Assembly (NCBI RefSeq): GCF_023205095.1 | Contig: NZ_CP046242.1 | Span: 336,501 to 400,500, forward strand | Reading direction: 5' to 3' | DNA: 64,000 nt | Source of the DNA: Bizionia sp. M204 | GTDB taxonomy: Bacteria > Bacteroidota > Bacteroidia > Flavobacteriales > Flavobacteriaceae | Shown here: piece after piece, positions 1-64,000 of the stretch | Layout: each line of letters opens with the position of its first letter | Position numbering within the stretch: position 1 is the stretch's first letter | Notes under the pieces: model-generated | The model's input: only the letters and a program-made list of their open reading frames with translations | Told to the model about the DNA's origin: nothing | Database searches by the model: none | Program-made: the position numbers and the translations under genes

Positions 1-2
1 CA

Positions 3-1691
3 GATTGTTATGCCGATTTAGGGTATAAAACTGTGTCTACAAATCCATGTGGCGAAATCCCATTATGTCCTTACGATTCATGTCGTTTGCTAGCTATCAA
101 CTTATTATCTTATGTTGATAATCCATTTTCAAAACAAGCATCTTTTAACTTCGAATTGTTTAAAAAACACGTGATTGTGGCACAGCGAATCATGGATGAC
201 GTTATCGATTTAGAGTTAGAAAAAATTGATGCAATATTGGCAAAAATTGACGCCGATCCAGAACAAACTGAAATTAAAGCAACAGAGCGTAATTTATGGG
301 TTAACATTCAGAAAAAAGCAGAAGAAGGAAGAAGAACAGGTATTGGTATCACAGCCGAAGGCGATATGTTAGCAGCTTTAGGTATTCAATATGGTAGTGA
401 AGCTGGAAATGCATTTTCAGTGGAAGTTCATAAAACATTAGCTATTGAAACCTATCGTGCATCCGTAATGGCAGCGAAAGAACGTGGCGCTTTTGCTATT
501 TTCGATTCAGAACGCGAAAAGAATAATCCGTTTATACTTAGATTAAAAGAAGCAGATGAAAAACTGTATTTTGATATGTTGGAGTATGGGCGTCGTAATA
601 TAGCCCTATTGACTATTGCACCTACAGGGACAACGAGTTTAATGACACAAACATCATCAGGTATAGAGCCTGTTTTCATGCCTGTTTACAAGCGTAGACG
701 AAAGGTAAACCCAAATGATAAACATGTACGCATTGATTTCGTTGATGAGGTTGGCGATTCTTGGGAAGAATATGTGGTGTTTCACCACCGTTTTAAGCAA
801 TGGATGGACGTAAATGGGATTGATTCTTCGCAAAACTTCACACAAGAAGAGTTAGATGATCTTATTAAGAAATCACCATATTATAAGGCAACGTCTAATG
901 ATGTGGATTGGTTAAGTAAAGTAACCATGCAAGGTGCGGTACAAAAATGGGTAGATCATTCTATTTCTGTTACTATCAACTTACCTAACGATGTAAGTGA
1001 AGAATTAGTAGGCGATTTGTATTTAAAAGCTTGGGAAGTAGGTTGTAAAGGTGTAACCGTTTATCGTGACGGATCGCGTTCCGGAGTACTTATTTCAAAC
1101 GATGAGAAAAAGGAAGAAAGTCAAGCAGAAACCTTAACAAATTTCCCTGTTAAACGCCCAGAAGTGTTAGATGCTGATGTGGTGCGTTTTCAGAATAAAA
1201 AAGAAAAATGGATTGCATTTATTGGTTTAATAGATGGGAAACCCTACGAAATTTTCACAGGTTTAGCAGATGATGAAGATGGTATTTTAATTCCACGTTG
1301 GGCTGAAAAAGGCGTAATCATGAAAAGCCGAAACGAAGACGGAACCTCACGGTACGATTTTCAGTATGAAAACAAACGCGGATATAAAACAACCATTGAA
1401 GGCTTATCGCATAAATTTAATCCAGAATACTGGAACTATGCGAAACTAATTTCAAGTACGTTGCGTCATGGAATGCCAATTGATAATATTGTAGAGTTAA
1501 TTAATAGTTTACAATTAGATAGTGAATCTATCAACACGTGGAAAAATGGTGTTGGTCGTGCGTTGAAACGTTATGTTGCTGATGGAACGAAAGCCAAAGG
1601 TCATAGATGTACTAATTGCGAATCGGAAAATTTAATTTACCAAGAAGGTTGCCTGACCTGTAAGGATTGTGGCTCTTCAAAATGTGGTTAA
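3..1691 (+). CDS. nrdJ: Adenosylcobalamin-dependent ribonucleotide reductase (class II), 5'-truncated by window edge
   Basis: This enzyme reduces ribonucleotides to deoxyribonucleotides using an adenosylcobalamin-generated thiyl radical, in the cytoplasm. The reading frame is open to base 3 with no start, so only the C-terminal 562 residues or so are present. The first visible residues include NPCGEI, the class I/II motif that carries the radical cysteine and the catalytic glutamate. PTGTTSLMTQTSSGIEP follows in the barrel core. The C-terminus has a CxxC...CxxCxxC cluster, the zinc-ribbon-like tail that carries the redox-active cysteines in long class II enzymes. A GTG at 33 is an internal valine codon, not the start. 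A hairpin terminator follows within 30 bases. The family call is firm; whether it uses di- or triphosphates cannot be read here. Confidence 0.93.
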   Translation, partial: DCYADLGYKTVSTNPCGEIPLCPYDSCRLLAINLLSYVDNPFSKQASFNFELFKKHVIVAQRIMDDVIDLELEKIDAILAKIDADPEQTEIKATERNLWVNIQKKAEEGRRTGIGITAEGDMLAALGIQYGSEAGNAFSVEVHKTLAIETYRASVMAAKERGAFAIFDSEREKNNPFILRLKEADEKLYFDMLEYGRRNIALLTIAPTGTTSLMTQTSSGIEPVFMPVYKRRRKVNPNDKHVRIDFVDEVGDSWEEYVVFHHRFKQWMDVNGIDSSQNFTQEELDDLIKKSPYYKATSNDVDWLSKVTMQGAVQKWVDHSISVTINLPNDVSEELVGDLYLKAWEVGCKGVTVYRDGSRSGVLISNDEKKEESQAETLTNFPVKRPEVLDADVVRFQNKKEKWIAFIGLIDGKPYEIFTGLADDEDGILIPRWAEKGVIMKSRNEDGTSRYDFQYENKRGYKTTIEGLSHKFNPEYWNYAKLISSTLRHGMPIDNIVELINSLQLDSESINTWKNGVGRALKRYVADGTKAKGHRCTNCESENLIYQEGCLTCKDCGSSKCG

Positions 1692-1716
1692 AACAAAAAA
1701 ATGTGTTAATTGTAAA

Positions 1717-1750
1717 AAAAAACGCTATTTCTAATGAGATAGCGTTTTTT
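1717..1750 (+). terminator. Intrinsic terminator after nrdJ
   Basis: A perfect 12-bp inverted repeat (AAAAAACGCTAT / ATAGCGTTTTTT) with a 10-nt loop lies 26 bases after the nrdJ stop. The flanking A and T runs would let it work in both directions. The next gene arrives convergently from the right (stop near 1934), so it probably serves both. Confidence 0.85.
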
Positions 1751-1933
1751 AATTATAATCAGTATCTGCTGCTATTCTAAACCTTAAAGATGTAATTCTG
1801 AAACAAATTCAGAATAACGGTAATTGGTGTTTTGGAAGGTTCTTTATTGTTTTTTTTACGCATTCAAGAATCGCAATTGGTTGGCGTGAATTTCATAGTG
1901 CTTCTAACTTAAAATTAGTGGCAACAACGCCAT

Positions 1934-2596
1934 TTATCTCAACATATCCTGACTAATATATCTATAATCTTCTAACAATTTTAAATCCGTTATTAATTTA
2001 GAATAGCCAGCTTTTATCAAATATAAATTATCGCTAGTTTCAATAATATCACGATATAAATGATCGGTTATAATGATAATTTTTCGCTGTTTTTCTTCAG
2101 CAATAAGCTCTTTTATTTTTTCAATATACAAAGGTGCTACATGAGAAAATGGTTCGTCTAGAAGCACAATGTCTGTTGGGCTTTTTAATAGCATGTATGT
2201 TTCCACAACACGACGTTCGCCACCTGAAAGCTGATGAAATTTATAGTTTTTATAGATGGAAAAGGATTCAAAATGCGCAATGAATTCGTTCCAATTCACT
2301 TGAAATAATTTGAAAGCTGTTTGTAGTTTTAAGTTGTTAGGCGCAACTGGAAGTTGTGGTAGAAAATGAACGCGTTCGGTTCTGTACAAAGGTTTTAATA
2401 TGGGTTTACTATCCAATCGGATTAGTTTATACTTTGGTTTTAAGGTGCCAAAAATAATATTCAGAATACAACTTTTTCCGCAGCCATTACTACCCAATAT
2501 CCCTGTAACTTCACCCGTTTGGGCTTTTAGATAAATGCCATTAAGAATGCGCTTTTCTTTAAAATACAGCTCAACATTATCTAATTCTAAAATCAT
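1934..2596 (-). CDS. ABC transporter ATP-binding protein
   Basis: A 220-residue ABC ATPase that would hydrolyse ATP to power or control a membrane partner. All motifs are intact: Walker A GSNGCGKS (35-42), Q-loop glutamine 81, signature LSGGE (123-127), Walker B IVLLDEP (143-149) and switch histidine 179. Its ATG overlaps the stop of the upstream membrane gene by 4 bases (ATGA), so the two are translationally coupled. The only membrane partner in the operon is a 110-residue protein, much smaller than a normal permease. Substrate is unknown. It could be a regulatory or part-complex ABC protein rather than a classical transporter. Confidence 0.85.
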   Translation of the reverse strand: MILELDNVELYFKEKRILNGIYLKAQTGEVTGILGSNGCGKSCILNIIFGTLKPKYKLIRLDSKPILKPLYRTERVHFLPQLPVAPNNLKLQTAFKLFQVNWNEFIAHFESFSIYKNYKFHQLSGGERRVVETYMLLKSPTDIVLLDEPFSHVAPLYIEKIKELIAEEKQRKIIIITDHLYRDIIETSDNLYLIKAGYSKLITDLKLLEDYRYISQDMLR

Positions 2597-2925
2597 ATAA
2601 AAACGCCAATCAACTTATAAAATAGGCTGGTTATAAAGATATCAATAATATAAATAATACCGAAGAGTTTGAAGGATGATATCCCCAGGTTCTTATAAAA
2701 AATGAGTTTGCGTTTGGCGGTTGTTTCGGAAAGGAAATACCATAAAAATCCGGTTAAAAATAGTTTTGCTAGGCAAATAACAGCATATTCAGAACCAAGA
2801 GAAATTAATAAAATAGTTGCCGCAAATGACCAAATTAGGTAAGGTTTGTAAAATAATAATATGGCTCCGAAACGTTGTATCATGACATGAAAACGGAAAA
2901 ATAGATTAATTATTTTTAAAGTCAT
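2593..2925 (-). CDS. Small membrane protein coupled to the ABC ATPase
   Basis: A 110-residue protein with about three hydrophobic segments (around residues 18-40, 45-63 and 86-108), separated by a short basic stretch (TTAKRKLIFYK). I do not recognise a family. It overlaps the start of the ABC ATPase by 4 bases, so the two are almost certainly made together, and the simplest inference is that it is the membrane anchor or a minimal transmembrane subunit. It is divergent from prfA, with under 65 bases between the two start codons. Confidence 0.7.
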   Translation of the reverse strand: MTLKIINLFFRFHVMIQRFGAILLFYKPYLIWSFAATILLISLGSEYAVICLAKLFLTGFLWYFLSETTAKRKLIFYKNLGISSFKLFGIIYIIDIFITSLFYKLIGVFI

Positions 2926-2957
2926 TCATAAAAAATAAATCAATTCATAAATTATCG

Positions 2958-2965
2958 TATTTTTG
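2958..2965 (+). promoter_or_regulatory. Bacteroidota -7 box upstream of prfA
   Basis: TATTTTTG matches the TAnnTTTG consensus. It lies 22 bases before the ATG at 2987 and overlaps the alternative TTG start at 2963, which argues against that longer start. No clear TTG -33 element is seen at the expected distance. Confidence 0.5.
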
Positions 2966-2986
2966 GGGTACAATTCAAGGAAGAAG

Positions 2987-4063
2987 ATGTTAGACAAATT
3001 ACAGATTATAAAGCAGCGTTTTGATGAGGTGAGTGATTTAATCATTCAACCGGATATTATTACAGATCAGAAACGCTATGTGGCTTTAAATAAAGAGTAC
3101 AAGGATTTAAGGTTGTTAATGGATAAGCGTGAGGTCTATTTGGAGCTTACCAACAACCTAAAAGAAGCCGAAGAAATTCTAGATGATGGTAGCGATCCAG
3201 AAATGGTAGAAATGGCTAAAATGCAATATGAAGAAGCTAAAGAAGGGATTCCGAAATTAGAGGATGAAATTAAATTTATGTTGATTCCGAAGGATCCCCA
3301 AGATTCTAAAAATGCAGTGGTAGAACTACGTGCTGGAACTGGAGGTGATGAAGCGAGTATTTTTGCAGGTGATTTATTTCGTATGTATTCCAAATACTGC
3401 GAGAGTAAAGGTTGGAAGGTAGACACGGTAGATTATAGTGAAGGTACTAATGGTGGATTTAAAGAAATTCAGTTTGAAGTTACGGGTGATGATGTATACG
3501 GAACGCTTAAATTTGAAGCAGGTGTTCACCGTGTACAGCGTGTTCCGCAAACAGAAACCCAAGGTCGTGTGCATACCAGTGCAGCAACGGTTATGGTATT
3601 TCCGGAAGCTGAAGAATTTGATGTAGAAATTAATCCGAAAGATGTTCGAGTCGATTTTTTCTGTTCGTCAGGTCCTGGTGGTCAGTCGGTAAATACAACC
3701 TATTCAGCCGTACGTTTAACGCATATTCCTACCGGATTGGTAGCCCAATGTCAAGATCAGAAATCCCAACATAAAAACAAGGAAAAAGCTTTTAAAGTAT
3801 TGCGCTCCCGTTTATATGATATGGAATTAGCCAAGAAAATGGAAGAAGATTCTGCTTTACGAGGAACGATGGTAACATCTGGTGATAGAAGTGCAAAAAT
3901 TAGAACGTACAATTATTCACAAGGTCGTGTAACCGATCATAGAATTGGATTAACGCTTTACGATTTATCGAATATTGTAAATGGTGATATTCAAAGAATT
4001 ATAGACGAATTAATGCTGGCGGACAACACCGAGAAGTTGAAGGCTAGTGATGAACATATTTAA
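2987..4063 (+). CDS. prfA: Peptide chain release factor 1
   Basis: RF1 recognises UAA and UAG stop codons in the ribosomal A site and triggers peptide release. The 358-residue product carries the universal GGQ motif (about 231-233, in GPGGQSVN). The stop-codon recognition loop is [13 protein letters not shown], with the PxT tripeptide near 187-189, which marks RF1 rather than RF2. The ATG at 2987 follows AAGGAAGAAG and gives the usual family length. The frame stays open to a TTG at 2963, but that codon lies inside the promoter box. The gene has its own terminator and is followed by pyrF 36 bases later. Confidence 0.96.
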
Positions 4064-4067
4064 TTTT

Positions 4068-4094
4068 AAAGCCTCTATTTTTGAGGCTTTTTTT
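4068..4094 (+). terminator. Terminator between prfA and pyrF
   Basis: AAAGCCTC / GAGGCTTT hairpin with a 7-nt loop followed by a T run. The T run ends about 6 bases before the pyrF ATG, so pyrF is transcribed either by read-through or from a promoter inside prfA. Confidence 0.75.
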
Positions 4095-4099
4095 ATAAC

Positions 4100-4921
4100 A
4101 TGACAACACAACAACTAACGGAACAAATCCAAAAAAAACAATCCTTTTTATGTATTGGATTGGATGTGGATTTAAATAAAATACCACACCATTTACTGGA
4201 GGAAGAAGATCCTATTTTTTCGTTCAATAAAGCTATTATTGATGCCACACATCATGTATGCGTAGCCTACAAGCCCAACACAGCATTTTATGAAGCTTAT
4301 GGTCTAAAAGGTTGGCAAGCACTTGAAAAAACAATACATTATTTGAACGAGAAGCATCCGGATATTTTTACGATTGCTGATGCCAAACGTGGCGATATAG
4401 GAAATACAAGTAGCATGTACGCCAAAGCTTTTTTCGAAGATTTAGGGTTTGATAGTGTAACTGTAGCACCTTATATGGGAAAGGATTCTGTAGAACCGTT
4501 TTTGGCCTTCAAAAACAAACACACCATTTTATTAGCCTTAACCTCTAATCAAGGTGCTTTCGATTTTCAAACGAAACAGATTGATGATAAAGAGTTGTAC
4601 AAACAGGTTTTAGAAACCTCTAAAACATGGGAGAATTCTGAAAACCTCATGTATGTTGTTGGAGCGACTAAAGCAAAATATTTTTCGGAAATTCGGAAAA
4701 TTATTCCAAACAGCTTTTTGCTCGTTCCTGGTGTTGGCGCGCAAGGTGGAAACTTACAGGATGTCTGTAAATATGGTATGGCTGATAACGTGGGATTACT
4801 AATCAATTCATCTAGAGGAATAATCTATGCATCCAATCAAGCCGATTTTGCGGAAGCAGCAGCCCAAAAAGCTCAAAATATGCAAATGGAAATGGCAAGT
4901 ATTTTAAACCATGCAGATTAA
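4100..4921 (+). CDS. pyrF: Orotidine 5'-phosphate decarboxylase (type 2)
   Basis: Catalyses the last step of UMP synthesis, converting OMP to UMP and CO2, in the cytoplasm. The catalytic DAKRGDIG motif (94-101; Lys and Asp of the DxKxxD signature) is present. The length of 273 residues fits the longer type 2 subfamily rather than the roughly 230-residue type 1. The start ATG follows directly after the prfA terminator. Its last 11 bases overlap the start of the downstream TroA-like gene, so those two are co-translated. Confidence 0.95.
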
Positions 4922-5708
4922 AGATCAACTACAAAGAAATATCCATTTAAACAATACACCAAAACGTATAGTGTGTCTTGTGCCGAGTATTACCGAACTA
5001 ATTTGCGATTTAGGTTTGGAGTCATCACTGGTTGGTATTACCAAATTTTGCGTGCATCCGCAGCATATCACAACAAAGGTGGCAGTTGTTGGTGGAACCA
5101 AGCAAGTGCATTATGATAAAATTAGAGATTTAAATCCGGATATTATTCTGTGTAATAAAGAAGAAAATACGCCGGAAATGATTCGTGAGTTGGAAGCTAT
5201 TGCAACAGTCCACATTAGCGATATTAATACGGTTGAAGATTGTTTGGAGCTAATTGAAATGTATGGTACTATTTTTCAATGTTTACCTCAAGCCAAAAAC
5301 CTAATTTCAAAAATTACAACCGTTAAAACAGATTTTGAAAACTTTATAAAATCACAGCCTGTTAAGGAAGTAGCTTATTTTATTTGGAAAGATCCTTGGA
5401 TGGTTGCCGCAAATGACACTTTTGTAAATTATATGCTCAAGCTAAATAATTTCAAAAATAGCTTTCAAAAAGAGACGCGTTATCCTGAAATTGCTATGGA
5501 AAAAATATATCCAACTATAGAGCTGGTATTATTATCCAGTGAGCCGTATCCATTTAAAAATGAACATAAAAGCCTCATTCAAACACAGTTTCCAAACGCC
5601 AAAATCCTTTTGGTGGATGGCGAAATGTTTTCATGGTATGGTAGCCGATTGGTATTAGCTTTTGAATATTTTAAAACGTGGCATCGCACTGTTTTGACTT
5701 CAGAATAA
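4911..5708 (+). CDS. TroA/BtuF-like helical-backbone substrate-binding protein without signal peptide
   Basis: 265 residues with the fold signature of ABC substrate-binding proteins for cobalamin, haem or siderophores: [18 protein letters not shown] near the N-terminus and [16 protein letters not shown] in the first lobe. Members normally work in the periplasm, but this one starts with [11 protein letters not shown] and shows no signal peptide or lipobox. It may therefore be cytoplasmic, or use a binding role outside transport. The ATG lies inside the 3' end of pyrF (11-base overlap). Cobalamin is a plausible ligand because two B12 enzymes (nrdJ, icmF) are nearby, but that is inference. The 3' end overlaps the convergent small gene by 38 bases. 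Confidence 0.75.
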
Positions 5709-5883
5709 TCTGCTTTATTTTTCGGGCTTCAAAATATAACATATCGCTTAAACTAGCGTCTGTCATACTCACATTGTAAGCTTCTTCAATAAAGTTTTTA
5801 TATGTATTCTCAAGTTCCTTTAAACCTAATATTTGTTTTAAATCGACTTTTACTTTTCCTATTTTACAGAATTGTGCACTCAT
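5671..5883 (-). CDS. Small Lacal_2735-like protein, copy 1
   Basis: About 70 residues from the ATG at 5883; the frame remains open to 5925 but the added residues look unlike the family. The core (LENTYKNFIEEAYNVSMTDASLSDMLYFEARKI) resembles the small helical protein annotated in flavobacteria as Lacal_2735 family / DUF6435, function unknown. It is a paralogue of the next gene. Its 3' end overlaps the end of the convergent TroA-like gene. Confidence 0.6.
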   Translation of the reverse strand: MSAQFCKIGKVKVDLKQILGLKELENTYKNFIEEAYNVSMTDASLSDMLYFEARKIKQIILKSKQCDATF

Positions 5884-5958
5884 AATTACTTGTTTTAAAA
5901 AGATATACGAGTAGAGCCTTGACAACAGATGTTGGTAAAAGTTAAAGTTAATCTAAAA

Positions 5959-6162
5959 TTAAGACGAAATAGTTCGTTGTGAAGTCTCTCTATTTAAATA
6001 CTTTAAACGATTTAATTTATTTAAAAGCTTAATGGCTTTAAATTCTGAAATATCGCTTTGTGCAGAATCAGTTTGCCTTAAATTATAGGCTTGTTCAACG
6101 AGTATTTTATAGCGTGATTGCAGTTTGATTTGGGACTGCTTGAGTTTTGAGAGATTTTCCAT
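5959..6162 (-). CDS. Small Lacal_2735-like protein, copy 2
   Basis: 67 residues, helical and basic. It shares the pattern LxxxYKxLVEQAYNLRxTDSAxSDxxxFxAIKLLNKL with copy 1 just downstream, so the pair looks like a tandem duplication with strong divergence. The family has no known role. No signal peptide or membrane segment is visible. Transcription would run from here into copy 1 (75 bases apart). Confidence 0.6.
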   Translation of the reverse strand: MENLSKLKQSQIKLQSRYKILVEQAYNLRQTDSAQSDISEFKAIKLLNKLNRLKYLNRETSQRTISS

Positions 6163-6233
6163 TTTTTGCCATATTGAATATTAAATATATTTAAAATATT
6201 GATAGAGAGCAAATTAAAATTAATAATTGTTAA

Positions 6234-6264
6234 TAAAAAAAATCGATTTGTTTCCAAATCGACT
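6234..6264 (-). terminator. Terminator after the DUF4197 lipoprotein gene
   Basis: Read on the minus strand: TCGATTTG / CAAATCGA with a 4-nt loop, followed by a run of seven T. It lies about 70 bases past the stop of the DUF4197 gene and separates it from the two small paralogues. Confidence 0.75.
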
Positions 6265-6333
6265 TTAAGTCAATCAAATTCCAATATTCGAAGAAAAGGA
6301 ATAATGAATTTTGTTCTGTATGATATCTAGTAA

Positions 6334-7041
6334 TTAATCTTGTAAAGCAAACACTTTTCGTAAAATATCGGTTGTTCTAGAACTTAATTTAGTTCGGATA
6401 TCTTTCTCCTCAACCGCAATCATTTTATAAACACCTTTTAGTGCTTCTTCCGTTACATAATCTGTTAAATCTGGATTTACATTGGATGTAAATGGAATAC
6501 TATTATAACGATTAATTAAGTTTGACCAAATTTGATCTGCACCAACTTTTTTAAAGGAGTTATTAATTATAGGTTGAAATTCTGCATATAATTCGGTTTG
6601 AGTTCTACTAGCTAAATAGCGTGTTGCTGCATCGTCGTTTCCTAATAAAATAGATTTAGCATCATTAAACGTAATGCCTTTTACAGCATTAATAAAAATA
6701 GGCGTTGCCGTTCCAACAGCATCTTCAGCTGCACGATTTAATACTTTTAAACCTTCGTCTGCTAAACTTCCTAAACCAATATCGCGTAAGGCTTTATCTA
6801 CTTTTTGTAATTCTTCTGGAAGGAGGATTTTTACGAGTTCATTCCTGTAAAAACCATCTTGTTTCATAAGTGTACTCACTTGCTTGTCTATTCCCTGATC
6901 CAATGCTTGACGTAAACCATTGGCAATATCAGTATTGGAAATACCAGGTGTGTTTTCAGGTAAATTATCAACTACTTGTTGTAGTTCAGCACAAGCTGTT
7001 AGATTTAAAATAAGGACGAGGGCAATTAAACGTTTTATCAT
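6334..7041 (-). CDS. DUF4197 domain lipoprotein
   Basis: 235 residues with a lipoprotein signal (MIKRLIALVLILNLTAC; lipobox LTAC, cysteine 17). The mature part is one DUF4197 domain: GISNTDIANGLRQALDQGI, then helical repeats ending TDILRKVFALQD. Function is unknown. The protein is probably anchored in the envelope. A terminator follows and no operon partner is evident. The nearby icmF gene is divergent. Confidence 0.8.
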   Translation of the reverse strand: MIKRLIALVLILNLTACAELQQVVDNLPENTPGISNTDIANGLRQALDQGIDKQVSTLMKQDGFYRNELVKILLPEELQKVDKALRDIGLGSLADEGLKVLNRAAEDAVGTATPIFINAVKGITFNDAKSILLGNDDAATRYLASRTQTELYAEFQPIINNSFKKVGADQIWSNLINRYNSIPFTSNVNPDLTDYVTEEALKGVYKMIAVEEKDIRTKLSSRTTDILRKVFALQD

Positions 7042-7241
7042 GATTTGTTTTATTCTATTTGGACAAAGATAAATATTCAGAACTTATATCATTTCAAAAG
7101 TTTTATTAATTTGTTTTCATTTTAGTGCCACATGCGTATTAAAAACCTGAATTTCAATACTATTTTTAATATTCTTACTGAAAAATGCATGCGCAAAGGG
7201 CATCTCATGGCTCATCTTTAAATTAATACAGTAATATTCCT

Positions 7242-7249
7242 TAAATTTG
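7242..7249 (+). promoter_or_regulatory. -7 box upstream of icmF
   Basis: TAAATTTG fits TAnnTTTG, 22 bases before the icmF ATG. A matching TTG -33 is not evident, so this is a candidate only. Confidence 0.4.
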
Positions 7250-7271
7250 CCATGCTTAAAAAACAATTTGA

Positions 7272-10200
7272 ATGAAAAATATTGCACCATATAATCCTAA
7301 ATATAAAGTACGAATCGTAACGGCCGCAGCGCTTTTTGATGGTCATGACGCAGCCATAAATATTATGCGCCGTATCATCCAATCTACAGGTGTTGAGGTG
7401 ATTCATCTTGGACATGATAGAAGTGTTGAAGAGGTTGTAAATACTGCAATTCAAGAAGATGCGAATGCTATTTGTTTAACTAGCTATCAAGGTGGTCATA
7501 ATGAGTATTTTAAATATATGTATGATTTGCTGACTGAAAAAGGCGCCAATCATATTAAAATCTTCGGTGGAGGAGGAGGTGTAATTTTACCTTCAGAAAT
7601 TAAGGAATTAATGGATTATGGAATTACTCGTATTTACTCGCCAGATGATGGTCGTGAAATGGGTTTACAAGGCATGATTAATGATTTGGTTCAGCAATCT
7701 GATTTTGCCATAGGCGATTCTTTAGATACTAAAATTGATGAATTGCCAAGTAAAAATCCGAAGGCTATTGCTCGCGTTATTTCTTCAGCTGAAAATTTTC
7801 CGGATGTTGCTAAAAGTACCTTGGATAAAATTCATGAAAAGAATAAAAATTCTAAAACGCCAGTTCTTGGAATTACGGGAACGGGAGGTGCTGGTAAATC
7901 ATCGTTAGTTGATGAGTTAGTAAGACGTTTTTTAATCGATTTTCCGGAAAAAACGGTAGGTCTAGTTTCTGTGGATCCATCTAAACGTAAAACAGGTGGC
8001 GCACTTTTGGGTGATAGAATTCGTATGAATGCTATTAATAACGCTCGCGTTTATATGCGTAGTTTGGCAACACGTCAGTCTAATTTAGCGTTGTCTAAAT
8101 ATGTGCATGAAGCCGTTCAGGTTTTAAAAGCGGCAGAATATGATTTAATTATTTTAGAGACATCGGGAATTGGACAATCCGATACCGAAATTATCGAGCA
8201 TTCAGATGTGTCTTTATATGTTATGACTCCGGAATTTGGAGCAGCCACTCAATTGGAAAAAATAGACATGCTTGATTTTGCTGATTTAGTAGCTATCAAT
8301 AAATTCGATAAACGTGGTTCTTTGGATGCGCTTCGTGATGTAAAAAAACAATATATGCGTAACAATCATTTGTGGGACACTCCACAAGATGAGTTGCCAG
8401 TTTACGGAACCATTGCATCACAATTTAACGATCCAGGTATGAATACGCTTTATAAAGCTGTCATGGATAAATTGGTTGAAAAAGCGGATTCTGAATTACA
8501 ATCAACCTTCCATATTTCGGATGAAATGAGCGAGAAGATTTTTGTTATTCCGCCATCAAGAACACGTTACTTATCAGAAATTGCCGAAAGTAATCGCGCT
8601 TATGATAAAACAGCCAAAGAACAAGTTGATGTTGCACAAAAATTATATGGGATTTATAAAACGATATGTTCGGTTGCTAACATTTCTACCGAAAGTGAGA
8701 AATCGCTTTTAAACAAGTTTGGTGTTAATCAAGAAGAGATTCTTCACGCTGCACAGAAGGATAAAGCCAACTTTGTTAAAATGCTTATAGCAGAATTTGA
8801 TCGTGTTAAGTTAAATTTAGACCCTTACAATTGGGAAGTCATTACCGGTTGGGATGACAAAGTAAACAAATATAAAAATCCAATTTATTCCTTTAAAGTT
8901 CGCGATAAAGAAATAAAAATTGAAACACATACCGAGTCCTTATCACACACGCAAATTCCAAAAGTAGCCTTACCAAAATATCAAGCATGGGGCGATATTT
9001 TAAGATGGTGTTTACAAGAAAATGTACCTGGTGAATTTCCATATACATCTGGATTATATCCTTTCAAACGAACAGGTGAAGATCCAGCACGTATGTTTGC
9101 AGGTGAAGGAGGGCCAGAACGTACCAACAGACGTTTTCATTACGTAAGTGCGGGTTTACCGGCTAAACGTTTATCAACTGCTTTTGATAGTGTAACGCTT
9201 TACGGAAACGATCCAGATTTACGTCCAGATATTTATGGGAAAATTGGAAATGCTGGTGTGTCTATTTGCTGTTTAGACGATGCCAAGAAACTCTATTCTG
9301 GTTTCGATTTAGCCAACGTGATGACTTCGGTTAGTATGACAATTAATGGTCCAGCACCCATGTTATTAGGGTTCTTTATGAATGCAGCTATCGATCAGCA
9401 ATGTGAAATGTATATTAAAGAAAACGGCCTTGAAAAAGAAGTAGAAGCTAAAATAGCCAAACTTTATAAAGGTAAGGAGCGTCCGCAATATTATGGCGAT
9501 TTACCAGATGGTAACAACGGTTTAGGCCTTATGTTGTTAGGTGTAACAGGCAATCAAGTATTACCTGCTGATGTGTATGCAGACATTAAAAAGATCACCA
9601 TTGCGCAAGTTCGTGGAACGGTTCAAGCAGATATTTTAAAGGAAGATCAAGCACAAAACACCTGTATTTTCTCTACCGAATTCGCTTTGCGATTAATGGG
9701 AGATGTTCAGGAATACTTTATTGAGAATAATGTGCGTAATTTTTATTCGGTTTCTATTTCTGGCTACCATATTGCAGAAGCAGGAGCCAACCCAATTACA
9801 CAATTGGCCCTGACTTTATCTAATGGTTTCACTTATGTGGAATATTATTTAAGTCGTGGGATGGACATCAATAAATTTGGTCCAAACTTATCTTTCTTTT
9901 TCTCAAATGGAATTGATCCAGAATATGCGGTTATAGGTCGTGTGGCCCGAAAAATATGGTCCAAAGCCATGAAAAACAAGTATGGTGCTAATGCTAGAGC
10001 GCAAATGCTGAAATATCATATCCAAACATCCGGACGTAGTTTACACGCGCAGGAAATTGATTTTAATGATATTAGAACCACGCTTCAAGCTTTATATGCT
10101 ATTTATGATAACTGTAATTCCTTACATACCAATGCGTATGATGAAGCCATTACCACACCAACAGAAGAATCGGTGCGTCGTGCTATGGCTATACAGTTAA

Positions 10201-10706
10201 TTATTAATAAAGAATTAGGATTGGCCAAGAATGAAAATCCAATTCAAGGTTCGTTTATTATAGAAGAATTAACCGATTTAGTTGAAGAAGCTGTCTTGTT
10301 AGAATTTGATAGAATTACGGAGCGTGGTGGTGTTTTAGGCGCTATGGAAACCATGTACCAACGTAGTAAAATACAAGAAGAAAGCTTGTATTACGAAACC
10401 TTAAAGCATAACGGCGATTTCCCAATTATAGGTGTGAATACCTTTTTAAGTTCTAAAGGGTCTCCAACAGTTCAACCAGCGGAAGTTATTCGCGCTACAG
10501 AAGCCGAAAAGCAAAATCAGATTACAACCTTAAAGAATTTACATGAGTCCAAAGACACGACGGACTTATTAAAAGATCTTCAAAATAGAGCCATTCATAA
10601 TGAGAATATTTTTGAAGCTTTAATGGATGTTTGTAAAGTGTGTAGTTTAGGTGAAATTACATCTGCTTTATTTGAAGTAGGCGGTCAGTATAGACGAAAT
10701 ATGTAA
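7272..10706 (+). CDS. icmF: Fused isobutyryl-CoA mutase (B12 domain, G-protein chaperone, mutase)
   Basis: A 1144-residue fusion that interconverts isobutyryl-CoA and n-butyryl-CoA using adenosylcobalamin, with its own GTPase repair chaperone. Domain order is: B12-binding domain (about 10-140; DGHD with the cobalt-ligating histidine 25), MeaB-like GTPase (about 195-400; P-loop GTGGAGKS 203-210, base-recognition NKFDK), linker, then the mutase barrel. The substrate-pocket residues are of the IcmF type: [10 protein letters not shown] (F589) and RGTVQAD (Q785), where methylmalonyl-CoA mutase has Tyr and Arg. The same pocket can also fit pivalyl- or isovaleryl-CoA chemistry. It is monocistronic, between its own -7 box and a terminator. 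Confidence 0.92.
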
Positions 10707-10728
10707 GCTAATTACCTATGTAATTATA

Positions 10729-10762
10729 AAAAAAGAGGATAACATAGGTTGTCCTCTTTTTT
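10729..10762 (+). terminator. Terminator after icmF
   Basis: AAAAAAGAGGA / TCCTCTTTTTT hairpin, with A and T runs on both sides. The next gene is convergent (stop at 10806), so it can serve both. Confidence 0.8.
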
Positions 10763-10805
10763 GTTGGTAAAACTAACATAGTACGTTTATTTCTTGGACG
10801 GTTTC

Positions 10806-11729
10806 CTACTTGATGAGCTGCAATGCGTCACGCTTACTTTCGTCAGAGCGTTTTTTTTGCTCCCAATACGGTTCGTTGATACTTTTTTTCAATTGCGCTT
10901 CCGTTATTAACCCATCACCATTATTTTCGGTCCACGCGAGAATTTTATACGGAAATTGTTTTTCAACATTAATCGTAACTGTTCTGTTATAATTCAGGTA
11001 CTGAACGGTGTAGTTTGTTGTGGAATCTGTTTCGGTTTTGCTAATTTCGGCTTTGGTAGCTTCTAAATCTTTATGGTTAAAACGACTGTATAATGTGGAG
11101 AAAATCATGTTGGTTTTTCCCAAAGGAAGTTGCCCTTTATGGATGCGAATTCGCGTCATCAATTCGTCTTCTAAAAGTGCAATAGGCATATCCTTTTCCG
11201 TATCTCCTTCTGCTTCAAAGTATGAGAATTCCTGAAAATGATAATTGCTTTCCTTTAAGTTGAGCTGCGTAAATGTATGTCCACACCATTCTTGGATACT
11301 TGTGTTTAGCTTTAAAGTATGTGGGTGTTTTTGTGAGTTTATAGGTGTAAATGTTGAGCTTACAACAGAATAATCGTAGATCCCAGTATTAAATTTTCTA
11401 ATGTTATTAAGTTTCATAACTGATACATTATCTGCACCAGCAGCATCGGGATTGTCAAGTTTCACCTGTTTGCTTAATGAAAATGGTTCAGTAACAAAGA
11501 TAAGAACCACTTCGCCATCACGAATTTCACCATAACGAGATTGCTTTAAAGAATAACTGTTCAGCTCGGCTTTACCTGTATACCAATACGCTTTAAACTC
11601 GTCGTCCACGGCTGCTGGATTCCATTGTATTTCTGCCGTTGTTGCCTTATCGGCAGCCTTCTTATCCTGTTTACAGGCAAGCAACGAAAAGATGGCTAAT
11701 ATGCAGTATGTTTTTAAAAGGTGTGTCAT
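10806..11729 (-). CDS. Flavobacterial lipoprotein of unknown function
   Basis: 307 residues with a lipoprotein signal (ILAIFSLLACKQ, cysteine about 19). The mature part begins QWNPAAVDDEFKAYWYTGKAEL and is predicted mixed alpha/beta, with a single tryptophan-cysteine motif (IQEWCGHTF). As I recall, similar flavobacterial proteins are often labelled 'septum formation inhibitor Maf'. I see none of the Maf nucleotide-binding motifs, so I would not carry that name over. It lies alone between icmF and the attC-like cassette. Confidence 0.65.
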   Translation of the reverse strand: MTHLLKTYCILAIFSLLACKQDKKAADKATTAEIQWNPAAVDDEFKAYWYTGKAELNSYSLKQSRYGEIRDGEVVLIFVTEPFSLSKQVKLDNPDAAGADNVSVMKLNNIRKFNTGIYDYSVVSSTFTPINSQKHPHTLKLNTSIQEWCGHTFTQLNLKESNYHFQEFSYFEAEGDTEKDMPIALLEDELMTRIRIHKGQLPLGKTNMIFSTLYSRFNHKDLEATKAEISKTETDSTTNYTVQYLNYNRTVTINVEKQFPYKILAWTENNGDGLITEAQLKKSINEPYWEQKKRSDESKRDALQLIK

Positions 11730-11809
11730 TTCTTGAAAGGTTTTATTTTATTGTTATGCCCAGTGCTTATTAGATTCTTGTGGTTTTATTCAGGACGGAT
11801 GAAATTTCT

Positions 11810-11940
11810 GTCTAACGGTCTCGTGTATGAGTAGTAGCGTGGTTTAGCATTTAACTTTGCAAGTACAGAATAAACTGAAAATCTGCAAGGATTTTCAGAA
11901 GTAGGCGAGAACAAGCAATTACTTATAGCCATTGTTAGGC
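11810..11940 (-). repeat. attC-like imperfect palindrome (integron recombination site)
   Basis: 131 bases. Read on the minus strand it runs from GCCTAAC (fits the R'' box RYYYAAC) to GTTAGAC (fits the R' box GTTRRRY). The ends pair with one G-T wobble. An inner pair, TATAAGTAAT against ATTACTTATA-like TATGAGTAGT, matches 8 of 10. The centre holds a perfect 9-bp stem, CTGAAAATC / GATTTTCAG (11875-11898). Size and arrangement match integron attC sites. The 3' end of the upstream gene lies inside it, as in many cassettes. Confidence 0.65.
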
Positions 11941-12761
11941 ATAGTTTTTTTATTTTCGATTTCTTTACTTAACAAGATGGCGTTTTCAAGACTACTTTTC
12001 CCAACTAAAACTCCGGAAGTCGTTTTTCCAATTTCGTCAAGTATTTTTTGTTTAAAAATGTTTATTCCTCTTTCAATTCCACCGTGGTCAGTTTTGTAGA
12101 CAAATTCCAATTCTGCATTTGATAGAATATCTGTCATTGACTTTTTCAAAAACTCGTCTTTCATCCAATGTTCCAAATTATTGCCTTTTTGATAAGCGGT
12201 ATCATATAAATGAATGATTCTACCTACAAATTGATTAAAATAAAAACGTAATAGCCATAATTCTTCTCCAATATATGGCCTTAATTTTTCAAGCTCTTGT
12301 TTGTAAGTGGATGTTGTTACCAACATTTTATCTGGATTTAATTCTTTAAATGCTTGTTCAACCGTTTGTAAGAATTTTTTAGGTAAGTCAGAATCATTTT
12401 TATTAATTCTTTCTACTTCATTTGTTAAAGTTATTGGGTCAAAATAATTTAAAGGTTGGATAAATTCCGCTATTCTTAATACATCTTCCCAAAAAAGTTC
12501 AAGTGCTTCTAATCTTTTTTCGTGAGTTGCTTTAATTCCCTCCGACTGATTAGCTAATGAATTTGCTAAAATCGATTGAGAAATTGATAATTCGCTTTTT
12601 AGATTTTCAATTTTAGCATCATATTTACTTTTGATTGAATTCTCAATTCCAGTTGCAATTCGTTTTTTCAATAGCCATCCAAGAAAAGAGACAATTCCAG
12701 AACTTAATAATACTGATATGATAAATTTTAAATCTTCGCTCATTTTTCAAATTATGCCTAA
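11816..12761 (-). mobile_element. Solitary integron-type gene cassette
   Basis: On the minus strand a GTTAGGC box (12756-12762) lies 13 bases before the start codon. It is followed by one gene and then the attC-like site ending in GTTAGAC. Cutting each GTTRRRY box after its G would release a 946-base circle holding one promoterless gene and one attC, the standard cassette design. No tyrosine-recombinase integrase is in the window, so this would be an isolated cassette or a remnant of an integrase-less array. Confidence 0.55.
11919..12743 (-). CDS. Cassette-borne membrane-anchored protein of unknown function
   Basis: 274 residues. The N-terminal membrane segment is LKFIISVLLSSGIVSFLGWLL (about 5-25), followed by a basic KKR stop-transfer. 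A predicted coiled coil (about 30-80, KSKYDAKIENLKSELSIS) leads into a helical cytoplasmic domain rich in aromatic residues. I do not recognise a family. It is the only gene of the attC-flanked cassette, and its last residues (MPNNGYK) are encoded inside the attC site. There is no sign of a toxin, antitoxin or nuclease motif. Proteins of this layout (TM, coiled coil, helical domain) occur in accessory regions, but a defence role is only speculation. Confidence 0.65.
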   Translation of the reverse strand: MSEDLKFIISVLLSSGIVSFLGWLLKKRIATGIENSIKSKYDAKIENLKSELSISQSILANSLANQSEGIKATHEKRLEALELFWEDVLRIAEFIQPLNYFDPITLTNEVERINKNDSDLPKKFLQTVEQAFKELNPDKMLVTTSTYKQELEKLRPYIGEELWLLRFYFNQFVGRIIHLYDTAYQKGNNLEHWMKDEFLKKSMTDILSNAELEFVYKTDHGGIERGINIFKQKILDEIGKTTSGVLVGKSSLENAILLSKEIENKKTMPNNGYK

Positions 12762-12954
12762 CAAGCATATACAACCACCTGTTCTAAATTAACTACTAAA
12801 ATAACATTCTAAAACCAGTAAACAAGCAGAATAATGGGTTAAATTCAATGGGCATTTATAAAGAGACGCGGAGTTGTGTTTAAAATAAAAAATCATTTTT
12901 TGCATCTTTTTGGAAATATTTACGTCTATTATATGAATTTAAAAATTAGATAGT

Positions 12955-13056
12955 ATGAAAAATATAGATTGTACCTGTAACTGTTCAAGTTGTAAAGGTG
13001 GTAATTGTGCTGGATGCACCTGTGAAAACTGTACCTGTAACAACTGCAACTGTTAA
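12955..13056 (+). CDS. 33-residue cysteine-rich peptide (metallothionein-like)
   Basis: The ORF starts MKNIDCTCNC and ends CNNCNC, with stop TAA at 13054. Eleven of 33 residues are cysteine (positions 6, 8, 10, 13, 18, 21, 23, 26, 28, 31, 33), in CxC and CxxC spacing separated by Asn, Thr, Gly and Ser. It has no hydrophobic signal. Such density of CxC/CxxC pairs is typical of metallothioneins and other thiolate metal-binding peptides, but I do not recognise a named family. A strong terminator follows 22 bases later, and the cysteine-tailed sigma factor begins 78 bases downstream. Coding is inferred from composition and context. Confidence 0.65.
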   Translation: MKNIDCTCNCSSCKGGNCAGCTCENCTCNNCNC

Positions 13057-13078
13057 GATGTGCTAAAAACATTGTAAA

Positions 13079-13122
13079 GCAGAACGTATTTAGTAAATTT
13101 ATACTAAAGGTTCTGCTTTTTT
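13079..13122 (+). terminator. Strong two-part hairpin terminator between the Cys-rich peptide and the sigma factor
   Basis: GCAGAAC / GTTCTGC outer stem and TTTAGTA / TACTAAA inner stem, followed by six T. It ends 12 bases before the sigma factor ATG. That leaves no room for a normal promoter in between, so sigma transcription must pass through this hairpin or start within it. Confidence 0.8.
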
Positions 13123-13134
13123 AATATTGAGAAA

Positions 13135-13674
13135 ATGACCACACACGATATATGGAATACCTATGCTGATGATATTAAATACTTTATTTTAAGTAAAGTA
13201 AAAGAGCCTGCCATTGCTGACGATTTGCTGCAAGAAACCTTTATAAAAGTGCATACCAAAAAGGATATGCTAAAAAATGATGAGAAGTTGAAATCTTGGT
13301 TATTTAGCATTGCACGCTTTACGGTTATGGATTATTTTAGAGCACAAAAAACCATAGCCAAATTACCGGAAAATGAATTAGTGGACACAGATTTTACGCC
13401 CGAGCATACGGAACATGACTGCTTAAGAAGCATAATAAAAAGTTTACCAAAAAAATATAGAGATCCCTTATTTTTATCTGATATTAAAGGGATGAAACAA
13501 GCGGATATAGCACAACAATTACAGTTAGCATTACCTACGGTAAAGTCGCAAATACAACGCGGCAGAAAGCTTATTACCCAAGGTTTTATGGATTGTTGTG
13601 ACTTTACACGCAATGAATCGGGTTTTCTAGTAGGTGAAATAAAAGACAAAAAGGACTGTAAAATATGCCATTAA
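13135..13674 (+). CDS. ECF sigma factor (SigZ-like) with cysteine-rich C-terminal tail
   Basis: 179 residues. Sigma region 2 spans about 5-70 (ADDLLQETFIKVH, LKSWLFSIARFTVMDYFRAQ). Region 4 spans about 95-150 (LPKKYRDPLFLSDIKGMKQADIAQQLQLALPTVKSQIQRGR). A tail then carries C154, C155, C175, C178 and the final H179. ECF factors recruit RNA polymerase to stress promoters. No anti-sigma gene is adjacent, and the tail offers a metal- or thiol-sensing site, as described for CorE-type ECF factors of Myxococcus. The tail and length resemble SigZ. The upstream neighbour is a cysteine-rich peptide. Family assignment is firm; metal sensing is inference. Confidence 0.85.
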   Translation: MTTHDIWNTYADDIKYFILSKVKEPAIADDLLQETFIKVHTKKDMLKNDEKLKSWLFSIARFTVMDYFRAQKTIAKLPENELVDTDFTPEHTEHDCLRSIIKSLPKKYRDPLFLSDIKGMKQADIAQQLQLALPTVKSQIQRGRKLITQGFMDCCDFTRNESGFLVGEIKDKKDCKICH

Positions 13675-13776
13675 AAAACGTATAATGGCTTAAGAGTTTT
13701 TTTAAAAATTTTAATGCCAAATTTTAGTCGTAAGTTTACAACATCATATTTTTTCAACTAACGGCTAATTATTTTT

Positions 13777-14388
13777 ATGTCCTTTAAAAAATTCCATCCC
13801 ATACTTAAAGAAGCTTTACAGGCTCAAAATATGGAAGCACCATTACCATTTCAGAATGCCATTTTACCAAAACTAAAAGGTGGTATGGATGTTTATGGAA
13901 TAGCGCCAACAGGAGCAGGAAAAACCACGGCTTTTATACTGGCTACTGTTCATAAATTAAAAGCGGAAGCCTTTGAAGATTCCCCACGTGCTTTAATTAT
14001 GGTGAAAGATAAAGAAGCAGCTTTGCACTTAAAAGACCAGTTTGAGCAGTTTACAAATGAAACCGATTTGCGTATTTATTGCGCCTATGATGAGTATGAT
14101 TTGGAAAAGCAAAAGGAAGAAATTTATTTTGGAGTCGATATCATGATTGTTACACCAAAACGCTTAAATAAGTTATACTTTTTAAACGGAATTCATTTAG
14201 GACAAGTGCAATTGTTTATCATGGAGGATGCCGAATTCTTAATGCGAAATAACTATCAGAATGATGTTTTGCGTGTAGCCGAAAGTTTAAAGAAATGCCA
14301 ATATGTTATTATGGCTGAAAAGCTATCGCCTAAATTAAAAAGTCTTCAAGAAAATATGATGAGTAACGCGCACATTGTTACTGGTTAA
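13777..14388 (+). CDS. Single-domain DEAD-box-like ATPase (half-helicase)
   Basis: 203 residues covering only the first RecA-like domain of a DEAD-box RNA helicase. The Q-motif-like segment is PLPFQNAIL (23-31) and Walker A is APTGAGKT (43-50). VTPKRL corresponds to motif Ib. Motif II reads EDAE (150-153) instead of DEAD. Motif III (SAT) is replaced by MAE (179-181). The stop is followed 5 bases later by a convergent gene, so no second RecA domain exists nearby. It may bind RNA or ATP without unwinding. A recent truncation is unlikely because the frame is clean and the end is tidy. Confidence 0.8.
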   Translation: MSFKKFHPILKEALQAQNMEAPLPFQNAILPKLKGGMDVYGIAPTGAGKTTAFILATVHKLKAEAFEDSPRALIMVKDKEAALHLKDQFEQFTNETDLRIYCAYDEYDLEKQKEEIYFGVDIMIVTPKRLNKLYFLNGIHLGQVQLFIMEDAEFLMRNNYQNDVLRVAESLKKCQYVIMAEKLSPKLKSLQENMMSNAHIVTG

Positions 14389-14393
14389 ATATC

Positions 14394-14789
14394 TTATAAT
14401 GTTAAGGTCCAGGTATGTTGCAACTGCTTGAATTTTTTCAGTTCTGAACGTAATAAAGGAAGGTAATCCTTGCCATCACTATTACAGTTTTCTAAACGTT
14501 TAATGTTTTTATTTAGCAAATACGTTAAGCGTTTTACTGAAGCAATATGCTTGTATTTATTTTCAGAGTACCGCGCCTCTTCGGCTTTTGCTATTTCTGG
14601 TGCTAATGAAACGGATTGCTGAACAATATCTCCTGAAAAATATATAAATGCATTTTCCGAACCATCTTCATGTAACGCTGATAAGTCTTGGTTTAAGTAG
14701 GTTGAAATGCTTCGCGAAAGCGTAATAATATCCATAGCCTTTTGATATAGAGGCGAATGGAATAAGCTTGAAGAGATGTGGGTAATCAT
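14394..14789 (-). CDS. Conserved-looking helical protein of unknown function
   Basis: 131 residues, largely helical, with no signal peptide or membrane segment. Features are a C-terminal basic stretch (LLNKNIKRLENC) and a run of charged helices (APEIAKAEEARYSENKYKHIASVKRL) suggesting a four-helix bundle. I cannot name a family. It converges on the half-helicase with a gap of 5 bases and is divergent from the Lrp regulator. Confidence 0.6.
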   Translation of the reverse strand: MITHISSSLFHSPLYQKAMDIITLSRSISTYLNQDLSALHEDGSENAFIYFSGDIVQQSVSLAPEIAKAEEARYSENKYKHIASVKRLTYLLNKNIKRLENCNSDGKDYLPLLRSELKKFKQLQHTWTLTL

Positions 14790-14860
14790 ATTATATTAGC
14801 AATTTTATCAAAAATAGCGACAAGTTTTCACATCTTACTTTCGATATTAAAGTAAAAACG

Positions 14861-14868
14861 TATATTTG
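14861..14868 (+). promoter_or_regulatory. -7 box upstream of the Lrp-family regulator
   Basis: TATATTTG fits TAnnTTTG, 39 bases before the ATG at 14907. No good TTG -33 is seen. Confidence 0.4.
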
Positions 14869-14906
14869 ATTTAATAATCGACTTATTACTGTTAAATAAC
14901 CTTAAT

Positions 14907-15350
14907 ATGAGTATTGATAGCTTAAATTGGAAAATATTAAAGTGTTTACAACAAAATGCAAGGACTTCCAATGCCGAAATTGGTAGGCAAATTGGTATTA
15001 GTTCGCCAGCCGTTTCTGAACGTATAAAAAAAATGGAAGATGCTGGGATTATTCAACATTATCATACAACTGTTTCCCCTTTTGAAGCTGGTTATCAGTT
15101 AAAAGCATTAATTACTATTCGTGCTTTTATGGGTATGTTAAAGCCGTTTTTAGAGAAAGTAAAAACCTATGATGAGGTTATTAATTGCTACCGCATTACA
15201 GGTAATGAGAACATTGTCATGGAAGTGGTTCTAAAAAACCAGAAACATTTGGAGGCTTTTATAGACCAATTAATTGTTTACGGTGAAACAAAAACACAGA
15301 TTGTTTTATCGCATGTGGTTAAACATAATGCAGTGAAACCTTTGAAATAG
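14907..15350 (+). CDS. Lrp/AsnC family transcriptional regulator
   Basis: 147 residues. An N-terminal winged helix-turn-helix (about 3-60; ILKCLQQNARTSNAEIGRQIGISSPAVSERIKKMEDAGII) is followed by a RAM ligand-binding, oligomerising domain (about 65-140; ALITIRAFMG, CYRITGNENIVMEV). Family members sense amino acids and control their metabolism or export. The convergent MFS transporter ends 40 bases after it and may be a target, though orientation gives no proof. Confidence 0.88.
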   Translation: MSIDSLNWKILKCLQQNARTSNAEIGRQIGISSPAVSERIKKMEDAGIIQHYHTTVSPFEAGYQLKALITIRAFMGMLKPFLEKVKTYDEVINCYRITGNENIVMEVVLKNQKHLEAFIDQLIVYGETKTQIVLSHVVKHNAVKPLK

Positions 15351-15389
15351 TTAATTAAATTTTTAACACCTGTAATAAGAATTTACCCA

Positions 15390-16601
15390 TTACGAAACCG
15401 CTTCATGTTTCTTTAAATAGCGCATTAATAACCATAATAAAGCAATACATAAAATGGATAACAGTGTCATGATGTACCAAGTGTTTTCAAAGCCTACGGA
15501 ATCGGCGAGCTGCATTCCTGCGTTATGCCCAAAAATATGCGCTATGGAAAAAGCAATGCTGTAAAGTGCCATATATTCACCTTGGTTTCCCTTTTTAGCA
15601 CGTTCCATAGCGAATGCATTTGAGAATGGAAATGTTATCATTTCGCCAACCGTCATAAATAACATACCAATTAGTAAAATGCCAATCCAAGGCGTAACAT
15701 TGAGTACTACAAAACTAATTCCAACCAAAATAGCTCCAAAAACCATTAATGTTGTTTTGCTATACCCTGTATTTTCTAGCCACTTAATGAGTGGCATTTC
15801 TAAAATAAAAATGAAGGCACCATTTAAACCTAGGAGAATACCTATTTCTAATTCGGTTAAATAATGCACATCTTTATAGTAAAGCGGCATGGTTGAGAAA
15901 TATTGTAAAAATACAATACCAAACATGGTCATGGCAGCTAGAAAAATCCAAAAGGCTTTATCCTTATAAGCGGATTGTGGGTTTTCATTAATGATACTAT
16001 CTTGCGTTTTGGCTTTTTTAGGATGCAGAACATTTACTAATAAAATAGTGGCTAAAATACAGGTAATACCATCCACCCAAAAAAGTCCCGCATAACTCAT
16101 AGTAGTTATAATGATACCGCCAACAGCTGGACCTGCAGAAAATCCCAGATTTATAGCTAAACGAATAAGCGTTACAGAACGTGTTTTATTTTCAGGTTTA
16201 CTGTACGCGCTTAATGCTACAAACATTGCAGGACGGAACATATCTGCCACCAACATAACCAAAAATATGCCCAAGCAAACACCAGCAAAGGTGTGTAAAA
16301 ATTGCAAGCCTATAAACAGGATTCCTGTGGCTAGTAAACTTCTTACCATTACTTTATAATAGCCAATTTTATCAGTTAGTTTGCCACCAAGCCATGAACC
16401 ACAAACGGATCCTAATCCAAAAGCAGTCATAACCCATCCCACTTGTGCAAAGGATAAGTTTAAATCTGTAGTGAGGTATAACGACAAAAATGGAATAACC
16501 ATGGTGCCCGCACGATTAATTAATGTAATTAATGCCAACCACCATATTTCTGAAGACAAACCTCGAAAGGTATCTATATAGCTGTTGTAAAGTTTTTTCA
16601 T
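15390..16601 (-). CDS. MFS transporter, probable drug/metabolite efflux
   Basis: 403 residues with about 12 membrane segments. The conserved loop 2-3 motif of the major facilitator superfamily is present (GGKLTDKIGYYKVM, about 71-84). The N-half is most like MdtH/multidrug-type exporters. No signal peptide is expected. A leader of about 200 bases ends in a hairpin with a T run just upstream of the start codon (16628-16652), which suggests control by premature termination. Substrate is not predictable. Confidence 0.82.
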   Translation of the reverse strand: MKKLYNSYIDTFRGLSSEIWWLALITLINRAGTMVIPFLSLYLTTDLNLSFAQVGWVMTAFGLGSVCGSWLGGKLTDKIGYYKVMVRSLLATGILFIGLQFLHTFAGVCLGIFLVMLVADMFRPAMFVALSAYSKPENKTRSVTLIRLAINLGFSAGPAVGGIIITTMSYAGLFWVDGITCILATILLVNVLHPKKAKTQDSIINENPQSAYKDKAFWIFLAAMTMFGIVFLQYFSTMPLYYKDVHYLTELEIGILLGLNGAFIFILEMPLIKWLENTGYSKTTLMVFGAILVGISFVVLNVTPWIGILLIGMLFMTVGEMITFPFSNAFAMERAKKGNQGEYMALYSIAFSIAHIFGHNAGMQLADSVGFENTWYIMTLLSILCIALLWLLMRYLKKHEAVS

Positions 16602-16627
16602 GTTAGTTATTGGTGGTTATATAAACT

Positions 16628-16652
16628 AAAAAATCCGACGCAATGGTCGGAC
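16628..16652 (-). promoter_or_regulatory. Terminator-like hairpin in the MFS leader (candidate attenuator)
   Basis: On the minus strand TCCGAC / GTCGGA with a 6-nt loop and six T, about 27 bases upstream of the MFS start. No gene lies upstream on this strand for it to end. A segment at 16699-16706 (minus: TTGGACGC) could pair with the right arm GCGTCGGA over 7 of 8 positions including wobbles, giving a possible antiterminator. Confidence 0.5.
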
Positions 16653-16809
16653 TTTCATATAATGGTTATGTTCATTTAAAATTATTCACATACATATAGC
16701 GTCCAACTCATCAATAATGAGATATGAGATTTTCTATACGTGGTGACTCTTTTTAGCATGATGGTATGTTAATTTGCTTACCAAAGCTAAACAAAATATG
16801 AATAAGTTG

Positions 16810-16817
16810 TACTTTTG
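16810..16817 (+). promoter_or_regulatory. -7 box upstream of the DUF1684 gene
   Basis: TACTTTTG fits TAnnTTTG, 21 bases before the ATG at 16838. The nearest TTG is 33 bases upstream, too far for a standard -33. Confidence 0.45.
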
Positions 16818-16837
16818 AAGTCAAAAAAATAATTCTC

Positions 16838-17440
16838 ATGAAAATAGTTTTTAGTTTTTTAGTGCTTTTTATAGTAATTAGTTGTGCTCAAAATAAAGAA
16901 CCATTATTAGGGGAAACAGAATGGCAGCGCCAACAAAATGCCGATTTTAAGGATGCCAGTAAATCGCCACTTAAAGCCAAGGATAGAAAGAATTTTAAGA
17001 CCTTGGATTTTTTTCCTGTAGATTCTTCCGCAATTGTCAAGGCTACATTAAAACGAACGCCAGATTCCGATTGGTTTTTAATGCAAACCACAACCGATCG
17101 TGTTTCTAATGAGCGCGTTTATGGAATTATAACCTTTGAACTTCATGGAAAAACGTTTGAATTATCTGTTTACCAAGGTCAAGATTTAATGACTCAAGAA
17201 GGTTTTGAAGATTATTTATTTTTGCCGTTTATAGACCATACTAATGGTGAAGCTACTTATGGTGGTGGCCGTTATATTGATTTAAGAATTCCTGAAAACG
17301 ATACAATGATTATCGATTTCAATAAAGCATATAACCCTTATTGTGCCTATGACGAAAAGTATTCCTGTCCCATTGTACCACGAAATAATTATTTAGACAT
17401 TGAGGTAAAAGCAGGTGTGAAGGCTTTTAATAAAAAATAA
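16838..17440 (+). CDS. DUF1684 domain lipoprotein
   Basis: 200 residues with a lipoprotein signal (VLFIVISCAQN, cysteine 16). The mature domain carries the DUF1684 hallmarks: YGGGRYIDL near 142-150 and DFNKAYNPYCAY...YSCPIVPxNN near 160-185. The function of the family is unknown. It is a single gene ending in a hairpin shared with the convergent T9SS gene. Confidence 0.85.
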   Translation: MKIVFSFLVLFIVISCAQNKEPLLGETEWQRQQNADFKDASKSPLKAKDRKNFKTLDFFPVDSSAIVKATLKRTPDSDWFLMQTTTDRVSNERVYGIITFELHGKTFELSVYQGQDLMTQEGFEDYLFLPFIDHTNGEATYGGGRYIDLRIPENDTMIIDFNKAYNPYCAYDEKYSCPIVPRNNYLDIEVKAGVKAFNKK

Positions 17441-17441
17441 A

Positions 17442-17466
17442 GCGCCTAACAAATTTGTCAGACGCC
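17442..17466. terminator. Shared hairpin between convergent genes
   Basis: GCGCCTAACAAA against TTTGTCAGACGC pairs over 12 positions with two wobbles and almost no loop. It lies directly after the DUF1684 stop and 22 bases beyond the stop of the minus-strand gene. Confidence 0.55.
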
Positions 17467-17487
17467 TTAATTGCCACTAATCTCAAC

Positions 17488-18942
17488 TTAATTTTTAATA
17501 ATCCGTTTGGATATACTTCCGGTTTCTGTGGTTATTTGTAATAAATATATGCCTTGTGGCAAGTTAGAAATCTCTATTTTTTCGAGATGACTCTGTATTT
17601 GCTTGACAACTTTTCCATTCATATCAATGAGTACGGTTGATTTTATTTGAATGCTATTTGGTGTTTTAATATGCACATAATCTGTTGCTGGATTCGGGTA
17701 TATTTTTATTTCTGAAAGGGTTTCAGAGCTAATATCTAAAGTACCATCAATTTCAAATAATTTCCGGTCATAAAGAGACCATGAGCCATCGGCATTTTGT
17801 ACACGAATATGCAAATAATGATCACCTTGAGCCAATCCCGTAGTGGTTGGGATTATTACAGTTTCATCCAAATCATCACCTGAAACGGTTAAAGCTGTAG
17901 CCAAGCCAACACCTGGATCTACATCTATATAGTATTCGGCGGAAACAATAGAGGCATTATTGGTAAACGGAATATCTGCTACGTGAAACGATTTTCCATC
18001 ATAAAGACTCCAGCTATTAGCACTATTTTTAACACGCATAAACAATCGGTGTGTGCCAATGGACAGGCTTGATGTTGGAATACTTAAATCGTCATCTAAA
18101 GAGGCAACATCATTTCCATCTACAATGGTGCCATTTCCAATGCCTGGATCTGTATCAAAAAAGTATTCAGCTTCCACAATGTCACTGGTATTATTATACG
18201 GAACATCAGAAACGCGAAAGGTTTTTGTATCGTACATACTCCATTTGTTATTGCTATTCTTCACACGTATTAACATGGTATGTGTCCCAATAGATAGGCT
18301 ACTTGTAGGAATTGTGAAGTTTTCATCTAATAAGGCAACATCCGCAACATCTATGGTTGTTCCATTGCCTAAACCAGGATCTGTATCAACAAAGTATTCG
18401 GCTTCAACAATATCAAAGTTATTAGAAACGGGAATATCAGATTTTCTAAAAGTTTTAGAGGTGTACAGACTCCATTGGTCATTATCGTTTTTAACGCGTA
18501 CAAACAGCTTGTGCGTACCAGCTGGCAATCCGCCAATTGAAATGTTCAGATTTCTATTTAAAATATTAGAATTAACGCTATTTACAGGAATTGCATTTCC
18601 AATTCCAGGATCGGTATTAAAAAAGTACTCAATTCCTGTAATATTGACTGTGCTATTAAATGGTACGTCAGATACTCTAAAAGTTTGGTTATTATAAATG
18701 GAGGTTATGCCATTGGCATTTGTAACTCTCATAAATAATTGATGTGTTCCTGCAGGTAGTCCTACCGTAGAAATGCTAAATGTTTGATCTAACAAGTCTA
18801 CATCTGGATCAATATCTACCAGAATACCATTTCCAATACCAGGATCGGTATTAAAAAAGTATTCAACACTGGCAATATCCGATTGCGCTAACGATACACC
18901 AACACAAAAGCAGCCTAGTAAAAAGGTATATAAAGCTTTCAT
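17488..18942 (-). CDS. Secreted repeat protein with T9SS type A sorting tail
   Basis: 484 residues: signal peptide (MKALYTFLLGCFCVGVSLAQ), five tandem repeats of about 77 residues, and a C-terminal T9SS tail (about 400-484; IKIYPNPATDYVHI, ending GSISKRIIKN). Each repeat opens with an EYFFDTDPGIGNG-type motif and closes with GTHxLFxRVKNxxxxWSLYxxKTF. The tail directs export through the Por secretion system to the cell surface. The acidic DTDPG motifs could bind calcium. It is the second gene of an operon with the parallel beta-helix protein 14 bases upstream. Confidence 0.85.
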   Translation of the reverse strand: MKALYTFLLGCFCVGVSLAQSDIASVEYFFNTDPGIGNGILVDIDPDVDLLDQTFSISTVGLPAGTHQLFMRVTNANGITSIYNNQTFRVSDVPFNSTVNITGIEYFFNTDPGIGNAIPVNSVNSNILNRNLNISIGGLPAGTHKLFVRVKNDNDQWSLYTSKTFRKSDIPVSNNFDIVEAEYFVDTDPGLGNGTTIDVADVALLDENFTIPTSSLSIGTHTMLIRVKNSNNKWSMYDTKTFRVSDVPYNNTSDIVEAEYFFDTDPGIGNGTIVDGNDVASLDDDLSIPTSSLSIGTHRLFMRVKNSANSWSLYDGKSFHVADIPFTNNASIVSAEYYIDVDPGVGLATALTVSGDDLDETVIIPTTTGLAQGDHYLHIRVQNADGSWSLYDRKLFEIDGTLDISSETLSEIKIYPNPATDYVHIKTPNSIQIKSTVLIDMNGKVVKQIQSHLEKIEISNLPQGIYLLQITTETGSISKRIIKN

Positions 18943-18956
18943 AATTTTGGGTGTTT

Positions 18957-20012
18957 TTAGTTAGTTTTATTAGCGTTTGCTTTTAAATTTACATTTAAGC
19001 TTGTGCCGGCAGGAACCATATTATTGAAAATTGACATTTCAGTTAAATAAGGTAATTCTGTTGGATAACCTCGTACGTCAAAATCATAATACCCATTAAA
19101 AATACCTACATCATTTCCATCTGTACCAGCGTCATTTCCAACTGAACTGTTGCCTAAATTATAATTATTAGTTGCAGCCCAAAGTGGATTGTTTGCAGGA
19201 ATACTTACAAAAAATGGATTTTGATTATTAAAATTCCCAGTACCATTTAAATCTGCAATAGTTTGTGTTCCGTAATGGTATGTTAAAGAATTGTTGTGAA
19301 TAATTGGTGTGCCTCCGTTTTGATCTACAATTGCTTGATTGTTGGCAGTAAACACCCAAATATTATTTTGGCATACTAAATTATTAGGATTCAAAAATAT
19401 GCTCCATTGAAAAGCTGTTTGGTCCGCAACAATCACGTTATTATTAAAGATAGTTGTATCGTTAAAATACTGTAAACCATTATTTCCAATGTTTTGAATA
19501 AGATTATTGGTTATAGTAATGTTCGTGCTATTCGTTAGTGTTGCATTCAGGTAAATTAAATTTTTAATAACATTACCTCTAATAGTAATGTCTTCATTAC
19601 CAATGGAATTTGCGTAAATTCCTACGGCTATAGCGCAATTTTCAATTAATAAATTATTCACATTGTTGCCGGTGATTATGTAGCCAATAACATGTAATCC
19701 GGAAATCTTAACGTTGTTAGCCGTAACTGTGATATTTCCAGCTGATGAAGCTTCTCCATTGTTAAGTTCTGGTGCATGACCCATACCTAAAACTGTGACG
19801 CCTTTATTAACTGTAATGTTCCCATAAGTCGTGCTGGACGGCTGAATCATAATGATGTCGCCATTGGAAGCTCCTGCAATTGCAGCCGCAAATGTTGTGT
19901 AAACATGTGATGGCGAATCGTCAATAAAGGGGTTGTTGTCCACTATTAACGTGTTTTGTGCATTTGTAAAGCTTACTACAAGTAAAGCGATACCTAAAAT
20001 AAATTTTTTCAT
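18957..20012 (-). CDS. Secreted right-handed parallel beta-helix protein
   Basis: 351 residues from the ATG at 20012, which begins a good signal peptide (KKFILGIALLVVSFTNAQ). An upstream in-frame ATG would add ten unneeded residues. The mature part has short Asn/Ile-rich turns (ITVTANNVKISGLHV, ITIRGNVIKNL, ITITNNLIQNIG) typical of PbH1 beta-helix coils, often found in carbohydrate-binding or carbohydrate-cleaving proteins. No catalytic motif is recognised. There is no T9SS tail in this protein, although its operon partner has one. Confidence 0.75.
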   Translation of the reverse strand: MKKFILGIALLVVSFTNAQNTLIVDNNPFIDDSPSHVYTTFAAAIAGASNGDIIMIQPSSTTYGNITVNKGVTVLGMGHAPELNNGEASSAGNITVTANNVKISGLHVIGYIITGNNVNNLLIENCAIAVGIYANSIGNEDITIRGNVIKNLIYLNATLTNSTNITITNNLIQNIGNNGLQYFNDTTIFNNNVIVADQTAFQWSIFLNPNNLVCQNNIWVFTANNQAIVDQNGGTPIIHNNSLTYHYGTQTIADLNGTGNFNNQNPFFVSIPANNPLWAATNNYNLGNSSVGNDAGTDGNDVGIFNGYYDFDVRGYPTELPYLTEMSIFNNMVPAGTSLNVNLKANANKTN

Positions 20013-20210
20013 GATAATTAGATTTAAGATTAATATTGTCAAAAATCCTAATTATATGCATGCCAGAACATACGTGGAATGTCGTATATTTTAAATTACT
20101 TCAAAATTTTAAAAGTGAAGGATTTTCCTCTATTCATGAAGTGTTACGAAGAAATAGGTTGAGAAGTTGAGAATTTGATTTTTAAATTTCCGTTCTAAAT
20201 ACGCTTTTTT

Positions 20211-20576
20211 TTATTTAACGAGAAAAATTCCAAGGAAAACGGCCAGAAAACCAAGGGCAAAACTAGCAATGGTATACATAGCGAAACTCATAAAGTCTCC
20301 GGATTTTAAAAACACATGATTTTCATAAGCAAAAGCAGAGAAGGTGGTAAAGCCGCCACAAAAACCAGTAGCTAGTAACGCCAAATGATTTTCGGACAAG
20401 GAATTATTTTTAGCCGCCATACCCAATATGATACCAATAAGTAAACTACCTAAAATATTTGCTAAAAACGTACCGTAAGGGATTCCTGTTTCAGTATTGT
20501 TTAAAAATTTACCGACTAAAAAGCGCAATACACTTCCAAAACCACCTCCAATAAATACCAATAGGATTTGTTTCAT
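20211..20576 (-). CDS. crcB: Fluoride channel/exporter CrcB (FluC)
   Basis: 121 residues with four membrane helices. It lets fluoride leave the cell through a dual-topology dimer. Diagnostic motifs are GGGFGSVLRF (about 9-18), GTFLANILGS (about 36-45) and GFCGGFTTFSAF (about 71-82, the Phe-box region). The ATG at 20576 gives the usual length; a longer TTG start would overlap the upstream gene. It follows the SRPBCC/GyrI-like gene by 7 bases and is probably co-transcribed with it. No fluoride riboswitch is visible. Confidence 0.9.
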   Translation of the reverse strand: MKQILLVFIGGGFGSVLRFLVGKFLNNTETGIPYGTFLANILGSLLIGIILGMAAKNNSLSENHLALLATGFCGGFTTFSAFAYENHVFLKSGDFMSFAMYTIASFALGFLAVFLGIFLVK

Positions 20577-20583
20577 TTGTATT

Positions 20584-21603
20584 TTAATTAATAGCAATAT
20601 AAATTTCGGTAATCCAATTGGCTGGATTTGGTTTTTGACTTGGTTCTGTTAAATAAACTTCTAACATCGGGCCTGTTTCGGAAGTTTCCATATTATATTG
20701 TCTAATATAACTCCTTGTCGCGTCTCTAGCTTCCTTTAGGTTTGTATAATTTCCTTTTAATGTTGTTTTAACCGCTTTAAAGGGTTCCAGCTGTCCTGTT
20801 AAAATATCGCTTTGTGTTGTTATAACTTGTGTGGTTGTTGGAATACAAACGGAGAACATAACGGCATTATTAGGTTCATCCCAATTGTGATAATATACAA
20901 ATGGAGCACCTGCCATGGCAATGTTGTTTTTTATGCTATAACTTTTTACACTTGGTAGCACTTTGCTAATCGTTGTTTGTATGTCTGAAATTTTACTAGA
21001 GGTGGTTTTGTAAATATAGAAACCACCACCATGTTGCGCAATTCCATCCACCTGAATACTGTAAACCTCCATAGCAGCAATAACTATGTTGTTTAATTTG
21101 TCTAAACCACGCTCCAATTCAGGACTCATCATTTTTTCATGACCACCATTTATTAAGGCGTATCCTTTTTCATAAAATGATAAATTATCAGAATACAGAG
21201 TCCAAGACACTTCCGTTTCTTTGGCTGAAATTTGTTGGAACTCCCAATTTACTTGTACTGATGCCGATTCATTTAAAAACAGCTCCTGGTTGATGGTTTG
21301 GAACGGAATGGCTTCAACCGTTTTTATATGTCCCTTTTCATCACTGCTTTCCCAGCTATATGTGCTGCCAATACCCATAGTGGTATCGGAAAGAACCGTT
21401 TTTGTTTCAGGATCAATTTCAACCCAAGGAGACAAAGCGTCCCAATTTTTATAATCAATGACATGGTTGTAAATAACTTGCGATGGTGCCGCAATAGTTC
21501 GCGTTCGTGTTACCTTAAAATCATTGGGTTGCACAGCAACATATATAGAGATACCAATAATTAAAATAAGTAAAAAGAACAGGATGTATTGAATTGTTTT
21601 CAT
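20584..21603 (-). CDS. Membrane-anchored SRPBCC plus GyrI-like effector-binding protein
   Basis: 339 residues: one N-terminal membrane helix (about 5-24), a START/polyketide-cyclase-like SRPBCC domain (about 30-180; RTIAAPSQVIYNHVIDYKNWDALSPW), and a GyrI-like AraC-effector-binding domain (about 185-335). Both folds bind hydrophobic small molecules. There is no DNA-binding domain, so it may be a ligand-binding or sequestering protein at the membrane. It sits upstream of crcB in the same operon. Confidence 0.75.
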   Translation of the reverse strand: MKTIQYILFFLLILIIGISIYVAVQPNDFKVTRTRTIAAPSQVIYNHVIDYKNWDALSPWVEIDPETKTVLSDTTMGIGSTYSWESSDEKGHIKTVEAIPFQTINQELFLNESASVQVNWEFQQISAKETEVSWTLYSDNLSFYEKGYALINGGHEKMMSPELERGLDKLNNIVIAAMEVYSIQVDGIAQHGGGFYIYKTTSSKISDIQTTISKVLPSVKSYSIKNNIAMAGAPFVYYHNWDEPNNAVMFSVCIPTTTQVITTQSDILTGQLEPFKAVKTTLKGNYTNLKEARDATRSYIRQYNMETSETGPMLEVYLTEPSQKPNPANWITEIYIAIN

Positions 21604-21658
21604 GAATGATTGGGTTATAAATCAAAGATAAACAATTTTATGCGTTAATAATTAATGT

Positions 21659-21666
21659 TACATTTG
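21659..21666 (+). promoter_or_regulatory. -7 box upstream of the DPP III gene
   Basis: TACATTTG fits TAnnTTTG. Its last base is the first base of an alternative GTG start (21666), so that start is unlikely and the ATG at 21693 is preferred. Confidence 0.45.
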
Positions 21667-21692
21667 TGAATACTAAAAAAACACTTAAACAT

Positions 21693-23738
21693 ATGAAATT
21701 AAAATTGATTGTAGGTTTGGCGTTAGTGGCTCCTTTTTTCTATTCATGTAATAATGATAAATCGGAACCAAAAGCCGAAATAGTTGAAACTGAAACAAAG
21801 GTTGAAACTGAATTTGATTTTAATGTAGAACAATTTGCAGACATTAAAATCTTACGTTATCAAATTCCGGGTTGGGAAAATTTAACGCTAAAAGAACAAA
21901 AACTGGTTTATTATTTAGGACAAGCGGGTTTAGCTGGTCGCGATATTACTTGGGATCAGAATTATAGACACAATTTAACCATTAGAAATGCTTTTGAAAA
22001 TGTGTACACCACATATACAGGTGATAAATCATCAGCAGATTGGGAAGCTTTCGAAACGTATTTAAAGCGCGTTTGGTTTAGTAATGGTATTCACCATCAT
22101 TATTCCAATGATAAAATGAAACCTGAATTTTCAAAAGACTATTTAGTTGGTTTATTAAAACAAACGAATACAACTTTAGAAGGCGAAGCTTTAGAAGTTT
22201 TATTTAATGACAAGGATTCTAAAAAAGTGAACCAAGCTAAAGATGTAGATAATGTATTATTATCAGCGGTTAACTTCTATGGTTCAAATGTGACTATGGC
22301 AGAAGTTGAAGCATTTTATAAAACGAAAAAATCTCCAGATCCTGAAAAGCCATTATCTTTTGGATTAAACTCTAAATTGGTAAAAGAAAACGGGAAAATT
22401 GTTGAACAAGTATATAAGTCTGGTGGTTTATATGGTTCAGCTATTGATAACATTATTCCTTGGTTAGAAAAAGCAGAAGGTGTTGCTGAAAACAAAGCAC
22501 AAGGCGATGCTATTGCCCTATTAATTAAATATTACCAAACAGGTGACTTGCAAACTTGGGATGACTACAATGTAGCATGGACGGCTGCTACCGAAGGAAA
22601 TATTGATTATATAAATAGTTTTATTGAAGTATATAATGATCCATTAGGTTACACCGGAAGCTACGAAACCATTGTACAAATTAAGGATTTTGATATGTCT
22701 GAAAAAATGTCTGTTTTATCAGAAAATGCGCAGTGGTTTGAAGATAATTCGCCATTAATGGAAGATCATAAAAAGAAAAATGTTGTCGGTGTTTCTTACA
22801 AGGTAGTTAATGTAGCTGCAGAAGCTGGTGATGCCTCTCCAAGTACTCCAATTGGCGTTAATTTACCAAATGCTAACTGGATTCGTGCAGCAGTAGGAAG
22901 TAAATCGGTTTCTTTAGGAAACATAATTCATGCGTATAATAATGCAGGAAGTACAGGTCGCTTAAAAGAGTTTGCAAATGATGCCGAAGAAATTCAACTC
23001 GAAGAAAAATACGGACAAGTTGCAGATAAATTACACACAGCCTTACACGAAGTAATTGGTCATGCTTCAGGACAATTAAATCCAGGTGTTGGTGAAACGA
23101 AAGAAACACTTAAAACCTATGCGTCTACATTAGAAGAAGGTCGTGCAGATTTAGTAGGTCTTTACTATCTATACAATCCAAAATTACAAGAATTAGGTTT
23201 AGTGGACGATTGGAAATCTGTAGGAAAAGCAGCTTATGATGGCTATATTAGAAACGGTTTAATGACACAATTAATTCGTTTAAATATAGGTGATGAAGTT
23301 GAAGAAGCCCACATGCGTAACAGACAGTGGGTGAGTGCTTGGGTTTTTGAAAAAGGACAAGAAGCAAATGTTATTGAAAAAGTAACTCGCGACGGTAATA
23401 CTTATTTCAATATTACAGATTATGATAAATTGCATGATTTATTCGGACAATTATTACGTGAAACACAACGTATTAAATCAGAAGGTGATTTTGCAGCTGT
23501 TCAAGCTTTGGTTGAAACTTACGGTGTAAAAGTAGATCAAGAAATTCATGCCGAAGTTTTAAAGCGAAACGCACAATTTAAATCGGCACCATACAGTGGA
23601 TTTGTAAATCCTATGTTGGTTCCAGAAATGGATGATAATGGCGAAATCACTAAAATTAATGTGGTTCAACCAGAATCGTTTCCAAAGCAAATGTTAGACT
23701 ATAGTGAGAAATATAATTTCTTGCCAGAAGTTAATTAA
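21693..23738 (+). CDS. Dipeptidyl peptidase III (family M49) lipoprotein
   Basis: 681 residues. It removes dipeptides from peptide N-termini and is zinc dependent. The M49 zinc site is clear: HEVIGH (about 452-457; the family's long HExxxH/HExxGH site), with the third ligand in the EEGRAD segment about 28 residues later. The N-terminus is a lipoprotein signal ending FFYSC, so the enzyme is probably envelope-anchored and feeds on external peptides. Such genes are sometimes mislabelled dihydrofolate reductase. It is monocistronic, with a strong terminator. Confidence 0.88.
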   Translation: MKLKLIVGLALVAPFFYSCNNDKSEPKAEIVETETKVETEFDFNVEQFADIKILRYQIPGWENLTLKEQKLVYYLGQAGLAGRDITWDQNYRHNLTIRNAFENVYTTYTGDKSSADWEAFETYLKRVWFSNGIHHHYSNDKMKPEFSKDYLVGLLKQTNTTLEGEALEVLFNDKDSKKVNQAKDVDNVLLSAVNFYGSNVTMAEVEAFYKTKKSPDPEKPLSFGLNSKLVKENGKIVEQVYKSGGLYGSAIDNIIPWLEKAEGVAENKAQGDAIALLIKYYQTGDLQTWDDYNVAWTAATEGNIDYINSFIEVYNDPLGYTGSYETIVQIKDFDMSEKMSVLSENAQWFEDNSPLMEDHKKKNVVGVSYKVVNVAAEAGDASPSTPIGVNLPNANWIRAAVGSKSVSLGNIIHAYNNAGSTGRLKEFANDAEEIQLEEKYGQVADKLHTALHEVIGHASGQLNPGVGETKETLKTYASTLEEGRADLVGLYYLYNPKLQELGLVDDWKSVGKAAYDGYIRNGLMTQLIRLNIGDEVEEAHMRNRQWVSAWVFEKGQEANVIEKVTRDGNTYFNITDYDKLHDLFGQLLRETQRIKSEGDFAAVQALVETYGVKVDQEIHAEVLKRNAQFKSAPYSGFVNPMLVPEMDDNGEITKINVVQPESFPKQMLDYSEKYNFLPEVN

Positions 23739-23757
23739 ATATAACTATTTACTGTGT

Positions 23758-23791
23758 AAAAAGCCTCAACGCTATTGTGTTGAGGCTTTTT
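23758..23791 (+). terminator. Terminator after the DPP III gene
   Basis: AAAAAGCCTCAAC / GTTGAGGCTTTTT, a 13-bp stem with an 8-nt loop. It is also suitable for the convergent small gene at 23837. Confidence 0.85.
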
Positions 23792-23836
23792 ATTTATGCT
23801 AGATTTATATAAAAAAAGTAGCTATGTTATAATAGA

Positions 23837-24022
23837 TTATTGGAACATCCATTTAATAGAAAGTATAAATAAAACAAAACAAATAAAGGCAATTAATACC
23901 CATACAGTTCCTTTGTAGTGTTTTCTATGCAGCGCTAAATCCTTTCTATATGCATAGACTAAAATTAATACAAAAGCGACCGCAAATAAGCCTCCAAAAA
24001 TTATTTGTCCAGTAGTAAACAT
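23837..24022 (-). CDS. Small two-helix membrane protein
   Basis: 61 residues with two hydrophobic helices (about 5-24 and 41-60) joined by a basic loop (YRKDLALHRKHYK). Function is unknown. The clean start, the basic cytoplasmic loop and its own spacing support a real gene. It is monocistronic and divergent from the MazG-like gene. Confidence 0.6.
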   Translation of the reverse strand: MFTTGQIIFGGLFAVAFVLILVYAYRKDLALHRKHYKGTVWVLIAFICFVLFILSIKWMFQ

Positions 24023-24121
24023 GTCGTTTTTTTTTGCAAATTTAAGAAAACAAACCCATAACCAAATTTTTATTCAGTGATATTAATACGGAATCAAAAA
24101 TTAATTAGATTTTAAAATTAT

Positions 24122-24129
24122 TACTTTTG
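24122..24129 (+). promoter_or_regulatory. -7 box upstream of the MazG-like gene
   Basis: TACTTTTG fits TAnnTTTG, 22 bases before the ATG at 24152. Confidence 0.45.
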
Positions 24130-24151
24130 AATAAACACAGAAAACCAAACT

Positions 24152-24538
24152 ATGAAAAATAAAATTGAAGCCGTAAAAGCATTTCATACTGCCTTTAAAA
24201 TTGGTCATCGTGAAACCCCAAAAGCTGATTTAGGTTCTGATAAAAACATGTTGCGTTATAAATTAATGCGTGAAGAAAATGAAGAGTATCTAGAAGCTGT
24301 AAACAAAAATGATTTAGTTGAGGTTGCCGATGCTCTAGGTGATATGCTCTATATTTTATGCGGAACTATAATAGAACACGGATTACAGCATAAAATAGAA
24401 GATGTCTTTAATGAAATTCAACGTAGCAATATGAGTAAACTTGGCGAAGACGGCGAACCCATTTATCGCGAAGATGGTAAGGTTTTAAAAGGGCCAAATT
24501 ATTTTAAGCCAAATATCTCTTCTATTCTGAAATCGTAA
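24152..24538 (+). CDS. MazG-like nucleotide pyrophosphohydrolase
   Basis: 128 residues of the all-alpha NTP pyrophosphohydrolase superfamily. The metal-binding pattern is REENEEYLEAV (about 35-46) followed by EVADALGDMLYIL (about 52-65), the E-x-x-E...D-x-x-D arrangement. It probably removes pyrophosphate from a nucleotide or nucleotide-like substrate (house-cleaning or PRA-PH type). The C-terminal part (SKLGEDGEPIYREDGKVLKGPNYFKP) is characteristic of phage and flavobacterial members of this group. Substrate is not known. Confidence 0.8.
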   Translation: MKNKIEAVKAFHTAFKIGHRETPKADLGSDKNMLRYKLMREENEEYLEAVNKNDLVEVADALGDMLYILCGTIIEHGLQHKIEDVFNEIQRSNMSKLGEDGEPIYREDGKVLKGPNYFKPNISSILKS

Positions 24539-24554
24539 TCTAAACCACATGATA

Positions 24555-24593
24555 AAAAAATTCCAATCCTGAAATTTTCTAGATTGGAATTTA
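24555..24593. terminator. Terminator between convergent genes
   Basis: AAATTCCAATC / GATTGGAATTT stem with a loop of about 12 nt between the MazG-like gene and ilvE. The A run on the left favours use by ilvE (minus strand). Confidence 0.65.
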
Positions 24594-24621
24594 TGTTTTG
24601 TAGTAATAAAATATTCAACGA

Positions 24622-25710
24622 CTAACGTGACGTTTCGGGTTGCTTAACCTCAAAACGCCATCCGTGTTTATCTTCGGCAAGGTTATGTTGAATATCTAAT
24701 AATTTCTTTTTAAATAATGTGGCGTACGAATCGCTGGCATCTGGAATTTCAAAAACTTCTTCAGAATGCTCAAAAGCTGAAATTGGACTAATTACAGCCG
24801 CAGTTCCTGTTCCAAAAATTTCTTTCAGACTACCATTTCTAGCAGCTTCTTTTATTTCGCTTACAGTTACACGTCTTACTTCTACGGGAATATTGTTGTC
24901 TTCTGCTAATTGTAAAATACTTTTTCTAGTAATACCATCTAAAATCCGATCACTTGTAGGTGCAGTTACCAAGGTGTCATTAATTCTGAAAAAGATGTTC
25001 ATGGTACCAGCTTCTTCTAGATATTCATGTGTACTAGCATCGGTCCAAATAATTTGCTGATAGCCTTTTTTCTGTGCCAAACTAGTTGGGTAAAACTGTG
25101 CGGCATAATTTCCAGCAGCTTTGGCATAACCAACGCCACCATCTGCAGAACGACTATATTTCTCCGCAAAAAGTACACGAACTTTACCTGTGTAATATGC
25201 TTTTGCTGGAGAACAAATTATCATAAAACGATATGCTTGAGCAGGCGCAGCTGAAATAGCTGGCTCAAAAGCAAAAACAAACGGTCTAACATATAATGAA
25301 TTTCCAATACCTGGTTTAATCCAATCTTTATCCATATCCATTAAAGTCGCTAAACCTTTCATGAAATATTCCTTTGGGAATTCTGGAATCGCTAATCGTG
25401 CCGCGGAGATATTAATCCGTTTGTGATTATCTTCTGGACGAAACAAAAAGGCCTTTCCGTTATCATCTTTATAAGCTTTCATGCCTTCAAAAACAGCTTG
25501 CCCATAATGAAACACACGAGCTGAAGGTTCAATGGTCATGGTTTGGTAAGGAACTATTTTCGGTTGTTGCCAAGCGCCATCAATAAAATCACAATAGAAC
25601 ATGTGATCTGTGAACTTACGCCCAAAATCGATATTATTAAAATCAACATCATTGATTTTTGATTTTTCTATTCGTTCTATGTCGATTTTGTTATATTTCT
25701 GATCCGTCAT
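24622..25710 (-). CDS. ilvE: Branched-chain amino acid aminotransferase
   Basis: A 362-residue PLP enzyme that interconverts Leu, Ile and Val with their 2-oxo acids, using glutamate/2-oxoglutarate. The PLP lysine is in GYAKAAGNYAAQ (K197). YGQAVFEGMKAY (69-80) and EEAGTMNIFF carry the fold-type IV substrate and cofactor contacts. Length and motifs fit the longer BCAT subgroup. It is monocistronic. Upstream, TACTTTCG is close to a -7 box. Together with icmF it links to branched-chain acyl-CoA metabolism, although the genes are not co-transcribed. Confidence 0.93.
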   Translation of the reverse strand: MTDQKYNKIDIERIEKSKINDVDFNNIDFGRKFTDHMFYCDFIDGAWQQPKIVPYQTMTIEPSARVFHYGQAVFEGMKAYKDDNGKAFLFRPEDNHKRINISAARLAIPEFPKEYFMKGLATLMDMDKDWIKPGIGNSLYVRPFVFAFEPAISAAPAQAYRFMIICSPAKAYYTGKVRVLFAEKYSRSADGGVGYAKAAGNYAAQFYPTSLAQKKGYQQIIWTDASTHEYLEEAGTMNIFFRINDTLVTAPTSDRILDGITRKSILQLAEDNNIPVEVRRVTVSEIKEAARNGSLKEIFGTGTAAVISPISAFEHSEEVFEIPDASDSYATLFKKKLLDIQHNLAEDKHGWRFEVKQPETSR

Positions 25711-25787
25711 GTTTCTTAAAAGTTTGGTTTTGCGAAAGTACTCTTTTTTGGACTCATATAAAACTTAAAATTTACTTAAAAAAAGTG

Positions 25788-25795
25788 TATATTTG
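25788..25795 (+). promoter_or_regulatory. -7 box upstream of the DUF4920 gene
   Basis: TATATTTG fits TAnnTTTG, 28 bases before the ATG at 25824. Confidence 0.45.
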
Positions 25796-25823
25796 GCCTT
25801 AAATTTTATAAAAATCTCGAATA

Positions 25824-26330
25824 ATGAAAAATATAATTTTAGCACTTTGTTTAGTGTTTGTAGCAGTTTCTTGTAAGAATAATGATAAATCTACAGAAAT
25901 TATTGAAACAGAAATTAACGAAATGGCTTATGTTTCTTTTGGAGATGTTATTGAAGCCGATAATACATTAAGTGCATCTGAAATAAGCGAAAAATACCAA
26001 AACTTGAAAGCTGGTGACACCCTTCACACTAAAGTAAAGGCAAAAGTAAACAGTGTTTGTCAGTCCAAAGGATGTTGGATGCGTTTGGATTTAGAGAACA
26101 ATCAAGAAGTGATGGTAAAATTTAAAGACTACGGTTTTTTTATGCCTAAAAATATAGCAGATAAAGAAGTTATAATTAATGGTAAAGCTTATGTAACTGA
26201 AGTTTCTGTTGATGAGCAACGTCATTATGCGGAAGATGCAGGAAAAACAGAAGAAGAAATTGCTGCTATAACAGAACCGCAACGTACCTTGTCTTTTGAA
26301 GCAGATGGTGTGTTGCTAATTGAAGAATAA
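25824..26330 (+). CDS. DUF4920 domain lipoprotein
   Basis: 168 residues with a lipoprotein signal (LCLVFVAVSCKN, cysteine 17). The DUF4920 domain shows SVCQSKGCWMRLDL (about 75-88) and VMVKFKDYGFFMPKNIADKEVIINGKAYV, an OB-like beta barrel with a conserved Cys pair that could bind metal. The stop overlaps the next start by one base (TAATG), so it is translated together with the haem-binding lipoprotein. Confidence 0.82.
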   Translation: MKNIILALCLVFVAVSCKNNDKSTEIIETEINEMAYVSFGDVIEADNTLSASEISEKYQNLKAGDTLHTKVKAKVNSVCQSKGCWMRLDLENNQEVMVKFKDYGFFMPKNIADKEVIINGKAYVTEVSVDEQRHYAEDAGKTEEEIAAITEPQRTLSFEADGVLLIEE

Positions 26331-26776
26331 TGAAAACGTTTTTTAGCTGTTTAAGCCTACTTATCCTTGTTGCCAGTTGTAATAACGCTGAAGAAAAAGT
26401 AATTCCTGAAAAGTCTAAAAAACAGGAAGTTGTTTATGATATGTATGAGCCGTCTGAAATGGCCAATCTCATGAATCAAATGTATGCGCACAATTTGGAC
26501 GTTAAAAATGCGATAGTTTTAGGTGAAGATATACAAGAATTTCCATTAGATTTCTTAAAAATCCATACAGCGGAATTATCCGATTTTAAAAAACGCAATG
26601 AAACGTTTGAGAGTTTTTCAAAATTATTTATTCAAGCCGAAAAGGAACTTTATAATCCGGAATCTGCTTTGTCAGAAACCGAAAGGTTCAATAATGTGGT
26701 AAATCTTTGTATTTCTTGCCACCAAACCGAATGTACTGGGCCAATTCCACGTATTAAAAAACTATTAATTAAATAG
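26330..26776 (+). CDS. Lipoprotein with C-terminal c-type haem motif
   Basis: 148 residues. The lipoprotein signal ends LVASCNN. The body is helical and a single CISCH haem-attachment motif sits near the C-terminus, followed by QTECTGPIPRIKK. A helical body with CxxCH close to the end resembles cytochrome c'-type (class II) folds. It is probably a periplasmic electron carrier or small-gas sensor anchored to a membrane. It is coupled to the DUF4920 gene upstream (shared A of TAATG) and lies 1 base before mnmD. Confidence 0.75.
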   Translation: MKTFFSCLSLLILVASCNNAEEKVIPEKSKKQEVVYDMYEPSEMANLMNQMYAHNLDVKNAIVLGEDIQEFPLDFLKIHTAELSDFKKRNETFESFSKLFIQAEKELYNPESALSETERFNNVVNLCISCHQTECTGPIPRIKKLLIK

Positions 26777-26777
26777 T

Positions 26778-27473
26778 TTGAAACGCCATATTATAACCAC
26801 GGCTGATGGTTCTAAAACCATCCAGATAGACGATTGGAATGAACAATACCATTCTATCCATGGCGCCATTCAAGAAGCAAATCACGTGTTTATAAAAACA
26901 GGTTTCGAGGCTGTTATTTCGGGATTGCAGTTGAACTCTTTGTCCATTCTAGAAATTGGTTTTGGCACAGGATTAAATGCCATAATTACCTTATTAAAGG
27001 CAGAAAAAGAACAAGTTCATGTGGATTATGTCGGTATTGAAGCGTATCCTGTTTTAACCTCCGAAATTAGCCAATTAAACTATGCAGAACTATTGAAAGA
27101 TGATTCTGCTGAAGCACAGTTTAAAGCCATTCATACTATTTCTTGGGAAATAAAAGCATCACTTTCTAAATTTTTCCAATTAACCAAACAAGAAAAGAAG
27201 TTTCAGGATATTACGAATATAAATCAGTTTCATCTTATTTATTTTGATGCGTTTGGAGCACGTGTGCAACCCGAATTATGGACGGAACCTATTTTCGAGA
27301 AAATGTATAATGCGCTAAAACCAAAAGGTGTTTTGGTTACCTATTCAGCAAAAGGGAGCGTGCGTCGCGCCATGCAAGCTGTAGGGTTTGTGGTGGAACG
27401 ACTACCAGGGCCTCCAGGCAAACGTGAAATGTTAAGGGCCACAAAGCCCGAAACATTCAACGATGCGAAGTGA
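26778..27473 (+). CDS. mnmD: tRNA (mnm5s2U34) methyltransferase, stand-alone MnmD
   Basis: 231 residues. It methylates the wobble uridine side chain (nm5s2U to mnm5s2U) with SAM. Motifs are SILEIGFGTGLNAI (SAM-binding, about 56-69), YFDAFGAR (about 155-162) and PKGVLVTYSAKGSVRRAMQAVGFxVERLPGPPGKREM, typical of the MnmC2-like domain. The start is TTG, one base after the preceding stop. The family's usual KRxIITTADGSxTI opening begins right there, so the start is credible. The last nine codons lie in the first unit of a 48-base tandem repeat. The fourth, partial copy suggests that the ancestral end was KPETFQ-stop rather than KPETFNDAK-stop. Confidence 0.9.
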   Translation: MKRHIITTADGSKTIQIDDWNEQYHSIHGAIQEANHVFIKTGFEAVISGLQLNSLSILEIGFGTGLNAIITLLKAEKEQVHVDYVGIEAYPVLTSEISQLNYAELLKDDSAEAQFKAIHTISWEIKASLSKFFQLTKQEKKFQDITNINQFHLIYFDAFGARVQPELWTEPIFEKMYNALKPKGVLVTYSAKGSVRRAMQAVGFVVERLPGPPGKREMLRATKPETFNDAK

Positions 27474-27601
27474 GTTACATGTTTCCTTTTAAAGCCCGAA
27501 ACATTCAACGATGCGAAGTGAGTTACATGTTTCCTTTTAAAGCCCGAAACATTCAACGATGCGAAGTGAGTTACATGTTTCCTTTTAAAGCCCGAAACAT
27601 T
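27443..27601 (+). repeat. 48-base tandem repeat, three full copies plus 15 bases, at the mnmD 3' end
   Basis: Identical units start at 27443, 27491 and 27539, with a partial copy at 27587. The unit starts AAAGCCCGAAACATTC and ends ATGTTTCCTTTT, so each contains a GAAACAT / ATGTTTC inverted repeat. The first unit encodes the MnmD C-terminus and its stop; the later units are downstream of the stop. Perfect identity indicates recent or unstable expansion. Confidence 0.95.
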
Positions 27602-27761
27602 TCAGTAGAAATATTCATAGTCAAGCAACTTTTCTTCGTTATCCATTCAAGGCTTCAACATGGGGTTAATACATACTTAATCTTTCGTTAATTCTGTTAA
27701 ACCTTCTTTAAAAGCAATTAAAAACACTGTTTTAACCCGTATCTTTATATAAAAATTGTAC

Positions 27762-28667
27762 ATGAAGGTATTAATTACAGGTGCTACAGGTTTAATTGGT
27801 AAGGCAATAGTTGAACAATGTCATGATCAAAATATTTCCGTTCATTATTTAACAACTTCTAAAGAAAAAATTGAGCAACACGATGACTATAAAGGGTTTT
27901 ATTGGAACCCTAAAAATAATGAAATAGATGTAGCTTGTTTGGAAGGTGTTGAAACCATTATAAATTTGGCAGGTGCTACCATTGCTAAACGGTGGACTGC
28001 AGCTTATAAAAACGTTATTATTAATAGTAGGTTAGATACATTACGATTAATAAAAGAAACATTACAGCGTGAAAATCATTCGGTAAAACACGTTATTTCG
28101 GCAAGTGCTATTGGCATTTATCCAGATTCTTTAACCAACTATTATGATGAAGAAACAACGGAAATTTCCACTAGTTTTTTAGGACAGGTTGTAGAAAAGT
28201 GGGAGGCCATGACAGATACGTTTAAAACGCTTGATGTTTTGGTCTCTAAAGTTAGAATCGGCTTGGTTTTAGATGCTGAAGAAGGTGCTTTGCCACAAAT
28301 AGTGAAACCGGTTAAATTTGGTGCTGGTGCAGCTTTTGGTAGTGGTAATCAGTGGCAATCATGGATTCATATTACAGATTTAGCGCGTATTTTTGTTTAT
28401 GTATTAAACCATAAAATTGAAGGTGTTACCAATGCCGTAGCACCAAATCCCATAACAAATTCTGAACTTACAAAAGCCGTTGCTAGCGTTTTAAATAAAC
28501 CATTATTTTTACCAAACATTCCAAAAGCATTAATGAAATTGATTTTGGGTGATATGCACATTTTATTATTCGAAAGTCAACGTGTAAGTTGTAAACAAGT
28601 AGAGGAGGAAGGGTTTCAGTTTGAATTTGTAAACATTAAACCAGCCCTGGAAAACCTATTAGCTTAA
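27762..28667 (+). CDS. TIGR01777-type SDR epimerase (YfcH/SulA-like)
   Basis: 301 residues, extended short-chain dehydrogenase fold. The NAD(P)-binding site GATGLIG (about 6-12) opens the protein. VISASAIGIYPDS holds the SxxxxY region, and the C-terminal DUF1731-like part contains NAVAPNPITNSELTKAVASVL and FESQRVSCKQVEEEGFQFEF. The reaction is not known for the family. The ATG at 27762 is preferred to an in-frame TTG two codons earlier. It has its own terminator. Confidence 0.85.
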   Translation: MKVLITGATGLIGKAIVEQCHDQNISVHYLTTSKEKIEQHDDYKGFYWNPKNNEIDVACLEGVETIINLAGATIAKRWTAAYKNVIINSRLDTLRLIKETLQRENHSVKHVISASAIGIYPDSLTNYYDEETTEISTSFLGQVVEKWEAMTDTFKTLDVLVSKVRIGLVLDAEEGALPQIVKPVKFGAGAAFGSGNQWQSWIHITDLARIFVYVLNHKIEGVTNAVAPNPITNSELTKAVASVLNKPLFLPNIPKALMKLILGDMHILLFESQRVSCKQVEEEGFQFEFVNIKPALENLLA

Positions 28668-28685
28668 AGTCATAAAACAGGCATA

Positions 28686-28718
28686 AAAAAATCCGCTACA
28701 TTTCTGTAGCGGATTTTT
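28686..28718. terminator. Bidirectional terminator between convergent genes
   Basis: AAAAATCCGCTACA / TGTAGCGGATTTTT, a 14-bp perfect stem with a 4-nt loop. It serves the SDR gene and the YceI gene. Confidence 0.9.
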
Positions 28719-28739
28719 AAAATTATTAACAAAAATGAA

Positions 28740-29393
28740 TTACGCTTTATTAGCAGTAATAGTTATTTGTAATTCCATATCATCGTTGATGAATTTATCT
28801 CCTAAATCATCAAAGAAAGATTTTGAACCATATTTCACATTCCATTTAGAACGATCAATAGTAAATGTTTCACTAGTAATAGTTACAGAATCATTGTTTT
28901 CTGAAACAGTTACTGGAATAGAGATGTTGTTTTCTGTATCTTTCATTTTAAGATTTCCAGATAACATCATTTTTCCATTTTCATTTGTAAAACCAGTTAC
29001 TTCAAAAGCTGATGCTGGAAACGCTTCAACGTCAAAAAAGTCTGGGCTTTTTAAATGACCAGTTAATTTTCCATGATTTTCATCATCTTCAGGAAGATCT
29101 GTTACATAAAGTGAATTCATGTCAATTAAAAAGCTTCCGCTTTCAATAGCATCACCATTCATAGTAAATACACCACTTTCAACTTTAATAGTTCCAGTAT
29201 GTGTTCCTGTTGGCTTAAAGCCTTTCCACATAATAGTAGATGCTTCTGTGTCAACTAAATATTTTGTTGAAACTTCAGTTACTTCAGCAGCTACTTCAGC
29301 TTCTGTTGTTTCAACTTCTTGTGCTTTATCTTTACAACTTGCAAACGTTACAACTAATGCTAATGTTAAGATTGGTAAAAAACGATTTTTCAT
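28740..29393 (-). CDS. YceI-family lipoprotein
   Basis: 217 residues. The lipoprotein signal ends TFASCKD (cysteine 20) and a Glu/Thr-rich linker follows. The YceI lipocalin-like beta barrel spans about 45-215 (DTEASTIMWKGFKPTGTHTGTIKVESGVF ... LTGHLKSPDFFDVEAFPASAFEVTGF). YceI proteins bind isoprenoid-like lipids, and this one would be envelope-anchored. A -7 box lies at 29422-29429 on the same strand. Confidence 0.9.
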   Translation of the reverse strand: MKNRFLPILTLALVVTFASCKDKAQEVETTEAEVAAEVTEVSTKYLVDTEASTIMWKGFKPTGTHTGTIKVESGVFTMNGDAIESGSFLIDMNSLYVTDLPEDDENHGKLTGHLKSPDFFDVEAFPASAFEVTGFTNENGKMMLSGNLKMKDTENNISIPVTVSENNDSVTITSETFTIDRSKWNVKYGSKSFFDDLGDKFINDDMELQITITANKA

Positions 29394-29421
29394 TGTTTTA
29401 ATATATTTTAGTGTTAAGCTG

Positions 29422-29429
29422 CAAAAATA
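29422..29429 (-). promoter_or_regulatory. -7 box upstream of the YceI gene
   Basis: On the minus strand TATTTTTG fits TAnnTTTG, 28 bases before the ATG. Confidence 0.45.
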
Positions 29430-29484
29430 GTTGTTTCAGATTTAAAAATGTTTAAAAAAATATTAAATTATTTTTAATGACATT

Positions 29485-29516
29485 TTGACATTTTAAGGAT
29501 AATGGCAGTACTTTTG
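29485..29516 (+). promoter_or_regulatory. grpE-dnaJ promoter with overlapping repeats
   Basis: TTG (29485-29487), 21 bases, then TACTTTTG (29509-29516) match the Bacteroidota housekeeping promoter. An inverted repeat ATGGCA-N7-TGCCAT (29502-29520) straddles the -7 box, and TGACATTTT occurs twice in tandem just upstream (29479-29496). These could be binding sites for a heat-shock regulator. The -35 TTGACA form is also readable here. Confidence 0.6.
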
Positions 29517-29553
29517 CCATCCATTTAACGTATTTTAAAAATAGAGATACACA

Positions 29554-30096
29554 ATGAGCAAGAAAGATAAAAATAATACTACTGCCCATGAGCAAGTAGA
29601 CGAGCAAATACTGGATAACAACGAGGTGTCTTCTGAAGATACACGAACCGTTGAAGAGCAATTGAATGAATCTTTAGCATTAGAAAAAGATAAATTTTTA
29701 CGACTGTTCGCTGAATTTGAAAATTATAAGAGACGTACTGCCAAAGAACGTAATGAGTTGTTTAAAACAGCAAGTCAAGATGTAATGGTGGCATTATTGC
29801 CAATTTTGGATGATTTTGACCGTGCTTATACTGAAATATCTAAAACAAAAGAAAAGGATTTATTGAAAGGTGTGGAGCTCATTAAAAATAAGCTTAAAAA
29901 CACACTAGAAAGTAAAGGTCTAGAATTAATAGATTTGCGCACTGGCGACGAATTTAACGCAGATAATCACGAAGCAATAACGCAAGTACCAGCACCTAAC
30001 GAAGCTTTAAAAGGCAAGATTATAGATGTTATAGAAAAAGGGTATAAGTTGGGTGATAAAATAATAAGATTTCCAAAAGTAGTTATAGGACAATAA
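29554..30096 (+). CDS. grpE: Nucleotide exchange factor GrpE
   Basis: 180 residues. GrpE releases ADP from DnaK. A disordered acidic N-terminus leads into a long coiled-coil helix (about 40-100, [26 protein letters not shown]) and the beta-wing domain (about 110-180; [21 protein letters not shown] ... [15 protein letters not shown]). The ATG at 29554 follows the promoter by 37 bases. dnaJ begins one base after the stop, so the two are co-transcribed. Confidence 0.95.
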
Positions 30097-30097
30097 T

Positions 30098-31231
30098 ATG
30101 GCAAAACAAGATTATTACGAGGTTTTAGGAATTGATAAAAATGCAGATGCCGCCGCAATTAAAAAGGCGTATCGTAAAATGGCATTGAAATATCATCCAG
30201 ATAAGAATCCTGATAATAGCGAAGCAGAAACGAAGTTTAAAGAAGCAGCTGAAGCTTATGAAGTATTAAGTAATGCTGATAAAAAAGCACGTTATGACCA
30301 ATTTGGTCACCAAGCCTTTGAAGGTAATGGTGGTTTTAATGGAGGTAACATGAATATGGATGACATATTCAGTCAGTTTGGCGATATATTCGGTGGTGCC
30401 TTTGGCGGTGGCGGCGGATTTTCCGGCTTTAGTGGTGGTGGTTTTGGCGGTGGCGGACAACGCCGCGTTAAAGGTACCAACATGCGTATTCGCGTGAAAT
30501 TAACGTTGGAAGAAATTGCTAATGGTGTTGAGAAGAAGGTGAAAGTTAGACGCAAAGTTCAAGCGCCTGGAACGACGTATAAAACCTGTTCAACCTGTAA
30601 TGGAGCCGGGCAAGTAATGCGTGTTACTAATACTATACTTGGTCGTATGCAAACAGCCACAACATGTACAACATGTGGTGGAGCAGGACAAACAATAGAT
30701 AAAAAACCGAATGAAGCGGATGCACAAGGTATGCTTGTAAAAGAGGAAACCGTATCTATAAAAATTCCTGCAGGTGTGGTTGATGGTATGCAACTAAAAG
30801 TTACTGGTAAAGGTAATGAAGCCCCTGGAAATGGTGTTTCCGGTGATTTATTAGTGGCCATAGAAGAAGAAACACATGCAACGCTTCAACGAGAAGGCGA
30901 TAATTTACATTATGATTTATATGTGAGTTTACCGGATGCTGTTTTAGGAACTTCAAAAGAAATAGATACCGTAACAGGAAAAGTGCGAATTAAAATTGAT
31001 GCAGGTGTACAATCTGGTAAAATTTTAAGACTTCGTGGCAAAGGTATTCCGTCTATTAATGGTTATGGAAAAGGCGATTTGTTAGTACATGTTAATGTCT
31101 GGACGCCAAAAACCTTAAGCAAACAACAAAAAGACTTTTTTGAATCTATGCGTGAGGACGAACATTTTGATCCAAAACCAGAAGTTGGTGATAAATCATT
31201 CTTTGAAAAAGTAAAAGATATGTTTTCATAA
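30098..31231 (+). CDS. dnaJ: Chaperone DnaJ lacking one zinc centre
   Basis: 377 residues. DnaJ delivers clients to DnaK and stimulates its ATPase. The J domain (1-70) has HPD at 33-35. A Gly/Phe-rich linker spans about 75-120, followed by the client-binding beta domains. The cysteine-rich region has only two CxxCxGxG motifs (164-171 and 190-197). The usual first and fourth motifs are gone: [14 protein letters not shown] leads straight in, and [10 protein letters not shown] replaces the last one. Zinc centre I is therefore missing and centre II kept. It is preceded by grpE; dnaK is not in the window. Confidence 0.95.
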
Positions 31232-31251
31232 ATGAAAAATATTCATGTAGT

Positions 31252-31279
31252 ACAAATCCGCCTTTTTGGCGGATTTGTT
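31252..31279 (+). terminator. Terminator after dnaJ
   Basis: ACAAATCCGCC / GGCGGATTTGT hairpin with a five-T loop, about 20 bases after the stop. Confidence 0.8.
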
Positions 31280-31332
31280 GTTTATAGCTAAAGTTAATTA
31301 CAGTCTTTCTATAATTGTTTAATAAAAATTAC

Positions 31333-31432
31333 TATATTTGGTTTATTACTATAGATTATAGTAATAATTTTTCTTTTTCATAGCAATTTTTTCCCATCCT
31401 TAAGCGTAAGTTTTAGGATGGGTTTTGTTTTT
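31333..31432 (+). ncRNA. Candidate short transcript or leader between dnaJ and the ABC operon
   Basis: A -7-like box TATATTTG (31333-31340) is followed by a perfect 11-bp palindrome TTATTACTATA-GAT-TATAGTAATAA (31343-31367). A free-standing hairpin CCCATCCT / AGGATGGG with a T run follows (31393-31432). No gene ends at this hairpin, since dnaJ already has its own terminator. It would end an RNA of roughly 85 nt, or act as a leader attenuator for the ABC gene at 31525. A TTG lies 15 bases before the box, shorter than usual. Confidence 0.4.
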
Positions 31433-31524
31433 ATTGAACAAGCTCAATTTCTTTTTTATTAATTTCGGATGGCAGTATTACATTTAATATATTTACAATC
31501 ATTTCAATTAACTAGCAATCAAGT

Positions 31525-32451
31525 ATGGGTAACTTATTAGAAGCGCATAACGTTTCTAAAAAATTTGGAGATTATACAGCTTTAAACAATGTGTCTATTG
31601 CCGTGCCACAAGGAAGTATCTTCGGGCTTTTAGGGCCAAATGGGGCGGGAAAAACAACACTTATTCGGGTTATTAATCAAATAACCATGCCAGATTCAGG
31701 ACATGTTATTTTAGATAATGAACCATTACAAAATCATCATGTTAGAGACATTGGTTACCTGCCTGAAGAACGTGGCCTGTACAAATCTATGAAGGTTGGT
31801 GAACAAGCTTTGTATCTTGCACAACTTAAGGGCTTAAGTAAAACAGAAGCAAAAAAACGCTTGCATTATTGGTTTGATAGGTTAGATATTGGCGATTGGT
31901 GGAATAAAAAAATACAGGAGCTTTCTAAAGGAATGGCTCAAAAAGTACAATTCATTGTTACGGTTCTACACGAACCAAAATTGTTGATCTTTGACGAACC
32001 CTTTTCCGGATTCGATCCAATTAATGCTATCTTAATTAAAGATGAAATTTTAAGACTTCGCGAAAATGGCGCCACGGTTATATTTTCAACACATCGAATG
32101 GAATCTGTAGAAGAATTGTGTGACCATATTGCTTTAATTCACGAATCCAATAAAATTTTAGATGGTAAATTACATGATATTAAAAGGCAGTTTAAAACCA
32201 ATACATTCGAAATTGGTATACGTGCTACGCATGAAGCCGCATTAGACAAGGAACTTAACGAAAAATTTACCGTAACACCAACCAGTTTTAAAACACTAGG
32301 GAATGAGTTAAAACGTAATATCAAGCTGTCCGAACAGCAATCGCCTAACGATTTGTTGAGTTTTTTAACAAGTAGAGGAGAAGTTTCGCATTTTGTAGAA
32401 TTAATACCTAGTGCCAATGATATTTTTATTCAAGCCGTAAAGAATAGTTAA
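31525..32451 (+). CDS. ABC-2 type transporter ATP-binding protein (NatA-like)
   Basis: 308 residues: nucleotide-binding domain with Walker A GPNGAGKT (about 36-43), signature LSKGMAQKV (LSxGM variant, as in NatA/DrrA types), Walker B LLIFDEPFSG, and switch histidine in STHRMES. A C-terminal DUF4162-like extension spans about 215-308. It powers the permease encoded 2 bases downstream. Sodium or drug export is typical of relatives but unproven here. It is the first gene of a four-gene operon. Confidence 0.9.
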   Translation: MGNLLEAHNVSKKFGDYTALNNVSIAVPQGSIFGLLGPNGAGKTTLIRVINQITMPDSGHVILDNEPLQNHHVRDIGYLPEERGLYKSMKVGEQALYLAQLKGLSKTEAKKRLHYWFDRLDIGDWWNKKIQELSKGMAQKVQFIVTVLHEPKLLIFDEPFSGFDPINAILIKDEILRLRENGATVIFSTHRMESVEELCDHIALIHESNKILDGKLHDIKRQFKTNTFEIGIRATHEAALDKELNEKFTVTPTSFKTLGNELKRNIKLSEQQSPNDLLSFLTSRGEVSHFVELIPSANDIFIQAVKNS

Positions 32452-32453
32452 TT

Positions 32454-33764
32454 ATGAACCATTTACCACTCATTATAAAACGCGAGTACTTTACCAAAGT
32501 GAAGAATAAATCTTTTATAATCATGACATTTTTAAGTCCAATGATTATGATTGGCTTGGTAGCCGTTGTAGCTTATTTAACACAACTAAATAACAATTCT
32601 GAACGCAGCATTTCCATTTTAGATGAATCTGGTCAAATGGCGTCCGTTTTTGAGAGCACCAAAAACACCAAGTATGTTATATTCAATCAATTGTCTCTAG
32701 ATGAGGCTATAACACTTACGCAAGTTCAAGAAAACTATGGCTTACTGTATATTGGTAAATTTGATAACCTAAACTCATCTCAGAATGTTATAAAATTCTA
32801 TTCAGAAGAATCCCCTTCCATATCCGTAATTAGAGGTTTGGAAAGCAAATTAGAAAAACAATTAACCGATTTAAAGCTAGAAAGTCAAGGGGTTGACATT
32901 GAGAAAATAAAGACTTCAAAAATTGATGTAGCCATTACTCAAGAAAGTTTCACAGGCGAAAAAACATCAAAAGTGGACAGTATTGTAAAGTTAATATTTG
33001 GCGGCGCAGCTGGCTATTTGCTGTTTATGTTTATCATTATTTATGGTAATATGATTATGCGAAGCGTGATTGAAGAAAAAACAAGTCGGATTATAGAAAT
33101 TATTATATCATCTGTGAAGCCCATGCAGTTAATGCTTGGAAAAATTATTGGAACGTCACTAGCTGGCGTGACACAATTTGTTATCTGGCTTATTTTAGGC
33201 GGAATATTAATAACCATTATTTCGGCAATTTTTGGAATCGATTTAATGCAAGCAGCGCCTTCAGGGCAATTATTAAGCCAAGCAGGAAACGAGACAGCCA
33301 TGCCAGATTTAGTCCAAAGCGGATTTCAAGCCTTTTATAATTTACCGTTAACCAATTTAGTCCTTGCGTTTTTAATGTTTTTTATTGGAGGCTATTTACT
33401 TTATAGCTCTCTATATGCTGCAATTGGTGCAGCTGTAGATAATGAAACAGATACGCAACAATTTCTGTTTCCTATTTTAATGCCTTTAATTTTAGCGGTG
33501 TATATTGGTTTTTTTACCGTAATTGAGGATCCACATGGAACCATATCAACTATATTTTCGTTTATACCATTAACATCACCGGTTGTTATGCTTATGCGGA
33601 TTCCGTTTGGCGTTCCAATTTGGCAACAAATTTTGTCACTCCTTATTTTAATAGGTACTTTTATGTTTACCGTTTGGTTTGCTGCCAAAATTTACCGTGT
33701 CGGCATATTAATGTATGGCAAAAAGCCGAGTTATAAGGAAATTTTAAAATGGATGAAATATTAA
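32454..33764 (+). CDS. ABC-2 type permease (NatB-like)
   Basis: 436 residues. An N-terminal membrane helix (about 22-44) is followed by a large extracytoplasmic domain (about 45-175) and then five or six helices (about 180-420). The conserved cytoplasmic loop VIEEKTSRIIEIIISSVKPMQLMLGKIIG, typical of NatB/ABC2_membrane_3 permeases, lies about 209-238. It partners the ATPase upstream and is followed after 8 bases by mscS. Confidence 0.88.
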   Translation: MNHLPLIIKREYFTKVKNKSFIIMTFLSPMIMIGLVAVVAYLTQLNNNSERSISILDESGQMASVFESTKNTKYVIFNQLSLDEAITLTQVQENYGLLYIGKFDNLNSSQNVIKFYSEESPSISVIRGLESKLEKQLTDLKLESQGVDIEKIKTSKIDVAITQESFTGEKTSKVDSIVKLIFGGAAGYLLFMFIIIYGNMIMRSVIEEKTSRIIEIIISSVKPMQLMLGKIIGTSLAGVTQFVIWLILGGILITIISAIFGIDLMQAAPSGQLLSQAGNETAMPDLVQSGFQAFYNLPLTNLVLAFLMFFIGGYLLYSSLYAAIGAAVDNETDTQQFLFPILMPLILAVYIGFFTVIEDPHGTISTIFSFIPLTSPVVMLMRIPFGVPIWQQILSLLILIGTFMFTVWFAAKIYRVGILMYGKKPSYKEILKWMKY

Positions 33765-33772
33765 ATTAAACC

Positions 33773-34663
33773 ATGCAAAATAGATTAGACGATATTGAAG
33801 ATGCTGTAACCGAGAGTGGTGCTTGGGAATCCTTTGTCGAGTTTTTAAATTTAGGATTTCAATTCGGATCAGAAGATAGCCCCATTAATATAACGGTTGG
33901 ACTGCTGGTATTAATAACTATTATTTACCTCGTTACAACTATTGTTTTAAATTTCCTTCGCAGATTGTATGAGAAACGATTGCCAAATGAAGATAAGGCT
34001 AAATTCAATACAGTCTTTTCGTTTGCCAGATGGTTAATTTATTTGGTTGTTATTCTAGTTGTTTTTGATTCAGTAGGTGTTAATGTTACCGCTATTTTTG
34101 CAGCATCAGCCGCACTATTAATCGGTATTGGTTTGGCACTACAAACTTTATTTCAAGATATTATTTCAGGTGTATTTATTCTTGTGGACCAAAGTTTACA
34201 TGTTGGTGATATTATTGAAATTGAAGGCAAAGTTGGGCGTGTGGAAGAAATAAAGCTACGTACCACACGCGCCGTTACCATTGACAATAGGGTTTTGGTA
34301 ATTCCAAATCATTTATACTTAACAAATAGCTTATATAACTGGACTCAAAATGACATTTCCACACGCGAAAATATAACAGTCGGTGTGGCTTATGGTAGTG
34401 ATACGCAGTTGGTAAAACGCCTGTTGCTGGAAGCTGCTAATTCGCATCCCGAGGTTTTAGATAACAAATCAACTGTTGTGTTATTTACGGATTTTGGTGA
34501 TAGCTCCTTGAATTTTAAAGTTATTTTTACGGTTAGAGATAGTTTTAAATCCCAATTTCCTAAAAGTGATATTCGATTTGAAATAGATAGATTATTTAGA
34601 GAAAACAATGTTTCCATTCCATTTCCACAAAGAGATATTCATATTATTGAAAAAAAAGAGTAA
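33773..34663 (+). CDS. MscS-family mechanosensitive channel
   Basis: 296 residues with three membrane helices (about 38-62, 82-100, 103-128). The pore-lining TM3 is rich in Ala and Gly (AIFAASAALLIGIGLALQTLFQDIISG). The soluble beta domain follows (VGDIIEIEGKVGRVEEIKLRTTRAVTIDNRVLVIPNHLYLTN). It protects the cell from hypo-osmotic shock. Its place in an operon with an ABC exporter and a response regulator suggests envelope-stress control. Confidence 0.9.
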   Translation: MQNRLDDIEDAVTESGAWESFVEFLNLGFQFGSEDSPINITVGLLVLITIIYLVTTIVLNFLRRLYEKRLPNEDKAKFNTVFSFARWLIYLVVILVVFDSVGVNVTAIFAASAALLIGIGLALQTLFQDIISGVFILVDQSLHVGDIIEIEGKVGRVEEIKLRTTRAVTIDNRVLVIPNHLYLTNSLYNWTQNDISTRENITVGVAYGSDTQLVKRLLLEAANSHPEVLDNKSTVVLFTDFGDSSLNFKVIFTVRDSFKSQFPKSDIRFEIDRLFRENNVSIPFPQRDIHIIEKKE

Positions 34664-34669
34664 ATAGTT

Positions 34670-35833
34670 ATGCCAAAAATATTAGTAATTGAAGATGAAG
34701 CAGCCATTAGGCGTGTACTTGTAAAAATCCTTTCAGAAGAAAATGATACCTATCAAGTAGATGAAGCTGAAGACGGTTTAGAAGGTTTAGAGAAAATTAA
34801 AAATGAAGATTATGATCTCGTTTTTTGTGATATCAAAATGCCAAAAATGGATGGTGTTGATGTTTTGATAGCGGCAAAAAAAATAAAACCCGAAATCCCT
34901 ATTGTCATGATTTCAGGTCATGGCGATTTGGACACAGCTGTAAACACCATGCGTTTAGGTGCTTTTGACTATATATCCAAGCCACCAGATTTAAACCGTT
35001 TACTAAATACAGTTAGAATTGCTTTGGATACCAAAGTATTGGTTGTTGAAAATAAAATGCTGAAAAAGAAAGTCAGTAAGAATTATCAAATGATTGGTGA
35101 AAGTGCCGCTATTACGCATATTAAGGATATGATTGAAAAGGTGGCGCAAACAGATGCACGCGTTTTAATTACTGGACCAAACGGAACAGGGAAAGAATTG
35201 GTAGCACACTGGTTGCATCAAAAAAGCGACCGTTCTAAAGGGAATTTGGTTGAAGTAAATTGTGCCGCTATTCCAGCAGAATTAATAGAAAGTGAATTGT
35301 TTGGTCATGTAAAAGGAGCTTTTACGAGTGCTGTTAAAGATCGCGCCGGGAAATTTGAGACTGCCAATGGAGGAACTATATTTCTAGATGAAATTGGTGA
35401 TATGAGTCTTTCTGCTCAAGCTAAAGTGCTCCGCGCACTTCAAGAAAATAAAATTCAACGCGTTGGTAACGATAAGGATATTAAAGTCGATGTTCGTGTT
35501 ATAGCCGCCACCAATAAGGATTTAAAAAAAGAAATAGCCGAAGGGCGTTTTCGTGAAGATTTGTATCACAGATTAGCTGTTATTCTTATTCAAGTACCAT
35601 CATTAAACGACAGACGTGAAGATATTCCATTGCTAATTGATTATTTTTCTGAAAAAATATCCAATGAGCATGGAACGGTTCAAAAATCTTTTTCTAGCAA
35701 AGCTATAAAGCAACTTCAGGAATATGATTGGACCGGAAACATTCGGGAACTCCGCAACGTCGTAGAGCGCTTAATTATACTTGGTGAAAAAGAAATTAGC
35801 GAAGAAGATGTAAACATGTTCGCTTCCAAATAA
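34670..35833 (+). CDS. NtrC-like response regulator without DNA-binding domain
   Basis: 387 residues: receiver domain (1-120, phosphoacceptor D54) joined to a sigma-54-type AAA+ domain (about 140-370; Walker A GPNGTGKE 169-176, Walker B TIFLDEIGD). The loop that contacts sigma-54 reads GAFTSA (216-221) instead of GAFTGA. The protein ends right after the AAA+ lid (NIRELRNVVERL ... MFASK) and has no Fis-type helix-turn-helix. It may activate sigma-54 polymerase from solution, or act without DNA contact. It is the last gene of the ABC/mscS operon. A cognate kinase is not adjacent. Confidence 0.88.
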   Translation: MPKILVIEDEAAIRRVLVKILSEENDTYQVDEAEDGLEGLEKIKNEDYDLVFCDIKMPKMDGVDVLIAAKKIKPEIPIVMISGHGDLDTAVNTMRLGAFDYISKPPDLNRLLNTVRIALDTKVLVVENKMLKKKVSKNYQMIGESAAITHIKDMIEKVAQTDARVLITGPNGTGKELVAHWLHQKSDRSKGNLVEVNCAAIPAELIESELFGHVKGAFTSAVKDRAGKFETANGGTIFLDEIGDMSLSAQAKVLRALQENKIQRVGNDKDIKVDVRVIAATNKDLKKEIAEGRFREDLYHRLAVILIQVPSLNDRREDIPLLIDYFSEKISNEHGTVQKSFSSKAIKQLQEYDWTGNIRELRNVVERLIILGEKEISEEDVNMFASK

Positions 35834-35837
35834 CCTT

Positions 35838-35870
35838 AAAATGCCTGAATGTGTTCAGGCATTTTTTTTT
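35838..35870 (+). terminator. Terminator after the response-regulator operon
   Basis: AAAATGCCTGAA / TTCAGGCATTTT with a 4-nt loop and a run of nine T. Confidence 0.9.
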
Positions 35871-35956
35871 GAAATAAAACCAAAATACAATCCCGTTATT
35901 ACATCGTTTTATAATTATGTATATTTATAAATCAATTCTAATTCGAATACTATTCT

Positions 35957-36835
35957 ATGAAATCAATTAAACCGGAAGATTTTAAAGTTCCTGCATCGGT
36001 AGTAATAAAAGACCTTCAAACAACATTTAACTTAAAGGAAGACAAAGACAAAATTGAAGACGAATTACAGGATGTTTGTAAAAAACTGGCCAAAATACAA
36101 AACGCCATGTATGCACATGGAAAATATGCTGTGCTTATTTGTATACAAGGTATGGATACAGCAGGAAAAGATAGTCTGATTCGTGAAGTCTTTAAAGAAC
36201 TTAACGCTAGAGGGGTTGTTGTGCATAGTTTTAAAACACCAACGGAATTAGAGCTAAAACACGATTATTTATGGCGTCATTATATCTCATTACCAGCACG
36301 TGGTAAGTTTGGTGTTTTTAATAGAACACATTATGAAAACGTATTGGTAACTCGTGTGCATCCAGAATATATTTTAAATGAACACTTGCCTAATGTTTTA
36401 TCATTAAACGATGTTAATGATGCATTTTGGGATAAACGCTTCGAACAAATCAATAATTTTGAAAAGACGATTTCAGAAAATGGAACGATTATTTTTAAAT
36501 TTTTCTTGAATATTTCAAAAGAAGAACAAAAAGATAGGTTGTTACGCCGATTAGATAAACCAAACAAAAATTGGAAATTTTCGCCTGGTGATTTGGAAGA
36601 ACGTAAACTGTGGAATCATTATCAAGACTGTTATCAGGATGCTATTTCTAGGACAGCAAAACCGCATGCGCCTTGGTATGTTATCCCTTCAGATGATAAG
36701 CCTACAGCTCGTTACATCGTCGCTAAAATTCTATTAGATACACTTAAAAAATATGATGATATCCGAGAGCCTGAATTGGATGATGATATTAAAGCCAATA
36801 TAGACGACTACCGGAAGCAATTGGAAAATGAGTAA
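35957..36835 (+). CDS. Polyphosphate kinase 2 family protein
   Basis: 292 residues. PPK2 enzymes transfer phosphate between polyphosphate and nucleotides. Walker A is GMDTAGKDS (65-73). HDYLWRHYISLPARGKFGVFNRTHYENVLVTRVHPEY carries the Walker B and lid-region arginines. DKPNKNWKFSPGDLEERKLWNHYQDCY is the C-terminal signature. Sequence style is closer to the single-domain class I/III group that makes ADP or ATP. Direction and nucleotide preference cannot be decided from sequence alone. It begins after its own intergenic region. Confidence 0.87.
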   Translation: MKSIKPEDFKVPASVVIKDLQTTFNLKEDKDKIEDELQDVCKKLAKIQNAMYAHGKYAVLICIQGMDTAGKDSLIREVFKELNARGVVVHSFKTPTELELKHDYLWRHYISLPARGKFGVFNRTHYENVLVTRVHPEYILNEHLPNVLSLNDVNDAFWDKRFEQINNFEKTISENGTIIFKFFLNISKEEQKDRLLRRLDKPNKNWKFSPGDLEERKLWNHYQDCYQDAISRTAKPHAPWYVIPSDDKPTARYIVAKILLDTLKKYDDIREPELDDDIKANIDDYRKQLENE

Positions 36836-36909
36836 TTTTAAGATTCCTTTTGGAAGTAAACCTTTAAATAAAAACTATTTTAGTTTTTTTAATGACATAT
36901 ATGCTAATT

Positions 36910-38313
36910 ATGAAACATGTTTTGCCCATTTTATTTTTTCTATTAACTATTAATATAACGGCTCAAACAGATGCCGAAACGCTAAAAACCATTTACTCTA
37001 CTTCCTTAACAAACGGAAAAAGTTATGAGTGGCTTGATTATTTGTCCAACCAAATTGGTGGAAGGCTATCAGGTTCTTTGAATGCCGAAAAAGCAGTCGC
37101 TTATACCAAAGAAGAGCTAGAAAAACTAGGTTTAGATAAAGTTTGGTTACAACCTGTAATGGTACCAAAATGGGTAAGAGGAACAAAAGAATATGCCTTT
37201 ATAGAGTCTTCTTCTGGAATTACGACTACGGTAAATATTTGTGCGTTGGGTGGTTCTATTGCCACACCAATTGGAGGTGTTAAAGCCGCGGTTGTAGAAG
37301 TACAAGGTATTGTTGAATTAATAGCTTTAGGAAAAGACAAGGTGTCAGGAAAAATTGTGTTTTTTAATAGGCCTATGCAAGCTGATGTTATACAAACCTT
37401 TGAAGCCTATGGCGGTTGTGTAGATCAGCGCTATGCAGGGGCCATGGAAGCCGGAAAATTGGGAGCAGTTGGTGTTATTGTGCGGTCCATGAATTTACGT
37501 CTAGACGATTTACCGCATACAGGGAGCATGACCTATGGTAATTTACCAAATTCACAACGTATTCCATCTGCAGCTATTAGCACCAATGATGCTGAAAAAT
37601 TGAGTAGCATGTTAGCGCTAGATAAAAATATTAAATTGTTTTTTAATCAAACTTGTCAGCAACTACAAGACGTTCAGTCGCATAACGTAATTGGTGAAAT
37701 TACAGGAAGTGAATTTCCAAATGAATATATTATTGTTGGAGGCCATTTAGACTCTTGGGATTTAGGCGATGGTTCTCATGATGATGGTGCCGGTTGTGTG
37801 CAATCCATGGATGTGTTACGGTTATTAAAGGAAAGTGGTATTAAACCAAAACGCACCATTCGCGTGGTGTTGTTTATGAACGAAGAAAACGGTTTACGTG
37901 GTGCTACGAAATATGCCGAAATGGCAAAACAGAAAGGTGAAAACCATATTTTTTCATTAGAAAGTGATGCAGGTGGATTTACACCCCGTGGTTTTCAATT
38001 TGATTGTAACGATGTTATTTTTGCTAAAATAGAAAGTTGGAAGACCTTATTTAAACCCTATTTAATTCATTATTTTGAAAGGGGTGGAAGTGGAGCAGAT
38101 GTAGCGCCTTTAAAAACAGATTCTAATGTTGTTGCAGGATTACGTCCAGATTCGCAACGCTATTTTGATCATCATCACGCAGCCAATGATGTTTTTGAAC
38201 ATGTAAATAAGCGTGAACTGGAATTAGGAGCAGCAACCATGACAAGCTTAGTATATTTAATTGATAAATATGGTATTTCGCCCATTTCTAATACGAATGA
38301 ACTGAAAAATTAA
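36910..38313 (+). CDS. Secreted M28 zinc aminopeptidase/carboxypeptidase
   Basis: 467 residues from the ATG that starts the signal peptide (MKHVLPILFFLLTINITAQ); two earlier in-frame ATGs add little. A PA-type insert spans about 120-240 (SGKIVFFNRPMQ, AGAMEAGKLGAVGVIVRSM). The M28 dizinc site is present: GGHLDSWD, DDGAG, MNEENGLRG and the later HHHAANDVF histidines. It trims peptides in the periplasm or outside. It is followed after 3 bases by the DinB-like gene, forming a short operon of three. Confidence 0.9.
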   Translation: MKHVLPILFFLLTINITAQTDAETLKTIYSTSLTNGKSYEWLDYLSNQIGGRLSGSLNAEKAVAYTKEELEKLGLDKVWLQPVMVPKWVRGTKEYAFIESSSGITTTVNICALGGSIATPIGGVKAAVVEVQGIVELIALGKDKVSGKIVFFNRPMQADVIQTFEAYGGCVDQRYAGAMEAGKLGAVGVIVRSMNLRLDDLPHTGSMTYGNLPNSQRIPSAAISTNDAEKLSSMLALDKNIKLFFNQTCQQLQDVQSHNVIGEITGSEFPNEYIIVGGHLDSWDLGDGSHDDGAGCVQSMDVLRLLKESGIKPKRTIRVVLFMNEENGLRGATKYAEMAKQKGENHIFSLESDAGGFTPRGFQFDCNDVIFAKIESWKTLFKPYLIHYFERGGSGADVAPLKTDSNVVAGLRPDSQRYFDHHHAANDVFEHVNKRELELGAATMTSLVYLIDKYGISPISNTNELKN

Positions 38314-38316
38314 GTT

Positions 38317-38883
38317 ATGAAATCTATAATATTTTGGTCAATTATTTTTTTTAATGTTTCTATGAGTTCACAAGAGAAACTACCTTATTACGAAATCCCT
38401 AAAGCTTCAGAAACCTTTACGGCAGGAACCGTTGCCGCAAGAGCTATTGATGGATTAGGATTTCGGTTTTATTGGGCAACGGAAGGCTTGCGTGCAGATG
38501 ATTTGAATTTTCGCCCAAATGATGATGCACGTTCAACTTTGGAAACCATTGATCATATCTATGACTTATCAAGAATGATTGCCAATTGCGCCTTAAAAAA
38601 AGATAATGCTAAAAAAGATACAGATAAACCTGAAGATTTTGAAGGCTTGCGAAAAGCCACACTTTTAAATTTACAATTAGCGTCAAATATTTTTAAAGAA
38701 ACTAAAGATATTAGTGAGTTTAAACTAATTTTTGAAAAATATGAAGTCGAATTTTGGACACTCATTCATGGTCCAATTGAAGATGCCGTTTGGCATTGCG
38801 GACAAATTGCATTATTAAGAAGATCATCTGGAAACCCCTTTAATTCTAAAGTGAGTGTTTTTAGTGGAAGATTACAAGACTAA
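38317..38883 (+). CDS. Exported DinB-like four-helix protein
   Basis: 188 residues with a putative signal peptide (MKSIIFWSIIFFNVSMSSQ). The helical body has DinB/YfiT-type metal-site candidates (HIYDLSRM near 74 and WHCGQIALLRR near 157). Most DinB relatives are cytoplasmic thiol-dependent enzymes, so the signal peptide is notable. The stop shares a base with the next start (TAATG). Confidence 0.7.
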   Translation: MKSIIFWSIIFFNVSMSSQEKLPYYEIPKASETFTAGTVAARAIDGLGFRFYWATEGLRADDLNFRPNDDARSTLETIDHIYDLSRMIANCALKKDNAKKDTDKPEDFEGLRKATLLNLQLASNIFKETKDISEFKLIFEKYEVEFWTLIHGPIEDAVWHCGQIALLRRSSGNPFNSKVSVFSGRLQD

Positions 38884-39260
38884 TGGAAAAAGCACATTTA
38901 CATCAAATTCATCCCGTTTTACCAGTTCAAAATCTTTTGGCTGCTTTATTTTTTTATGTACATAAACTCGGTTTTGAAATTGCCTTTGCTGACGATCCTA
39001 AAGTGCCTACTTATGCCGGATTACGACGCGGCGATATAGAAATTCACTTGCGCTTTCAGAACACAGGAAAATCTTTAAAAACGGCTGTTAAACCTAATTT
39101 GCGTATAGTAACGCAAAACATAGAAAGCTTATATATAGAGTTTGAAGCTAAAGAAATTTTAAAAGGTCAAATTCAAATAGTTAATACCGATTGGGGAACT
39201 AAAGAATTTACCATTTATGATTTAGATAAAAATGCATTGACATTTTATAGTAATTTGTAA
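38883..39260 (+). CDS. VOC (glyoxalase/bleomycin-resistance) superfamily protein
   Basis: 125 residues with the beta-alpha-beta-beta-beta VOC arrangement: IHPVLPVQNLLAALFFYVHKLGFEIAF, then GDIEIHLRFQ, and KEFTIYDLDKNALTFYSN at the end. Metal ligands (His in the first strand, Glu near the end) are not both clear, so it may be a binding protein rather than an enzyme. It is translationally coupled to the DinB-like gene. Confidence 0.78.
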   Translation: MEKAHLHQIHPVLPVQNLLAALFFYVHKLGFEIAFADDPKVPTYAGLRRGDIEIHLRFQNTGKSLKTAVKPNLRIVTQNIESLYIEFEAKEILKGQIQIVNTDWGTKEFTIYDLDKNALTFYSNL

Positions 39261-39309
39261 CTGTAACTATCTTATGGGGTCATATTTCTTAAATACCTAA
39301 AAGCGTCTG

Positions 39310-40086
39310 CTATTTCATATTTATACATAGATATCGCGCTTTAACAAGCATAAATAAACCATAGCAGGACATTCCAACGGCAATAAGAGCCAAAACAAAG
39401 GCGCCAAAATTCTGATCTATAAACTGGAAGGCATCGGTTAATTTGCTCATTTTTTCATTTCTAAACGTTAAGCCTGTTCGTATCGTTAAAAAGGACATGA
39501 TGCCAAATATAATACCTCTTGCCGAATGACCTATAACTCCTAAATTGAGAAGTAATTTTTGCACTTTAGGTTTCATTTTTGAGGATTGGACATTTTTCTT
39601 GAATTGATTGGACAGTATAAAGTAAATTTCAAATAAGGCTTTCCCTCCAAAAATTAATCCAATAATAACAGCACTTATATGGCCAAATGATGAATTTAAA
39701 AGTTTAACAACGGAATCTTGCTGCGTATCATAACTAGCGCCAATTAAAAGTTGAGTAGCTATAAAGCCAAGCGATCCATAAAACAATCCTCCCGTAAAAA
39801 ATCCAGCTCTTACAAATAGAGCATTTAAGTCGGTTCCTAAATTTCGAGAATCGGCAAAAGTTTGATAAAAACGCCAAAACGTATAGCTAAATAAACCAAT
39901 TGCCATAGCAGCCAATAGTATTTTTGCAATAGGTTGTCCCGAAAGGAATCCAATGGCACCTTTTGTTCCCACTTCACGTCCGCCCAAATTGAAAGCCTCT
40001 AAAGCTGTTAAAACACCAACAAGAATGTAAACAAATCCAATTGCACTTAAACCAATGCGCGCAATATTTTCTTTTTTGGTTGCCAT
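39310..40086 (-). CDS. DUF1206 integral membrane protein
   Basis: 258 residues with six membrane helices arranged as three repeats of a pair, each with a glycine-rich first helix (ARIGLSAIGFVYILVGVLTALEAF; RAGFFTGGLFYGSLGFIATQLL; GVIGHSARGIIFGIMSFLTIR), the pattern of DUF1206. Function is unknown. It has no coupled neighbour and converges on the VOC gene. Confidence 0.83.
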   Translation of the reverse strand: MATKKENIARIGLSAIGFVYILVGVLTALEAFNLGGREVGTKGAIGFLSGQPIAKILLAAMAIGLFSYTFWRFYQTFADSRNLGTDLNALFVRAGFFTGGLFYGSLGFIATQLLIGASYDTQQDSVVKLLNSSFGHISAVIIGLIFGGKALFEIYFILSNQFKKNVQSSKMKPKVQKLLLNLGVIGHSARGIIFGIMSFLTIRTGLTFRNEKMSKLTDAFQFIDQNFGAFVLALIAVGMSCYGLFMLVKARYLCINMK

Positions 40087-40207
40087 AAATACGTGTACCT
40101 TACTGTTTATAGAAATGTAAAGTACATAAAATGAATTTAGAATAGCTACCGCAACCCTAATTAAATTGAACGTAAAATGCTAGCAATAATTTAAATTTAC
40201 TGGACGC

Positions 40208-40477
40208 TTATAATTCTACTGGCATCGATACTATTATCGGATTTAAAACCGTGTGTTTATCCTTTAATGCTTTTAGTGAAGGATCATTTAAAATCGCCCC
40301 AAATTTCTCCATATCTGTAACTTCCATAATCAATATCACCGAATTTAGATTGTTAGAATCTTGAAATGTTTTAAGGCTCGATATGGCAGGTGCAAAAGCA
40401 TCAAGTCTGTCTTGATGACCTTTAATCCACCTATCAAAATTGCCTACTTTGTGTCTGGTTACAATGGTTTGTTTCAT
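40208..40477 (-). CDS. Small dimeric alpha/beta-barrel-like protein
   Basis: 89 residues. The pattern VTRHKVGNFDRWIKGHQDRLDAF, then SVILIMEVTDMEKFGAILNDPSLKALKDKHTV, is that of ABM/EthD-like ferredoxin folds, which form dimers that bind or oxidise small aromatic or polyketide-like molecules. There is no signal peptide. It is the last gene of the minus-strand run that begins with the two-component genes at 48 kb. Confidence 0.6.
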   Translation of the reverse strand: MKQTIVTRHKVGNFDRWIKGHQDRLDAFAPAISSLKTFQDSNNLNSVILIMEVTDMEKFGAILNDPSLKALKDKHTVLNPIIVSMPVEL

Positions 40478-40558
40478 GATCTTTATTTTATTTGTTCATA
40501 TTTACTTTAAAAGGTTTCCGAGGTTATTGAAGGCGGGTTGGCTTACTTGGTTTTAGTT

Positions 40559-40966
40559 TTACGACATCTCCGCATCAGCCAATTTTTTGGTGTCTACATA
40601 CTGTTGAAATACCGTAACCTTCCCGTCTTTAAATGTCCACAAATGTGCGGCTTGCGCATTATATTTTTTACCAGTTTTTTTATTTTTAGCATCATATCTT
40701 AACGTAGCTAATACTTGATTGTTACGCATGTCATGAAGCTTAATATCCGCTAGTTTGAAATACTCGTGATCAGCTCCAAGACGTGCAAATACCCCATTTA
40801 AAATCGCATTTGGACCTATGTATGGGTTTCCGTCCGCATATTTGTTTCCTTCAGCTTCGTTCCATTCTATTTTAGGATGCATGGAACCCAAAACCGTTGG
40901 CATATCACCTGAAGCAAATGCATTATACATAGTGTCAATGATTTGGGTGTTTTCATTTGTTTTCAT
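40559..40966 (-). CDS. NTF2-like/SnoaL-like protein
   Basis: 135 residues of the cone-shaped NTF2 fold: NTQIIDTMYNAFASGDMPTVLGSMHPKIEW (1-37), NPYIGPNAIL, AQAAHLWTFKDGKVTVFQQYVDT near the end. Members are ketosteroid-isomerase or SnoaL-type enzymes, or binding proteins. A tandem heptamer array lies 55 bases upstream of its start codon and could affect its transcription. Confidence 0.82.
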   Translation of the reverse strand: MKTNENTQIIDTMYNAFASGDMPTVLGSMHPKIEWNEAEGNKYADGNPYIGPNAILNGVFARLGADHEYFKLADIKLHDMRNNQVLATLRYDAKNKKTGKKYNAQAAHLWTFKDGKVTVFQQYVDTKKLADAEMS

Positions 40967-41020
40967 AATTATTGATTTTAGTTTTTAATTTTGATTTCCA
41001 TTAGTATCGCTTTCAATTTT

Positions 41021-41096
41021 TTCACTATTCACTATTCACTATTCACTATTCACTATTCACTATTCACTATTCACTATTCACTATTCACCATTCACT
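41021..41096. repeat. Heptamer tandem repeat (ATTCACT), about 11 units
   Basis: Starting with TTCACT at 41021, the unit ATTCACT is repeated to 41096, with one unit changed to ATTCACC (41083-41089). The last unit overlaps the stop codon of the upstream Rid-family gene (41095-41097), and the array ends 55 bases before the NTF2-like start. Unit length 7 and high identity make copy-number change by slippage likely. Confidence 0.95.
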
Positions 41097-41616
41097 ATTG
41101 TGCCTTGTGAACTTCCAATTCTATCTCAATCATAAATTCTGGAATTGCCAACTCTTTAACACCAAGCCACGAACCCGTAGGAAATTGCTTTTTATAGATT
41201 TCTGTTCTGTAACCTGCAAATTCTAAAAACTTGGCCATATCAGTTGTGAATACGTTTTCCACGACTACATCATCAAATGTGCAGCCATAGTGTTTTAATA
41301 TTTTATCCAGATCTGCATAACAGTTTTTCATTTGTTGTTCTAAATCGCCAATAGCAGTAGGATTTCCTTCGTCATCCATACTAACAGCACCAGAGATTTT
41401 AATAGAATTTCCAATTTTTACAGCATGCGTGTAACCATAAGCCTTTTCTACTTCTGGACGCAGTAGAAAATAGTCTGGTGTTTCATTTGCAACAACGGTT
41501 TCAGTGGATACTGGTTTTTCTACGGTTGTTTCCGTTTTGGTTTTCTCGTTACAGCTTGATATTGACATAGCAGTCACTAAAGCAATTGCCAATAGTGTAA
41601 ATTTTGTTGTTCTCAT
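41095..41616 (-). CDS. Rid-family lipoprotein lacking the catalytic arginine
   Basis: 173 residues. The signal ends MSISSCNE (lipobox cysteine 22) and a Thr/Glu-rich linker follows. The YjgF/Rid domain spans about 55-173 (IKISGAVSMDDEGNPTAIGDLEQQMKNCYADLDKIL; VENVFTTDMAKFLEF). In RidA the deaminase arginine sits in a 'PxRSxV' segment; here it reads FPTGSWLGV, with glycine in its place. It is thus a non-RidA Rid subgroup, probably without imine deaminase activity, and anchored in the envelope. Confidence 0.8.
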   Translation of the reverse strand: MRTTKFTLLAIALVTAMSISSCNEKTKTETTVEKPVSTETVVANETPDYFLLRPEVEKAYGYTHAVKIGNSIKISGAVSMDDEGNPTAIGDLEQQMKNCYADLDKILKHYGCTFDDVVVENVFTTDMAKFLEFAGYRTEIYKKQFPTGSWLGVKELAIPEFMIEIELEVHKAQ

Positions 41617-41645
41617 ATTTATTCGATTTAATGATTATGTGAATT

Positions 41646-42221
41646 TTATAGTTTATAAGCAATTGCAGCACTGCATGGTCCTGCCAAAGGCATTAATTCT
41701 GTGGTGGAGAAACCTGCTTTTTTTGCCCATTTGCACACCTGTCATACCATCGACGAATTTTTTGAACATTTCAGGATCTTTACTTATAAAATCGAAAATG
41801 TTCTCGCCGTTATCTTTTATTTCATGTTGAATCAATCCGGTTTTTAATCCATTATCAAGTTTTGCCAAACATTCCAGGCCTGATCATTTTGCATTTCAAG
41901 AATGCCTCCAATGTAGGATGGTTTGGCTTTGTCTAAAAAAATAGCTGTATCCACGGTATTAGAATAGATTACAGTTGCTAAGAGACCTTCACGTTATAAA
42001 AAGCTCAAACCAGTTAGGTAATCTAAAAAATCATACAGGTTTCTGTCGCTGTATTTTAATCCTAAAATATTCTTGATGGCTTTTGCAGACATAGATCCGT
42101 GTGTCGCTAATTTTGTGAATAATTGAAAATTTACGGCAGTCAATAAAACTTTTCTTGCCCAAAATCCTGTTCCCATTTGTAGGATTGCTGCTGGTGTTGG
42201 TTGTATTGTTGTGGTTTCCAT
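41646..42221 (-). pseudogene. Decayed SAM-dependent O-methyltransferase (acetylserotonin/hydroxyindole type)
   Basis: Read on the minus strand. The 5' piece (41994-42221) encodes the plant-type dimerisation domain: METTTIQPTPAAILQMGTGF, then KVLLTAVNFQLFTKLATHG to LTGLSFL. A TAA replaces a sense codon there, and the same frame continues REGLLATVIYSNTVDTAIFLDKAKPSYIGGILEMQND. A frameshift near 41860 leads to DNGLKTGLIQHEIKDNGENIFDFISKDPEMF. Then the whole SAM-binding core is missing. GVQ joins, in another frame, WAKKAGFSTTELMPLAGPCSAAIAYKL-stop, the expected C-terminus. So there is one nonsense change, at least one frameshift and a large internal deletion. Confidence 0.85.
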
Positions 42222-42298
42222 TATTTTTAATTATTTAGTATTTAAAATTTTAATTCTGCTTTTGTTCAATTGGTTAATGCATTTTTAACAACTGTTTA

Positions 42299-43237
42299 TT
42301 AAGAATTAAATCCTTGTAAAGTATCCTTTACAGATTGAAATGGCAGTCCCAGATCATGTTCAGCTTGTTGGTTTTGATAAATTATTTTTGGTAGGTTTTC
42401 AGGTGCTTGATTGTTTAGCATCAAGTTGATATCTGAAACAGGATAGGTTCCACTACTCAATAAATAGTTTTTGCCATGTAACCCAGAAATTGTGGCTGCT
42501 TTATACGCGGCAATTGCTACATCTGTTACATTAACAACTGCCATTTCCGCATTGGTATCATAGAGCATTTGGATAAACGGATTAGGAGCTAAATTATTTT
42601 TTATTAAATACTGTAAACCTGTTGAGGTGGAATCTTCTCGTTGTGACATGGATTTTCCAAAAACGGCAACTGGAGACAGACTTGTAATTTCTGCGTTGGC
42701 ATTTGGATGGGTTTGTAAAAAGTTATTTACTGTTTGGTTAGCCAGAAATTTTGCCTGTGCGTAGGGATGACTTTCTTCACTAAAAAAAGGGGTGTCTTTT
42801 TCATTAAAAGTATCGGTTTCAAGCATATTGTCAGGCGGTAAAGGAAAGTTGGTGTTGTATGCCGCCACTGAAGCAATGATGACAACTTTTTTTACAGTAA
42901 TAACCGTATTAATTACTTCCAGAACATTTTCGGTGCCTATAATGGTTGGGTCAAATAATTCGGTTTTGGCATCCTGAAAATCCAATTGAAAGGGCGTGCC
43001 GCCATGAATGATAATATCACAGTTTGAAACAAACTGTTTTAATTGATTTTTATCTCTTACGTCTAATTCGCTTATATGTAAGTTTTCAGCATTTTTTAAA
43101 TTCATTAAATGCTGATATTTACCTTCATTGGAAATATCTGTTGTAGACGCCTTTACCTCAAAACCATTTTCTAAAAATGTTTTGGTAATATGACTTCCTA
43201 TAAATCCTGAACCACCGATGATGCCTACTTTTTTCAT
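42299..43237 (-). CDS. NAD(P)-dependent SDR epimerase/dehydratase-like protein
   Basis: 312 residues of the extended SDR (dihydroflavonol-reductase-like) type. The nucleotide site is GIIGGSGFIGSH (about 5-16), with DVRD for the adenine contact. The active site includes IASVAAYNT and YAQAKFL (YxxxK). It would reduce or epimerise a small carbonyl compound. The ATG overlaps the stop of the upstream lipoprotein by 4 bases. It lies just upstream of the methyltransferase remnant in the same direction. Confidence 0.83.
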   Translation of the reverse strand: MKKVGIIGGSGFIGSHITKTFLENGFEVKASTTDISNEGKYQHLMNLKNAENLHISELDVRDKNQLKQFVSNCDIIIHGGTPFQLDFQDAKTELFDPTIIGTENVLEVINTVITVKKVVIIASVAAYNTNFPLPPDNMLETDTFNEKDTPFFSEESHPYAQAKFLANQTVNNFLQTHPNANAEITSLSPVAVFGKSMSQREDSTSTGLQYLIKNNLAPNPFIQMLYDTNAEMAVVNVTDVAIAAYKAATISGLHGKNYLLSSGTYPVSDINLMLNNQAPENLPKIIYQNQQAEHDLGLPFQSVKDTLQGFNS

Positions 43238-43683
43238 GCCCTATTGTTTTGCAATTTGTCTATTTTGTCATTTAAAAAACGTGCCGTAATATGTACTGGG
43301 ATTATATATTCCTTATCATTTTCTTTTAAACGCGCTCTCCAATCTCCCCAAAAATTCACCCAAGTTTCGCCTTCATCGGTAATTACCATTTCATATTCAA
43401 CATCTTCAGGGTTGTATTTCCAGGAATGAAACATGATCGCATCTTTTTTATTCTGTGCAATTTCTTGATCTAAAGTTTTAGCAAATTCTTGAGTTGTATT
43501 ACTCATAATTTTAGCTGTATCTGCATAATGTGATTTGTATGTTGCCCAATCTTGCTTTTGATATGCATCTATTACTTGTTTGAATGTGTCTATTTCTGGA
43601 GATTGCATGGTATATCGCTTTTCTGTTTTCTCGCATGCTGTACAAAGAATTATTGTAAATCCTAATAAGAATAATTTTTTCAT
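43234..43683 (-). CDS. SnoaL/NTF2-like lipoprotein
   Basis: 149 residues from the ATG at 43683, which starts a clean lipoprotein signal (KKLFLLGFTIILCTACEK). A longer in-frame start at 43719 would bury the signal. The mature part (IDTFKQVIDAYQKQDWATYKSHYADTAKI ... ETWVNFWGDWRARLKENDKEYIIPVHITARF) resembles NTF2-like proteins. It is coupled to the SDR gene by a 4-base overlap, so a ligand shared with that enzyme is plausible. Confidence 0.72.
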   Translation of the reverse strand: MKKLFLLGFTIILCTACEKTEKRYTMQSPEIDTFKQVIDAYQKQDWATYKSHYADTAKIMSNTTQEFAKTLDQEIAQNKKDAIMFHSWKYNPEDVEYEMVITDEGETWVNFWGDWRARLKENDKEYIIPVHITARFLNDKIDKLQNNRA

Positions 43684-43742
43684 AATATTTAATTTCAAAA
43701 AGAAACCTACTGGAAACAATCCAGCAGGTTTCGGTTTGGTTG

Positions 43743-44501
43743 TTATTTTTTAGCTGTATAGCTTAAATCTGGTCTCATACGTCCTGATTTTACTTCATAT
43801 TTTTCTAGAAGCACATACATTTCAGCAAATAGCTTTGTGCCTTCATTTCCTAAAAGAGAATTGTTTTCGGTAGATGTTTTAGAATAGGTCTGCTCGTCTT
43901 TAGCGGAAATACTAGCTATGTAAAATGTTCCCATGGTGCCAAATCCACTTCTATAAATTCTGTAGTACTCTTTAGAACTCTTTTTTTCATAGAGTGCTTT
44001 TATTTCTTTAATTTTTTCATACAGCGCTTGCTCGTTTGCAGGGGTTACATGAAAATAATGCCATTTCCGGTAGTTTTGTTCAGGCGTATTGGTAGTTAAA
44101 CCATTTGGCATATAGGATAAATCCTTCATTAAATAAAGAATATAATCGCCATGATTATCATAGCAAGTATCGAAGTTTTCAAAAACGGCTTGGAAATTTT
44201 TTTCTCCCATTTTTTCCATTAAAGGAGCCAATGGATTCTTGTCTAAATCTGCCATGTCGTCTATTGGCATGATATTTAAATACATGCCATCATCTGTGCG
44301 CGCCGTAGCCCAATCTGCATTTTTTAAATCATGCTTTTTGCAAGCGGCTATAAAATCTTTAGTTATTTGCTCATAATTTGTCTGTTTGCTGGGTTTTACT
44401 TGATCAGCATGAATCCAATACGCTTGGTTTTGAGCAGTTAAGACTACTGGAGTTAGCAGGCATATTATGGTTAGCAACGTAATTGTTTTAATAGTTTTCA
44501 T
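43743..44501 (-). CDS. Secreted protein with two alpha/beta-barrel-like halves, paralogue A
   Basis: 252 residues with a signal peptide (MKTIKTITLLTIICLLTPVVLTAQ). Two similar halves follow. The first (about 25-130) starts AYWIHADQVKPSKQTNYEQITKDFI, and the second (about 140-250) starts KWHYFHVTPANEQALYEKIKEI. Each reads like a ferredoxin/ABM-type unit (strand, helix, strands). I recognise no enzyme signature. It is paralogous in layout, and shares the MKTIKTI opening, with the gene just upstream. Confidence 0.65.
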   Translation of the reverse strand: MKTIKTITLLTIICLLTPVVLTAQNQAYWIHADQVKPSKQTNYEQITKDFIAACKKHDLKNADWATARTDDGMYLNIMPIDDMADLDKNPLAPLMEKMGEKNFQAVFENFDTCYDNHGDYILYLMKDLSYMPNGLTTNTPEQNYRKWHYFHVTPANEQALYEKIKEIKALYEKKSSKEYYRIYRSGFGTMGTFYIASISAKDEQTYSKTSTENNSLLGNEGTKLFAEMYVLLEKYEVKSGRMRPDLSYTAKK

Positions 44502-44527
44502 AATTACTGGTTTTAATTGGTTGATTA

Positions 44528-45265
44528 TTATTTCAGACTTAATTCGCTTTCAAGTATAAAGGTGTAACTCCATATATCTTCTACGGATTCTCTAAATTTC
44601 TTGCGAGTTTCTTTAGTTTTCTTTTCGCCATGTACGCTTTCAAAAACCTTCCAGACATTGTCCGTTTCAACGTCCATTGCCGCAAAGTCTTGAAATGGTG
44701 TCGTCACAAAATAATCGCTTGTTTCACCTCCCATTACTCGGTACCAATAGCCTCTTTTATCGCCTTCTTTAGATGCTATGGCTTTTGTAACTTCTGAAAT
44801 TATTTCATTGAAAGTAAAATCATCATGTACAATAAAGTTTGTTACCCAAATAATAGTAGCATCACCAAAAGGTGCATTGCGGCTAATACCTGGTATGAAT
44901 CTGGTAGTGTTAAAATCTGTACTTTCTATAAAAGGTGTGATAGATTCTAGTGCAATGGCGCTACAGGATTTTGATGCTGGATCTTCCTTACTCATTTCTG
45001 CCCAAGTTGCCATATTACCAGCAACCACATATACATTGCCTTTGCCTTGTAAACGATGCCATACATTCCATTTGTTGGTGCCGTTATTGTCTTGGTAACA
45101 TTTTTTCCACTTTTTGACACCGTCTGTAAAGTTGTGGTCTTGTCCAAACTTAACCGTAAATTCGGTTATGTTCATGATAAAACTCTCTTGCTCTTGTGCA
45201 TTTGTCGTACAAGGGGTTAGTAGAAGCAAAGCGGCCAATACCATAATTGTTTTAATAGTTTTCAT
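44528..45265 (-). CDS. Secreted protein with two alpha/beta-barrel-like halves, paralogue B
   Basis: 245 residues with a signal peptide (MKTIKTIMVLAALLLLTPCTTNAQ). The first half begins SFIMNITEFTVKFGQDHNFTDGVKKWKKCYQD and the second ATIIWVTNFIVHDDFTFNEIISEVTKAIAS. Each ends with a short beta strand plus an acidic helix (YFVTTPFQDFAAMD). This suggests an internally duplicated ABM-like fold, exported to the periplasm. It is first in line downstream of the LytTR regulator, about 140 bases away. Confidence 0.65.
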   Translation of the reverse strand: MKTIKTIMVLAALLLLTPCTTNAQEQESFIMNITEFTVKFGQDHNFTDGVKKWKKCYQDNNGTNKWNVWHRLQGKGNVYVVAGNMATWAEMSKEDPASKSCSAIALESITPFIESTDFNTTRFIPGISRNAPFGDATIIWVTNFIVHDDFTFNEIISEVTKAIASKEGDKRGYWYRVMGGETSDYFVTTPFQDFAAMDVETDNVWKVFESVHGEKKTKETRKKFRESVEDIWSYTFILESELSLK

Positions 45266-45407
45266 GATTACTGTTTTTAAAAGATTAATTAATAGCGTAA
45301 CACATTTCGTGTTGCTCTAAATAACTGATAATCAATGAAAATGGCAAGTGTCTTAGGATGAAGATATCCTATGTCTGTCCGAAAGTAGTATTTTATTTAT
45401 CCGGACT

Positions 45408-46151
45408 TTAAATAGTATGTAACCTATTTAGAAGTTCTTCTTTTAAGCTCTTGCTCAATGGAATAGCTTTTTTGGAAATAACAACGTGTCTGGTTGCTAT
45501 TTCATCAATATGGGAGATATTTACAATAAAGGATCTGTGAATTCGTAAGAAGAGGTTGGTGGGTAGTTTTTCGTCCAAATCTTTTAAAGTCATAACCAAG
45601 AGATATTCTTTTGTTTTGGAATAGATGCGGCAATAATTACGTTCTGCCTCAATATATAATATATTACAAATAGCGACTTTCACCATTTTATCATGGTGTC
45701 TTACAAAGATGCAGTCGCTTAATACAAAAGGAGCTAGGTCATTTATAGGGTCACTTTTTACTGCTAAATCATCCTTTTGTATGTTGTGTAAGGTGAGCTC
45801 AATGGCATGTTGTAAATCTAATTTTTTAAATGGTTTAGAAATAAAGGCATGCGGATTGGTAGTTTTAGCTTTTTCAAAATGTGCATCGTCTGTATTGGCA
45901 GTCAAATAAATAATGGGGATGTTGTAATCTTGTTGCATGATTTGCGCCATTTCAATGCCATCAATGGTACCTTTTAACTGAATGTCTAATAATAATATAT
46001 CCGGATTATTTTTTTTTATGTGAATAAGCGCTTCTTCGCCTCGCGGTATAATTCCTGTGACTTCATAACCTAAATTGGTAAGTTGTAATGAAATATTTGC
46101 AGCAATAATCATTTCATCTTCAACAATTAGTATTTTTATGGGTTGTTCCAT
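45408..46151 (-). CDS. LytTR-type response regulator
   Basis: 247 residues: receiver domain (1-125, phosphoacceptor D56 in ILLLDIQLKGTIDGIE) and LytTR DNA-binding domain (about 145-245; IFVRHHDKMVKVAICNILYIEAERNYCRIYSKTKEYLLVMTLKDLDEKL ... FLRIHRSFIVNISHI). It binds direct repeats to activate nearby genes. Its ATG shares one base with the stop of the kinase gene upstream (TAATG), forming a clear two-component pair. Confidence 0.93.
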   Translation of the reverse strand: MEQPIKILIVEDEMIIAANISLQLTNLGYEVTGIIPRGEEALIHIKKNNPDILLLDIQLKGTIDGIEMAQIMQQDYNIPIIYLTANTDDAHFEKAKTTNPHAFISKPFKKLDLQHAIELTLHNIQKDDLAVKSDPINDLAPFVLSDCIFVRHHDKMVKVAICNILYIEAERNYCRIYSKTKEYLLVMTLKDLDEKLPTNLFLRIHRSFIVNISHIDEIATRHVVISKKAIPLSKSLKEELLNRLHTI

Positions 46152-48094
46152 TAAGCTGCTTTTTGGTGTTTAAATTGAAATGAAACCGATGTACCGTCTT
46201 CACCATCTTCCTGCATGGTTCCGTTTAGTTGATGGGTTAACAGCTGAATCAATTGCGATCCAAAACCGGTGCCTTTTGGTGCAAGGCCTAATACTTTTCC
46301 AATGCCATTATCGGTGACTTTTAAATGCAGTATATCATTTGTTTTTTGTTCCAACTGAATGGATATTTTTCCAGTTTCGGTATTCGGAAACGCATATTTT
46401 ATAGCATTGGTTAATAGCTCATTCACAATTAATCCAATAGGAACGGCTGTGTCCACATCCAATTCCATTTGCTCCATGGCACATTCTATTTTAACTTTAT
46501 TTTCGGCGTTGAATGAATCTAAAATACCTTCGCTTAAATTCAAGAAATAGTCTTTCATTTCAATAGAACCTAAATTGGTGCCTTGATAGAGTTTCTGATG
46601 AATAATTCCCATGGATTGCACCCGATTTTGACTGGCAATCATAGCGTCTTTTGTGGCAGAATCTTCCATTTGAGCCGATTGTAAAGCAATCAGGCTTTTT
46701 ACCATTTCTAGGTTGTTTTTTACCCGATGATGAATTTCCTTTAAAAGTAATTCATTCTGTTTGTTTTTGGTATCCAATTCGGCATTTAAGACCTGTAAAG
46801 CTTGCCGTTTTTTCCGGATATTTTTAAAACTTAAAATCATACCCAATAAACTGAATATTAGAATGGCTCCAATAGTTATATAAAGAATTTGTGTTCGTTC
46901 TTGTTGCGCAATTTGCATGTTTTGGGCATTAATGGTTTGGTCTTTTTTCTCCGTTTCAAATCGGGTCATTAATTCAGACATGGTTTTATCACTCGCCATC
47001 TTGGCGGTACTATCACGCATAACGAGTGCCTTTTTTTGGAATTCTAATGCCAGCGGATAATTTTTCAACTTTTCATAAATGGAACTTAAATGGTGATAGC
47101 CTTCTGTTAGGTTGGATGCATCGCCTTCAGATTCTTGGGTGGCTACTGTTTGTAATTGATATTTTAAAGCATCCTCATAATGGCCTAATAGTAAATTTAT
47201 CTCGCCAAGATTTGCTCTTATCACATAAATAGCATTTCCGTAATTAACGGATTCTGCTTTGGTTAATGCCTGCTCATAAGCTGTTTTTGCTTCGGTATAA
47301 TTTCCCATACGTTTTAAGGCATTGGCACGATTGTTTGAGAAGTTTAAAACGTCATAAATTGAAAAATCGAGGGATTTGGCCAAAGTAAGCGCTTCATTAT
47401 AAAAGTCAAATGAAGCTTCGCTATTTCCCATAGCTATTTGGGTATCTCCAGCTGCCGTGTAGGCATATGCCAGTTCCACTTCCAAATTGTTTTCTTTACA
47501 CAAGGCAATTGTTTTTAGTGCGTACTCGTAAGCTTCTTCATGTCTGCCCTGTTTGGTTAAATCTTCTGAAATCCGGTTATAAGCACCAGCAATGCCCAAT
47601 TTATCATCTATAGACTCCATGAGCTTTAAAGCTTCCAGATCAACCTTTAAAGCATCTTCAATATTGCCTTGTCGCTTATGAACCCAACCCATTTTAAAAT
47701 AGGTAGTAGCTTGGCCTTTTTTATCATCAATATCGGTATAACCTTTTAAAGCTTTATCAAAATTAATGGATGCGGAATCTAACTCTAATAGATTTGCATG
47801 CATGCGACCTTGCATTTCATAAAATTTTGGCTGCCAATTTTTATTATTAAATTCTTCTGATAATTGAACACCTTTTCTAGCATAAGTTTTAGCAAGGTTT
47901 AAATCTGATTGGAAAGCAATAGCAACAATATTGTTGAGTATTTCTAACTTTTTTTCTTGATTTTTTTCAAGACTAAGTACCGCAGTTAGACTATCTATAG
48001 TTTTATTCGAATTGTTTTGGGCAGAAATATTTTGTCCGTAGCAAAGCATAACTACTAGAAAGAGTGTAGTAATGAATGGTGGTTTTTGAATCAT
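46151..48094 (-). CDS. TPR-containing sensor histidine kinase (HisKA_2)
   Basis: 647 residues: signal peptide (IQKPPFITTLFLVVMLCYGQNISAQ), a periplasmic array of tetratricopeptide repeats (about 40-390, for example GQATTYFKMGWVHKRQGNIEDALKVDLEALKLM), one membrane helix (about 402-425) and a short coiled coil. The HisKA_2 phosphoacceptor region (LLLKEIHHRVKNNLEMVKSLIALQ, about 455-478) is followed by a HATPase_c domain (NELLTNAIKYAF, DNGIG, GTGFG). It senses through protein contacts in the periplasm and phosphorylates the coupled LytTR regulator. Confidence 0.93.
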   Translation of the reverse strand: MIQKPPFITTLFLVVMLCYGQNISAQNNSNKTIDSLTAVLSLEKNQEKKLEILNNIVAIAFQSDLNLAKTYARKGVQLSEEFNNKNWQPKFYEMQGRMHANLLELDSASINFDKALKGYTDIDDKKGQATTYFKMGWVHKRQGNIEDALKVDLEALKLMESIDDKLGIAGAYNRISEDLTKQGRHEEAYEYALKTIALCKENNLEVELAYAYTAAGDTQIAMGNSEASFDFYNEALTLAKSLDFSIYDVLNFSNNRANALKRMGNYTEAKTAYEQALTKAESVNYGNAIYVIRANLGEINLLLGHYEDALKYQLQTVATQESEGDASNLTEGYHHLSSIYEKLKNYPLALEFQKKALVMRDSTAKMASDKTMSELMTRFETEKKDQTINAQNMQIAQQERTQILYITIGAILIFSLLGMILSFKNIRKKRQALQVLNAELDTKNKQNELLLKEIHHRVKNNLEMVKSLIALQSAQMEDSATKDAMIASQNRVQSMGIIHQKLYQGTNLGSIEMKDYFLNLSEGILDSFNAENKVKIECAMEQMELDVDTAVPIGLIVNELLTNAIKYAFPNTETGKISIQLEQKTNDILHLKVTDNGIGKVLGLAPKGTGFGSQLIQLLTHQLNGTMQEDGEDGTSVSFQFKHQKAA

Positions 48095-48189
48095 TAGTCT
48101 TTTTTTATGCTATTATTAAAGACTTGAAGGTTTATAAATGTAGTAAAAAATAAGTTTACTCGGATATTAATGCTTTTCTATTCCTAAAA

Positions 48190-48239
48190 AAAAAGAAATT
48201 TACCTATGTTTTTGGTAGATGAGCTATAAATTTCTTTTT
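48190..48239. promoter_or_regulatory. AT-rich long hairpin between divergent genes
   Basis: AAAAAGAAATTTA / TAAATTTCTTTTT, a 13-bp perfect stem with a possible inner ACC/GGT pairing. It lies upstream of both the kinase gene and the T9SS gene, so it does not end either. On the minus strand a T run follows it, about 100 bases before the kinase start. It may be an attenuator or a regulator site. Confidence 0.45.
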
Positions 48240-48300
48240 CGTTCCTATTATAAAACGTGTTTTTGTACATTTAACCCGCTATTAATTAATAAATTATAAA

Positions 48301-49311
48301 ATGAAAAAAACATTACTTTTATTATCAACAATCGTAACTTCTATTGGTTTCGCACAATCACCAATTAATGATTTCTTTAGTATTCCGATGTCTTCGTATG
48401 CTATTGTGGAATCAACTCCTGCTTTAGATCAAAGTGCTTCCGGTGCTGGATTAACGTGGAATTTTACAAATTTAACTGCGGTAGGCACCAATACAGACAC
48501 CTATGCTGCACCGGATGCTGGACAATTATCATTATTTCCAGGAACAACAGAGGTTTTAACCATTACTACATTAGGTTCTCTAGAGGTAAACAATATTTTA
48601 GCTAAAGAAGAAATGTCAGGAGTCTTTTCCTTTACAGGTGTTACAGCAGCCGGAATAGAATTAAATTATAATTTAAACAATGCGCTGTTAGGTACATTCC
48701 CTTTGGCTTATACGGACACCACTTCAGATCCTGTAGCTGGTAGCTTTTCAAGTGATGCTGCCTCAGGAGATTTCACAGGAACTATTACCACTTCGGTTGA
48801 TGCGTACGGAACCTTAAATATGAATGATGTGGGAGAAGGTGCTTATAGTGGTAACGTTACTAGACTTAAAGTTGTTCAGGATTTAACGTTAACCGTTGTT
48901 ATTTTTAATGGATCTGTTACTCAAACCTCTTATTACTATTATGATAATAGTAATGGAAATCTTGTTTTTAGATCTAACACAGCAGAAATAGTGTTTGCCT
49001 TTGCAGGTATTAATGAAACAATTACCCTTATGGAGAGCTTCTTAACAAACCCTTTAACTACTCCAAGTAATAATTGGGTTGAAAAGGAGTTTCAAGTAAT
49101 TCCAAACCCGGTGAATGATGTTTTAAACATTTCTTATAATGCACCAAATACCATTCAATCTATTCGTGTTTCGGATCTAAATGGACGCCTTGTTTTAAGT
49201 GCTGTTGGATCTTCAAAAACAACGGATGTTTCTAGTTTACAAAGTGGACTTTATATTGTAGCTGTTCAAACCGAAGGTGGACTTATGTTGAAGAAGTTCC
49301 TTAAGAAATAA
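48301..49311 (+). CDS. Secreted protein with T9SS type A sorting tail
   Basis: 336 residues. A signal peptide (KKTLLLLSTIVTSIGFAQ) is followed by a beta-rich body (about 20-255) of unknown function and a Por-type tail (about 262-336; VIPNPVNDVLNISYNAPNTIQSIRVSDLNGRLVLS ... LYIVAVQTEGGLMLKKFLKK). The tail targets it for type IX secretion. The body has repeated Thr/Gly-rich strands and no catalytic motif I can name. Confidence 0.8.
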   Translation: MKKTLLLLSTIVTSIGFAQSPINDFFSIPMSSYAIVESTPALDQSASGAGLTWNFTNLTAVGTNTDTYAAPDAGQLSLFPGTTEVLTITTLGSLEVNNILAKEEMSGVFSFTGVTAAGIELNYNLNNALLGTFPLAYTDTTSDPVAGSFSSDAASGDFTGTITTSVDAYGTLNMNDVGEGAYSGNVTRLKVVQDLTLTVVIFNGSVTQTSYYYYDNSNGNLVFRSNTAEIVFAFAGINETITLMESFLTNPLTTPSNNWVEKEFQVIPNPVNDVLNISYNAPNTIQSIRVSDLNGRLVLSAVGSSKTTDVSSLQSGLYIVAVQTEGGLMLKKFLKK

Positions 49312-49347
49312 ATTTTTAATCAATCTGAAAACAACTTTTAAAAATTA

Positions 49348-49378
49348 TTGGTTAAAAGCGTTAGGTTGATTACTTTTG
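49348..49378 (+). promoter_or_regulatory. sucC promoter
   Basis: TTG (49348-49350), 20 bases, then TACTTTTG (49371-49378): a full match to the Bacteroidota TTG / TAnnTTTG consensus. It gives a 5' leader of roughly 50 nt. Confidence 0.65.
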
Positions 49379-49398
49379 TGCAACTAAAAATTTAATGA

Positions 49399-49417
49399 TT
49401 TTCTCTTGGTGAGAAAA
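49399..49417 (+). promoter_or_regulatory. Hairpin in the sucC leader
   Basis: TTTTCTC / GAGAAAA, 7-bp perfect stem with a TTGGT loop, 20 bases before the sucC ATG. It may stabilise the mRNA or tune initiation. Confidence 0.4.
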
Positions 49418-49436
49418 CTACAAACGAATTTATAAG

Positions 49437-50630
49437 ATGAATTTACACGAATATCAAGGAAAAGAAATGTTAAGTAGTTTTGGTGTACGTATCCAGCGTG
49501 GTATAGTTGCTCAAAATGCTGAAGAAGCAGTTGCAGCTGCCAAAAAACTAACAGAAGATACTGGTACTGGCTGGCACGTAATTAAAGCCCAAGTTCATGC
49601 TGGTGGACGTGGTAAAGGTGGAGGTGTTAAACTTGCAAAAAACCTTGATGAGGTTAAACAAATTGCAGGTGAAATCATCGGTATGGATTTAGTAACGCCG
49701 CAAACTTCAGCTGAAGGAAAGCGCGTTCATCAAGTATTAGTAGCAGAAGATGTTTATTATCCTGGTGATAATGAACCTGAAGAATATTATATGTCTGTTT
49801 TATTAAATCGTGCTACAGGTCGTAATATGATTATGTATTCTACGGAAGGTGGAATGGATATTGAAACAGTTGCTGAAGAAACGCCACATTTAATTTTTAC
49901 AGAAGAGATTGATCCTTCTGTTGGAATTATGCCTTTTCAAGCACGTAAAATTGCTTTCAATTTAGGTCTGTCTGGTTTGGCATTTAAAGAAATGACTAAA
50001 TTTGTTACAGCTTTATATACAGCTTATGATAAGTCTGATTCTTCATTGTTTGAAATTAACCCAGTGTTAAAAACAAGTGATGACAAAATTATGGCTGTTG
50101 ATGCAAAAGTAACCATGGATGAAAATGCATTATACCGCCATAAAGATTATGCTGCTTTACGTGATTTACGTGAAGAAAATGCTATTGAAGTAGAAGCTAA
50201 AGAAGCTGGACTAAACTATGTAGATCTTGACGGAAACGTTGGATGTATGGTAAATGGTGCAGGTCTTGCTATGGCAACTATGGATTTAATTAAGCAAGCA
50301 GGTGGTGAGCCGGCTAACTTTTTAGATGTTGGTGGTACAGCGGATGCAACCCGTGTAGAAATGGCTTTCGAGTTAATTTTAAGAGATCCAAACGTAAAAG
50401 CAATCTTGATTAACATCTTTGGTGGTATTGTACGTTGTGATCGTGTTGCTCAAGGTGTTATTGATGCCTACAAAAACATGGGTAATATTGAAGTGCCAAT
50501 TATTGTGCGTCTTCAAGGTACCAATGCTGATATTGCAAAAGAGTTGATTGATAATTCAGGGTTAGCCGTTATGAGTGCTACAGAATTTCAAGAAGCTGCA
50601 GATAAAGTACACGAAGTGTTATCCAAATAA
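49437..50630 (+). CDS. sucC: Succinyl-CoA synthetase beta subunit (ADP-forming)
   Basis: 397 residues. It makes succinate and ATP from succinyl-CoA in the citric acid cycle with SucD. The ATP-grasp domain is N-terminal ([35 protein letters not shown]). [14 protein letters not shown] and [17 protein letters not shown] provide metal ligands. The CoA-ligase power-helix domain has [28 protein letters not shown] and [15 protein letters not shown]. sucD is not adjacent, since a terminator follows directly. Confidence 0.96.
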
Positions 50631-50652
50631 TATAGATGATTTTCTAATCATA

Positions 50653-50686
50653 AAAAAAGCTCTCAAATAATTTTGAGAGCTTTTTT
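50653..50686. terminator. Bidirectional terminator between sucC and the reductase gene
   Basis: AAAAAAGCTCTCAAA / TTTGAGAGCTTTTTT, a 15-bp perfect stem with a 4-nt loop. It lies 3 bases beyond the reductase stop on the other strand. Confidence 0.9.
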
Positions 50687-50689
50687 AGT

Positions 50690-51388
50690 TTATAGATGTA
50701 AACCACATTCGGTTTTCGGGTTGTTATTCCATCGGCCATTTCGGTCCTCGCCCGGAACTGTGCAATGTTTGCACCCAATAGAATTATAGCCTTTTGCTAC
50801 TAACGGATGAAATGGTAGTTGGTTTTCTTTAATATAGGCATCTCGAGCTTCTTTGGATATGTCTAACAAAGGATAGAACTTTAAAATACTTCCACGTTGT
50901 TCAAAAATATCTAAACTCGCACGATGATCACTTTGCCATTCCATTAACCCAGAAACCCAAATATTAAAATGCTTTTTAATAGACTCTAATGGTTGTACCT
51001 TATTAATAGAACAACAAAAGTCAGGATTCTTTTTCCACGTTTCATCTTGCGTGGTAAAAGCATGTTCCTCCTTTAAAGCGCTAATAGATGTTACGTTTAG
51101 TTCATATAAATCTGTTAGTTTTTTCTTGTATTTTATGGTATCCTCAAAGTGATAACCTGTATCAATGAAAAACACATGTTGCTCTTTATTAACATCAGAA
51201 ACTAATTTTAGAAGAAATGCAGACGTAGCCGCAAAAGAACTGGTTAGCATAATTTCTTCTACATTAAAGTCCGTGTATAAGGTTTCAATCCTTTGGCAAG
51301 GGGTTAAAAGCTTATATTTTTTATTGAGGCGTGCAATATCTTTCTCCGATAACTGTAAATTGGGAAGCGTAGTAGGTGGTTGAAACAT
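50690..51388 (-). CDS. cysH: APS/PAPS reductase (assimilatory)
   Basis: 232 residues. It reduces activated sulfate to sulfite with thioredoxin. The PP-loop region (EEIMLTSSFAATSAFLLKLV) opens the fold. The cysteine pairs C125-C126 and C206/C209 (CKHC), typical of enzymes that bind a [4Fe-4S] cluster and prefer APS, are all present. The catalytic ECGLHL ends the protein (C228). No other cys gene is adjacent, which is unusual for this pathway. Confidence 0.9.
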   Translation of the reverse strand: MFQPPTTLPNLQLSEKDIARLNKKYKLLTPCQRIETLYTDFNVEEIMLTSSFAATSAFLLKLVSDVNKEQHVFFIDTGYHFEDTIKYKKKLTDLYELNVTSISALKEEHAFTTQDETWKKNPDFCCSINKVQPLESIKKHFNIWVSGLMEWQSDHRASLDIFEQRGSILKFYPLLDISKEARDAYIKENQLPFHPLVAKGYNSIGCKHCTVPGEDRNGRWNNNPKTECGLHL

Positions 51389-51435
51389 GTAATTAAGATA
51401 AATTAGTCTTATATAGCAATATTAAGACGAACTTA

Positions 51436-51756
51436 TCAGAGCACAAAGAAAAAACCTACTTTTTTTTCTATTTTTTTTATCGGATTTCTTTTTGGTGCTG
51501 TAGCTTTTACTTTTCCTTCCAATTTAGGTTTTTTATCAGGTTTTGGGCCACGTAAATGAATAACCAATCCATTTAGGAAATTTCGAAGAATTTGATCACC
51601 GCATTCCATATATTTTGGATGGTCTTCTTTTCTGAAAAATGCACCGAGTTCACTTTTAGTAATTCTAAAATCAACGAGTTCTAGAATCTTTACAATTTCG
51701 TCATCACGTAGTTGTAGGGCTACACGTAATTTTTTAAAAATATCATTATTTGTCAT
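51436..51756 (-). CDS. DUF1456 (YehS-like) protein, single repeat
   Basis: 106 residues from the ATG at 51756 (MTNNDIFKKLRVALQLRDDEIVKILEL), the typical opening of the family. An in-frame ATG seven codons earlier is less likely. YehS-type proteins carry two such helical repeats in about 150 residues. Here one repeat ends at NFLNGLVIHLRGPKP, followed by a Lys-rich tail (KKIEKKVGFFFVL). Function is unknown. Confidence 0.72.
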   Translation of the reverse strand: MTNNDIFKKLRVALQLRDDEIVKILELVDFRITKSELGAFFRKEDHPKYMECGDQILRNFLNGLVIHLRGPKPDKKPKLEGKVKATAPKRNPIKKIEKKVGFFFVL

Positions 51757-51897
51757 GTTGTCTTTTTGTGTACTCATATAAGTCTGTTTCTAGTGTCAAT
51801 TTATAAAAAATCGACGAAATGCATTTTTTATATAATATTTTGATTTTCAGTTGATTAATTCATTAATTTTGAGTAAATGTAAGAAAATAACGATAAA

Positions 51898-52395
51898 ATG
51901 CATCCAAATTTTCGACAAGTTACAATTTATCATGGATTATCAAATAATCATTGTGCGTATCTTTATACTGAAATAATTAATCCATTCCTCATGCTAATTA
52001 ACAGGGTTGAAAAGCTAAGTCTCCTATCTGAAATGATTTCATTTGCTAAAAATGAAAGCGACCTAAAACCTATAGAATATAATTTTCTTTTGGCAATTGC
52101 TAGACAACTTGATATATCAAGAGAGGATTTTGATTATTTAATTGAAAATCCTATTAATTATATTCACTTAAAATCGCATAGCGAACGGATTGTTCAATTT
52201 CATCGGTTGGTGTTACTCATGAATATTGATGAAGAAAGTTCAACTAAAGATAAAATTAAGCTTCACAACTACGGTTTGCGCATGGGTTTGAGCCATGAAT
52301 CTATTAATAAAGTACTATATCTTATGGAAAGTTTTCCCAATAAGGTAGTACCACCAGATGTGCTTATTGATATTTTTAAGGTGCAGTATAACTAA
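51898..52395 (+). CDS. TerB-like helical protein
   Basis: 165 residues, helical throughout, with a TerB-like pattern (LLSEMISFAKNESDLKPIEYNFLLAIARQLDISREDFDYLI; GLRMGLSHESINKVL). The start is uncertain: an internal ATG about 30 codons in, just before the first core helix, is an alternative. The first 30 residues look unlike the core. Relatives are called tellurite-resistance TerB-like, but resistance is not implied by one domain. It is monocistronic. Confidence 0.65.
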   Translation: MHPNFRQVTIYHGLSNNHCAYLYTEIINPFLMLINRVEKLSLLSEMISFAKNESDLKPIEYNFLLAIARQLDISREDFDYLIENPINYIHLKSHSERIVQFHRLVLLMNIDEESSTKDKIKLHNYGLRMGLSHESINKVLYLMESFPNKVVPPDVLIDIFKVQYN

Positions 52396-52496
52396 GGGTT
52401 TTGCACTTTAAAACCCAAAAAGTTAGCAAGGTGCGTGTTTTTATTCCTATCAAAAGCCTCTTATAACTTTTTGTTTTTAATAAAGTCTACAAACCT

Positions 52497-52543
52497 GTCA
52501 GTTCGAGTGTCCCGACGTCCGGAGGGGTGTATCGAAGACACCA
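52497..52543. repeat. REP-like dispersed palindromic element
   Basis: Begins TGTCAGTTCGAGTGTCCCGAC and ends GGTGTATCGAAGACACC. The half-sites GTGTC / GACAC and TTCGA / TCGAA give an interrupted palindrome. Similar 'CAGTTCGAG...TATCGAGA' elements occur between genes in many Bacteroidota genomes. It lies between the TerB-like gene and the end of uvrB. Confidence 0.55.
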
Positions 52544-52552
52544 CAAACCACG

Positions 52553-54556
52553 TTATACCTTCAAATTCTCCAATTTATCCTGATAACTCTTTATCAAATC
52601 TCTAAATTGAGCCGCTTCCATAAAGTCTAATGCCTTGGCAGCTTGTTCCATCATTTTGCGGTTTTCACGAATTTTCTTTTCTAATTCTCCCTTGGTTAAA
52701 TATTGGCTTTCAGGTTCTGCGGCTTTGGCGGCTTCCAATTCATAACTATAGGTGCTCACCGAGTTTTTAGTTAAGGCATTATCCAAACTTTTATTCAATG
52801 CTGTTGGTACTAATTTATGTTTGGTGTTGTAGGCTATTTGTTTTTCGCGTCTATATTCTGTTTCATCAATCGTTTTTTGCATGCTTTTGGTTATTCTATC
52901 GGCATACATTATGGCTTTTCCGTTGAGGTTTCGGGCTGCACGACCAACCGTTTGCGTTAATGAACGAGCCGAGCGTAAAAACCCTTCTTTATCGGCATCT
53001 AAAATGGCAACTAAAGATACTTCGGGTAAATCCAATCCTTCACGCAGTAAATTGACGCCAACCAAAACATCAAACAAGCCTTTTCGTAAATCTTGCATAA
53101 TTTCCACACGTTCCAAGGTATCCACATCACTATGGATGTAGCGACACCGAATTTGAATCCGATCGAGATATTTGGTCAATTCTTCAGCCATTCGCTTAGT
53201 TAATGTGGTGACTAAAGTCCGTTCATCTTTTTCAACGCGCAACTGAATTTCTTCTATTAAATCATCAATCTGATTTAAACTTGGTCGTACTTCAATGACG
53301 GGATCTAATAAGCCTGTTGGCCGAATAATCTGCTCGACAAAAACACCATCAGATTTTTCCAATTCATAATCTGCAGGTGTGGCGCTCACATAAATAACCT
53401 GATTTTGAAGCGCCTCAAATTCTTCAAATTTCAATGGTCGGTTATCCATAGCAGCCGGTAAACGGAAGCCATATTCTACTAAATTTTCTTTTCTACTTCT
53501 ATCGCCGCCATACATGGCATGGACTTGCGAAATGGTGACGTGGCTTTCATCCACGACCATTAAATAATCGTCTGGAAAATAATCCAATAAACAGAAGGGT
53601 CTTGTGCCTGGTTGTCTCCCATCTAAATACCGTGAATAATTTTCTATACCTGAGCAGTAACCCAATTCACGAATCATCTCCAAGTCGAATTCTGTGCGTT
53701 CCTTTAAACGTTTAGCTTCAAGATGTTTGCCAATTTCTTTAAAATAATCGTATTGTTTTACCAAATCGTCCTGAATGCTTTTTATGGCACCTTGCAACAC
53801 ATCTGGCGAGGTTACAAACATATTGGCCGGATAAATATTCAGGCGGTCGTATTTTTCTAAAACTTCATTGGTTTGAACGTTGAAGGCTTCAATCTCTTCA
53901 ATTTCATCTCCAAAAAAGTGAATTCTAAAGGCATGATCGTCATAACTCGGAAACACATCAACTGTATCACCTTTTATTCTAAAATTACCATGATTAAATT
54001 CGCCTTCTGTTCTAGAATATAAACTTTGTACCAAACGATGTAACAATTTGGTACGAGAAATAACCTGATCACGTTCAATAGAAATGACATTCTTTTGAAA
54101 TTCTACAGGATTTCCAATACCATATAAACAGGAAACGGACGCTATAACAATCACATCACGACGTCCTGAAAGTAGGGAAGAGGTGGTGCTTAAGCGCATT
54201 TTTTCAATTTCTTCGTTTATAGATAAATCCTTTTCTATATAAACACCTGAAACAGGGATGTAGGCTTCTGGTTGGTAATAATCATAGTAAGACACGAAAT
54301 ATTCTACAGCATTTTCAGGGAAAAATTGCTTGAATTCCGAGTACAATTGTGCAGCAAGCGTTTTGTTGTGGGCCAAAACCAAGGTTGGTTTTTGAACATC
54401 TTCAATAACATTGGCAACGGTAAATGTTTTTCCCGAACCTGTAACTCCTAAAAGGGTTTGGTGTTTTTCTTGTGAATCAATACCTGCAACCAACTTTTTA
54501 ATGGCTTGAGGTTGATCACCTGTTGGTTTAAATTCGGATTTTATTTTGAATTTCAT
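52553..54556 (-). CDS. uvrB: UvrABC system protein B
   Basis: 667 residues. UvrB verifies DNA damage and loads UvrC during nucleotide excision repair. Walker A is GVTGSGKT (37-44). The damage-gripping beta-hairpin YYDYYQPEAYIP lies near 91-102. DESHV is motif II. The C-terminal helicase motifs are QTVGRAARN and LLREGLDLPEVSLV. A UVR domain at the end (KMMEQAAKALDFMEAAQFRDLIKSY) contacts UvrC. Full length. uvrA is not in the window. Confidence 0.97.
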   Translation of the reverse strand: MKFKIKSEFKPTGDQPQAIKKLVAGIDSQEKHQTLLGVTGSGKTFTVANVIEDVQKPTLVLAHNKTLAAQLYSEFKQFFPENAVEYFVSYYDYYQPEAYIPVSGVYIEKDLSINEEIEKMRLSTTSSLLSGRRDVIVIASVSCLYGIGNPVEFQKNVISIERDQVISRTKLLHRLVQSLYSRTEGEFNHGNFRIKGDTVDVFPSYDDHAFRIHFFGDEIEEIEAFNVQTNEVLEKYDRLNIYPANMFVTSPDVLQGAIKSIQDDLVKQYDYFKEIGKHLEAKRLKERTEFDLEMIRELGYCSGIENYSRYLDGRQPGTRPFCLLDYFPDDYLMVVDESHVTISQVHAMYGGDRSRKENLVEYGFRLPAAMDNRPLKFEEFEALQNQVIYVSATPADYELEKSDGVFVEQIIRPTGLLDPVIEVRPSLNQIDDLIEEIQLRVEKDERTLVTTLTKRMAEELTKYLDRIQIRCRYIHSDVDTLERVEIMQDLRKGLFDVLVGVNLLREGLDLPEVSLVAILDADKEGFLRSARSLTQTVGRAARNLNGKAIMYADRITKSMQKTIDETEYRREKQIAYNTKHKLVPTALNKSLDNALTKNSVSTYSYELEAAKAAEPESQYLTKGELEKKIRENRKMMEQAAKALDFMEAAQFRDLIKSYQDKLENLKV

Positions 54557-54586
54557 ACGTTTCTTTATATTGATTTTCGAGGGTCA

Positions 54587-54604
54587 TTCCGATATGTATC
54601 GGAA
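54587..54604. repeat. Perfect 8-bp palindrome upstream of uvrB
   Basis: TTCCGATA-TG-TATCGGAA, 31 bases upstream of the uvrB ATG, within a GTCATTCCGATATG context seen as dispersed REP-like elements in flavobacteria. It may be a repeat or an operator; position would allow either. Confidence 0.5.
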
Positions 54605-54677
54605 GTAGTCACAACTAATAACACTCTAAAAATTAATTTTAGTCATGCTCGTATCAAAGTACAAAAATACGTAAATT

Positions 54678-57600
54678 CTAGCGTTTAAGTGTAAAGTGAC
54701 CGTTCAGTTGTTCGCCTGTTCGTAAGGTTATCACATACCAATAATCGTTGCTTTCCTTTGGGTAGCCTCTGTATAAACCATCCCAACTTTTAGATTGCAA
54801 TGGAATCTGTTTTAAAAGTTTGCCATATCTGTCATAAACATAAATCTCTTTAATGGTGTTTTGCGTGTCCGTTATTTGCCAAACATCATTTTCGCCATCA
54901 TTATTTGGTGTGAAAAATAATGGAATGTGAATAGATACTGCTGTTTCTATTTCAAATTGAATTGATTTTAGAACGCAGCCATTTATATCTTGAACGTATA
55001 ATGTATGTGTTCCATTTGAAAGTCCTGAAAATAGAGGACTAGACTGGAAACTACCATTATCTATAGCGTATTCGTAAGAAATGCTGGTGTTGGTCATAAC
55101 CACGTTTACCGTATTCTCATGTATTTGAAGGTTATTTTCTGTGAGTACGAAATCCATTGATGGAAAAATGGTAATTGTAAAACTACTTTCATTAGAACAA
55201 GTATTTGGCGCTGCACCAGATTCGTTATAGATAAATATAGTTTGTGTTGCGGAAATGGTTTCGCCTGCAAATAATGGCGTTCCTGTACCATTAGTTTCTG
55301 TGAAATAATTTCCGTTAACTAACGTTGGCAAGGTATAATCTGTACACACATCTTGATCAGCTAATGTGTCAACAAGAGGAGCTCCAGAAATGGTAACCGT
55401 AAAACTGCTTTCATTTGAGCAGGTGTTTGGAGCCGTACCAATTTCATTATAAACATATATAGTTTGCGTAGTTGAAATAGTTTCACCTGCATTTAGCATG
55501 GTTCCAGTTCCATTAGTTCCTGTGTAATAATTACCATTTGATAAGGTTGGTAAAATATATTCTGTACAATCTGTTTGGTTCGTTAGTAAATCAACAGGAG
55601 GTGTACCGACAATGGTTACTATAAAACTACTTTCATTCGTGCAAATATTGGGTGCTGTTCCAGATTCATTATAAATATAAATAGTCTGGGTTGTAGAAAT
55701 AACTTGAGTAGAATTTAGCATGGTTCCTGTGCCATTTGTTCCTGTGAAATAATTGCCGTTCACTAAAGTTGGCAGTACGTAATCTGTACACACATTTTGA
55801 TCTGCAATTGTATCCACCAATGGAGCACCAGAAATAGTAACGGTGAAACTGCTTTCATTAGAACAGGTGTTTGGAGCTGTGCCAATTTCATTATAAATAT
55901 AAATGGTTTGCGTGGTTGAAATAGTTTCGCCTACATTTAGCATGGTTCCGGTGCCGTTAGTCCCTGTATAATAAGTGCCATGGGTTAAAGTTGGCAAGGT
56001 GTAACCTGAACAACCTGTATAATCTGAAATTGTGTCCACGGTTGGGGTTCCAGAAATGGTTATGGTAAAACTGCTCTCGTTAGAACAGGTGTTTGGAGCT
56101 GTACCAATTTCATTATATATAAATATGGTTTGCGTTGTTGAAATTGTTTCACCTGCATTTAGCATGATTCCGGTTCCGTTAGTCCCTGTATAATACATGC
56201 CATTGGTTAAAGTTGGCAACGTAAAATCCGTACAAACCGTTTGGTCAGACAAATTATCAACAGGAGGATTACTTGTTATGGTTACCGTAAAACTGCCTTC
56301 ATTGGAACAGATATTGGGAGCAGTACCAGCTTCGGCATAAATATAAATTGTTTGTGTTGTTAATATGGATTCGCCAGAGTTCAATAAGGTTCCCATTCCG
56401 TTGGGTGACGTGTAATAATTACCATTTGTTAAGGTTGGTAAAATATATTCGGTACACGCGGTTTGGTTCGTTGCTATATCTACAGGAGGCGAACCAACAA
56501 TGGTAACAAGAAAACTACTTTCATTAGAACATATGTTAGGCGCAGTACCAGACTCATTATAAATATAAATAGTTTGCGATATTGTAATTGTTTGACCGGC
56601 TATTAAGGTAGTTCCAGTACCATTACTTCCTGTAAAATAACTACCGTTTGTTAACGTGGGCAATACATAGCTATCACAAACTGTTTGATTTGAAATGGTA
56701 TCTACTGCAGGATTAGAAACAAATAAATGAGCAGCATCTGTAACAAGATTACAAGTTGCAGATGTCATTTCGCAATAATATTGGTTGTTATTAAAACTAA
56801 TAGGCACGTTGTTTAGGCTTAATGTATTGGTGGTTGCACCAGAGTAAGTGGCATTATTAACAACATTTACCCAAGCACCAGAGCTATTTAAAACTTTCCA
56901 TTGATATGTGTAAGTTCCTGTAGCTACAGACACCGTAAATGATGCATTTTCATTTTCGCAAATGGTTTGCCAATCTGGCTGTGTAATAACGGGAATCGTA
57001 GTTGTCGTAATAGGATCAGCTGTATGAGAACCTAGATTAGTACAGGTTTCATTAAGATCTGTAACCCAATCTGAAGGAACAAAGGTGTTATTTGGAACCA
57101 CAGCATCTGCATTTCTAACAATACTGTAACCACGTTCGTTTGGTGCCTCAACTACATCTATTACCGTACCATTTTTTAATAGTTTAAATTCATCGTTATC
57201 ATTTATTCCTGTGCCAACAGTAAAATCGGCAACTAAAGTTGGACAATCGGAACCACTTCCTAATAAAATAATATATGTATCTAAAGGTGCTATCGTACCT
57301 AGCATGGCGTAGGTATGACTTGGTGTTGGATCTCCAATATCACCATACCGATCAATAACATACACACCATCTAAAACAATAGGCGTGCTTGTTGGGTTAT
57401 AAAGTTCTATTACGGCGTAGCTTCCGGAAAAAGCATCATAAATTTCTGATATATAAATATCGCCTGTATCTGCACAATTTGGTTGAATAAACGCAAAATC
57501 GGTTGTCGAGTTTCCTACGCATCCACCCGAACTCGTAATGGAAATTGTAGCACTAGTATTTAATGCCGATGCGGCAAATACTGTTATTTGGTTATCATTA

Positions 57601-57848
57601 ATTATAGTGAAAGCAGCAGTTACGCCATTAAAGGATACATCTACTGCATTGTTGAAATTACTACCATTAATAGTTATTAAGGTGTTTTCTGGGCCACTAG
57701 TTGGCGAGAAATCTGAAATTACCGGTGCAGGACACGGATTATTATAGCGGCTTTCAGTGTTTGAATAATTTACGTTTATTAATGCAAAACTACATTTGCT
57801 AATAAATAGTAAACAGAGAAAAAAAGGGAAAAGTTTCGGTTGTTTCAT
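54678..57848 (-). CDS. Giant surface protein: IPT/TIG, lamin-tail and seven repeats, T9SS type B tail
   Basis: 1056 residues from the ATG at 57848, which opens a signal peptide (KQPKLFPFFLCLLFISKCSFA). Domains in order: IPT/TIG beta sandwich (about 40-125; APVISDFSPTSGPENTLITINGSNF), lamin-tail-like domain (about 130-285; DIYISEIYDAFSGSYAVIELYNPTSTPIVLDGVYVID), an Ig-like segment (about 290-385), seven tandem 74-residue repeats (consensus LPTLTNGNYYTGTNGTG ... QTIYIYNESGTAPNICSNESSF), then a gliding-motility-type C-terminal domain (FFTPNNDGENDVWQIT ... GHFTLKR). Type B tails route export through T9SS. It is likely an adhesin; no enzymatic motif is seen. Confidence 0.88.
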   Translation of the reverse strand: MKQPKLFPFFLCLLFISKCSFALINVNYSNTESRYNNPCPAPVISDFSPTSGPENTLITINGSNFNNAVDVSFNGVTAAFTIINDNQITVFAASALNTSATISITSSGGCVGNSTTDFAFIQPNCADTGDIYISEIYDAFSGSYAVIELYNPTSTPIVLDGVYVIDRYGDIGDPTPSHTYAMLGTIAPLDTYIILLGSGSDCPTLVADFTVGTGINDNDEFKLLKNGTVIDVVEAPNERGYSIVRNADAVVPNNTFVPSDWVTDLNETCTNLGSHTADPITTTTIPVITQPDWQTICENENASFTVSVATGTYTYQWKVLNSSGAWVNVVNNATYSGATTNTLSLNNVPISFNNNQYYCEMTSATCNLVTDAAHLFVSNPAVDTISNQTVCDSYVLPTLTNGSYFTGSNGTGTTLIAGQTITISQTIYIYNESGTAPNICSNESSFLVTIVGSPPVDIATNQTACTEYILPTLTNGNYYTSPNGMGTLLNSGESILTTQTIYIYAEAGTAPNICSNEGSFTVTITSNPPVDNLSDQTVCTDFTLPTLTNGMYYTGTNGTGIMLNAGETISTTQTIFIYNEIGTAPNTCSNESSFTITISGTPTVDTISDYTGCSGYTLPTLTHGTYYTGTNGTGTMLNVGETISTTQTIYIYNEIGTAPNTCSNESSFTVTISGAPLVDTIADQNVCTDYVLPTLVNGNYFTGTNGTGTMLNSTQVISTTQTIYIYNESGTAPNICTNESSFIVTIVGTPPVDLLTNQTDCTEYILPTLSNGNYYTGTNGTGTMLNAGETISTTQTIYVYNEIGTAPNTCSNESSFTVTISGAPLVDTLADQDVCTDYTLPTLVNGNYFTETNGTGTPLFAGETISATQTIFIYNESGAAPNTCSNESSFTITIFPSMDFVLTENNLQIHENTVNVVMTNTSISYEYAIDNGSFQSSPLFSGLSNGTHTLYVQDINGCVLKSIQFEIETAVSIHIPLFFTPNNDGENDVWQITDTQNTIKEIYVYDRYGKLLKQIPLQSKSWDGLYRGYPKESNDYWYVITLRTGEQLNGHFTLKR

Positions 57849-57915
57849 GGGAAAAAATAATAGCAACCAAAAGTAAGAAATTTTTACATATTGAAAGATT
57901 AAATGTATGTTACGA

Positions 57916-60243
57916 TTATCTTACCAATGAAAAATGACCTAGATATTCTTTACCATTTGGAAGTACAGCGCGATACCAATAATCATCCGAACCTAATTGT
58001 TGACCTTTATACGTGCCATTCCAACCTGAATTAGAAGCATTTATTTGTTTGATGAGTTTTCCATACCGATCAAAAATACTGATTTGTAATTGACTGCTAT
58101 TCGCGTTTACGCCAAGTGGTTTCCAGACATCATTCATGCCATCGCCATTTGGTGTGAAAAATTTAGGAAAACCAAGAACCGAAACATCTTGTGAAATAGA
58201 TCCACATTCATTAATATCATTCACGGTTATTGTATGAACTCCGGCCGAAACATTTGTGAAGGTTGGGTTGTTTTGGAACGTTCCAAAATCTAAAGCATAC
58301 TCATAAGAACCTTCTCCAGAAACAAAAACAGTAATGGTGTTATTTGATGATGCATCTACAACTACAATGTCATCTATTGTCGGGATGTTAGATGGCAGAA
58401 CTTCAATGTTTCTTACGGAAGTACATTGGTTTGTGTTTGTTACAAATACGGTGTAAACCCCAGTTTCATTAATTGCTATTTGATTTGTGTTCAAATTCAA
58501 GTCCAAGCCATTTAAATCCCAGCTGTATGTAAAATTACTAGGATTCTGCTGAACACCGGAATTTATAAAAACTGTATTTGGAAACTCATTTAAACAGTAA
58601 AAGATGCTTTCATCAGGAATTAATTCTGGTGCATTAAAAACTTGCAACGCCAAAGTTGTAAACGCATAACAATTTCCGTTATCTCTTATTTGAACAAAAA
58701 GTGTGTCGGAATTAGGACTGTTCGTATTTTCATAAGTTCCAGAAACTTCATTGGTTTGATTTTCTATATCTGTTTGCGTTTCAAAAAACGAAACAGAAGC
58801 AGTGTTTGGAACATCCGGTTGCGAAATAACATAAGATTCTAATTCAGAAATATCAAAATTAATAATACCATCAAAATCGGTATCACAACTTGTAAAAGGT
58901 GCTAAATTAACTGGGTTATTTGCAATATCTAGAATAATTTCGGCAACTGAAATGCAACCATTAGAATTGGTAATACGTGCGTAAACGGTTTCTAATATAC
59001 TGGCGTTGTTGTAATTAGATGGATTTGTAATAAGTCCGTTTCCAGTTTGTTCTGCACCTATAAAAGTGTTGTAAAAACTATCTGCTGACAATTGAGTGTC
59101 ACCATTGGTAATGGCGGTTTCAGCATCAAATAAATTATAGGTCGTGAAGCCATTCAAATCCAAATCGCAAGCAATAAGTGTTGTGTTTGTTACAATGGGA
59201 TCTGGCGCATATTCAATAGTTATGGCGCCTGTACTTAAGCAGGTGCCATCAATATTTACCTCCACCGCATAATTGCCAGGCTGTGTAACGGTATAGGTAG
59301 CGTTGGTTTCAGTTAGGAGTTCTGTGCCGTTTCTGAACCATTTATATGTGTTGTTCCCAGGTTGAAAAGCATTTAATTCTGTCGATTCATTGGCGCAAAG
59401 TGCCGTGTTTTGAGCAATTAATAAATCTGGACCTAAATTAGAACTTAATTGAAAACTACCAGCTTCTAAATACACAGCAGAATCGTAACGTGGATTTATA
59501 TGATCTGCAATAACCAACTTTACATGATAAATGGTGTTTGGAACCACATTAGCAACAGCTGTTAAAATATCTGTTTGACCATTAAAATTTATGGGAGCTG
59601 TTGGGCCGTTCCAACCGCCAAAATATTGTTCGTTAATAGGATTACAACTGCCTGGAATTCCTGAATGTACGGTTGTTACTTTTATAGGTGTTCTGGTATT
59701 TGGAACAACAGCAATATTGGTGTAACGCGTTTCATTTACTGGTCGGATTAGGAAACCGAATAAATCAGAATAACGACACGTATTTGGATCCCCTTGCTGA
59801 TATTCCTCCGAAGCAAAAATATAACGAAAGCTAATTTGGTCAGCAATGGCTTCAAATTCAAACTCTAATATCGTTGCATTGAAGGTTTCAGATTCGTTTA
59901 AAACAGATTCTATTTCTTCATCACCGTACCAATTAGGTGCAGTATCATCACTTAAGGACGTATTGGGACCTGCAGTGTTTTGTAAACGCCCTGTAGACAT
60001 AACAATACCACTTTGAAAAGGAAAACTGGAGCCATTGGCTTCAAAATAGCCGTAGCTTAAATCCGATCCATTAAAATTTCCGCTCACAGCATTGGTTACA
60101 ACCACATTAGAAATGCAATCGCTATCAATTAAAACATCTTCAATAAGTTCTTGAGGTGTATACGCGAAAGCATCAGCAGTCACATTTTGAGACCATGACA
60201 TGAGTGACCATAAACAGGCCATAATAAAAAGGGCATTTTTCAT
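57916..60243 (-). CDS. Choice-of-anchor L surface protein with T9SS type B tail
   Basis: 775 residues from the ATG at 60243 (signal peptide KNALFIMACLWSLMSWSQ). A choice-of-anchor L domain occupies about 25-275: ELIEDVLIDSDCISNVVVTNAVSGNF, FRYIFASEEYQQ, FGFLIRP. An Ig/PKD-like segment follows (APDLLIAQNTALCANES-type). Two cysteine-led repeats come next (CDLDLNGFTTYNLFDAE; CDTDFDGIINFDISELE), the same unit that is amplified in the next gene. The C-terminal type B tail is FFTPNGDGMNDVWKPLG ... GHFSLVR. It is the middle of three consecutive T9SS genes. Confidence 0.88.
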   Translation of the reverse strand: MKNALFIMACLWSLMSWSQNVTADAFAYTPQELIEDVLIDSDCISNVVVTNAVSGNFNGSDLSYGYFEANGSSFPFQSGIVMSTGRLQNTAGPNTSLSDDTAPNWYGDEEIESVLNESETFNATILEFEFEAIADQISFRYIFASEEYQQGDPNTCRYSDLFGFLIRPVNETRYTNIAVVPNTRTPIKVTTVHSGIPGSCNPINEQYFGGWNGPTAPINFNGQTDILTAVANVVPNTIYHVKLVIADHINPRYDSAVYLEAGSFQLSSNLGPDLLIAQNTALCANESTELNAFQPGNNTYKWFRNGTELLTETNATYTVTQPGNYAVEVNIDGTCLSTGAITIEYAPDPIVTNTTLIACDLDLNGFTTYNLFDAETAITNGDTQLSADSFYNTFIGAEQTGNGLITNPSNYNNASILETVYARITNSNGCISVAEIILDIANNPVNLAPFTSCDTDFDGIINFDISELESYVISQPDVPNTASVSFFETQTDIENQTNEVSGTYENTNSPNSDTLFVQIRDNGNCYAFTTLALQVFNAPELIPDESIFYCLNEFPNTVFINSGVQQNPSNFTYSWDLNGLDLNLNTNQIAINETGVYTVFVTNTNQCTSVRNIEVLPSNIPTIDDIVVVDASSNNTITVFVSGEGSYEYALDFGTFQNNPTFTNVSAGVHTITVNDINECGSISQDVSVLGFPKFFTPNGDGMNDVWKPLGVNANSSQLQISIFDRYGKLIKQINASNSGWNGTYKGQQLGSDDYWYRAVLPNGKEYLGHFSLVR

Positions 60244-60336
60244 TCCTAGCAATTGGATTGCAAAGATACGTAATAAGAATTTTTATAAAGCAAAAGCATG
60301 GGTTGCTTTTTATAGAGAATTATAATAATTTATGAA

Positions 60337-63300
60337 TTAACGTTTTAGGGTGAAATGGCGTTTTACTTCAAAAGAAATAGTGCCTTTTTTGACTTTTGCT
60401 AAAAACCAATAATCGCTTGAAGGCATATTTTGGCCATTGTAAGTACCATCCCAACCAGGTGAAGAATGTGTTAAGGTTTTTAGAAGCTTTCCATACCGAT
60501 CAAAAATATATACGATGGTTCCTGGAATTTGGTTGACACCTGTAATATGCCAAGTATCATTTTGTCCATCCTGATTGGGTGTGAAAAAGAGTGGAGCATC
60601 TATAATTACAATTTCTTTAATTGCCGATGCACACCCATTTAAATCATAGACTTCAATGGTATGTGGTCCCAAGGTAACGTTATAAAACACATTGGAAGAT
60701 TGAGGAACGCCATTGTCTAAAATATACATGTAATTACCTATTCCACTTATGGTAACGGTAATATTATTAGGATTAGAAAAGTCAATGGTTTCTGTGAATT
60801 CTATGGTAGCTTGTTCAGATTCTATAACATTAAATGTAACGGAAGTAGTACACCCATAATCCGACCTAACGGTTACCGAATAGCTTCCTATTTGGGTGAT
60901 TTCTATTTCAGGCGTTGTTGCATTGGTAGACCACAAATACGTATCCGTATCAAATCCTGTTTCAGCTGAAACAACTAAAGGTAAATTATCTAAACAAACC
61001 GTCTGGTCTGGAATTTCAACAAAAGGTTTTCTTTGAACCAAAGTTAAAAAATTAGTTGTCGCAAAACATCCTGTGGTATTATTTTGAACGCGTACATAAA
61101 TAGTTTGCTCATGAAACGCGTTGTAGTTTAAATCGGTAATGGGATTATCATTTTCTAATGCTTCAATTTCCAGCTCATAATAGGTTACGGTAAAATTAGC
61201 TGGATTTTGACCACCTAAAATTGTGTTTGTTTGTTGTGATAAATCGAAAACACGCATCCCATCAAAATCATCATCACAAGCCTCTAAATTTGTAGGTGTG
61301 ACTGCTGTTGGGTTTGGATTTACCAATAGCGTGAATGAACTTGTAGCAAAACAATTTGTAAGTGTATTTTCAGCCCGCACATAGATGGTGTCGTTATTGG
61401 AACCATAATTGTAAATACTATCTAATGGGTTTAGTGCTGATTCAGCATCTGTTTGTGAGGCATAAAACGTAGTAGCTACATTGGATTGTGTATCAATTAA
61501 ACTCGTGATGGTTTCATTTAAATCAAAAATATTGTTAACGGCATCACAGGTGTTATAATCCGTTATTGGATTTATGGTTGGCGGTAAATTTACTTCCAAG
61601 TCCAATGGCACCATAACATAACATTGAGACACGGTATTGGTTACGCGAATATATACGGTTTGCGGATTTTCAATATTTTCATAGGCGTCTGGATTGGGAA
61701 TATTATTTGTATTTGCTTCCAAATCGGCTATATTTTCATGATAGGTTACTAAAATATTGTTTTGTCTGATTTCCAATACTTCAAGTTCTGAAACGGTTAA
61801 ATCAAAGGTTGTAGATCCATCATAATCGGTATCACAAGCTGACATAAGCGAAGCCTGGTTTACATTTGGAACTTGAATAACATTCAGTCCAAATTCAGCA
61901 ATTCCATGGCAATAGGTACCGTTTTCAATTCGTGAATAAATTTGTTGCGGATTACTTTGATTGGTGTAATTTAAATCGATTGGATTTTCAGCGCTTTCAG
62001 CATCTTCTAGACTTTCATAAAAGGTAATGGTTAAATTATCAGTACTACCCAGACTCATGGCAGTTTGAATTTCGGTTAAATCAAAAGATTCTTGAGCATC
62101 ATTAGAAATATCATCACATAAAAAGGTGTCTAAAGGCGGATTAAAGATTGGAATAGAACCGACCTCGATAAAAAAGGTGCTTACACCAAAGCAACTGGTA
62201 TCACTAATGTTTTCCACACGAATATGAATGGTCTGTGGGTTTGATATGTTTTCATAAACAGCGGTTTTGTCAATTATATTGGTTCTGTTTATGGCGTCAT
62301 TGGCATTTTCAAAATACAAAACGCGTTTTCCAGTTTGGCCATTTAAAATATCCGCATCTTTTTCTTCAAAGATGAACTCTGCAATTTGATTACCATCCGT
62401 TTCACAGTTATTAAAGTCGGCAATGGGTGTAAACACAGGTAAGGTATTAACGACAATCTCGAAATTTTCAATAGCAAAACATCCTGTGGTTATACGCTCC
62501 ACTCGTGAAAACACAGTTTGTGTATTGGCATTATAGGCATTGGTATTTGTAATTCGGTTTGTATTGGATTGTGCATCTGATAATGATGTATGAAACGTAA
62601 TATTTAAACCTTCTGTGGCAGTAACAATTTCTGGAATTTTGGCATCTAAATTAATTAGGGTAAAGGCATCCTGGTCATCATCACAAATAATTTCATTACT
62701 AGGTTGTGTAGTTGTTGGTGCTGGTAACACTTCAATTTCTAAAGAGGCAATATCAAAACAACCCGTATTACCATTTCTTACGCGAACATAAACTTCAAAA
62801 GGATTACTGGTATTGTCATAAAAAGGCGGTAATGGATTCACATTGTCTATAGCATCATTTTCCGTTAGAAAATAGCTTACTTCTGCATTTGGAATTCCTG
62901 AACTTACAGAGGTGTTGAAGCTAAATAAATCCACCGATGTCATGGTGTCATCATCCGTATCGCAATAGGTTACCGATCCTAAAGTGGGTAAAATGGTTGC
63001 TGGGTGAATAATAAGTTCTATTTCAGAATCAACCGAACAAGTAGCACCTATAATTGTAATGAACAAAGTGAAAGGTGTTTCTGTAACCTCATAAGGAACG
63101 GTTTGGTCAATGGCATTATTTCCAGCAGTTTGATCGGCTTCAGTTTCATAAAAAGCAACGGTAACATCTAATAGCCCATTAATAATGGTTGTTGCAATAT
63201 TCTCTAGGTTAAAATTGACTATACCATCATTAGATGCATCATCGCAGCGCGAAAAATTTCTAATATTACTTTCATTAAGGAGTAAATTGGTGTGTAATTC

Positions 63301-64000
63301 AATAGTAGCAATAGAGGGGCATCCTGTAACGTTATCTACAACTCGAATAAAAACGACTTGAAATAGTGGTGTAGTATTTGTGTAGTTGGTGATATCTGCA
63401 ATGGGATTATCACCTGTTTGGGCATCCTCATAGGTTGTATGAAATGTAGTGGATACATTGGTCAATCCGTTTAAAACATCATCAATAATTGTTGTTAAGT
63501 CAAAATTTTCAAAGCCATCATCGTCTTGTTCACAAGCGTCTATGGTATGTGAGATATTATCAATAGCAGGACTATCAAGAACGCTAACATTTAAAGTTGT
63601 TGTGCTTCTACAGCCAGTAGCCGTATCCAAAACACTCACGAAAAGCTGATCGTTTTGGGTCATGTTAGAGTAGGGTTCAGGTACAGGATTTGCACCAGAT
63701 TCCGCATCTGTTTGGTTGTAATGATATGTTACCGCATAGCCTGGATTTCCTCCCGTAATTTCAGTGTCTTTTACGGATAGGTCTATCAGTGTAAATCCAT
63801 CTCCATTGCCATCGTCGCATACTTCTAAAGTTGTTGGCGGTGTAATGGTTGGTACCGGATTCACAATTAGATTAAATGTACCGAACGCTAAACAGCCATT
63901 ATCAGTATCTAAAATCCGTACATAAATGGTTTGCGGATTTACTGAATTTTGAAATGGTGTTGAAATTGGGAAACTGCCGTCTTGCGCACTGTTAGCGTTG
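60337..64000 (-). CDS. Giant repeat adhesin with T9SS type B tail, 5'-truncated by window edge
   Basis: The frame is open to base 64000 with no stop, so the visible 1220 residues are only the C-terminal part. A GTG at 63864 is internal. Ten full repeats of about 85-90 residues, plus part of another at the edge, each start with a CDDDxDGxxxFDL motif and contain QTIYVRVxNxxTGCFA. An Ig-like segment (QTVCLDNLPLVVSAETGFDTD) and a type B tail (FFTPNQDGQNDTWHITGV ... RHFTLKR) follow. Aspartate-rich DxDxDG motifs could bind calcium, and paired cysteines could cross-link repeats. It is probably a filamentous surface adhesin or gliding-associated protein. Confidence 0.88.
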   Translation of the reverse strand, partial: NANSAQDGSFPISTPFQNSVNPQTIYVRILDTDNGCLAFGTFNLIVNPVPTITPPTTLEVCDDGNGDGFTLIDLSVKDTEITGGNPGYAVTYHYNQTDAESGANPVPEPYSNMTQNDQLFVSVLDTATGCRSTTTLNVSVLDSPAIDNISHTIDACEQDDDGFENFDLTTIIDDVLNGLTNVSTTFHTTYEDAQTGDNPIADITNYTNTTPLFQVVFIRVVDNVTGCPSIATIELHTNLLLNESNIRNFSRCDDASNDGIVNFNLENIATTIINGLLDVTVAFYETEADQTAGNNAIDQTVPYEVTETPFTLFITIIGATCSVDSEIELIIHPATILPTLGSVTYCDTDDDTMTSVDLFSFNTSVSSGIPNAEVSYFLTENDAIDNVNPLPPFYDNTSNPFEVYVRVRNGNTGCFDIASLEIEVLPAPTTTQPSNEIICDDDQDAFTLINLDAKIPEIVTATEGLNITFHTSLSDAQSNTNRITNTNAYNANTQTVFSRVERITTGCFAIENFEIVVNTLPVFTPIADFNNCETDGNQIAEFIFEEKDADILNGQTGKRVLYFENANDAINRTNIIDKTAVYENISNPQTIHIRVENISDTSCFGVSTFFIEVGSIPIFNPPLDTFLCDDISNDAQESFDLTEIQTAMSLGSTDNLTITFYESLEDAESAENPIDLNYTNQSNPQQIYSRIENGTYCHGIAEFGLNVIQVPNVNQASLMSACDTDYDGSTTFDLTVSELEVLEIRQNNILVTYHENIADLEANTNNIPNPDAYENIENPQTVYIRVTNTVSQCYVMVPLDLEVNLPPTINPITDYNTCDAVNNIFDLNETITSLIDTQSNVATTFYASQTDAESALNPLDSIYNYGSNNDTIYVRAENTLTNCFATSSFTLLVNPNPTAVTPTNLEACDDDFDGMRVFDLSQQTNTILGGQNPANFTVTYYELEIEALENDNPITDLNYNAFHEQTIYVRVQNNTTGCFATTNFLTLVQRKPFVEIPDQTVCLDNLPLVVSAETGFDTDTYLWSTNATTPEIEITQIGSYSVTVRSDYGCTTSVTFNVIESEQATIEFTETIDFSNPNNITVTISGIGNYMYILDNGVPQSSNVFYNVTLGPHTIEVYDLNGCASAIKEIVIIDAPLFFTPNQDGQNDTWHITGVNQIPGTIVYIFDRYGKLLKTLTHSSPGWDGTYNGQNMPSSDYWFLAKVKKGTISFEVKRHFTLKR

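Follow-up and report, generated by a model that had tools for sequence, protein, structure and literature searches.

Passages in PMC3107203 and PMC8999054 describe CorE of Myxococcus xanthus as a sigma factor that is itself activated by metal, through its tail. The part of PMC8999054 that deals with CorE-like ECFs gives them a CXC motif in the linker between sigma2 and sigma4, a motif that is missing from about 85% of the newer ECF238, as the CorE/CorE2 group (ECF44) is now called. The sigma factor described here is encoded in a 64-kb stretch of DNA (the window) from a genome of 3.36 Mb. It is like the CorE of those passages in being an ECF with no anti-sigma partner at its locus, with a conserved Cys-rich C-terminal extension and with cysteine in the sigma2–sigma4 linker region. 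It differs in that the linker contains no CXC, having a single C96 (with H91) in clade I, to which the window protein belongs, and a CC pair in clade II, and in that a tiny Cys peptide, encoded in the operon of the sigma itself, takes the place of a multicopper oxidase or P-type ATPase as the putative output. Activation by metal, shown for CorE, is for the window sigma a proposal. The absence of the linker motif restricts the likeness to one of function and, taken with the fact that the nearest profile is SigZ, argues against assigning the protein to CorE. A sequence-only reading of this locus had drawn the comparison with CorE: it stands as regards the type of sensor proposed, a metal-sensing tail, and gives way at the linker motif.

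The best NCBIfam matches of the sigma are the two models of Bacillus SigZ, NF007215 and TIGR02959, which align over nearly its full length; a CC-x7-G core in the tail is also shared. The scores, 170.5 and 159.3 bits, are nevertheless below the respective curated cut-offs of 212 and 168.65 bits, and neither model admits the protein as a SigZ. In the SigZ encoded on a Priestia plasmid, the CC pair makes up all the cysteines of the tail. Neither a metallothionein-like ORF nor a metal-gene neighbour of the kind found on the Arenibacter and Hymenobacter plasmids (see below) was seen near it; one overlapping ORF containing Cys was dismissed, being antisense to an annotated gene. No SigZ regulon was found among the open-licence literature matches listed.

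Bacterial metallothioneins such as SmtA/BmtA, MymT and PmtA are very small, are one third cysteine in CxC and CxxC arrangements and have no aromatic residues. The peptide encoded upstream of the window sigma resembles them in each of these respects, and has the general marks of a metallothionein (small size, some 30% Cys in CxC/CxxC spacing, few or no aromatics). It differs in having no His, in matching no known metallothionein family or other entry in Pfam, NCBIfam or the PDB sequences, and in apparently having a sigma factor of its own as regulator; SmtA is controlled by the repressor SmtB. Control of MymT by RicR is given in PMC10141476, which surveys CorE homologues in marine bacteria and whose relevant passages make no mention of such Cys peptides. 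The sequence-only reading had been unable to match the peptide or the pairing to a named system. The peptide is without a family model, and the open-licence literature matches listed, which include neither subscription papers nor preprints, contain no description of a Cys peptide that accompanies an ECF gene, SigZ-like or other.

We consider it probable that the two genes form an autoregulated module responding to a thiophilic metal or metalloid, with the sigma as its own sensor. The support is comparative: a conserved peptide gene, a promoter that accompanies the sigma, a hairpin, invariant sigma cysteines and the ties of relatives to Cys peptides, arsenic and cadmium.

The peptide gene and its linkage to the sigma gene

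Translation of nucleotides 12955–13056 (+ strand) yields MKNIDCTCNCSSCKGGNCAGCTCENCTCNNCNC, a peptide of 33 residues with 11 Cys in the pattern CxCxCx2Cx4Cx2CxCx2CxCx2CxC and no Phe, Trp, Tyr or His, which bears out the first description of a 33-residue ORF with 11 cysteines in CxC/CxxC spacing. No other ATG ORF of 20–60 residues in the 64-kb window contains at least six Cys. ORFs with at least eight Cys were absent from 20 mononucleotide shuffles of the window and from 121,063 bp of control DNA, made up of loci fetched by motif matches minus 20 loci at the peptide–sigma operon. The peptide is present in five of the six genomes of the genus, the source genome included, with 82–88% identity in the other four; neither peptide nor sigma was found in the sixth, which is 88% complete. 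A search of the family with E up to 0.01 located it in 60 of 397 genomes. Among 79 peptides from titled loci, the Cys spacing is identical in 76, which are 32–35 residues long; an additional Cys is present in two, and the last is a remnant (locus L314). Residues G16, T22 and N32 are also conserved. The 33-codon form occurs at 48 of 80 titled loci, which represent 19 named genera together with MAGs and uncultured organisms, and in it all 11 Cys are invariant, TGT and TGC being interchangeable. The median dN/dS of these 33-codon versions is 0.24 (275 pairs with dS < 1), a value that is rough because the gene is short. Conservation in genus and family, together with the shuffles and the control DNA, rules out a chance ORF. 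We conclude from these comparisons that the peptide is the product of a conserved gene under purifying selection, the reality of which is well supported.

Clade I sigma factors were delimited in the same 397 genomes by E-values of 4.6e-39 or better, the next matches starting at 1.7e-34, and are present in 52. The peptide is found in 51 of these and in nine of the other 345 genomes (Fisher p ~1e-53 if genomes are taken as independent, an independence that the figure overstates on account of shared ancestry). The association is indeed largely vertical, since the genomes share ancestry and, for the most part, a common chromosomal site. In the lone exception, G192, the sigma frame contains two stops and is accompanied by a peptide remnant. 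At 79 of the 80 titled loci the peptide lies no more than 450 nt upstream of the sigma (L314, the G192 locus, as the remnant). At L291 it is found, with its promoter, about 800 nt upstream, and a gene for a 201-residue PEMT/ICMT-like methyltransferase intervenes. The linkage persists down to 46% sigma identity, and to 35% in L097. Conservation of the peptide frame beside orthologous sigma genes, on which the sequence-only reading had staked its proposal, is thus evident in 51 of 52 genomes and at 79 of 80 loci, and the pairing that it claimed exists, is conserved and seems to be driven from one promoter.

In seven of the nine genomes with the peptide and no clade I sigma, the frame is open and all 11 Cys are retained; three Cys have been lost in G093, and a stop lies inside the peptide in G330. 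Most of the nine are incomplete (75–99%), and at the loci viewed other genes occupy the place after the peptide. Across 64 related loci the sigma is the sole constant neighbour of the peptide; a long mutase gene, which we take to be IcmF-like, is present at 33 and a Lrp/AsnC-type gene (by Pfam) at 37. A metal operon recognisable from its neighbourhood was considered and rejected: the recurring neighbours make up a conserved chromosomal stretch, and no metal genes were seen in it, either in a Pfam scan of eight window proteins or at the 64 related loci.

The sigma factor, its cysteines and its relatives

The sigma gene (13135–13674, + strand) begins 78 nt after the peptide stop and encodes 179 residues that match Pfam Sigma70_r2 (PF04542) and r4_2 (PF08281). 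With regions 2 and 4 only, and a score of 72.3 bits against a cut-off of 42.9 for TIGR02937, the protein is an ECF (group 4 sigma-70) factor, and ECF sigmas were the top matches in a Foldseek/PDB search. AlphaFold2 modelling from a 43-row alignment gave a pLDDT of 86 and a pTM of only 0.47, the tail being predicted as a short strand pair and a helix (pLDDT ~72–82). The four tail cysteines pointed out from the sequence, C154, C155, C175 and C178 (codons within 13594–13671), are present in the translation and conserved in 52 of 54 alignment rows, the exceptions being one truncated and one broken copy. The terminal H179, named with them, is present in the window sigma but is not conserved, the last residue among relatives being H, N, S, K, Q, T or others. 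A further pair of possible ligands, in the linker, is formed by H91 and C96 (H-x4-C at the start of region 4; codons 13405–13422). C96 is found in 53 of 54 rows, the exception again being a broken copy, and H91, C96, C154, C155, C175 and C178 are invariant in all 43 of 43 sequences. The sequence-only reading had overlooked the invariant H91 and C96 just before region 4. Pfam detected no anti-sigma domain in eight window proteins (the peptide, the sigma and six neighbours), which, together with the constancy of the sigma alone beside the peptide at 64 loci, upholds the claim that no anti-sigma gene is near.

Below clade I, the family search gave 34 further SigZ-like matches in 33 genomes, each of which was either inspected or assigned from its coordinates. 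Directly upstream of 19 of them is a second Cys peptide, of 37 residues, with 14 Cys invariant in 12 aligned sequences; a variant of it precedes the sigma in G221, and in G113:C4 a 45-residue Cys-rich ORF lies downstream of the SigZ-like gene. Genes for arsenite methyltransferase (ArsM) adjoin four of the 34 (L192, L330 and L331 above the NCBIfam cut-off, L207 as a fragment below it), and ArsI/CadI-type genes adjoin two, both below cut-off (L227 as a fragment; L336 with 108.7 against 116 bits). At L206, one of the 34, the neighbours are a thioredoxin-like gene and a gene for an ArsP_1 permease (over its cut-off); both are also found at L323, the locus of a related sigma. The remaining neighbours of the 34 are an FAD oxidoreductase in two cases (L333 by Pfam, L337 by likeness) and a DUF2703 gene in one; no linkable gene was seen at L202, L334 or L339. 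The 37-residue peptide is present in 23 of the 397 family genomes, none of them among the 60 with the 33-residue peptide (P ~0.02 if genomes are independent, phylogeny being ignored). Nineteen of the 23 adjoin a sigma match of the family search; on closer look those of G305 and G357 have a sigma too, whereas those of G227 and G363 have none at the locus.

A phylum-wide search with a sigma profile matched 43 of 385 genomes at 44 places, from which our own locus and 29 others were inspected, leaving 14; some of the 29 were already in the family set, and some genomes of the 14 recur there. An upstream Cys peptide is present at all ten clade I or II loci (L210–L219). Elsewhere a Cys ORF lies downstream of the sigma, with 26 or 27 residues at L221–L223 and 43 at L226; L332 likewise has a Cys ORF downstream. 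The promoter motif stands before the sigma in all four of L221–L223 and L226, and the downstream Cys ORF has a promoter motif of its own at L221, L223, L226 and L332. The sigma is followed by an ArsM-type gene at L224, scored as a fragment, and at L229, where the gene is that of L192, and by an ArsI/CadI-type gene at L227, L230 and L231 (scored as fragments) and at L228, L233 and L234 (by letter likeness). A thioredoxin-like gene follows at L237 (TIGR00412, below cut-off) and an ArsR-like ORF, recognised by eye, at L232; no such metal, thioredoxin or Cys neighbour was seen at L220, L225, L235, L236 or L238. Neither the 37-residue peptide nor those of the 27–45-residue downstream Cys ORFs that were tested matched Pfam or NCBIfam, and a profile of the 37-residue peptide matched no PDB sequence. 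Nine plasmid records matched the sigma, and four were inspected. On Arenibacter pSMS7 a thioredoxin-like gene and ArsP come after the SigZ-like gene, and on a Hymenobacter plasmid the SigZ-like gene is ~2 kb from arsC/ACR3 genes; the third is the Priestia plasmid discussed above. The Vibrio record carries no annotation at the sigma match.

In a tree of 54 rows, clade I (100/98) and clade II (100/99) group together (97/83) and stand next to an arsenic-linked clade (98/90). The L221–L226 group lies elsewhere, in a tree in which 18 of 51 inner branches are open, the outgroups are long and the root is arbitrary. Because that group is apart from clades I and II, the tie to a Cys peptide probably arose at least twice, in a family that is otherwise often tied to arsenic and cadmium genes.

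These neighbours bear on a different reading of the module, namely that it answers thiol/disulfide stress, oxidative or electrophilic, with disulfides forming in the sigma and the peptide acting as a redox buffer or as a store from which Zn is freed when oxidised. Among redox elements CC and CxxC pairs are frequent, the same sets of Cys would serve, and thioredoxin-like genes adjoin some of the related sigmas. The ties of related sigmas to ArsM, ArsI/CadI and ArsP, however, speak of arsenic and cadmium handling and not of general thiol stress, and the thioredoxin-like gene of L206 and L323 is itself in the company of an ArsP_1 permease. We regard a redox role as unlikely. Together with the Cys-only ligand sets and the single cases of a CDF and a DUF3703 gene described below, the arsenic and cadmium neighbours point to thiophilic metals.

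Promoter, intergenic hairpin and proposed mechanism

Upstream of the peptide gene is an ECF-type promoter (12901–12928, + strand) consisting of a −35 element TGCATC (12901–12906), a 16-nt spacer starting TTTTT and a −10 element CGTCTA (12923–12928), conserved upstream of the peptide at related loci. The distance from the end of CGTCT to the peptide ATG has a median of 27 nt (75 loci), and a relaxed form of the motif is found within 600 nt upstream of the sigma at 75 of 80 titled loci. The 397 family genomes were scanned for a strict pattern, TGCATCTTTTT-N10..13-GTCT. Of the 52 genomes with a clade I sigma, 41 have it no more than 130 nt before the peptide, and the remaining 11 (G192, as L314, among them) have a near-variant there; it occurs nowhere in any of the nine genomes with the peptide only. 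The region upstream of the peptide was viewed in eight of these nine: seven are without the motif by eye, and that of G093 is degenerate. Genomes without a clade I sigma gave 41 scattered, chance-like matches, in 35 of 345. From the contrast between 41 of 52 and none of nine it follows that promoter and sigma have largely been kept or lost together. This joint retention is the mark expected of an autoregulated ECF promoter and, judged by sequence conservation, the promoter is well supported.

The source genome has a single match to the strict pattern and a single match to TTGCATCN{13,19}CGTCTA. A looser pattern gave eight matches there against two for a reversed control, and 30 against 16 in the five sigma-containing genomes of the genus. 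The peptide promoters account for five of the 30, and several of the other 25 have counterparts of similar sequence in sister genomes. There may therefore be a small regulon, with a few sites beyond the peptide promoter. A wide regulon was rejected: besides the one strict match in the source genome, only eight strict matches away from the peptide were obtained in the 52 sigma-containing genomes, too few to support a wider metal regulon. Four of the eight were inspected (G088, G313, G303 and G103), the others being those of G050, G126, G286 and G368. In G088 (L193) the motif lies 24 nt before a Cation_efflux (CDF) gene, and in G313 (L070) a second strict motif precedes a DUF3703 gene that lies immediately before the peptide gene; DUF3703 is associated with metal genes. 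Both are single cases in genomes with the sigma, and they fit a metal-handling output. No fitting gene lies downstream of the matches in G303 and G103, the latter of which recurs in a similar stretch of G167, a genome without the sigma.

Between the two genes is a stretch predicted to form an RNA hairpin followed by a T-run (13076–13119, + strand). Its folding energy corresponds to z = −3.94, none of 200 shuffles being equally stable, and the intergenic fold has z < −2 at 70 of 75 loci (mononucleotide shuffles). When 17 sequences with similar spacing are aligned, compensatory changes are seen in nine of 16 consensus pairs. The stem is followed by at least four T at 44 of 74 loci, against 2.2 in shuffles, and 30 of the 74 have no T-run; a cruder rule found stem and T-run at 32 of 75, and the hairpin in the window went unrecognised in a simple terminator scan. 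As the T-run is present at only part of the loci, not every hairpin is a textbook terminator. On the strength of folding and covariation, the hairpin is a probable partial terminator, which with some read-through would hold the sigma below the peptide. No known RNA element was matched in Rfam up to E = 1 in 12700–13900.

Short polycysteine ORFs of mycobacteria are said to act as Cys-codon leaders in attenuation. The arrangement is alike here: directly ahead of the sigma gene stand a short Cys-rich ORF and then a conserved terminator-like hairpin, which in many cases has a T-run. The ORF could accordingly be a leader on which ribosomes stalled under Cys shortage disrupt the hairpin, attenuating the sigma. 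Such a leader would be found upstream of the gene that it attenuates, and only with it. The peptide is present without the sigma in nine of 60 genomes, seven with 11 Cys and an open frame, and in L291 another gene stands between the two. Conservation extends beyond the number of Cys to their spacing and to G16, T22 and N32. Moreover, related Cys ORFs lie downstream of the sigma at L221–L223, L226 and L332, with their own promoter motif at L221, L223, L226 and L332, and cannot be leaders there. We have largely rejected an attenuator, which we judge highly improbable.

Promoter and hairpin also bear on the possibility that the peptide is a direct regulator, a small anti- or co-sigma that binds the Cys tail of the sigma through a shared metal, buffering being secondary. 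The matching of clade I sigmas with the 11-Cys peptide and of clade II sigmas with the 14-Cys peptide, no genome having both, would suit a direct contact. The promoter logic, in which the sigma drives the peptide, suits an output gene, however; the hairpin would yield an excess of peptide; and nine genomes, mostly incomplete, have the peptide without the sigma. Direct regulation seems to us quite unlikely.

The metal-responsive, autoregulated module that we favour would operate as follows. A soft metal, or As/Sb(III), would bind C96 (perhaps with H91), C154–C155 and C175/C178 of the sigma and shift the placing of region 4, rendering the sigma active without an anti-sigma. The active sigma would use the TGCATC-N16-CGTCTA promoter, giving a transcript in which the 33-residue peptide is encoded first. 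Many polymerases would stop at the hairpin, depending on its efficiency as a terminator, so that more peptide than sigma is made, and those reading through would provide positive autoregulation of the sigma. The peptide would take up metal through its 11 Cys, detoxifying or buffering it, and the resulting removal of the inducer would switch the sigma off.

A broader proposition, which we advance tentatively, is that the self-sensing SigZ-like ECF sigmas of Bacteroidota are sensors of thiophilic metals or metalloids which at least twice (in clades I and II, and in the L221–L226 group) became wired to an otherwise undescribed metallothionein family. The outcome would be a minimal two-gene metal-stat, on when metal occupies the sigma tail and off when the metallothionein strips it, in which the Cys set of the sigma and the Cys pattern of the peptide changed together. 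If this is true, orphan SigZ-like sigma factors acquire a testable function, and metallothionein-like families of Bacteroidota (the 33-residue, the 37-residue and the 27–45-residue downstream peptides) are added beyond the Pfam and NCBIfam models. It would also mean that a sigma factor acting as its own sensor can have a metallothionein as dedicated output. The arsenic-linked branches would predict which Cys arrangement reads which element, and the two-gene size and narrow promoter make the module attractive for studies of metal exchange between sensor and buffer and as a self-contained metal biosensor.

One further element of the intergenic region deserves mention. The top of the hairpin often carries a conserved GTAAnTTTATA (21 of 78 loci, against 0.08 in shuffles), which could be a housekeeping promoter for basal expression of the sigma. 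At the Tenacibaculum loci the same element is located just before the sigma instead.

SigZ-like sigma genes beside arsenic and cadmium genes

Inspection of the fetched loci revealed SigZ-like sigma genes adjoined by genes for ArsM, ArsI/CadI, ArsP or thioredoxin-like proteins at L192, L206, L207, L224, L227, L228 and L230, and neighbours of the same types at L231, L233, L234, L323, L330, L331 and L336. The tails of the sigma factors in these 14 loci carry a CC pair together with one to several further cysteines, and in several of the loci a TGCGTCTTTTT..GTCT motif lies between the sigma gene and its arsenic, cadmium or thioredoxin-like neighbour. We predict that these sigma factors form an arsenic-responsive branch of the ECF family.

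Promoter motif copies and similar 28-mers

In locus L070 (4572–4953; genome G313), the 11-cysteine peptide gene is immediately preceded by a DUF3703 gene (PF12487, 111 bits), which has a separate copy of the sigma promoter motif. A CDF cation-efflux gene in L193 (G088:C14) has a sigma-type motif closely upstream, at 925 on the reverse strand; genome G088 carries the SigZ-like sigma of the window.

28-mers of the form TGCATCTTTTT..GTCT that resemble one another closely, their spacer being 13 nt long, are shared by G269, G134, G167, G371, G011, G128, G230 and G050, and only the last of these eight genomes has this sigma. The 28-mers are perhaps a conserved coding stretch.

Surroundings of the sigma gene

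At L291 (2191–3000), peptide and sigma are separated by a PEMT/ICMT-like membrane methyltransferase gene. The sequence GTAAnTTTATA, conserved in 21 of 78 loci at the hairpin top or directly upstream of sigma (window 13054–13134; intergenic regions of L239–L312), may be a housekeeping promoter that supplies a basal level of sigma.

Downstream of sigma, window positions 13777–14388 encode a 203-residue stand-alone DEAD-box domain, lacking the second helicase half, whose cluster is present in 12 of the 64 related loci examined for neighbours. The 131-residue protein encoded at 14394–14789 (reverse strand) matches neither an NCBIfam model nor any Pfam model at a score above that model's cut-off; the corresponding cluster lies near an Lrp/AsnC-type gene in 37 of the 64.
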